35,050 bases of DNA from positions 1 to 35,050 of the forward strand of contig JANZZG010000031.1 in assembly GCA_026419515.1 (NCBI GenBank). The letters run 5' to 3'. Positions 1-35,050 of this stretch are shown piece by piece. The notes below the pieces were generated by a model. It made no database searches. It was given only the letters and a program-made list of their open reading frames with translations, and was not told where the DNA came from. Within the stretch, counting starts at the first letter, position 1; the number at the start of each line of letters is the position of its first letter. Source of the DNA: Methylophilaceae bacterium. Lineage in GTDB: Bacteria > Pseudomonadota > Gammaproteobacteria > Burkholderiales > Methylophilaceae. The translations under genes and the position numbers were made by a program.

Positions 1-5
1 ACGTC

Positions 6-305
6 ATGACGGTCTGGTTCGTTTCACGCCACGTGGGAGCCGTCGAATGGGCGCAGCGCCGCGGTATCCGCGTGGACCGCTGGGTGCCGCATCTGGAGGT
101 GTCCGATGTGGCCGCCGGCGACACGGTGATCGGTACACTACCGATCAACCTGGCCGCCGAGGTCTGCACACGTGGGGCAGTGTATCTCAATCTGTCGCTG
201 GAGCTGCCGCCCGAAGCCCGGGGGCGCGAGCTCACGGCAGACGAGCTGGACGCCTATGGGGCGCGCCTGGAACGTTACGTCATCCATAGAGAAAAAATGC
301 CATGA
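6..305 (+). CDS. csx16: Csx16 family CRISPR-associated protein (candidate ring nuclease)
   Basis: This 99-residue protein matches the small Csx16 (VVA1548) family found only beside type III CRISPR-Cas genes. Visible hallmarks are the N-terminal VWFVSRHxGAxEW block (residues 3-15), the GDxVIGTLPxxLA block (38-50) and the C-terminal YLNLxLELPxxxRGxELT stretch (60-77). The length fits the family. Comparative work on CARF systems places Csx16 among candidate ring nucleases that degrade cyclic oligoadenylate, so the likely role is to end the type III alarm signal; this is inference here. The gene's stop overlaps the next start by four bases (ATGA at 302-305), so the two are probably coupled in translation. 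The start at base 6 leaves too little upstream sequence to judge a ribosome site. Confidence 0.85.
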   Translation: MTVWFVSRHVGAVEWAQRRGIRVDRWVPHLEVSDVAAGDTVIGTLPINLAAEVCTRGAVYLNLSLELPPEARGRELTADELDAYGARLERYVIHREKMP

Positions 306-1438
306 GTCGATTCGATGCGCATGTCTTACTGGTCTCGGAACAGGCCGCTCCCAATCTGCTGCCGGCACTCGACCCCGAGCTCAAGCCGAAATCCGTGATT
401 CTCTTCGTCAGCAGCAAGATGGAAAGGCGCGCCGCTGCGCTGGAAACGGTTTTTCGGGAAAACGGCATCAAGGTGGAACGTCAGCCGATCGCGGACGAGC
501 ACGATTTTTGGCGGATGTCCGAGGAGATGCTGGAAACCGCCACCCGCTATAAAAATCTCAGTATTGCGCTCAACCTGACCGGCGGCACCAAGCTGATGGC
601 GCTGGTCGCGCAGTCCGTCGCTGTTACTGCGGGGTGGTCCATGTTCTATGTAGATCTCGATACGGACGAGGCCATCTGGCTGGGTAAAAATTCCTCGCGC
701 CAGAGGCTCGCTCAACAATTGAGACTGCGGCATTATCTCAAAGCCTACGGATTCTCGACCAAAGATATCCCAAGGCCGGCCGCCGAGCCGCGCCACCGAG
801 ACCTTTGCGCGACGCTGGTGCAAAACGTGAGCGCCTTTGAAAGGCCGCTCGGGCAGCTGAACTGGCTGGCCCAGAAAGCGGAACAGAACGGTACGCTCGA
901 AATCGAGATGGACGAGGCCCAGCGCGACTCACGCGGGCTGGAAGCACTGCTGCGCAACTTTGAGGATGCCGGGGTGCTCAAGGTCAACCAGGGCAGGGTC
1001 GTTTTTACAAATGAAAAAGAGAGGGCCTTCGCCAACGGCGGCTGGCTGGAAGATTACGTTTACAGAACCGTGGAAGGCCTGCATGGGGTATTGGATATCC
1101 GCGACAAAGCGCTCAATCTCGAAATCACCGACCCCAATGGCGTCAAAAACGAATTCGATGTGGTTTTTCTCGCCCGCAACCGGTTGTTCGTGATCGAATG
1201 CAAAACGAGCCGCATGAATCTCGAACAGTCCGACAAAGCCAACAATGCCCTGTTCAAACTGGCCGAAAACTGCCGGCGGGTGGGCGGCCTCGGCACACGC
1301 GGCATGTTTGCCACTTACCGGGGGCTGGAAGAAGCGGAAAAGCGGCTGGCTAAGGCGCTCAACATCGAAGTGGTGGCGGGAAGGGATCTGGCACGTCTCG
1401 ATGAGCGGCTGAAAAGCTGGTGCAATGTTTCGAAGTGA
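302..1438 (+). CDS. can2: Can2/Card1-like CARF-domain nuclease (DUF1887 type)
   Basis: The 378-residue protein has the layout of Can2/Card1 type III effectors. An N-terminal CARF domain (about 1-150) carries VLLVSEQAAPNLLPAL (8-23) and the signature NLTGGTKLM (91-99) that lines the cyclic-oligoadenylate pocket. A linker or winged-helix segment (about 165-245) follows. The C-terminal PD-(D/E)xK nuclease fold shows Glu250 in WLEDYVY, Asp286 in NEFDVVF, and Glu299 with Lys301 in IECKTS, so the catalytic core looks intact. Characterised family members are dimers that bind cA4 and then cut DNA and/or RNA, giving dormancy or abortive defence. The gene overlaps csx16 by four bases and the following small gene by up to fourteen, which supports one operon. 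The ligand and substrate in this organism are not visible from sequence. Confidence 0.9.
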   Translation: MSRFDAHVLLVSEQAAPNLLPALDPELKPKSVILFVSSKMERRAAALETVFRENGIKVERQPIADEHDFWRMSEEMLETATRYKNLSIALNLTGGTKLMALVAQSVAVTAGWSMFYVDLDTDEAIWLGKNSSRQRLAQQLRLRHYLKAYGFSTKDIPRPAAEPRHRDLCATLVQNVSAFERPLGQLNWLAQKAEQNGTLEIEMDEAQRDSRGLEALLRNFEDAGVLKVNQGRVVFTNEKERAFANGGWLEDYVYRTVEGLHGVLDIRDKALNLEITDPNGVKNEFDVVFLARNRLFVIECKTSRMNLEQSDKANNALFKLAENCRRVGGLGTRGMFATYRGLEEAEKRLAKALNIEVVAGRDLARLDERLKSWCNVSK

Positions 1439-1712
1439 TTTTTCGGAAAAAATCAAAATGAACCCCGTATCCGCCAAACCGGCAGTCAGCCGCATGGCAG
1501 CCTCATCGAGCCTTCAGGAAAAGGAGACGGTGCGTGCGTGGCTCCAGCACCTGCTGGAAATCAGGGATTCCGGTCTGCCTGTGACCCCAAAGGTCCGGCA
1601 TAGCCCGATCGCATCCGCCCACGATGGCGTCATGTTCTCGTTTGCCAACAGGCCGGTCAAGAAACCCAAACGCCTCGCCAGGGGCGAGCGAGGTCAGAAA
1701 GGCCGGGCATGA
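1425..1712 (+). CDS. Small unrecognised basic protein inside the type III CRISPR accessory operon
   Basis: I do not recognise this protein. The longest reading has 95 residues from ATG 1425; an in-frame ATG at 1458 would give 84, and another at 1495 is possible. A helical-looking middle (KETVRAWLQHLLEIRDSG) leads to a strongly basic C-terminus (VKKPKRLARGERGQKGR) that could touch nucleic acid. No signal peptide or membrane segment is seen. The gene fills the gap between two CARF genes exactly: it overlaps the can2 end (or follows it by 19 bases from the second start) and its stop overlaps the next start as ATGA at 1709-1712. That coupling is the main argument that it is real. It could be a cofactor, inhibitor or immunity protein of a neighbouring effector, but the sequence does not show which. 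Confidence 0.6.
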   Translation: MFRSDFSEKIKMNPVSAKPAVSRMAASSSLQEKETVRAWLQHLLEIRDSGLPVTPKVRHSPIASAHDGVMFSFANRPVKKPKRLARGERGQKGRA

Positions 1713-2815
1713 TCGACCCCCAGTCTTATCCACGCCGTATCCTGCTCGCCGTCACGGGTTTGTCGCCGCAGGTAGTGACGGAGACGCTCTACGCGCTGAC
1801 GGTGGCGCAAACGCCCCCTTTTTCGCCCACCGAAATCCACCTTTTGACTACCGCCGAGGGTGCGCGCATGGCGCGTACCGCGCTGCTACACCCGGACGGT
1901 GGGCAATTCCATGCGTTGCTCGCGGATTGGCCACAAGTAGGAACACCCCATTTCGACGAATCGTGCATCCATGTCATCACCGGGCCCGACGGCATGCCAC
2001 TGTCCGACATCCGTACACCGGAACAGAACGCAGCCGCGGCCGACGCCATCACTGCCCGGGTGGCCGAACTGACGGCGGATGAAAACAGCGCCCTGCATGT
2101 CTCGATTGCCGGCGGGCGCAAAACCATGGGGTTCTACCTGGGCTACGCGTTTTCGCTGTTTGCTCGGCCACAGGACAGGCTATCCCATGTGCTGGTTTCC
2201 GCACCCTTCGAATCCCACCCGGAGTTTTTTTATCCGCCCCGCTCGCCACGCCGCCTGGCCACGCGCGATGGCGGCCACATCGATACGGCCGATGCCGAGG
2301 TGACACTGGCCGACATTCCCTTCGTGCGTCTGCGCCACGGCCTGCCGGAGGTGTTGTTGAAAGGTATGGCGACTTTCAGCGAAACCGTGGCCGCGCTGCA
2401 GAAATCCTTTGCACCGCCTCAACTGGAAATCGATTGGAAAAACCGGCGTGTGGTCTGCGGCGGCACGCCGGTCACCATGCCGCGGCAGATCTTTGCCTGG
2501 TATGCCTGGCATGCGCATCGCCGGGCCAACCTGGATGATCCCTTCATCCACTGGCGCGACATCGATCCCAACGATTTTCTCGACATCTACGCCAAAGTGG
2601 CGGGCAAGTGCTCCGCCGCGTATGAAAAAATCGCGCAGCAGCTTCCTGGAGACATGGAACAGTTCTTCCAGCAAAAAAATGCCAAAGCCAACCGCGCCTT
2701 GATCACGGCGCTGGGTCATGCCGCATCGCCTTATCTGATCACCGCCACGGGCAAGCGGCCGTATTCGCGTCACGGTCTTGCGCTGCCACGCCAGGCCATC
2801 CGATGGGTAACGTGA
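1709..2815 (+). CDS. CARF protein of the Cas_NE0113 family (labelled ring nuclease Csm6)
   Basis: The 368-residue protein opens with the family signature ILLAVTGLSPQVVTETLYAL (11-30), has a second CARF block HVSIAGGRKTMGFYLGYAF (130-148), and a PEFFYPP segment (171-177). These define the Cas_NE0113 family, first named from Nitrosomonas and called Csm6 in many annotations. The C-terminal part (about 240-368) reads like a winged-helix domain (IDWKNRRVVCGGTPVTMPRQ and a terminal wing-like strand), not clearly like a HEPN RNase. One R-x4-H string (Arg350-His355) exists but lies in the wing-like segment. A CARF plus winged-helix layout resembles stand-alone ring nucleases, so cleavage of cyclic oligoadenylate and HEPN-type RNA cleavage both remain possible. 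It is the last gene of the CRISPR run; no terminator is visible before dapD. Confidence 0.85.
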   Translation: MIDPQSYPRRILLAVTGLSPQVVTETLYALTVAQTPPFSPTEIHLLTTAEGARMARTALLHPDGGQFHALLADWPQVGTPHFDESCIHVITGPDGMPLSDIRTPEQNAAAADAITARVAELTADENSALHVSIAGGRKTMGFYLGYAFSLFARPQDRLSHVLVSAPFESHPEFFYPPRSPRRLATRDGGHIDTADAEVTLADIPFVRLRHGLPEVLLKGMATFSETVAALQKSFAPPQLEIDWKNRRVVCGGTPVTMPRQIFAWYAWHAHRRANLDDPFIHWRDIDPNDFLDIYAKVAGKCSAAYEKIAQQLPGDMEQFFQQKNAKANRALITALGHAASPYLITATGKRPYSRHGLALPRQAIRWVT

Positions 2816-2838
2816 CATGGGATGAGAGATCGGATGTT

Positions 2839-2867
2839 TTTACGCAGGCTGCGCAACCGAGTAAAAT
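2839..2867 (+). promoter_or_regulatory. Candidate sigma70 promoter of dapD
   Basis: A -35-like TTTACG (2839-2844) and a -10-like TAAAAT (2862-2867) are separated by 17 bases. They lie 29 bases upstream of the dapD start, in the short gap after the CRISPR operon. This would let dapD be expressed independently of the defence genes. It is a pattern match only. Confidence 0.45.
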
Positions 2868-2896
2868 TTCCGACTTCATAGCCTTAAGGAAGCATC

Positions 2897-3724
2897 ATGC
2901 AGCAACTGCAATCTCTCATCGAAACCGCATACGAGAACCGCGCCGACATCACCCCCGCCAATGCCAGCAAAGAGCTCAAGGAGGCCGTCGCCACGGTACT
3001 GTCCGAGCTGGACGCCGGCCGCCTGCGGGTCGCCACGCGCATCCCGGGAACCCAGCAGTGGGAAACCCATCAGTGGATCAAAAAGGCGGTGCTGCTGTCC
3101 TTCCGTCTGGAAGACAACAAGATGTCGGGCGCCGGCTACACCCACTTTTTCGACAAGGTGCCATCCAAGTTCGCGCATTTTTCGGAAGCCGACTTCCGCG
3201 CCGGCGGCTATCGCGTGGTGCCCAACGCCATGGTGCGGCGCGGCGCCTTCATCGGCAGAAACGTGGTGCTGATGCCATCCTATGTCAATATCGGCGCTTA
3301 TGTGGACGAGGGCACCATGGTGGATACCTGGGCTACGGTCGGCTCCTGCGCGCAGATCGGCAGGAACGTGCACCTGTCCGGGGGGGTGGGCATCGGCGGG
3401 GTGCTGGAACCGGTGCAGGCCAGTCCTACCATCATCGGCGACAACTGCTTCATCGGTGCCCGTTCGGAAGTGGTGGAAGGCGTGGTGGTGGAAGATAACT
3501 GCGTGATTTCCATGGGCGTCTATATCGGCCAGTCCACCAAGATCTACGACCGCGAAACCGGCGAAATCCATTATGGCCGCGTGCCGGCCGGCTCGGGGGT
3601 GGTGAGTGGCAACCTGCCTTCCAAGGATGGCAAATATAGCCTCTATTGCGCGGTGATCGTCAAGAAGGTGGACGAAAAAACGCTCTCCAAGGTTGGCATC
3701 AATGAACTGCTGAGAGGAATTTGA
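2897..3724 (+). CDS. dapD: 2,3,4,5-tetrahydropyridine-2,6-dicarboxylate N-succinyltransferase
   Basis: DapD transfers succinyl from succinyl-CoA to tetrahydrodipicolinate in the succinylase branch of diaminopimelate and lysine synthesis in the cytoplasm. The 275-residue length is typical. An N-terminal helical domain (1-100) is followed by a left-handed beta-helix with hexapeptide repeats (about 110-225), for example [20 protein letters not shown] and [14 protein letters not shown], and a C-terminal strand ending NELLRGI. A Shine-Dalgarno AAGGA at 2886-2890 supports the start. The stop TGA overlaps an ATG at 3724. The last 50 bases of the gene are duplicated 143 bases downstream. The sister enzyme DapE is encoded three real genes later. 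Confidence 0.97.
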
Positions 3725-3736
3725 TGACCTTTGCAC
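3675..3736 (+). repeat. Direct repeat copy 1 (dapD 3' end, SD and start codon)
   Basis: These 62 bases cover the last 50 bases of dapD with its stop, an AGAGGA ribosome site and the following ATGACCTTTGCAC. They recur at 3818-3879 with one difference (A3706 versus G3849). The offset between copies is 143 bases. Confidence 0.95.
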
Positions 3737-3867
3737 TCCAGGTTCGCAAAGAGCGTTTTTCGGCGCAGGCTAACCTTGGCCCCGCCAAGGTTAAGCCGCT
3801 TGGCGGCGGCCGTAGCCAAAAAACGCTCTCCAAGGTTGGCATCAATGAGCTGCTGAGAGGAATTTGA
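3724..3867 (+). CDS. 47-codon reading frame created by the dapD-tail duplication
   Basis: A frame opens at ATG 3724, overlapping the dapD stop, and runs through the inserted 81 bases into the second copy of the dapD tail. It ends at TGA 3865-3867, again overlapping the ATG of the Uma2 gene. It would encode 47 residues that begin [12 protein letters not shown] and end with the DapD C-terminus [15 protein letters not shown]. The duplicated AGAGGA site lies six bases before the ATG, so translation is plausible. It has no recognisable function. It may be an accident of the duplication that happens to keep the ribosome moving between dapD and the Uma2 gene. Confidence 0.3.
   Translation: MTFALQVRKERFSAQANLGPAKVKPLGGGRSQKTLSKVGINELLRGI
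3750..3829. repeat. Nested inverted repeats in the segment inserted between dapD copies
   Basis: An outer pair of arms (AGAGCGTTTTT at 3750-3760 and AAAAACGCTCT at 3819-3829) encloses an inner perfect 10-bp hairpin with a CCC loop (TAACCTTGGC at 3771-3780 and GCCAAGGTTA at 3784-3793). The right outer arm is itself part of the duplicated dapD tail. The structure resembles a small palindromic element or a template-switch product. No transposase or target-site duplication of classical kind is seen. Confidence 0.75.
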
Positions 3868-3879
3868 TGACCTTTGCAC
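3818..3879 (+). repeat. Direct repeat copy 2 (dapD 3' end, SD and start codon of the Uma2 gene)
   Basis: This is the second copy of the 62-base repeat. It now supplies the ribosome site (AGAGGA) and the ATG (3867) of the Uma2 gene, and the first residues MTFA of that protein are encoded inside it. Confidence 0.95.
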
Positions 3880-4426
3880 AAACCCGACCTGCCACTTACG
3901 AGGATTTGTTCGATCTGCCGGAAAACATCGTGGGCGAGATCGTGAACGGCCGCCTGGTCACGCACCCGCGCCCGGCGCCACGGCATGCCCGTGCCTACTC
4001 AGCCCTCGGTGGCCACATCTGGGGTCCTTTCGACCGCGGACAGGGTGGGCCGGGGGGCTGGTGGATACTGGACGAGCCAGAGCTGCATCTCGATGCCGAC
4101 ATTCTGGTGCCCGACCTCGCCGGCTGGAAGCGCGAGCGCATGCCCGAATTGCCCGACACCGCCTGGTTTTCCCTGGCGCCCGACTGGGTGTGCGAAATCC
4201 TCTCGCCCGCAACCGCCCAGTGCGACCGCGCCGAAAAACTCCCACTGTATGCCCGCCACGGTGTCAAACACACCTGGCTGGTGGATCCCGATCTCAAGAC
4301 ACTGGAGGTGTTCGAAAACCGTGGCGGCAAGTGGCTGCTGCTCACCGTGCTGGAGAACGACGCACCGGTCAGCCAGCCGCCGTTCGACGCCATTTCGTTC
4401 GATTTGTCTTCGCTATGGGCGGAATG

Positions 4427-4427
<1 letters not shown>
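3867..4427 (+). CDS. Uma2-family (DUF820) PD-(D/E)xK nuclease-like protein
   Basis: The 186-residue protein has the Uma2 fold pattern: an N-terminal GEIVNGRLV (23-31), DADILVPDLAGW (76-87) giving the motif Asp83, VCEILSP (108-114) giving Glu110, then DRAEKLPLYARHGVKHTWLVDP (120-141). These match the restriction-endonuclease-like core of the family. Members are common in cyanobacteria and scattered in other phyla, and their biological role is unsettled. The ATG at 3867 is preferred; a TTG immediately before it (3864) is also in frame. The gene sits inside a conserved lysine-biosynthesis cluster, just after the duplicated dapD tail, which suggests it is an accessory insertion. Its stop overlaps the start of the next gene (TGATG). 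Confidence 0.85.
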
Positions 4428-6806
<2,379 letters not shown>

Positions 6807-6932
6807 GCCCGGCCGGAAGGCGGCGTTGCGTCGTTTCTTCGCCGAACGTCTCGCTGGGCCTCGGGCTTGCTCCTCGCGCGTAGGCTTCAAGCCGCTCGCA
6901 GTGGTTTTTCCGCATCCGCCCGATGTGATCCG

Positions 6933-7886
6933 TCAGCGCGCACTGCGCTTGGGTCGGGTTGCTTTCGTCAACGCAGATTTGGGCCGTGGCGTAAACGGTT
7001 GACCAACTTGCTTCCTTTCACGCTCCGACATCTTGCGCCGTAGGATGCCGTGCGGCACCGGTAGACCTGCCCAGACCAGCAGCTCACGCACCTGTTCGTC
7101 ATCCAACGCCATCATCTGGCCACGCTTCAATCGCGGTGGCAGACTGATAGGGCCGAAACGCACCCGCATCAGCCGGCTCACCGTCAGACCGACGGCCTCG
7201 AACATCCGGCGCACCTCACGGTTGCGTCCCTCGCGCAAGATCACCTGATACCAGTGGTTGATGCCCTCGCCGCCACGGTCCTGGATCGCATCGAAAGCGG
7301 CCCTGCCGTCTTCCAGTTCGATCCCCTCGGTGAGCTGTCGCAGCTGTGCTTCGCTCAACGTGCCCATGACGCGCACGGCATATTCACGCTCGACCGCGTA
7401 ACGCGGATGCATGAAGCGGTTGGCCAATTCCCCCGAAGTAGTGAAGATCATCAACCCCGATGAATTGATGTCCAGCCGCCCGACCGATATCCACTTCGCC
7501 CCGCGGATGTGGGGCAGCTTTTCGAACACCGTGGGACGCTGCTGCGGGTCGTCCTGGCTGACGATCTCGCCTTCCAGCTTGTGGTAGATGAGCACGCGCG
7601 GTAATCGTGGTTCCATGTGCAACCGGACGATGCGTTTGTCGATGCGCACCACGTCACCCGCCTTCACCGACATGCCCAGCCTGGCCGGCTGACCATTGAC
7701 GGTGACTCGTCCACTTTCGATCAGCGCTTCCATGTCTCGGCGGGATCCCAGCCCGGACAGCGCCAGTACTTTCTGCAAACGTTGCGGCGAGGAAGGCGTG
7801 CCCTGGCTGCGAGCATCGCCCACCGCCCGACGTGGGGAGCTCATCGATACTTTCTTGGGTCGAAGGGGGGTGCGTCTGTCGTTCAT
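6933..7886 (-). CDS. rluB: 23S rRNA pseudouridine(2605) synthase RluB
   Basis: The 317-residue protein carries an S4 RNA-binding domain (about residues 38-85, SGLGSRRDMEALIESGRVTV) and an RsuA-family synthase domain. Its catalytic aspartate lies in VGRLDINSSGLMIFT, with REGRNREVRRMFEAVG further on. The C-terminus is a short basic tail rich in lysine and arginine, as is common in RluB. In E. coli the enzyme modifies U2605 near the peptidyl transferase centre. It is the last gene of a leftward run; its start overlaps the scpB stop (ATGA at 7883-7886). An internal ATG at codon 13 is an alternative start. Confidence 0.94.
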   Translation of the reverse strand: MNDRRTPLRPKKVSMSSPRRAVGDARSQGTPSSPQRLQKVLALSGLGSRRDMEALIESGRVTVNGQPARLGMSVKAGDVVRIDKRIVRLHMEPRLPRVLIYHKLEGEIVSQDDPQQRPTVFEKLPHIRGAKWISVGRLDINSSGLMIFTTSGELANRFMHPRYAVEREYAVRVMGTLSEAQLRQLTEGIELEDGRAAFDAIQDRGGEGINHWYQVILREGRNREVRRMFEAVGLTVSRLMRVRFGPISLPPRLKRGQMMALDDEQVRELLVWAGLPVPHGILRRKMSERERKQVGQPFTPRPKSALTKATRPKRSAR

Positions 7887-8434
7887 GAGTCAAAGCCAAA
7901 TTCCTGTTGAGCAACCGACGGCAAAGGGGGCAATTCCTCCAGCGAGCGCAGGTTGAAGTCATCGAGAAAAGTCTTGGTCGTGGCATACAAAGATGGCCGG
8001 CCAGGTACATCGCGCTGCCCCACGACATCGATCCAGCCGCGCTCCAGCAGCGTGCGCAAGACGTTCTGGTTCACCGCCACGCCGCGGATTTCCTCGATGT
8101 CGCCACGCGTCACCGGTTGCCGGTAAGCGATGATCGCCAGCGTTTCCATCACTGCGCGCGAATAACGTTGTGGCCGTTCCGGCTGCAAGCGCGCAAGAAA
8201 AGGCACATACTGCGGCCGTGCCTGGAAACGCCAGCCACTCGCCACCTGGACCAGCTCCAGCGTACGCCCTTCCCAGTCGGATTTCAATTCGTCGAGCAAC
8301 ATGCGCAGGGTGGCACGCTCCACGCGGGTTTCAAACAAGCGCTGCAGATCATCCAGGGAAAGCGGCTCGGGGCTGGTCAGCAAGGCCACTTCCAATACCG
8401 CTTTCATTTTTTGCACGGAATATGGTTCGGCCAT
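7883..8434 (-). CDS. scpB: Segregation and condensation protein B
   Basis: ScpB is the winged-helix subunit of the SMC-ScpA-ScpB condensin that organises and segregates the chromosome. The 183-residue protein shows two winged-helix halves: KAVLEVALLTSPEPLSLDDL near the N-terminus and the family signature METLAIIAYRQPVTRGDIEEIRGV in the middle, then RDVPGRPSLYATTKTFLDDF. The start at 8434 is chosen because the residues MAEPYSVQKMK begin the conserved part and a strong GGAGG site lies at the end of scpA. The scpA stop and scpB start share a base (TGATG). Confidence 0.95.
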   Translation of the reverse strand: MAEPYSVQKMKAVLEVALLTSPEPLSLDDLQRLFETRVERATLRMLLDELKSDWEGRTLELVQVASGWRFQARPQYVPFLARLQPERPQRYSRAVMETLAIIAYRQPVTRGDIEEIRGVAVNQNVLRTLLERGWIDVVGQRDVPGRPSLYATTKTFLDDFNLRSLEELPPLPSVAQQEFGFDS

Positions 8435-9213
8435 CACCCTCCTCCTACCGCTTCGACATGGATGGGCGCGAAGCTTGCCGATTGGGTAAGCCGCACCAGC
8501 CCCTCCCGCGCCAGCTCCAGCAGTGCCAGAAAACAAACCACCAGTTTGGATATCCCCTCGGCCGGATCGAACAGTGCGAAAAACTCCAGCGTGCCTTCCT
8601 GATGCAGCCGCCGCAGGATGATCGACATATGCTCCCGCACCGACAATTGCTCGCGCGTCACCCGATGATGGGCATAGTGTTTGGCGCGTTCCAGTATGGC
8701 ACGCCATGCTGCGATGAGATCGTCCAGACTGACATTGGGACGAGCATGCCGAGGCAGGGACTCATGGTACACATGCGCCACCACCAGTTCACGGCCCACT
8801 CGAGGAAGTGCATCGAGGCGCTGCGCGGCCAGCTTGATGGCTTCGTACTCGAGCAGACGTCGCACCAATTCGGCGCGTGGATCATCCTCATGCTCCATTT
8901 CGACCGCGGGGCGGGGCAACAACATACGCGACTTGATCTCGATGAGCGTGGCCGACATCAAGAGATAATCTGCTGCCAACTCCAGGTTACGGGCACGCAT
9001 CTCCTCCACATAATCCATGTATTGGCGGGTGAGTTCCGCCATGGGGATGTCCAGGATGTCCAGGTTGTGGCGGCGGATGAGGTAAAGCAGCAGGTCGAGC
9101 GGCCCTTCGAAAGTCTCCAGATAGACTTCCAGCGCATCCGGCGGGATATAGAGGTCCTGCGGCAATTCGGCGAGGGGTTCGCCGTGGATGCGGGCCTGGA
9201 CGTTGGCTAGCAT
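8434..9213 (-). CDS. scpA: Segregation and condensation protein A
   Basis: ScpA is the kleisin that bridges SMC heads. The 259-residue protein has the N-terminal signature LETFEGPLDLLLYLIRRHNLDILDIPMAELTRQY (about 33-66, listed by key residues EGPLDLLL and DILDI), then LAADYLLMSATLIEIKSRMLLP, and a C-terminal winged helix (about 205-250) that would bind the SMC cap. The start ATG at 9213 overlaps the trpS stop (TGATG). The scpA-scpB-rluB order is common in proteobacteria. Confidence 0.94.
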   Translation of the reverse strand: MLANVQARIHGEPLAELPQDLYIPPDALEVYLETFEGPLDLLLYLIRRHNLDILDIPMAELTRQYMDYVEEMRARNLELAADYLLMSATLIEIKSRMLLPRPAVEMEHEDDPRAELVRRLLEYEAIKLAAQRLDALPRVGRELVVAHVYHESLPRHARPNVSLDDLIAAWRAILERAKHYAHHRVTREQLSVREHMSIILRRLHQEGTLEFFALFDPAEGISKLVVCFLALLELAREGLVRLTQSASFAPIHVEAVGGG

Positions 9214-10415
9214 CAGGAATAGGCCAATCCCATCGCCTCGCGCACTTCGCGCATGGTCTCGCGTGCCAGCTTGCGCGCCTTTTCGCAGCCATCGGCGACG
9301 ATGTTTTTCACCAGCGTGGGGTCTTGAGCGTATTGCGCAGCACGCTCCTGGATCGGCTGCAGCTCCGCCAGCACGGCGTCGATCCCCGGCTGCTTGCACT
9401 CCAGACAGCCGATGGTGGCTCCTTTGCACCCCTGCTGCACCCAGTCGCGTCGCTGGTCGTCGGAATAGACCGTATGCAGCTGCCATACCGGGCATCTGAG
9501 CGGATCGCCCGGATCGGTGCGGCGAATCCGTGCCGGATCGGTGGGCATGGTTTTGATCTTTTTCGCCACCGCGTCCGGGGATTCGCGCAGCGCGATCGTA
9601 TTGTTGTAGGACTTGGACATTTTCTGACCGTCCAGTCCCGGCATCCGGGAGGCTGGGGTGAGCCTCGCTTCCGGCTCCACCAGAATCATCTTGCCGCCGC
9701 CTTCGAGAAAACCCAGCAGACGTTCGCGATCACCCAGGCTCAACCCCTGTTGCTCCTCGATCAACGCGCGCGCAGCCTCCAGCGCCTCGTCATCGCCGGT
9801 TTCCTGGTAGCGGGTGCGCAATTCCTCATACAAGGCGCCGCGCTTGCTCCCCAGCTTGCGAATGGCCGCTGCGGCTTTTTCCTCGAAGCCTGGCTCGCGA
9901 CCGTAGATATGGTTGAAGCGGCGGGCGATCTCGCGTGTGAATTCGATGTGCGGCACCTGATCCTCCCCTACCGGCACCAGCGTGGCCTTGTAGATCAGGA
10001 TGTCAGCACTCTGCAGCAACGGGTAGCCGAGAAAACCATAGGTGGACAAATCCTTGCTGGACAGCTTCTCCTGCTGATCCTTGTAGGTCGGCACGCGCTC
10101 CAGCCAACCCAGCGGGGTGATCATGGACAGCAGAGTGTGCAGTTCGGCATGCTCCGGCACACGCGACTGTATGAAAATGGTGGCATTGGCTGGATCGACC
10201 CCGGCGGCCAGCCAGTCGATCACCATTTCCCATACGTTTTCCTCGATGATGTGCGGGGTGTCGTAATGGGTGGTCAGCGCGTGCCAGTCGGCGACGAAAA
10301 ACAGGCATTCGTATTCGTGCTGCAGCTTGATCCAGTTTTTGAGCACACCATGATAATGTCCCAGGTGCAAGCTGCCCGTAGGACGCATGCCGGACAAAAC
10401 GCGTTCAACAGCCAT
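9213..10415 (-). CDS. trpS: Tryptophan-tRNA ligase
   Basis: TrpRS charges tRNA-Trp in the cytoplasm. The HIGH-type motif appears as GSLHLGHY (about residues 13-20) and the KMSKS motif as GQKMSKSYNN. The protein has 400 residues, longer than the roughly 330 of the E. coli type. The extra length comes mostly from an insertion before KMSKS (around YEELRTRYQETGDDEALEAA and the segment that follows), as seen in the longer beta/gammaproteobacterial form. It lies between the M50 protease gene (15-base gap) and scpA (one-base overlap). Confidence 0.96.
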   Translation of the reverse strand: MAVERVLSGMRPTGSLHLGHYHGVLKNWIKLQHEYECLFFVADWHALTTHYDTPHIIEENVWEMVIDWLAAGVDPANATIFIQSRVPEHAELHTLLSMITPLGWLERVPTYKDQQEKLSSKDLSTYGFLGYPLLQSADILIYKATLVPVGEDQVPHIEFTREIARRFNHIYGREPGFEEKAAAAIRKLGSKRGALYEELRTRYQETGDDEALEAARALIEEQQGLSLGDRERLLGFLEGGGKMILVEPEARLTPASRMPGLDGQKMSKSYNNTIALRESPDAVAKKIKTMPTDPARIRRTDPGDPLRCPVWQLHTVYSDDQRRDWVQQGCKGATIGCLECKQPGIDAVLAELQPIQERAAQYAQDPTLVKNIVADGCEKARKLARETMREVREAMGLAYS

Positions 10416-10430
10416 GAGTGAATCCCGAAT

Positions 10431-11066
10431 TCATGCAATGAGCCAAGAGATGAAATGAATGACCGCATCGATCGGCGGCCCCATGATTTTACCCAGGATG
10501 CCGGTGAGCAACAGGATGATCAGGATGAGGAAACCATAGCGCTCGATCTGGGCGAATTTCCAGGCCCATGGATGCGGCAGCAGGCTCACCGCGATCCGAC
10601 CGCCATCCAATGGCGGCAGCGGCAACAGGTTGAGCACCATCAACACCACGTTGATGGTCACCCCCGCCTGTGCCATCAAGGAAAGCGGCAAGGCGTACGG
10701 ACCAAAAGCGCCGGAAAATTTGTAGGCCAGCGCCCAGGCCAGCGCCATCACCAGATTGGAACCAGGGCCAGCGGCAGCCACCCACAGCATGTCCTGCTTG
10801 GGGTGACGCAGACGGGCGAAGTTGACTGGAACCGGCTTGGCCCAACCGAACAGGATGCCGCCGGCCAGCAGCGTCAGCAGCGGGACCAGGATCGTGCCCA
10901 CGGGGTCGATGTGGCGCAGCGGATTGAGACTGATGCGGCCGGCCTGGGCTGCCGTCATGTCGCCGAAATGGCGTGCCGCATAGCCATGCGCCGCTTCATG
11001 CACGGTGATGGCAAATATCACCGGCAAGGCATAGACCGTGATTTTCTGTATCAGTGTCAGTTCCAT
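10431..11066 (-). CDS. Site-2-protease-family (M50) membrane metalloprotease
   Basis: The 211-residue protein is hydrophobic with about five to six membrane segments. The zinc motif is HEAAH (residues 23-27) in ITVHEAAHGYAARHFGD, and the second motif NLLPLPPLDGGRI supplies the metal-binding aspartate. A central AAAGPGSNLVMALAWAL helix is typical of the compact YdiL-like S2P subgroup. Substrates of this subgroup are generally unknown. The gene lies six bases after the Sua5-like gene and is conserved next to trpS and scpA in many betaproteobacteria. Confidence 0.9.
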   Translation of the reverse strand: MELTLIQKITVYALPVIFAITVHEAAHGYAARHFGDMTAAQAGRISLNPLRHIDPVGTILVPLLTLLAGGILFGWAKPVPVNFARLRHPKQDMLWVAAAGPGSNLVMALAWALAYKFSGAFGPYALPLSLMAQAGVTINVVLMVLNLLPLPPLDGGRIAVSLLPHPWAWKFAQIERYGFLILIILLLTGILGKIMGPPIDAVIHFISWLIA

Positions 11067-11072
11067 ATGGCT

Positions 11073-11693
11073 TCACAATCCAAACGGAGCGGGGTCACCC
11101 CGGCCGCGTCGCACCAGCACCGGCGATGCACCGGTGAGATCGATCACGGTGGTCATTTCATGCGCGCAAGCCCCGGCATCGATCACCAGATCCAGCTGGT
11201 GCTCCAGTTCCTCGCGGATTTCCCAGGCTTCGCGCGGCGATTCCCAATGCGGCAGAAACAATGTCATGCTGAGCAGTGGCTCGCCCAGTTCCTCCAGCAA
11301 GGCCAGCGGCACCGGGTGGTCTGGCACGCGCAGCCCGATGGTGCTGCGCTTCGGATGTTGCAAGCGGCGCGGCACCTCGCGCGTGGCCGGCAGAATGAAC
11401 GTATAGCTGCCGGGCGTGTTGGCCTTGAGCAGACGGAACTGGCTGTTGTCCACCTTGGCATAGGTGGCGATTTCGGAGAGGTTGCGACACACCAGGGTGA
11501 AGTGGTGGTGCTCGTCCACACCGCGGATGGCGCGTATCCGCGCCTGCGCTGCCTTGTCGCCCAGATGGCAGCCCAATGCATAACAGGAGTCGGTCGGATA
11601 GGCCACCACGCCCCCTTGCCTGATGATCTCCGCCGCCTGCCGAATGAGACGCGGCTGAGGTGATTTGGGATGAACCACGAAGTATTGTGACAT
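11073..11693 (-). CDS. L-threonylcarbamoyladenylate synthase family protein (Sua5/YciO/YrdC)
   Basis: The 206-residue protein has the YrdC-like pattern: VVAYPTDSCYALGCHLGD near the N-terminus, TLVCRNLSEIATYAKVDN, TPGSYTFILPATREVPRRL, STIGLRVPDHPVPLALL and a late DLVIDAG. The H/R-rich wording and the neighbourhood (RNase AM, TrpS, ScpA) fit the YciO subgroup more than the core TsaC. Members bind ATP, threonine and bicarbonate for tRNA t6A synthesis, but YciO itself has weak or uncertain activity. The start at 11693 begins the conserved MSQYFVVHP; a longer in-frame start at 11738 would overlap the preceding gene and is less likely. Confidence 0.88.
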   Translation of the reverse strand: MSQYFVVHPKSPQPRLIRQAAEIIRQGGVVAYPTDSCYALGCHLGDKAAQARIRAIRGVDEHHHFTLVCRNLSEIATYAKVDNSQFRLLKANTPGSYTFILPATREVPRRLQHPKRSTIGLRVPDHPVPLALLEELGEPLLSMTLFLPHWESPREAWEIREELEHQLDLVIDAGACAHEMTTVIDLTGASPVLVRRGRGDPAPFGL

Positions 11694-11716
11694 GGCCAGG
11701 CCACTTTCGCCAAAGA

Positions 11717-12565
11717 CTAGACGCTTGCCTCCGGCCAATCATGCCACACGGGCACGCAAATCGACGAAAGCTCGGGTAGATGGCCCATCGTGAGCCCTCC
11801 ATGCGTGGGCCCATGATAATCCGAACCAACGGAAGCCAAGAGTGAGAATTGCCGTGCCAGTCGTGCGAAATATGGTATTTGCTCCATGGGGTGGCTCGCC
11901 GTCACGACTTCGATGGCCTGCCCGCCCAGTTCACGAAACTCATGCAGCAGTCGGAGCATGGTGGTACGTCCCAAGGCATAGCGACCCGGATGGGCCAACA
12001 CAGGAATTCCACCACTGCCTAGGATCCATCCTATGGCCTCTTCCAGACTCGCCCAGCGATGCTCGTGATAGCCGGGCTTGCCTTTGACCAGGAAACGCTT
12101 GAACACCGAGCGCACATCCTTGGCCACCCCCCGTTCCACCAAAAAGCGCGCAAAATGGACACGGCCGATGACCCCCCCGGGTGTCGCATAGGCATAGGCG
12201 CCTTCCAGGCTGCCAGCGATGCCGGCCCGTGCCAGGCTATGCGCCATGGCTTCCGCCCGCGCATGACGGCTTTCACGCAACCGCTGCAGCCCCGCGCGCA
12301 AGGGAGCAAACTCGGGGTCGATTTTCAGTCCTACCACATGCACCGAATGACCGTTCCAGGTCACGGAAATTTCAACGCCTGGCACGACGACGATCCCCGT
12401 CTCCAGCGCCGCTTGCATGGCTTCTCGTAAGCCACCCACGTCATCGTGATCGGTCAACGCCAGTACCCGCACCCCTTTGCTGGCCGCATGACGCACCAGT
12501 TCAGCCGGGGCGAGCTGGCCGTCGGACACCGTGGAATGACTGTGCAAATCGATGTTGCAGGACAT
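11717..12565 (-). CDS. rnm: PHP-domain phosphoesterase (RNase AM / YciV type)
   Basis: The 282-residue protein has the metal-binding motifs of the PHP fold: DLHSHSTVSDG (7-17), LTDHDDVGG, GVEIS, VLAHPGRY and SVGSDYHGP. The E. coli homologue is a 5'-3' exonuclease that trims rRNA 5' ends and also hydrolyses 3',5'-nucleotide bisphosphates. The family often precedes the YciO-like gene, as here. The start at 12565 (MSCNIDLHSHS) is chosen because the metal motif follows at once; a longer in-frame reading would run into ygfX. The Shine-Dalgarno site is weak. Confidence 0.9.
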   Translation of the reverse strand: MSCNIDLHSHSTVSDGQLAPAELVRHAASKGVRVLALTDHDDVGGLREAMQAALETGIVVVPGVEISVTWNGHSVHVVGLKIDPEFAPLRAGLQRLRESRHARAEAMAHSLARAGIAGSLEGAYAYATPGGVIGRVHFARFLVERGVAKDVRSVFKRFLVKGKPGYHEHRWASLEEAIGWILGSGGIPVLAHPGRYALGRTTMLRLLHEFRELGGQAIEVVTASHPMEQIPYFARLARQFSLLASVGSDYHGPTHGGLTMGHLPELSSICVPVWHDWPEASV

Positions 12566-12593
12566 GCAAGGAAAGCTTCTCGGCAAAAGGGCA

Positions 12594-13067
12594 TCATAAC
12601 ATCGCAGCGTCATCCGCGCCATGGCCGAAGGCATCCTGCCAACGCAACCAGACCCGTAGGCGACGATAATCCTGGGGAAGCAACATGTCCGGTAGTAGCA
12701 CCAGTGGCACCCGCCGACGATGGGGCGTCGGTCTGAGGTGCAACACGGTCAACCAGGGCGTAACCAGGCTACTGCCGAGCACCTCGACCATCAGCCAATT
12801 CCCATCTGTTGTTTGGACTTCCATCCCCCTGCCAGACGTACGCAAAGCCACGATGGCGCCAGCCCCCTGCCGCATGGCATGATGCCGGACACTGTGCACC
12901 AAACTGGCGAGAATGGTCAGTCCGCAAGATAGCTGCAGCCAGAATGGCACAGGTACCACCAGCAATGCCGCAGCGGCCCCCAGGTGAGCGATGGTCAATA
13001 CCGCCAGTAGCTGGCGCGAAGAGTGCAAACGGATTTCGCTTGTCTGCAAGGTATAATTCGGTCCCAT
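12594..13067 (-). CDS. ygfX: YgfX/CptA-like membrane protein
   Basis: The 157-residue protein has two close N-terminal membrane segments (about residues 16-58) and a cytoplasmic tail ending in the YgfX signature LLPDMLLPQDYRRLRVWLRWQ. A DGNWLMVEV stretch in the middle is also typical. YgfX homologues form pairs with SdhE in enterobacteria and were proposed to affect cell shape through MreB and FtsZ; the function here is inferred at best. No sdhE is visible beside it. The start codon overlaps the ygfZ start on the opposite strand: CATG at 13065-13068 reads ATG both ways. It heads the eight-gene leftward run. Confidence 0.72.
   Translation of the reverse strand: MGPNYTLQTSEIRLHSSRQLLAVLTIAHLGAAAALLVVPVPFWLQLSCGLTILASLVHSVRHHAMRQGAGAIVALRTSGRGMEVQTTDGNWLMVEVLGSSLVTPWLTVLHLRPTPHRRRVPLVLLPDMLLPQDYRRLRVWLRWQDAFGHGADDAAML
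13052..13057 (+). promoter_or_regulatory. Consensus -10 hexamer directly before ygfZ
   Basis: A perfect TATAAT lies eight bases before the ygfZ ATG, with no good -35 at normal spacing. A start site six to eight bases downstream would give a leaderless or almost leaderless mRNA. The same arrangement occurs before the fumarase gene. Confidence 0.5.
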
Positions 13068-14010
13068 GGAAACGCTTACCGTTAGCGACCCGGTGCTCTG
13101 TCCGCTCGACCATCTTGGCCTCATCGCCTTCACGGGAGAGGATGCACAAAGCTTTCTGCAAGGCCAGCTCACCAACGATGTTCGACTGATCTCGGCAGAC
13201 CGCAGTCAACTCGCCGGCTATTGTACGGCCAAGGGGCGCTTGCTGGCCACGTTCCTGCTCTGGAAGACCAACGACGGTTATTGCGGTCAGCTGCACGGGG
13301 CAATTGCCGCTACCGTGCAGAAGCGCCTGGGTCTGTACGTGCTGCGAGCAAAGGTGAGTATCACGGACGTAGCAGCCCGATGGGGGCGGCTGGGGATAGC
13401 CGGCACAGACTGTGTGACCCTGCTAGAGGCGTGTTTCGGTTCCCTGCCGCAACAACCGATGGATACGCTGCGGCATGAAGACATCACCTTGATCCGCCTG
13501 CACGATGGCGGCACGCCACGCTTTCAGATCATCGCACCGGCGCACACCATTCCCGCCCTGCGGGCCCGGTTCGAGCGCGATTGCCGCATGGTCGAGCCAG
13601 CCTACTGGGAATGGTTGGAGATCCGAGCCGGTATTCCGCAGATCGGCCCCGGCACCCAAGAAGAATTCGTACCCCAGATGGTCAATCTGGACCTGCTAGA
13701 CGGCATCAGCTTCAAAAAAGGCTGTTACATCGGCCAAGAGATCGTCGCACGCACCCACTATCTCGGCAAGGTCAAACGTCGCACCCATCTGGCGCATGTG
13801 GATGTGGCACAGCCTCCACCGGCCGGCACCGCCATCTATGGCACAACAGCTACCGAACCCGCTGGCATGGTGATCAATGCGGCGATGGCCCCGGCCGGGG
13901 GGTGCGACTTGCTGGCCGAAATCCAGCTGGACCGCCTAGCGGGTCCTTTGCATCTTGGCAGCAGCGAGGGGCCAAGGCTCGCTCTGCTGCCCCTGCCGTA
14001 TGACGTTTAA
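13066..14010 (+). CDS. ygfZ: YgfZ/GcvT-like folate-binding protein
   Basis: YgfZ supports assembly or repair of certain iron-sulfur enzymes in a folate-dependent way. The 314-residue protein has the family signature KKGCYIGQEIVARTHYLGKVKRR (about 223-245) with its conserved cysteine, and the N-terminal FTGEDAQSFLQGQLTNDV block. The fold is that of GcvT without the glycine-cleavage residues. There is no space for a normal ribosome site after the upstream TATAAT, so leaderless translation from 13066 is possible. The end overlaps the next gene by eleven bases. Confidence 0.93.
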   Translation: METLTVSDPVLCPLDHLGLIAFTGEDAQSFLQGQLTNDVRLISADRSQLAGYCTAKGRLLATFLLWKTNDGYCGQLHGAIAATVQKRLGLYVLRAKVSITDVAARWGRLGIAGTDCVTLLEACFGSLPQQPMDTLRHEDITLIRLHDGGTPRFQIIAPAHTIPALRARFERDCRMVEPAYWEWLEIRAGIPQIGPGTQEEFVPQMVNLDLLDGISFKKGCYIGQEIVARTHYLGKVKRRTHLAHVDVAQPPPAGTAIYGTTATEPAGMVINAAMAPAGGCDLLAEIQLDRLAGPLHLGSSEGPRLALLPLPYDV

Positions 14011-14545
14011 CGCAGCGATCGCCGTCACCTTGCTGCGCTTTCTGTTGGCGCCGGTGTTCGTCTGGCTGCTGTTGACTCAATCCTACACGTACGCGCTATG
14101 GGTATTTCTCGTCGCCAGCCTCAGTGATGCACTGGACGGTTTTCTGGCACGTCACTGCGCTCTGGCCACGCCGTTGGGCGCCCTGCTCGATCCGTTGGCC
14201 GACAAGTTACTGGTGGCCTGTGGCATCCTGGCGATGAGCTGGGTGGGCGCCTTGCCCCTCTGGCTGGCCGGCATCGTCCTGCTACGGGATGTCGTCATCG
14301 TCTGTGGTGCCGCCGCTTACCGCTTCATCACCGGTGACATCGAAATGGCCCCACTCATACTTGGCAAGATCAATACCGCGGCACAGTTCGTGCTGGTTCT
14401 GGCGGCCTTGTTCGCCCACTCCACCACATTCGCCAAGAACAGCTGGCTGGATGCGCTGGTCTGGATCGTACTGACGACGACACTCGCCTCGGGTATTCAG
14501 TACGTATGGGTTTGGTCGCGCAAGGTAATACGCAGACGAAACTAA
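14000..14545 (+). CDS. CDP-alcohol phosphatidyltransferase family protein (PgsA-like)
   Basis: The 181-residue integral membrane protein has the CDP-alcohol phosphotransferase motif D-x2-DG-x2-AR-x8-G-x3-D-x3-D, visible as [29 protein letters not shown] (key residues D47, D50, G51, A54, R55, D72 region and the two following aspartates). About five to six membrane segments are seen. Members make phosphatidylglycerophosphate or related phospholipids; the exact alcohol is not shown by sequence. The start at 14000 overlaps the ygfZ end by eleven bases, indicating coupling. The gene is tail to tail with ftsB, overlapping by four bases. Confidence 0.85.
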
Positions 14546-14871
14546 CGCCCCACAGACGCAGTGGCGGAAGATGCAGCGGGCTGGGCTGGGATCGTGGGTC
14601 TTTCTTCGATCACCTGATAGAATACCTCGTCTTGCTTGATCATGCCAAGCTCGCTACGCGCGCGCTCTTCGATGGCGGCGTAGCCTTGCTTGAGATCGCG
14701 TACCTCGGCATCCAGCGCATCGTTGCGTGCTTTGAGTTTGGCATTGATCTCCTGCTGTTTCTCGATCTGTCGGGCCAGATCCCATACCCGTAACCAGCTC
14801 CCCTTGCCCAGCCATAAAGGGTATTGAAGCGCGGCGATCAGGATGACGAGGATGAGCGTGAGTATCCTCAT
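14542..14871 (-). CDS. ftsB: Cell division protein FtsB
   Basis: FtsB is a single-pass membrane protein of the FtsQLB divisome complex. The 109-residue protein has a membrane segment at about 3-22, a short linker with [12 protein letters not shown], and a coiled coil (about 33-75, rich in Lys, Glu and Ala) ending with [19 protein letters not shown], which is the FtsB/DivIC signature. The C-terminal Ala/Ser/Pro-rich tail is unstructured. It follows eno by 13 bases, the usual proteobacterial arrangement. Confidence 0.93.
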
Positions 14872-14884
14872 CGCCGCCTGGCCT

Positions 14885-18732
<3,848 letters not shown>

Positions 18733-18794
18733 CGAAGCTTAGCGCACCAAGCCACGCCGCCTGAGGAGGATGACTTTCGAAAACTTTACAAAGC

Positions 18795-20105
18795 TTAGCC
18801 GCAGAGAGAAGTATGCCAACCGCTGAATGTGACCCAGGAAATGGATGATGCCGCATGTTTCAAGCGATCACGCCCCATCCAAGCCATATGGATCCCAAAT
18901 TCCGGAGCCGGCCCCGTCCAAGCCAGTAGGATCCCATCATTCACCACAGCCAGCTGCGGCACACCGGAGTCACGCCCCGCACTCAGCTGGGCGACCCGCA
19001 ATTCAGGGCCGTGGCGACCATCTGGAAACAACCTGCGCACGGCGACCTCGGATAGTCCACCTTTCGCAGCTTTCATCCAGGAAATCACAGCTGACGTATC
19101 ATCCAGCCATGCCACACCGATGCGACCGAGCGGAGCCTCTTTATCGATCTCGAGAGGAAGGCCAAACTTGCTTCCGCCATCTTCTGAAAATGCCGCACGT
19201 ACTCGCGGCCTTCCTCCTTGAGCAGTAAACCAGGCCGCAACCACCCGCTCCCCCCTCGCCGCCAAAGCAGGACCATTCACCGGACAACCCGCGATCTTCC
19301 ACCCTTCTCCTCCAAGCTGCATGGGAGGAGACCAGGTCCCGTCTCGGTGGATGGCCAGCCGAATATCTCGGATTTCTTCTTCCGTGCGTCCACGCCATGC
19401 CACCACCGGACCCAAGGAGGAAACGGCAGCAGCGGGCCAACAGCAGGTACAGGTATTGTCGTCGATGATCTCCTCCCTGGAAAATTCCCCGCTCCGGTTT
19501 AAGGTGGTGTAACGCAAGGCAAAGTGGCCAGAAATTCCAGGAGGCTTGTTTTTTCCTTCAAAATATTCCCTTCCGTCGAGCCAAACCACCCCTGCCATGC
19601 CTTGGTCGGGAAATATCGCCACAAAGCCATGTTCCGCAGCAATTCCGTCGCGGTGCGGGGAGCCTGCCATCCGCCAGGTTTGGCCAGAATCCACGGAATA
19701 AGCCATGGCGATGTCGTAATCGTACACTTCCCCCCCGGGCCGCTTTACCAGCCAGTGTGCCACCCAGAACTTCGGATCGATCGCCACCACCGATGGGAAA
19801 TCACTCCAGTTGACGAACCAGCCCTCCCCTTCCGCCACATCCCTTGGCTCCAACCATATGCCTTCTCGTAATACGGCGAAGCGCAACCGATACCGTTCCG
19901 ATCCAGCAACCGACTCCACCCAGCTCATCAAAATCCCCCCATCGGGCAACGGAACGAGGCGAGGCAAGCGGGCATGACGGCCGGCGGGATGTGGGTATGA
20001 CGTCACAACGGGGACTTGACACAGCCTAGCCGTTTCGTAGGCCACTCCAGCTAGTACAGCGATGGCCAAGACACCGACCATCATCCAAACCACGCGTTTG
20101 TTCAC
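18795..20105 (-). CDS. Membrane-anchored Asp-box (sialidase-fold) protein, function unknown
   Basis: The 436-residue protein has a hydrophobic N-terminal anchor or signal (about 6-25) and a beta-propeller-like body with Asp-box motifs such as SVDSGQTW (137-144) and SEDGGSKF (307-314). A cysteine cluster, NTCTCCW (217-223), and a further Cys274 stand out and could bind a metal or form disulfides outside the membrane. No sialidase catalytic set is evident, so sugar cleavage should not be assumed. Its start lies three bases after the TonB receptor stop, so both are probably expressed together, suggesting a periplasmic partner in uptake of a metal or metal complex. That role is inference. Confidence 0.7.
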   Translation of the reverse strand: MNKRVVWMMVGVLAIAVLAGVAYETARLCQVPVVTSYPHPAGRHARLPRLVPLPDGGILMSWVESVAGSERYRLRFAVLREGIWLEPRDVAEGEGWFVNWSDFPSVVAIDPKFWVAHWLVKRPGGEVYDYDIAMAYSVDSGQTWRMAGSPHRDGIAAEHGFVAIFPDQGMAGVVWLDGREYFEGKNKPPGISGHFALRYTTLNRSGEFSREEIIDDNTCTCCWPAAAVSSLGPVVAWRGRTEEEIRDIRLAIHRDGTWSPPMQLGGEGWKIAGCPVNGPALAARGERVVAAWFTAQGGRPRVRAAFSEDGGSKFGLPLEIDKEAPLGRIGVAWLDDTSAVISWMKAAKGGLSEVAVRRLFPDGRHGPELRVAQLSAGRDSGVPQLAVVNDGILLAWTGPAPEFGIHMAWMGRDRLKHAASSISWVTFSGWHTSLCG

Positions 20106-20108
20106 CGG

Positions 20109-22184
20109 TCAAAAGCGGAAAATCAGCCTGGCCAGTACACTGCGCGGCTCGCCGGGATAGACCGAAAAATTGTTGTTGCCCGTGTAGTAGACCTTGTCGA
20201 ACAGGTTGCGAGCCAAAACTTCTGCACTCACCCGACGTTCGATGTCCCAGGAAAGCGATGCATCCACGGTCGTGTAGGCAGGCAGTTCGTAGGTGTTGCT
20301 GAGGGTTCCCTGCCGGCGCCCAACGTGATACACCCCCACTCCCACAGCCAATGCAGGCGTGAAATGGTAGCGGCTCCACAGGTTGGCCTGGAAGTGCGCC
20401 ACGTTGCCCAGGTCGTTTCCGACGTCGCCATCGTTGCTCTTGGTGATCTCGGCATCGATATATGCAGCACCACCAGACAAGTACCATTGTGGAGTCACTT
20501 GCCATGCCGCCTCTAGTTCAACCCCCTTGGCGCGCTGTTCGCCGCTTTGAATTTCGAATCCTGGATTATTGGGGTCGGAGGTGGTGGCATTCTCGAAAAG
20601 AATGTGGAATAGCGCCAGACTGCCACTCAAGCGACTAGACTGGTGTTTGATCCCGATTTCGCGCTGCCGGCTTCTTTCAGGCTTGAACGGCTGGTTGGTT
20701 GCCGAGGTCGCACCCACGATGTTGTCCACCGAAATGGCGGTCCCGACTCCCGCGAACAGCGACCAAGCAGGTGCAAAACGATAAGAAGCACCCAGCTGAT
20801 AGGTCGTGCTGATGTCGTCTTGCCCCTTCGTCAAAACACCGGAGAATTCGCTGTCCATACGGATGTTCACATGCCGTGCCCCGATCAGGACATCCAGCTT
20901 GTCGCCTATCTTGACCAGATCCTGCAGATAGACTTCATCGGTATCAATGCTGCCACTGAACGTAATATATGCGCCCAATGCTGGAGGCACCGCAAGGTAC
21001 GTCGGCGCCAGCGCGTCGATGGCAGGCACGACGGCATAGTTGAACCAGTCCCCCTTGTATTCATGCGCATTACGCTCATAGCCCAGCACCGTTTGGTGAC
21101 TGGTTTCTCCCAGTCGGAACTTTCCCTTGAGCTCTAGCTGGAAGGTGTCGGTTTCATCGCGTTCATGAAAGTTGTAGCGGCCGACCCGGTTGACCAAAGA
21201 TCCTGCTCCTGGTGCGCGCAGACGCATCTGCTGCTGGTTCACGTTGAATTCGAAGTGCTGGAAACGAGGGCTGATCGTCCAGTTTTCCGCAAGGTCGAAC
21301 TCCAGCCAGGCCTGGATCAACGGCGACCAGGTCTGCAGATAATCCACGCGTGGCTCGCCAAGGTAAGCATCGCGTGGCACCCGCCCCACCCCATTGGACA
21401 GGACCGTGCCCCTGACTGGCAACCCGGGATTGGGCAAAGTTTCCCGCCGCTGGTATTCAGCCATGAAAAAAGCCCGTACTGCACCCCCCTGGTCCCAGGT
21501 CGCGGTCAATGCCAGGTTGTCCCGATCCATATCCTGGAAATCCGTAAACGTCCCGGAACGCTCGATTTCCCCATTAAGCCGGATGCCCAACCCGCTCGCG
21601 CCCACCGGGCCGGTCACATCGAAGCCCCCGATACGGGTGTCATACTTGCCCACCGTCACATGTGCGGAGCCGGCAAACTCCTTCAGCGGGCGTTTGGTCA
21701 CCATATGAATGACCCCGCCCAGTCCCTCCTTGCCGAACGTCACGCTGCCGGGCCCCTTGACGATCTCCACCCGTTCCACGTTCGTGAAGGCGGACTGGTC
21801 CACATCTTCGAAGTACAGCTGACGGAAACCATTCCTCGTCGAGGAAGCGTCGAATCCCCTGATCTTCCATGAAAAACTGGTAAACGGAGCCAATCGGGTG
21901 TGGCCAGAGAAAGCGGACGGTACATGCCTGAGTATGTCACGCATCTCCATGACACCCGCATCCTCGATGAATTGGGCGCCAAAAGCCTGCACGCTTTGTG
22001 GCACCTCCAGCGTTTCGGCCTCGAATCGGGTGGCCGCCGTCGAGACCGAAGGCAGATATACGCCGAGGTCTGTCCGGGCGTCTTTCACTTCGATTTCAGG
22101 CAACTGGATATCCAACGGCACCGCCCAGAGCTGGGTATTCACCAGCACGCCCAGGCAGATGGCCAGCGCACGGCACCCTCTCAT
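20109..22184 (-). CDS. TonB-dependent (siderophore-type) outer membrane receptor
   Basis: The 691-residue protein has a signal peptide (about 1-21, cleavage after LWA), a TonB-box-like LPEIEV stretch near residues 28-33, a plug domain (about 45-170, VPQSVQAFGAQFIEDAG, KGPGSVTFGKEGLGGVIHMVTKRP) and a 22-strand barrel ending in the terminal phenylalanine of LARLIFRF. The plug pattern is that of the ferrisiderophore receptor group. The ligand cannot be told from sequence. The start at 22184 is fixed by a strong GGGAGGA site 8-10 bases upstream; longer readings are rejected. In the leader, inverted repeat CTCAGG/CCTGAG spans 22201-22222, next to a TATACT -10-like element (22226-22221). No Fur box was recognised. 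Confidence 0.92.
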   Translation of the reverse strand: MRGCRALAICLGVLVNTQLWAVPLDIQLPEIEVKDARTDLGVYLPSVSTAATRFEAETLEVPQSVQAFGAQFIEDAGVMEMRDILRHVPSAFSGHTRLAPFTSFSWKIRGFDASSTRNGFRQLYFEDVDQSAFTNVERVEIVKGPGSVTFGKEGLGGVIHMVTKRPLKEFAGSAHVTVGKYDTRIGGFDVTGPVGASGLGIRLNGEIERSGTFTDFQDMDRDNLALTATWDQGGAVRAFFMAEYQRRETLPNPGLPVRGTVLSNGVGRVPRDAYLGEPRVDYLQTWSPLIQAWLEFDLAENWTISPRFQHFEFNVNQQQMRLRAPGAGSLVNRVGRYNFHERDETDTFQLELKGKFRLGETSHQTVLGYERNAHEYKGDWFNYAVVPAIDALAPTYLAVPPALGAYITFSGSIDTDEVYLQDLVKIGDKLDVLIGARHVNIRMDSEFSGVLTKGQDDISTTYQLGASYRFAPAWSLFAGVGTAISVDNIVGATSATNQPFKPERSRQREIGIKHQSSRLSGSLALFHILFENATTSDPNNPGFEIQSGEQRAKGVELEAAWQVTPQWYLSGGAAYIDAEITKSNDGDVGNDLGNVAHFQANLWSRYHFTPALAVGVGVYHVGRRQGTLSNTYELPAYTTVDASLSWDIERRVSAEVLARNLFDKVYYTGNNNFSVYPGEPRSVLARLIFRF

Positions 22185-22312
22185 GATTTTTCCTCCCCTG
22201 CTCAGGTTGTGTAGCGCCTGAGTATAAGCAGAGGCCGCACGATACAAAATGCGGCATGATGTCGCACCTGGATTCCGGAAAATGGCGTCGATAATGAATG
22301 AAGCCGGGGAGT

Positions 22313-23107
22313 TTAGAGCCGATGCACCTCGATTTTTTCGTCCTCCCACAAGCGGCGAATGATGCGCTGGACGGTGGCAGCATCGCCACTGGTCCAGAAG
22401 TGTTCCACACCGGCATGTGTGTCCTGCCGCAACAATCCGGCCGCTTCGAGCCGGCGGTGCAGCTGGCGGGCCACGGCGGCGCCGGTATCGATGAGCGTCA
22501 TACCCTCGCCGACCAGGGACTGGATGAGTCGGCGCAGGAAAGGATAATGCGTGCAACCCAGCACCAGAGTGTCCGCCCCTTCCTGCAGCAATGGCTCGAG
22601 GTACTGCCAGAGCAGGGCGCGCGTTTGGGGGGTATCCACCTCGCCACGTTCCACGCTTTCCACCAGGCCGTGTGCCGCCTGTGTCACGACCCGCACACCC
22701 CGTCCGTAATTTTCGAGCAGGGCTGCAAAGCGCGCGCTCTGCAGGGTACCGCTGGTGGCCAGCACCCCGACCACGCCGCTGCGGGTGGCGGCCACGGCGG
22801 GCTTGACCGCCGGTTCCATGCCGACGATGGGCATCCCGTAACGCTCACGCAACAGAGGCGCGGCCGCAGCCGTCGCCGTGTTGCAGGCGATCACCAGCGC
22901 CTTGGCCCCCTGCCCGGCGAGAAATTCGGCCAATGCCAGTGCACGTGCCTGGATCTGCTGCGGTGTCTTGCTGCCATAGGGCGCATGGGCAGAGTCGGCC
23001 ACATACAGAATGTCTTCTCGCGGCAATGCCTGGCGGATATGACGCAGCACCGACAGTCCCCCCACACCGGAGTCGAAGACCCCGACGGGCGCACTCGGGT
23101 CGATCAA
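22313..23107 (-). CDS. murI: Glutamate racemase
   Basis: MurI makes D-glutamate for peptidoglycan. The two catalytic cysteines are visible in IACNTAT and LGCTHYPF, and the N-terminal [11 protein letters not shown] is conserved. There is no ATG near the N-terminus. TTG 23107 is chosen because it overlaps the preceding stop as TTGA, like the other coupled pairs here, and has a GGAAG site about nine bases upstream; TTG 23122 would give five more residues (269 rather than 264). It ends an operon with mtnA and a class II aldolase gene, an unusual setting for murI. Confidence 0.93.
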
Positions 23108-23745
23108 GGTGTTCGCTTCCAACGTCCGTAACCCTTGAACTGCTCGAGCGCATCGGCCATTTCCTGCGGCGTCAGCAGCACCGGCTCGCCGATCTGCAGC
23201 GCCCGCCAGTATTGTTCACACAGGGTTTCCACTTCGACGGCCACTGCCAGCGCATGGTCGAGGTCGCGCCCCAGCGCGATCATGCCATGGTTGGCGAGCA
23301 GGCAGGCGTTGCGATTGGCCAAAGCCGTCAATGCGGCATCAGACAGCGCCTGGGTACCGAACGTGGCATAGGGCGCACAGCGGATACTGTCGCCCCCGGC
23401 CAGCGCGATCATGTAGTGGAACGGCGGGATGTCGCGGCGCAGGCAGGCCAGTGTGGTGGCGAACATGGCGTGCGTGTGGATGATGGCGCCCACCTCCGGC
23501 CGCGCCTGCAGGATGTCGCGATGGAAGCGCCATTCGCTGGAAGGCGGCCGCGTGCCGTGATGCCGGCCATCGAATTCCATCTGCACCATGTCGTGCGGCG
23601 TCATCTCCTCCACCGGCATACCGGACGGTGTGATCAGAAATCCCGTGCCGTCCCGTACACTGACATTGCCGGCCGTGCCCCGGTTGAGGCCGAGCTCGAT
23701 CAGACGGCGGGACACCGCCAGCAATCGTTCACGTAACTGACTCAT
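23104..23745 (-). CDS. FucA-like class II aldolase, probable 5-methylthioribulose/5-deoxyribulose 1-phosphate aldolase
   Basis: The 213-residue protein is a class II (zinc) sugar-phosphate aldolase. It aligns closely with L-fuculose-phosphate aldolase: [14 protein letters not shown] (19-31), PSSEWRFH (68-75), HTHA (90-93), [21 protein letters not shown] (110-130) and ANHGMIA (151-157). Expected zinc ligands and base are Glu71, His90, His92 and His153, with Tyr111 also present, each offset by two from FucA. The neighbour is mtnA, so the natural substrate is more likely 5-methylthioribulose or 5-deoxyribulose 1-phosphate, split to DHAP and an aldehyde. MtnB dehydratase is the other candidate but its typical glutamate region (about APIP Glu139) is replaced by the aldolase HYM-type segment. 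The start at 23745 overlaps the mtnA stop (ATGA). Confidence 0.85.
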
Positions 23746-24815
23746 GGAAACAAACTCTTTAGCTGATCCGGCGGACAAATGCCGCGCTCGGTGATGATAC
23801 CCGTGACCAGGCGCGCCGGCGTCACATCGAATGCCGGGTTGGCCACGGCACTGCCTTCCGGCAGAATCTGGACCCGCAACACCGCCCCCTCCACGGTACG
23901 CCCTTGCACCCAGGCCAATTCTTCCCCACTACGTGTTTCGATCGGAATCTCGGTGATTCCATCCTCCATTTTCCAATCGATGCTGGGCGAGGGGACTGCG
24001 GCATAAAACGGCACCCCGTTGTCGAATGCCGCCAGCGCCTTGAGGTAAGTACCGATCTTGTTGCACACGTCCCCCTTCGCCGTCACCCGGTCTGCGCCAA
24101 CCATCACCACATCGACCTGTCCCCGCTGCATCAGGTGGCCGCCGGCATTGTCGGCGATCACGGTATGCGGCACGCCGTGCTTGCCCAGCTCCCAGGCGGT
24201 GAGACTGGCCCCCTGGTTGCGCGGCCGGGTTTCATCCACCCAGACGTGCACGGGAATTCCCGCGTCATGGGCCATGTAGACCGGCGCCAGCGCGGTACCC
24301 CAGTCCACCGTGGCCAGCCAGCCGGCATTGCAATGCGTCAGGATGTGGAGCGTGGTGCCCTTCTTTAGCTGCATCGCCGACAGCAACCCGAAACCATAAC
24401 GTCCGATGGCCTGGTTCAACGCCACATCCTCGTCACAGATCCGGGCTGCTTCGTTCCAGGCCGCTTCGCAACGCCCTTCTGGCGGGATGTCCTGCAGCAC
24501 CTGCCGCACACGCTCGACCGCCCACCGCAGATTGACGGCGGTCGGACGGGTAGCGACCAATGCTTCCGCCGCCTGAGCCAGCCAGGCGTCATCGGTACGC
24601 GCACGCGTGGCCAGCGCCATGCCATAGGCGGCAGCGGCCCCGATCAACGGTGCACCCCGTACCTGCATGGTGCGGATGGCATGTACCATGTCTTCCAACG
24701 TTTCCAGCCGGCGCACATGGAAGGCGTGTGGCAGGCTGGTCTGGTCGATGATCTCGACCGCGGCACCATCCGCAGAAGCAAAAATCGTACGCCATGCACG
24801 ACCCTGAATGTTCAT
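23742..24815 (-). CDS. mtnA: S-methyl-5-thioribose-1-phosphate isomerase
   Basis: MtnA isomerises 5-methylthioribose 1-phosphate to the ribulose form, and in some bacteria also handles 5-deoxyribose 1-phosphate. The 357-residue protein has the eIF2B-related fold with MQVRGAPLIGAAAAYGMALA (50-69), the catalytic cysteine Cys162 in LTHCNAGWLAT and Asp242 in VMVGADRVTAKGD, matching the B. subtilis Cys160/Asp240 pair. A GGAGTAGGA ribosome site precedes ATG 24815. It begins a three-gene operon with the aldolase and murI. The other methionine-salvage genes (mtnC, mtnD, mtnK, mtnP) are not in the window. Confidence 0.95.
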   Translation of the reverse strand: MNIQGRAWRTIFASADGAAVEIIDQTSLPHAFHVRRLETLEDMVHAIRTMQVRGAPLIGAAAAYGMALATRARTDDAWLAQAAEALVATRPTAVNLRWAVERVRQVLQDIPPEGRCEAAWNEAARICDEDVALNQAIGRYGFGLLSAMQLKKGTTLHILTHCNAGWLATVDWGTALAPVYMAHDAGIPVHVWVDETRPRNQGASLTAWELGKHGVPHTVIADNAGGHLMQRGQVDVVMVGADRVTAKGDVCNKIGTYLKALAAFDNGVPFYAAVPSPSIDWKMEDGITEIPIETRSGEELAWVQGRTVEGAVLRVQILPEGSAVANPAFDVTPARLVTGIITERGICPPDQLKSLFP

Positions 24816-24831
24816 GACGTCCTACTCCAGA

Positions 24832-24854
24832 CTATCCACAAAATCTGTGGATAA
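24832..24854. promoter_or_regulatory. Inverted pair of DnaA-box-like sites upstream of mtnA
   Basis: CTATCCACA (24832-24840) and TGTGGATAA (24846-24854) form an inverted repeat; the second is a perfect DnaA box (TTATCCACA on the minus strand) and the first differs at one base. A TTGATAACC follows at 24860-24868. The pair sits 17-39 bases before the mtnA start, where it could act as an operator or an RNA hairpin. Confidence 0.5.
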
Positions 24855-25054
24855 TTTTGTTGATAACCGCGTCATAAAAACGTAACTCGTTGCGAGAGCA
24901 ATGCTTTTTTACAGTCGCTCATTTTTTGAACTAAAGAAATAATTATTACTAATCAATAAGTTATAGTATGTGTTTGGCGAGTATGGGATTTTTGGCCAAT
25001 GCTCAAGTATCACTTGAAGTCATGTGCACAACTGCGCTTGACAGACCTCCGGAA
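24855..25054. other. AT-rich intergenic region between tatD and mtnA
   Basis: A hand count gives about one third G+C over 24841-25020, far below the coding regions. It holds runs of A and T, an AATAATTATTACT stretch, and a perfect palindrome TCAAGT-ATC-ACTTGA at 25003-25017 that could be an operator. No convincing gene or RNA is seen. Confidence 0.7.
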
Positions 25055-25837
25055 TCAGGCTCCTGCGCCCATTTCCATGATCTTCGGCAATGTTTCCAGG
25101 GCATTGTGTCCCGTCTTTTCCATGATGCAACCAACTTCTACACCACGCAACTCGGCCAGCACGGCGGCGATCCGCGGCAATTCCGCCGGTGAATTGCGTC
25201 CCTTGCCAATCCAGGCAGGTGGAATGTCCGGCGCATCGGTTTCCAGCACGATGCAATCCAGCGGCAACGTTCTTGCCAGCTCACGCAAATGCAGTGCGCG
25301 CTCGTAAGTCATGGCGCCGCCGAATCCCAGCTTGAACCCCAGCCGCATGAATTCGTCCGCCTGCTGACGGCTGCCGTTGAAGGCATGGGCAATGCCACCT
25401 TTGACTTTGTATCGCCGCAACTGCTGCAAAATGGCATCGATGGCGCGGCGCACGTGCAGGATGACGGGAAGATCGAATTTCCGCGCGAGCTTCAACTGCT
25501 CGGAAAAATAGAACGCCTGGCGTTCACGGTCCACGCCCTCGACGTAGAAATCCAGCCCGATTTCGCCCACGGCCACCGGCTGGCCAGCGGCAAGCTGCGC
25601 CCGCAATGCCTCCAGATCCTCCGGCACGGCGCGATCCACATACAGGGGATGAATGCCATAAGCGGGCCAGCATCCGGGGTAGCGCTGGCAAACTTCGGTC
25701 ACTTGGGCGAAATTCCATTTCGCCACCGCAGGAATCACCATGGCGGCGACACCGGCGGCATGCGCCGCGGCGGCAACCGCGTCCCGGTCGGCATCGAATT
25801 CAGCCGCATCCAGATGGCAATGCGTGTCAATCAGCAT
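25055..25837 (-). CDS. tatD: TatD-family metal-dependent hydrolase (DNase)
   Basis: The 260-residue protein has the TatD amidohydrolase-fold motifs: LIDTHCHLD at the N-terminus, YGIHP, VGEIGLDF, ILHVRRA, GIAHAFNGS and LETDAPDIPP. Family members are divalent-metal 3'-5' exonucleases on single-stranded DNA/RNA and may help in DNA repair. The start at 25837 begins right at the metal motif and overlaps the ribD end by eleven bases; ATG 25852 is possible. It is the last gene of the glyA-side run. Confidence 0.92.
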   Translation of the reverse strand: MLIDTHCHLDAAEFDADRDAVAAAAHAAGVAAMVIPAVAKWNFAQVTEVCQRYPGCWPAYGIHPLYVDRAVPEDLEALRAQLAAGQPVAVGEIGLDFYVEGVDRERQAFYFSEQLKLARKFDLPVILHVRRAIDAILQQLRRYKVKGGIAHAFNGSRQQADEFMRLGFKLGFGGAMTYERALHLRELARTLPLDCIVLETDAPDIPPAWIGKGRNSPAELPRIAAVLAELRGVEVGCIMEKTGHNALETLPKIMEMGAGA

Positions 25838-26921
25838 AAAGCGGCCGCGCACGGATGCGAATGTCCTGTCCGATACGGTCCAGGCTCAGGATATCGAGGT
25901 CGATGCGCTGCTTTATGGCGGTCAAGACAGGAATATCGAACATTCCCCTGGACGCCGTGCCCAGCACGGTGGGCGCAAAATACAGCAGCAGCTCGTCGAT
26001 CAGCCTCTGGTGCAGCAGTGCCCCGTTGAGCCGGGCCCCGGCTTCCACCTGCAGTTCATTGATTTCGCGCCGCGCCAACTCGGCCAGCAGGGCAGCCAGG
26101 TCAACCCGCCCATCCTCACCTGGCAGCGCGATGACTTCGGCGCCCGCCGTACGCAGCGCCCCGGCGTTGGGCACACCGTCGTCGCAGCACGCCACCAATA
26201 CGCCACCGTCACGCAAGATCCTGGCGGTCGGGGGTGTGCGCAGCCGGCCATCCACCACGATCCGCAACGGCTGGCGCGGCACCTCCAGATCCCGCACGGT
26301 CAGCAGCGGATCGTCCGCCAGTATGGTTCCCACGCCAGTGAGAATGGCGCTGGCGCGCGCACGCCAGCGCTGCACATCCTGCCTGGCCGCCGTGCCAGTG
26401 ATCCACTGGCTGGCCCCATTCTGCAGTGCGGTCGCGCCATCGAGACTGGCGGCGATCTTGCTGCGCAGCCAGGGTCGGCCGCGTTCCATGCGGGAGATGA
26501 AGCCGGCGTTGAGCTCGCGCGCCTGCGCCTCCAGCAGGCCGATGGACACTCCGATGCCGTGCGCATGCAACCGGGCCAGACCGCTGCCGGCCACCTTGGG
26601 GTTGGGGTCGCGCATCGCCGCGATCACGCGCGCCACCCCGGCGGCAATCAGGGCATCGGCACAGGGCGGGGTGCGGCCGTGATGGCTGCAAGGCTCCAGC
26701 GTCACATAGACCGTGGCACCTCGAGCCGCAGCACCCGCCTGGTCGAGGGCACGTATTTCGGCATGCGGGCCCCCGGCGCACTCATGCCAACCTTCGCCCA
26801 CGATCACCCCCTCCTTGACGATGACGCAGCCCACCCGTGGGTTCGGCATGGTGGTATCGAGACCGCGCACCGCCAGCTGCAGGGCGCGCGACATATAGCG
26901 ATGATCGTCTGCGTCGAACAT
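25827..26921 (-). CDS. ribD: Bifunctional riboflavin-specific deaminase/reductase
   Basis: RibD carries out the deamination and side-chain reduction steps of riboflavin synthesis. The deaminase domain (1-145) has the zinc motifs PHAEIRAL (52-59) and EPCSHHGRTPPCADAL, with the substrate motif MPNPRVG. The reductase domain (about 150-364) has SKIAASLDGATA, ITGTAARQDVQRWRARASAILTGVGTI and LQVEAGARLNGALL. The 364-residue length is normal. Start and upstream stop share a base (TGATG). A rib operon is not present here, but nrdR and ribD are commonly neighbours in proteobacteria. Confidence 0.96.
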   Translation of the reverse strand: MFDADDHRYMSRALQLAVRGLDTTMPNPRVGCVIVKEGVIVGEGWHECAGGPHAEIRALDQAGAAARGATVYVTLEPCSHHGRTPPCADALIAAGVARVIAAMRDPNPKVAGSGLARLHAHGIGVSIGLLEAQARELNAGFISRMERGRPWLRSKIAASLDGATALQNGASQWITGTAARQDVQRWRARASAILTGVGTILADDPLLTVRDLEVPRQPLRIVVDGRLRTPPTARILRDGGVLVACCDDGVPNAGALRTAGAEVIALPGEDGRVDLAALLAELARREINELQVEAGARLNGALLHQRLIDELLLYFAPTVLGTASRGMFDIPVLTAIKQRIDLDILSLDRIGQDIRIRARPLYAD

Positions 26922-27319
26922 CAGTGCTGGATAATGGCGCTGTGTATTAGACGGTCATCGGGGTCGAAATACAGCCGCAGCCCATGCACCGCCCACAGAC
27001 AGACCCCCAGTTCATACTCGATCTGGCTCGGCTCTTCCCAAGCCGGGCGGCCCAGCAGCATGGTGACCTGCGCGCGCGACATGCCCGGCTTGAGCAACCG
27101 TTGCTGTATATCCAGCACCATGTCGCCGCGTGCACAGGGTTTTTCAGGGGAGGGTGGCGCCATCCAGCGCACAGGATCATAGGCATCACGCCCGAAGACA
27201 AAGCGGTCTTTCATCGCCCACCAGGCGAAAAATACGATGGTCAGCAAAAGCGTGAACACTCCGAACCCCGCCGCCACCCAGGTGATCACTTTCAGCGGTT
27301 GATCGGCGGACACGGCCAT
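26921..27319 (-). CDS. Small membrane-anchored protein with a BamE/SmpA-like domain
   Basis: The 132-residue protein has one membrane segment (about 11-35) and a C-terminal part LKPGMSRAQVTMLLGRPAWEEPSQIEYELGV that resembles the repeated fold of BamE/SmpA. There is no lipobox cysteine, so it is not a standard BamE lipoprotein. Its exact role is unknown. It is translationally linked to nrdR (TAATG) and ribD (TGATG), indicating a conserved place between them. Confidence 0.65.
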   Translation of the reverse strand: MAVSADQPLKVITWVAAGFGVFTLLLTIVFFAWWAMKDRFVFGRDAYDPVRWMAPPSPEKPCARGDMVLDIQQRLLKPGMSRAQVTMLLGRPAWEEPSQIEYELGVCLWAVHGLRLYFDPDDRLIHSAIIQH

Positions 27320-27801
27320 TACCCGGGGTTGCGGTCGCCACTGCGGCGTTTGGGACGTCCAAGATCGCGAATGACTTCGTGGAAATCATCCACGTCCTGA
27401 AAACTGCGGTAGACCGAAGCAAAACGGATATACGCCACTTTGTCCATGCGGCGCAATTCCTGCATCACGGCTTCTCCCAGATCGCGCGAGCTGATCTCGC
27501 GCTCGCCGCGGCTGAGGATGCCTTGCACGATGCGGTCGATGGCGCGGTCCACGTATTCCGTCGGCACCGGCCGCTTGTGCAGCGCCCGGGTAAAGGAGAG
27601 CCGTAATTTTTCACGCGAAAACTCCTCGCGCGTTCCATTCTGTTTGACCACCTGTGGTAAATGTAACTCCGCCGTCTCGTAGGTAGTGAAGCGCTTGTCA
27701 CAGGAAATGCAGCGGCGTCTGCGGCGGATGCTGTCGCCCTCGTCATTGACCCGGGAGTCGATGACCTGGGTATCATGGGCACCACAGAAAGGGCATTTCA
27801 T
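27319..27801 (-). CDS. nrdR: Transcriptional repressor NrdR
   Basis: NrdR senses ATP/dATP and represses ribonucleotide reductase genes. The 160-residue protein has an N-terminal zinc ribbon ([17 protein letters not shown] and [14 protein letters not shown], giving four cysteines) and an ATP-cone (about 50-140, [20 protein letters not shown]). The C-terminus is basic. Length and motifs are standard. The gene follows glyA, a common proteobacterial arrangement, across a 105-base gap. Confidence 0.97.
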
Positions 27802-27871
27802 GGCCGCACCCTACGGGTATTCATGTATTTATCGGGTCCGCGCTGCACTCGGTATTCACCCATGCAGCAAC

Positions 27872-27889
27872 CCGACGCTTCAGCATCGG
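27872..27889 (-). terminator. Possible hairpin between glyA and nrdR
   Basis: The 18 bases CCGATGC-TGAA-GCGTCGG on the minus strand form a seven-pair stem (one G-T pair) with a four-base loop, 18 bases after the glyA stop. No T-run follows, so it could be an RNA-processing or weak termination signal rather than a classic terminator. Confidence 0.35.
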
Positions 27890-27906
27890 ACAATACGGCG
27901 GGTCGA

Positions 27907-29154
27907 TCACGCCCCATAGACCGGAAACTTACGGGTCAGCGCCTTCACCTCATCCGCCACGCGTGCGATCACGGTCTCGTCGTTGGGCGCGTCCAGCACA
28001 TCGGCAATCAGATTGGCCAGCAGTTCGGCTTCCGCCTCCCTGAAGCCGCGGGTGGTCATGGCCGGGGTGCCGATGCGGATGCCACTGGTCACGAATGGTT
28101 TTTGCGGGTCGTTGGGCACCGCATTCTTGTTGACGGTGATGTGGGCGCGTCCCAGCAGGGCCTCTGCTTCTTTGCCGGTCAGATTCTTGGATCGCAGATC
28201 GACCAAGAACAGATGACTCTCGGTACGCCCCGAAACGATGCGGAATCCCCGCTCGGCAAGCACTTTGGTCATCACCAAAGCATTCGACAACACTTGTTCT
28301 TGATACAGAACGAAATCCCTGCTCATGGCTTCCTTGAACGCCACCGCCTTGGCGGCGATGACATGCATCAACGGACCGCCCTGTAAGCCGGGGAAAATGG
28401 CAGAGTTGATCGCCTTTTCGTGCTCGGCTTTCATCAAAATGATGCCGCCGCGCGGCCCACGCAGGGTCTTGTGGGTGGTGGAGGTCACCACGTCCGCATG
28501 CGGTACCGGGTTGGGGTAAAGACCCGCAGCAATCAGACCCGCATAGTGCGCCATGTCCACCATGAAGATGGCCCCCACTTCCTTGGCGATCCTGGCAAAA
28601 CGTGCGAAATCGATGCGCAACGCATAGGCCGAAGCCCCCGCGATGATCAGCCGGGGTTTGTGTTCGCGTGCCTTGGCTTCCATCGCCTCGTAATCGATTT
28701 CCTCCTTGGCATCGAGCCCATAGGAGACCACGTTGAACCATTTGCCGGACATGTTGAGCGCCATGCCGTGGGTGAGATGCCCCCCCTCGGCCAGACTCAT
28801 GCCCATGATGGTGTCCCCTGGCTTGCAAAAGGCCATCAGCACCGCCTGGTTGGCCTGGGAACCGGAATTGGGCTGCACGTTGGCGGCCTCGGCACCGAAC
28901 AACTTCTTGACCCGGTCGATGGCCAACTGCTCCACCACGTCCACGTGCTCACAACCGCCATAATAGCGTTTGCCTGGATAGCCTTCCGCGTATTTGTTGG
29001 TCAGCACCGAACCTTGCGCTTCCATCACGGCCGGGCTGGCATAATTTTCGGAGGCAATCAGCTCGATATGGTCTTCCTGGCGCTGACGTTCGGCCTGCAT
29101 GGCCTGGAAGAGTTCCGGGTCGAAATTGGCGATGGTGTGAGAGACGCTAAACAT
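27907..29154 (-). CDS. glyA: Serine hydroxymethyltransferase
   Basis: GlyA interconverts serine and glycine and supplies methylene-tetrahydrofolate. The 415-residue protein has [46 protein letters not shown] and the pyridoxal-phosphate lysine in [16 protein letters not shown]-terminal [30 protein letters not shown] is conserved. Length is standard. It is divergent from the fumarase gene with 86 bases between start codons and is followed by nrdR. Confidence 0.98.
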
Positions 29155-29184
29155 GGTGAGGTCCGGATTTGAAAAACGGCCAAA

Positions 29185-29214
29185 ATTTTAACATTTCGCC
29201 GATGGGGCTGACAG
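29185..29214 (-). promoter_or_regulatory. Candidate sigma70 promoter of glyA
   Basis: On the minus strand CTGTCA (29214-29209) and TAAAAT (29190-29185) are 18 bases apart, about 30 bases before the glyA start. Confidence 0.4.
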
Positions 29215-29226
29215 TACGCGGGACGG

Positions 29227-29232
29227 TATAAT
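29227..29232 (+). promoter_or_regulatory. Consensus -10 hexamer directly before the fumarase gene
   Basis: A perfect TATAAT lies eight bases before ATG 29241, and no good -35 at normal spacing is seen. The surrounding pattern GGTATAATNNGGTNCCATG is shared with the ygfZ start, consistent with a leaderless mRNA. Confidence 0.5.
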
Positions 29233-29240
29233 CAGGTACC

Positions 29241-30758
29241 ATGAACTTGATCCGCGAACAGGATTTCATCGCCAGCATCGCCGATGCGCTGCAGTACATC
29301 GCCTGTTACCATCCCCCTGACTTTCTGGACGCCCTGAACGCCGCCTATGAGCGCGAGCAGTCACCCGCGGCGCGTGACGCCCTCGCCCAGATACTGGTCA
29401 ATTCCTATCTCTGTGCCGAAGGGCAGCGCCCGCTCTGCCAGGACACCGGCATCGTCACCGCGTTCGTGCGGGTAGGCATGCAGGTACGCTGGGACACCGA
29501 CCGCAGCCTGCAGGACATGGTGGACGAAGGAGTGCGCCGTGCCTATCTGGACGAACAAAATCCCTTGCGCGCCTCCATCGTGGACGACCCTGCCGGCGCC
29601 CGCCGCAACACGCTCGACAACACGCCTGCCGTGGTGCACCTGGAGCTGGTGCCAGGCCGCAAAGTCGAAGTCGACATCGCAGCCAAGGGCGGCGGTTCGG
29701 AGAACAAGGCACGGCTTGCCATGCTGGAACCCTCCGACGACGTGGTGGCATGGGTGCTGGAAACCGTCCCTCAAATGGGCGCCGGCTGGTGCCCGCCCGG
29801 CGTGCTGGGCATCGGCATCGGCGGCACTGCGGAACAGGCCATGCTGCTGGCCAAACGTTCCCTGTTTGCGCCGATCGACATCCAGCAGCTGCGGGCGCGT
29901 GGTGCGCGCAACCGGGCCGAGGCGCTGCGCCTGGAACTCTATGACAAAATCAACCGGCTCGGCATCGGCGCCCAAGGGCTGGGGGGGCTGACCACGGTGC
30001 TCGATGTCAAGGTGCTGGACTATCCCACGCATGCGACCTCATTGCCGGTCGCCATGATCCCCAACTGTGCTGCCACCCGCCATATCCATTTCGAACTCGA
30101 CGGCAGCGGTCCCGCGCGGCTGCCCGTACCCAAGCTGGACGACTGGCCGCAGGTGGCCCTGCAAGCCGGGGAGCCGTTGCGCCGGGTCAATCTGGACACA
30201 CTGACCCGCGACGACATCACCCAATGGCGTTGTGGCGAGAAGCTACTGCTGACCGGAACGCTGCTCACCGGCCGCGATGCCGCCCACAAGCGGCTGACCG
30301 AGCTGGCGGCCGCGGGTCGACCGTTTCCGGTGAATTTCACCAACCGCTTCATCTACTACGTCGGTCCCGTCGATCCGGTGGGTGGCGAGGCGGTCGGCCC
30401 GGCGGGTCCCACCACCGCGACACGCATGGACCGTTTCACCGATTTCATGCTGGAACGCACGGGGCTGCTCGGCATGATCGGAAAAGCAGAACGCGGCACG
30501 GATGCCATCGCTGCGATCAAACGTCATCGGTCCGTTTATCTGATCGCGGTCGGGGGCGCGGCTTATCTGATTTCGAAAGCCATCAAATCGGCGCGCGTGG
30601 TAGCATTTGCAGACCTCGGCATGGAAGCGATCTATGAATTCGAAGTAGAAGACATGCCCGTCACCGTCGCCGTCGACACGCAGGGAAACTCCATCCATGC
30701 CAGTGGGCCCGCCGAATGGCAGGCGAGGATAGCCAACATCCCCATTTCCAAGACATGA
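29241..30758 (+). CDS. Class I (iron-sulfur) fumarate hydratase
   Basis: This enzyme hydrates fumarate to malate in the TCA cycle. The 505-residue length and the motifs LCQDTG (65-70), GWCPPGVLGIGIGGT (182-196) and PNCAATRHIHFEL (274-286) mark the [4Fe-4S] class I family; Cys66, Cys184 and Cys276 are the expected cluster ligands. A C-terminal YYVGPVDPVGGEAVGPAGPTTA-type beta domain is complete (key stretch VGPAGPTTATRMD). The cluster makes the enzyme oxygen-sensitive. The start at 29241 follows TATAAT by eight bases, so the message may be leaderless. The stop overlaps the next start (ATGA). Confidence 0.95.
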   Translation: MNLIREQDFIASIADALQYIACYHPPDFLDALNAAYEREQSPAARDALAQILVNSYLCAEGQRPLCQDTGIVTAFVRVGMQVRWDTDRSLQDMVDEGVRRAYLDEQNPLRASIVDDPAGARRNTLDNTPAVVHLELVPGRKVEVDIAAKGGGSENKARLAMLEPSDDVVAWVLETVPQMGAGWCPPGVLGIGIGGTAEQAMLLAKRSLFAPIDIQQLRARGARNRAEALRLELYDKINRLGIGAQGLGGLTTVLDVKVLDYPTHATSLPVAMIPNCAATRHIHFELDGSGPARLPVPKLDDWPQVALQAGEPLRRVNLDTLTRDDITQWRCGEKLLLTGTLLTGRDAAHKRLTELAAAGRPFPVNFTNRFIYYVGPVDPVGGEAVGPAGPTTATRMDRFTDFMLERTGLLGMIGKAERGTDAIAAIKRHRSVYLIAVGGAAYLISKAIKSARVVAFADLGMEAIYEFEVEDMPVTVAVDTQGNSIHASGPAEWQARIANIPISKT

Positions 30759-31825
30759 GCATGACAATGCTATTCACGCCTTTCAAATTACGCGAAACCA
30801 CTTTCAAAAACCGCATTTTCATGTCGCCGATGTGCCAGTATTCGGCGCAAGAAGGAATCCCAAATGAGTGGCACCGCGTGCATTACGGCACGCGTGCCGT
30901 TGGCGGAGCGGCACTGGTCATGGTGGAAGCCACGGCGGTCTGCCCGGAGGGGCGCATCACGCCGTGGTGTACCGGCATCTGGTCGGAGCGCCACGTGGCG
31001 GCATTCCGACCGATCACCGACTTCATACGCGCCCAGGGCGCCGTCCCCGCCATCCAGATCGCTCATGCCGGCCGCAAAGCATCTTGTGACGTTCCCTGGC
31101 GTGGGGGGCGATTCCTGCCGATCGGCAGCGGTGGTTGGCAAACCGTCGCCCCATCCGCCATCCCCGTCACGCCGGCGCACGGTACCCCACACGCCCTCAC
31201 CCGCACAGAGATCGACGGCGTGATCGAGCTGTTTGCCGATGCCGCCCACCGTGCCCTGGCAGCCGGATTCGAGGTGGCCGAAGTACACTGCGCGCATGGC
31301 TACCTGCTCAACGAATTTCTCTCCCCGCTGTCCAACCGGCGCGAGGACGAGTATGGCGGCAACCTGGAAAACCGCTGCCGTCTACCGTTGCAGATCGCGC
31401 GCACCATACGTCAACTGTGGCCGCAACAGTGGCCAGTATTCGTGCGTATCTCCGCCACTGACTGGGTGGAAGGCGGCTGGGATCTGGAACAGTCCATACA
31501 GTTTGCCCAATGGCTCAAGGAGATCGGCATCGACCTGATCGACTGTTCGAGTGGTGGCCTCATCCTGGAAGCAAACATTCCGGCCGCACCAGGCTTCCAG
31601 GTCCCCTTTGCCGAAGCCGTGCGCAAGCGGGCAGGCATCGCCACGGGGGCGGTTGGGCTGATCACCGAACCGGCTCAAGCAGAAGGCATTCTGACCCAAG
31701 CAAAGGCAGACGTCGTGTTTCTTGGGCGCGAATTGTTACGAAACCCTTATTGGCCATTACATGCCGCATCCAAGCTCAACGTGGAGATACCCTGGCCCAA
31801 CCAATATGTCAGAGCAAAACAGTAA
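30755..31825 (+). CDS. YqjM-like NADH:flavin oxidoreductase (old yellow enzyme family)
   Basis: The 356-residue protein is an FMN-dependent ene-reductase of the thermophilic-like/YqjM group. Characteristic pieces are NRIFMSPMCQYSAQEG with the active-site cysteine Cys27 and Tyr29, IQIAHAGRKAS, the VHCAHGYLLNEFLSPLSNRR block with two histidines and a tyrosine, and FLGRELLRNPYW near the end. Physiological substrates of this group are often unknown and may be electrophilic enones. ATG 30755 overlaps the fumarase stop; ATGs at 30761 and 30767 are also possible. iscX follows after eleven bases, so the three genes are probably one unit. Confidence 0.93.
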   Translation: MSMTMLFTPFKLRETTFKNRIFMSPMCQYSAQEGIPNEWHRVHYGTRAVGGAALVMVEATAVCPEGRITPWCTGIWSERHVAAFRPITDFIRAQGAVPAIQIAHAGRKASCDVPWRGGRFLPIGSGGWQTVAPSAIPVTPAHGTPHALTRTEIDGVIELFADAAHRALAAGFEVAEVHCAHGYLLNEFLSPLSNRREDEYGGNLENRCRLPLQIARTIRQLWPQQWPVFVRISATDWVEGGWDLEQSIQFAQWLKEIGIDLIDCSSGGLILEANIPAAPGFQVPFAEAVRKRAGIATGAVGLITEPAQAEGILTQAKADVVFLGRELLRNPYWPLHAASKLNVEIPWPNQYVRAKQ

Positions 31826-31836
31826 GGAGTGAAACC

Positions 31837-32031
31837 ATGAAATGGACGGATATACAACAAATCGCCGAAGCGCTTCACCGCAAATATCCAGACGTCGATC
31901 CTGCCCGTATCAATTTCGTCGACCTGCACAACAAAGTCGTCGATCTGGAAGAGTTTGACGATGACCACCGTCGCGGTGGCGAAAGAATCCTGGAAGCGAT
32001 CCAGCAAGCATGGCTGGATGAAGCGTCATGA
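31837..32031 (+). CDS. iscX: Fe-S cluster assembly protein IscX
   Basis: IscX is a small acidic partner of IscS that binds iron and modulates cluster assembly. The 64-residue protein begins MKWTDIQQIAEAL and carries the family stretch DPARINFVDLHNKVVDLEEFDD, with the acidic patch near the centre. Length is typical. A good AAGGAG site lies about eight bases upstream. IscX usually closes the isc operon, but here it follows an iron-sulfur fumarase and an ene-reductase gene, and no other isc gene is present. Confidence 0.94.
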   Translation: MKWTDIQQIAEALHRKYPDVDPARINFVDLHNKVVDLEEFDDDHRRGGERILEAIQQAWLDEAS

Positions 32032-32065
32032 AATTGCGTTTGCACTCGAGGAAATTCTTTGAGAC

Positions 32066-32084
32066 AATGAGAACGGTTCTCATT
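32066..32084. promoter_or_regulatory. Fur box before feoAB
   Basis: AATGAGAACGGTTCTCATT is a perfect 9-1-9 palindrome in the format of a Fur operator. It lies 24 bases before the feoA ATG and overlaps a TTGAGA -35-like element (32059-32064). Iron-replete Fur would be expected to repress feoAB. Confidence 0.85.
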
Positions 32085-32107
32085 ATTAACGATAGATTGT
32101 GCACGCG

Positions 32108-32335
32108 ATGACCTTGTACAACCTCGATCCGGGACAGTCGGCCTACATCTGCTCGATCGATGCGGATGAAGGACTGTATCAACGCATGTTGGCACTGGGA
32201 TTCCGTATCGGAAAGCGCGTCGAAATGATCCGTCGCGCCCGGTTTTCTGGACCGGTTCACGTCCGCATCGGCACGACGGATGTCATGATGCGTCTGACCG
32301 AAGCCCAACGCGTCCATATCCGCAACATCTCATGA
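32108..32335 (+). CDS. feoA: Ferrous iron transport protein A
   Basis: FeoA is a small SH3-like cytoplasmic protein needed for FeoB function. The 75-residue protein begins MTLYNLDPGQSAYICSIDAD and includes LYQRMLALGFRIGKRVEMIRRARFSGPVHVRIG, the family pattern. ATG 32108 is preferred; a GTG at 32099 is in frame and would add three residues. The stop overlaps the feoB start as ATGA. The Fur box upstream implies iron control. Confidence 0.94.
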   Translation: MTLYNLDPGQSAYICSIDADEGLYQRMLALGFRIGKRVEMIRRARFSGPVHVRIGTTDVMMRLTEAQRVHIRNIS

Positions 32336-34115
32336 AACGCATAGCCCTCCTGGGCATGCCGAATACCGGCAAATCCACCCTGTTCAACCGCTTAAGCGGC
32401 GCCTCCGCGCGGGTCGGCAACTGGCCGGGTGTTACGGTCGACCTGATGAGCGCCAAAATCCTGCTCGGTGGGCATATCGTGGAGCTGGTGGACCTTCCTG
32501 GCATTTATGATTTCCATGGGTTTTCCGAAGATGAAATGGTGGTGCGCCACTTTTTCGAGCACAACAGTGTCGACTTGGTGTTCGTGATCCTCAATGCCAC
32601 CCAGATCGAACGCCAGCTCGCGCTCGCCCTAGAGGTGCGTGATCTCGGCTTGCCTGCGATCTTGCTGCTCAACATGGAGGACGAAGCCAGGCGCGCGGGC
32701 ATTACCATCGATACACAGAGCCTATCCCAGCGGCTCCAAATGCCGGTCGTGATGATGAGCGCGAAATACGGTGATGGCTGCAAATTGGCTCTGGAAAAGG
32801 CTGCCGAGGCCATTCACAACCTACCCCCGATCACGCCGGAAGAGTTGCACAGCCGTTTGGCTTCGGATGACCGTATCGAAAACGAAATGGAATCCATACT
32901 CAAGTCTAGTGTGCGAATCCCTCCTCAGTTGCCAGACCAGCTCACAGCCCAGATCGACAGAATCGTATTGCATCCCTGGCTTGGCATCCCCTTGTTTTTT
33001 GGCGTGATGTATCTGCTGTTCCAGTTCATTTTCACTTTTGCGGTGCCTTTCCAGGACGGTTTGGAATGGCTGCTGGGTTATCTGCGCGGGGGTCTGTTCG
33101 AGCCGTTGCTGTCGGGCACCCCGTCCTGGCTCCATGGCCTGCTGCTGGACGGAATCTACGACGGGGTAGGCACGGTGGCCGCTTTCGTCCCGGTCATCAT
33201 ATTGTTTTTTCTTGTCATGACCATGGTGGAAGATAGCGGCTATCTGTCACGTGCCGCTTTCATGATGGATGCCTTCATGGCACGCCTCGGCCTCGATGGC
33301 CGTGGGTTCGTCATGTTGCTGATGGGCTTCGGCTGCAACGTGCCGGCGTTGATGGGAACGCGCATCATGCGCTCGCGCGCCTTACGACTGTTGACCATGC
33401 TGATCATTCCATTCTCACTTTGTTCGGCGCGTCTACAAGTATTCATTTTCATGACGACGGCGCTGTTCAGCCCGGCACAAGCCCCCTTGGTGCTGTTCAC
33501 GCTTTACATGATGAGTTTTGCCACGGCTTTTGTCACTGCCGTGCTATTCAAGGGCCGCCTGCCGAGTGCGGAACCCTTCATTCTGGAACTGCCGCCCTAC
33601 CGGTTTCCGACCTTGCGTCAGATCTGGCTACGCGGCTGGCATGAGGTCGGCCATTTCCTGCGCCGTGCCAGCAAATTCATCATCGCCGGCGTGGTGATGG
33701 TGTGGGCGCTGACGCATTTTCCTTCGGATGTGCCGCCGGCCAGTTCCCAAACGCTGGCCGGCATGATCAGTAGCGCGTTATCGCCAGTGCTGTCACCAAT
33801 CGGAATCGACCCCCAACTTGCCATCGCTCTCATATTCGGCTTCGTCGCCAAGGAAATCGTCATTGGTTCCCTGGCGGTGATTTATGGCCTGGAGGGCGAT
33901 GCCCTAATGGGACTGATGGCTCAAAGACTCGACTGGGTGCAGGGCATGAGCTTCATGCTGTTCACACTGATCTACACCCCTTGCCTGTCGACCATCGCCA
34001 CCTTGAAAAGCGAGTCCAAAAGCGCGGGGTTCGCCGCGCTGTCCGTCGCCTGGTCACTACTCATGGCTTGGCTGGTCAGTTTTTGCTTTTACCAAACCGC
34101 GCGGCTGCTGGGATT

Positions 34116-34119
<4 letters not shown>
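32332..34119 (+). CDS. feoB: Ferrous iron transporter B
   Basis: FeoB imports Fe(II) across the inner membrane. The 595-residue protein has an N-terminal G domain with G1 GMPNTGKST (7-15), switch region WPGVTV, G3 DLPG and a G4-like LNMEDE. The membrane part has both gate regions, the conserved GFGCNVPALMGTR, and a C-terminal LIYTPCLSTIATLKSE segment. It is shorter than the roughly 750-770 residues of the E. coli type but both gate domains are present, so it is a compact, not broken, form. It overlaps feoA by four bases and the converging DUF486 gene by four. Confidence 0.95.
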
Positions 34120-34906
<787 letters not shown>

Positions 34907-34919
34907 TTACGAATAAGTG

Positions 34920-35033
34920 TCTGGCGGTGACCTACTTTCGCATGCGGGTTTGCATACTATCATTGGCGCGGGTTCGTTTCACGGTCCTGTTCGGGATGGG
35001 AAGGGGTGGTTCCAAACCGCCATGGCCGCCAGA
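34920..35033 (-). rRNA. rrf: 5S ribosomal RNA
   Basis: The minus strand reads from TCTGGCGGCCATGGCGG at the 5' end to GTAGGTCACCGCCAGA at the 3' end. The two ends pair as helix I. Internal blocks CCCCTTCCCATCCCGAACAG and GCGCCAATGATAGT are conserved in proteobacterial 5S RNA. Its length of about 114 bases is normal. Being followed by a terminator, it marks the 3' end of an rRNA operon whose 23S gene lies beyond base 35050. Confidence 0.97.
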
Positions 35034-35050
35034 CGTAACTGTTTGCTGCG

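What the first reader, a model, noticed from the sequence alone, without database searches (positions are those of the whole stretch)
3675..3879. 143-bp duplication of the dapD tail with nested palindromes, preserving translational coupling
Sixty-two bases including the dapD stop, ribosome site and downstream ATG are repeated with one change. The 81-base insert contains a 10-bp hairpin and an arm complementary to the duplicated tail. The event keeps TGATG junctions on both sides and an open 47-codon frame. This could be a small mobile palindromic element or template-switch product that is tolerated because coupling survives.
Basis: seen in the sequence. Interest (0 to 1): 0.55.

Follow-up and report, generated by a model that had tools for sequence, protein, structure and literature searches.

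The report
Gene-end-copying mobile hairpin element
A tiny folded DNA element, found at many gene ends across betaproteobacteria, sits inside the last codons of an important gene together with a second copy of that gene's ending, so the gene still works; no published description turned up in the papers that could be searched.

Summary
In detail: 62 bp at the dapD end (3675-3736) recur at 3818-3879 with one synonymous change, around an 81-bp insert. The insert is not a one-off. Its core (3758-3817) belongs to a family of 50-75 nt elements that fold as a three-way junction. The right end (AGCC|AAAA) joins a GAAAA, usually in a gene's last codons (82 of 90 sites with a clear arm). The gene's end is duplicated beside the core (110 of 143 copies; 2 of 143 with shuffled flanks), and an arm left of the core is complementary to the start of that end. 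Hosts include argF, ftsW, argG, recA, metK, mraY, serS, accB, ccmE, dapD and tRNA genes. At the coupled ftsW|murG junction the small frame through the element is open in 27 of 27 copies (11.2 expected by shuffling). Empty sites exist in congeners. Mobilising enzyme and insertion mechanism are unknown.

The parts
2897..3724 (+). dapD (host gene), reading into the upstream copy of its own end
   Evidence: TIGR00965 dapD, 2.2e-141
3674..3680 (+). target site GAAAAAA (Glu-Lys codons) at which the duplicated unit begins
   Evidence: the equivalent GAAAA is present at 82 of 90 sites of the family with a clear arm, background 0.005 per position
3675..3736 (+). tail 1: upstream copy of the gene end (dapD codons, stop, ribosome site, ATG and 4 codons of the next gene)
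   Evidence: 62-nt direct repeat, 98% identical
3737..3749 (+). 13-nt spacer of unknown origin
   Evidence: lies between the repeat and the arm
3750..3760 (+). left arm AGAGCGTTTTT, complementary to the start of tails 1 and 2; overlaps the TTT of the core
   Evidence: inverted repeats I1 and I5; outer stem in the DNA and RNA folds
3758..3817 (+). mobile core TTTCGG...GTAGCC: GGC/GCC stem, GNA/GNA internal loop, GGC/GCC, then two hairpins
   Evidence: pattern and BLAST matches across genomes; folds
3771..3793 (+). core hairpin 1 (10 bp), variable in sequence between copies, with compensating changes
   Evidence: stem of 7 bp or more in 67 of 91 cores, 9 of 1820 shuffles
3795..3807 (+). core hairpin 2 (GCCGC TTG GCGGC)
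   Evidence: folds
3818..3879 (+). tail 2: downstream copy of the gene end, beginning at AAAA fused to the core's AGCC
3724..3867 (+). ORF2: 47 codons from the duplicated start codon through the core into tail 2, overlapping both neighbours (TGATG)
3867..4427 (+). Uma2-family gene, next in the coupled chain
   Evidence: PF05685, 6e-22

Best explanation
The feature is one insertion of a family of small, non-coding, structured mobile elements of betaproteobacteria that I could not match to a described family. Shown: copies have a 50-75 nt core (TTTCGG...AGCC) that can fold as a three-way junction; the right end joins AAAA of a GAAAA, usually in the last codons of a gene; in most copies the stretch from that GAAAA past the stop codon is present twice, once before and once after the core; and the segment just left of the core is often complementary to the first ~8-15 nt of the upstream copy. 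The host gene therefore ends in an intact copy of its own tail, with the other copy displaced downstream; at ftsW|murG the small frame through the core stays open. Inferred (about 35%): both core ends carry AAA(A) and join the same target, the right end on one strand at AAAA, the left end on the other strand; the left end copies a short arm from the target and then joins a nearby downstream spot that matches the arm, and this second join, downstream of the first, duplicates the gene end. Insertions whose duplication does not reach past the gene end would damage the gene and be lost. Inferred (about 55%, lowered from 60% after the recount): ready-made units (new tail + arm + core) also move between species into the same gene, so that tail 1 is often a diverged, mostly synonymous version of tail 2. 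The mobilising enzyme is unknown.
For: Duplication 110 of 143 against 2 of 143 shuffled; arm pairing of 12 or more of 15 in 67 of 143 against 0 of 143. GAAAA at 82 of 90. Ten host genes named by NCBIfam, dapD and acs, dps below its cut-off, tRNA-Phe and tRNA-Leu. Empty against filled in congeners: ftsW G197 against G196 and G017; argF G002 against G024. The window's dapD: each of 30 relatives' loci read shows the tail motif once. Unit moved as a piece: in G200 and G202 tail 1 + arm + core + short flanks are 165 of 175 identical, the 300 nt before it 248 of 300, the 40 nt behind it 31 of 40. Tail 1/tail 2 differences in 65 pairs: 158 synonymous, 83 nonsynonymous codons, codon position 3 in 199 of 339; argF alone 56 to 20. 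Coupling: ftsW 27 of 27 open, 11.2 expected with shuffled inserts. Core length a multiple of 3 in 91 of 143, p=1e-13. Folds z=-3.5 (DNA) and -3.6 (RNA).
Against: 33 of 143 copies show no duplication at the threshold, 16 of 143 neither that nor an arm of 11 or more; intergenic relatives inside larger repeats lack it. Away from ftsW the frame through the core is open about as often as shuffling predicts (argF 9 of 17, expected 7.0; other genes 24 of 54, expected 19.7). In 6 of 90 sites the upstream frame does not stop before the core, two of them tRNA loci. The 13-nt spacer at 3737-3749 is unexplained. Core identity does not tell intragenomic transposition from gene-specific spread (0.786, 16 pairs, same genome; 0.778, 501 pairs, same gene; 0.753, 6489 pairs, neither). 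No excised form or movement was seen and no enzyme found. Across 381 pairs with like upstream sequence tail 1 is not more alike than the gene body (means 0.52 and 0.72), so transfer as a unit is shown clearly for one pair only. The case for duplication in place at argF of G024 is weak (57 of 59 between its tails, 55 of 59 to the congener).
Confidence: 0.77

Rival explanations
1. A local replication accident (palindrome-driven template switch or slippage) at dapD only, with no mobile element.
For: Nested palindromes and a short tandem duplication are what such events produce; in one Paraburkholderia ftsW copy (L191) the arm is native murG sequence that already pairs with the ftsW end.
Against: The same core recurs in 37 of 187 family genomes and 116 or more further stretches, in unrelated genes, mostly fused at GAAAA.
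Confidence: 0.05
2. A REP-like palindrome mobilised by a REP-associated Y1 (RAYT/IS200-type) transposase acting on single-stranded DNA.
For: Small hairpins; Y1_Tnp in 21 of 37 element-bearing genomes against 40 of 150 others, p=8e-4; the window's genome has one Y1_Tnp match.
Against: 16 of 37 element-bearing genomes show no Y1_Tnp match. None of 20 Y1_Tnp loci taken from element-bearing genomes holds a full core; six loose part-matches there look like chance. The window core has no GTAG tag. A long gene-end duplication is not expected of IS200-type insertion (recalled). Genome size and kinship confound the association.
Confidence: 0.15
3. The unit is a purely horizontally spread, gene-specific cassette (like an integrating element that restores the gene end from its own att site), never made in place.
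For: G200/G202 argF; mostly synonymous tail differences; a second argF of G202 keeps an intact, diverged native tail behind the core.
Against: L191 tail 1 equals the native sequence over 48 nt down to the arm; dapD tails differ by one base; one cassette lineage per gene would be needed for the more than ten host genes seen.
Confidence: 0.3
4. Not mobile but functional: a structured RNA or intron-like device between coupled genes that gives an alternative C-terminus or tunes the second gene.
For: Open frame 27 of 27 at ftsW|murG; tail 2 is often synonymous; the arm pairs like a guide; stable RNA fold.
Against: Patchy presence even within a genus; uncoupled argF, recA and tRNA sites; at argF, tail 2 often carries indels just after AAAA that would break a spliced product; Rfam gave only three sub-threshold microRNA-type matches in one of six loci.
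Confidence: 0.07
5. Assembly artefact.
For: The window's genome is a 73-contig assembly.
Against: Same architecture in independent assemblies, including named isolates of Paraburkholderia, Cupriavidus and Acidovorax.
Confidence: 0.01

Closest known systems
Rickettsia palindromic elements (RPE)
   Same: Small palindromes (105-146 bp) inserted in frame in conserved protein genes and in RNA genes (section of PMC2229807 read in part)
   Different: Here the core usually lies behind a restored gene end, so the host protein is not interrupted; GAAAA target; a target-complementary arm. No RPE sequence was compared.
REP/BIME palindromes with RAYT transposases
   Same: Short hairpins in bacterial chromosomes, no coding capacity
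   Different: No fixed GTAG/CGTC tag, a two-hairpin three-way core, duplicated gene ends, no RAYT found beside them
MITEs such as Correia/NEMIS, RUP, ERIC
   Same: Non-autonomous, small, sometimes inside or fused to frames
   Different: No TA or short fixed target duplication; the duplicated unit reaches past the gene end (AAAA-to-stop 12-112 nt)
Integrative elements that restore the 3' end of their target gene or tRNA (recalled)
   Same: The gene end is replaced by a copy that comes with the element, often synonymous
   Different: About 140 bp in total in the window, no integrase, many different target genes, structure rather than a long att identity
Allomyces mitochondrial atp6 insertion with a duplicated carboxy-terminus (recalled; one search found no paper)
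   Same: A mobile insertion that supplies a new gene terminus and displaces the old one
   Different: That one encodes a homing endonuclease; here there is no gene

Membership tests
MITE (RUP/NEMIS type) | terminal inverted repeats of 15-30 bp belonging to the element | tested here: not met
   Constant ends are TTTCGGNGNAGGCT and GCCGNAGCCAAAA; the longer outer stem uses target-derived sequence that differs between genes
MITE (RUP/NEMIS type) | short fixed-length target duplication (TA or 2-9 bp) | tested here: not met
   Where a duplication is seen it mostly starts at or near AAAA, is tens of bases long and varies with the gene
REP/RAYT | GTAG or CGTC tag at the foot of the palindrome | tested here: not met
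   The window core reads GCGCAGGCT; the base is variable across 91 cores
REP/RAYT | repeat flanks a Y1 (RAYT) transposase gene | tested here: not met
   0 of 20 loci with a full core; some of the 15 genomes sampled carry only the intergenic class of copies
Rickettsia palindromic element | sequence relationship to RPE families | not tested
   no RPE sequence fetched
Rickettsia palindromic element | element translated inside the host protein | tested here: not met
   A long host frame stops before the core in 81 of 90 sites; in L181 and L200 it runs on into the core
Integron gene cassette (attC) | R box GTTRRRY with matching RYYYAAC and crossover after G of GTT | tested here: not met
   GTTAAGC is present but its partner is GGCTAAC, and the junction is at AAAA (box consensus recalled)
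Group II intron or other retroelement | reverse transcriptase in the host genome | tested here: not met
   No RVT_1 match in G000, an estimated 93% complete; across the family 9 of 37 element-bearing and 14 of 150 other genomes have one, p=0.02
Transposable element in general | filled and empty sites in near relatives | tested here: met
   G196/G017 against G197 at ftsW; G024 against G002 at argF
Transposable element in general | observed movement or a known mobilising enzyme | not testable with these tools
   no experiment possible; no enzyme identified

The most novel reading that the evidence does not exclude
A new class of mobile DNA: a ~60-nt folded core without any gene that inserts at GAAAA by joining both of its A-ended tips to the same target, copying a target-specific arm as it does so, and so duplicates the host gene's end. 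It repairs its host on insertion, lives in essential genes without harm, and passes between species as gene-specific, recoded gene ends.
Probability: 0.35. Interest if true: 0.92.

Novelty: new variant of a known kind. Interest (0 to 1): 0.77.

Why it matters
Small mobile elements normally avoid or damage essential genes. This family is often found in the last codons of genes such as ftsW, recA, metK, serS and argF and leaves them intact through a second gene end. That would explain odd gene-end duplications and small overlapping frames in betaproteobacterial genomes. It gives a natural test of translational coupling (frame open 27 of 27 at ftsW|murG against 11.2 expected). It also poses a clean question: which activity joins a folded 60-nt core to GAAAA and copies a target-matched arm.

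Tried and rejected
Autonomous version: a half-site search (TTTCGGNGNAGGCTNAC, 41 of 187 genomes). Only 30 loci were fetched; the sites in them that miss the full pattern were slightly variant or degenerate cores, most with gene-end copies, and none showed a larger version holding a gene in the ~150 nt read. The other listed sites were not read for this.

RAYT as cognate enzyme: co-occurrence is weak and 0 of 20 flanking tests were positive. Reverse transcriptase: no match in the window's genome, weakly enriched in element-bearing genomes. Rfam: nothing relevant in six loci. Plasmids (query: the L170 Paraburkholderia copy) and phages (query: the window copy): no match; one query each.

Literature: eight counted searches gave no paper on such a family; most subscription journals are not held. 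Seen: PMC3733652 (listing and one passage), PMC2229807 (listing, outline and abstract, first of two parts of section 5), PMC2817692 and PMC10969869 (listing only).

Intron model: considered because of the guide-like arm; set aside because tail 2 at argF often has indels right after AAAA and sites are patchy. Simple HGT of the whole gene: set aside for G200/G202 because high identity stops about 15 nt before and 17 nt after the unit.

Full report
OBSERVATION. The window carries dapD (2897-3724; TIGR00965). Its last 50 nt, the stop included, and the first codons of the next gene (3675-3736) recur at 3818-3879 with one synonymous difference; between the copies lie 81 nt with a 10-bp hairpin and an 11-nt arm complementary to the repeat start. 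The frame 3724-3867 is open and overlaps its neighbours by TGATG on both sides. The next gene is of the Uma2 family, followed by an ArsC-family gene of the yffB type.

THE INSERT IS A REPEAT FAMILY. A search of the window's own genome with the 205-nt region found further copies of the inner ~64 nt at six other places with E below 0.01: three in tandem behind argF, one at ftsW|murG, one beside tRNA-Phe, and a partial one. Wider searches found it in 7 of 41 relatives by BLAST (the window's genome counted) and in 37 of 187 family genomes by a strict pattern (11 of 24 genera; reversed-pattern control 0). Of the 37, G165's only match looks by eye like chance, and some genomes carry only an intergenic class of copies without duplications. 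Contig lengths identify the family as Methylophilaceae (for example G018:C18 = Novimethylophilus kurashikiensis). Among 369 genomes drawn from the class the only match was the window's genome; 365 of them belong to other orders, 3 others to the same order.

ANATOMY. From all loci held, 143 copies in 128 loci with enough flank (200 nt left, 60 nt right, no N) that fit the pattern were compared. The duplicated flank scores 14 or more in 110 of 143 (shuffled flanks 2 of 143). The arm left of the core matches the complement of an upstream stretch at 12 or more of 15 positions in 67 of 143 (shuffled 0 of 143). In the 90 copies with arm score 11 or more, that upstream stretch begins at GAAAA in 82, against 0.005 per position in the searched interval. 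The core's right end reads AGCC|AAAA, and these A's are those of the target. In 81 of 90 copies a long frame upstream stops before the core: GAAAA-to-stop varies with the gene (12-112 nt) and the core starts soon after the stop (median 26 nt); in 6 of 90 the frame runs past the start of the core (two are tRNA loci) and 3 have only short frames. Host genes named by NCBIfam: argF, ftsW, ccmE, metK, recA, argG, serS, an alanine transaminase, mraY, accB, dapD and acs, and dps below its cut-off; the gene behind ftsW in G196 is murG; tRNA-Phe and tRNA-Leu(CAA) by ARAGORN. In L020 the element lies antisense in what reads as the head of murG, and it is the head that is duplicated.

STRUCTURE. The window's core with its arm folds as an outer stem, a GNA/GNA internal loop between GGC/GCC stems, and two hairpins (DNA z -3.5, RNA z -3.6, none of 200 shuffles as good). 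In 91 non-redundant cores the consensus pairs hold in 98% of cells, against 92% when partners are shuffled. Hairpin 1 has 7 or more pairs in 67 of 91, against 9 of 1820 shuffles. The arm follows tail 1 between species: argF AAATCGCC/GGCGATTT in G202 and AAATCGTC/GACGATTT in G199. Core length is a multiple of three in 91 of 143 (p=1e-13).

MOBILITY. Empty and filled sites occur inside genera: at ftsW, G197 (which has GAGAA where the others have GAAAA) is empty, G196 has one unit and G017 two; at argF, G002 is empty and G024 filled. At dapD the tail motif occurs once in each of 30 relatives' loci read, 25 of them running within 4 nt into a yffB-like frame (by eye); a decayed second tail would be missed by the exact motif. 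Of the 165 genomes with the motif, only the window's genome has it twice on one contig. Tandem series (argF of G000, ftsW of G017, accB of G198) look like repeated insertion or amplification.

WHERE TAIL 1 COMES FROM. In-place duplication is suggested by L191 (Paraburkholderia ftsW), whose tail 1 equals the native sequence over 48 nt down to the arm, and by dapD (one difference); G024 argF is only weakly informative (57 of 59 between its tails, 55 of 59 from either to the congener G002). Import is shown by G200 and G202 argF: the unit with short flanks is 165 of 175 identical, the 300 nt before it 248 of 300, and the 40 nt behind it 31 of 40 with synonymous changes. Over 65 tail pairs (several with few or no codons left after the first 15 nt were skipped) 158 codon differences are synonymous and 83 not; for argF alone 56 to 20. 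If tail 2 had simply decayed after insertion, I would expect at most about 40% synonymous (my estimate; binomial p=3e-9 for argF). Against general import: across 381 pairs with at least 60% like upstream sequence, tail 1 is on average less alike (0.52) than the gene body (0.72), and tail 2 is also low (0.57). Core identities do not decide it.

COUPLING. In 98 of the 143 copies a frame could be followed from any start codon within -6 to +8 nt of the tail-1 stop. At ftsW it runs open through the core in 27 of 27 copies (25 loci), where shuffling the insert gives 11.2, and ends on a long downstream frame's start in 21 of 27. At argF it is open in 9 of 17 (7.0 expected) and ends on a start in 3; at other genes 24 of 54 (19.7 expected) and 9. 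ftsW against argF: p about 1e-4; related genomes are not independent, so these p-values overstate the evidence. So selection for an open frame is visible at ftsW|murG and not in the other groups taken together. The dapD copy in the window has the ftsW-like arrangement (TGATG at both ends), but one locus cannot show selection.

MECHANISM. Shown: GAAAA site, duplicated gene end, target-matched arm, structured core, empty sites. Inferred: both core ends, read outwards, end in AAA(A) and are joined to the same target sequence on opposite strands. The left end then carries 8-15 nt copied from the target, and in L191 the place where that copy meets native DNA is already complementary to the target. 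Priming at the target with one end and, after a short copy, at a nearby complementary spot with the other would give this product, duplication included. No enzyme is known: Y1 transposases are enriched in element-bearing genomes (21 of 37 against 40 of 150) but a full core lay beside none of 20 of them, and the window's genome shows no RVT_1 reverse transcriptase.

NOVELTY. The family fails tested defining features of MITEs, REPs, attC cassettes and, mostly, RPEs as I know them. It resembles, in effect, integrating elements that restore the end of their target gene (recalled). I found no paper on it in eight counted searches of an open-access library, which does not exclude a description elsewhere. 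I call it a new variant of the small non-autonomous palindromic elements. If the inferred mechanism holds it would be a kind of its own.

Noticed in passing
window 3867-4427: A Uma2-family gene sits between dapD and the yffB-type gene only in the window's genome among the 31 dapD loci read (by eye; the other next frames were not run against Pfam); it too keeps TGATG/ATGATG overlaps on both sides.
   Followed up: partly
window 302-2815: Just upstream lie a Card1-like CARF nuclease gene (302-1438) and a Cas_NE0113 gene (1709-2815), CRISPR-associated accessory genes.
   Followed up: no
L035, L036, L059-L062 and similar: A second class of copies in Methylophilaceae lies inside larger repeats (TTGCGGCGTAGGCTAACCTTTAGG...CCAAAGAAGAGGGCACCC) without gene-end duplication.
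   Followed up: partly
L005 1-250: A truncated tRNA-Phe copy and an intact tRNA-Phe flank one element copy in the window's genome.
   Followed up: partly
L171 3954-4280, L211 5920-6006: Elements inserted at the anticodon-loop AAAA of tRNA-Leu(CAA), with the tRNA 3' part present twice.
   Followed up: partly
L073, L110: Signs of successive insertions: G200 has a decayed older core behind the newer one, and G014 has only a decayed one, at the same argF site.
   Followed up: partly
argF copies, first ~12 nt after the right-hand AAAA: In several copies this short stretch of tail 2 is altered by indels or shifts and no longer pairs with the arm, while the rest of tail 2 is conserved; possibly it relieves an unstable long palindrome.
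   Followed up: no
L006 1501-1552: A partial core lies inside a reading frame near a contig end in the window's genome, without a duplicated flank.
   Followed up: no
L111: G202 has a second argF with its own element copy and a fully intact native tail behind it.
   Followed up: partly
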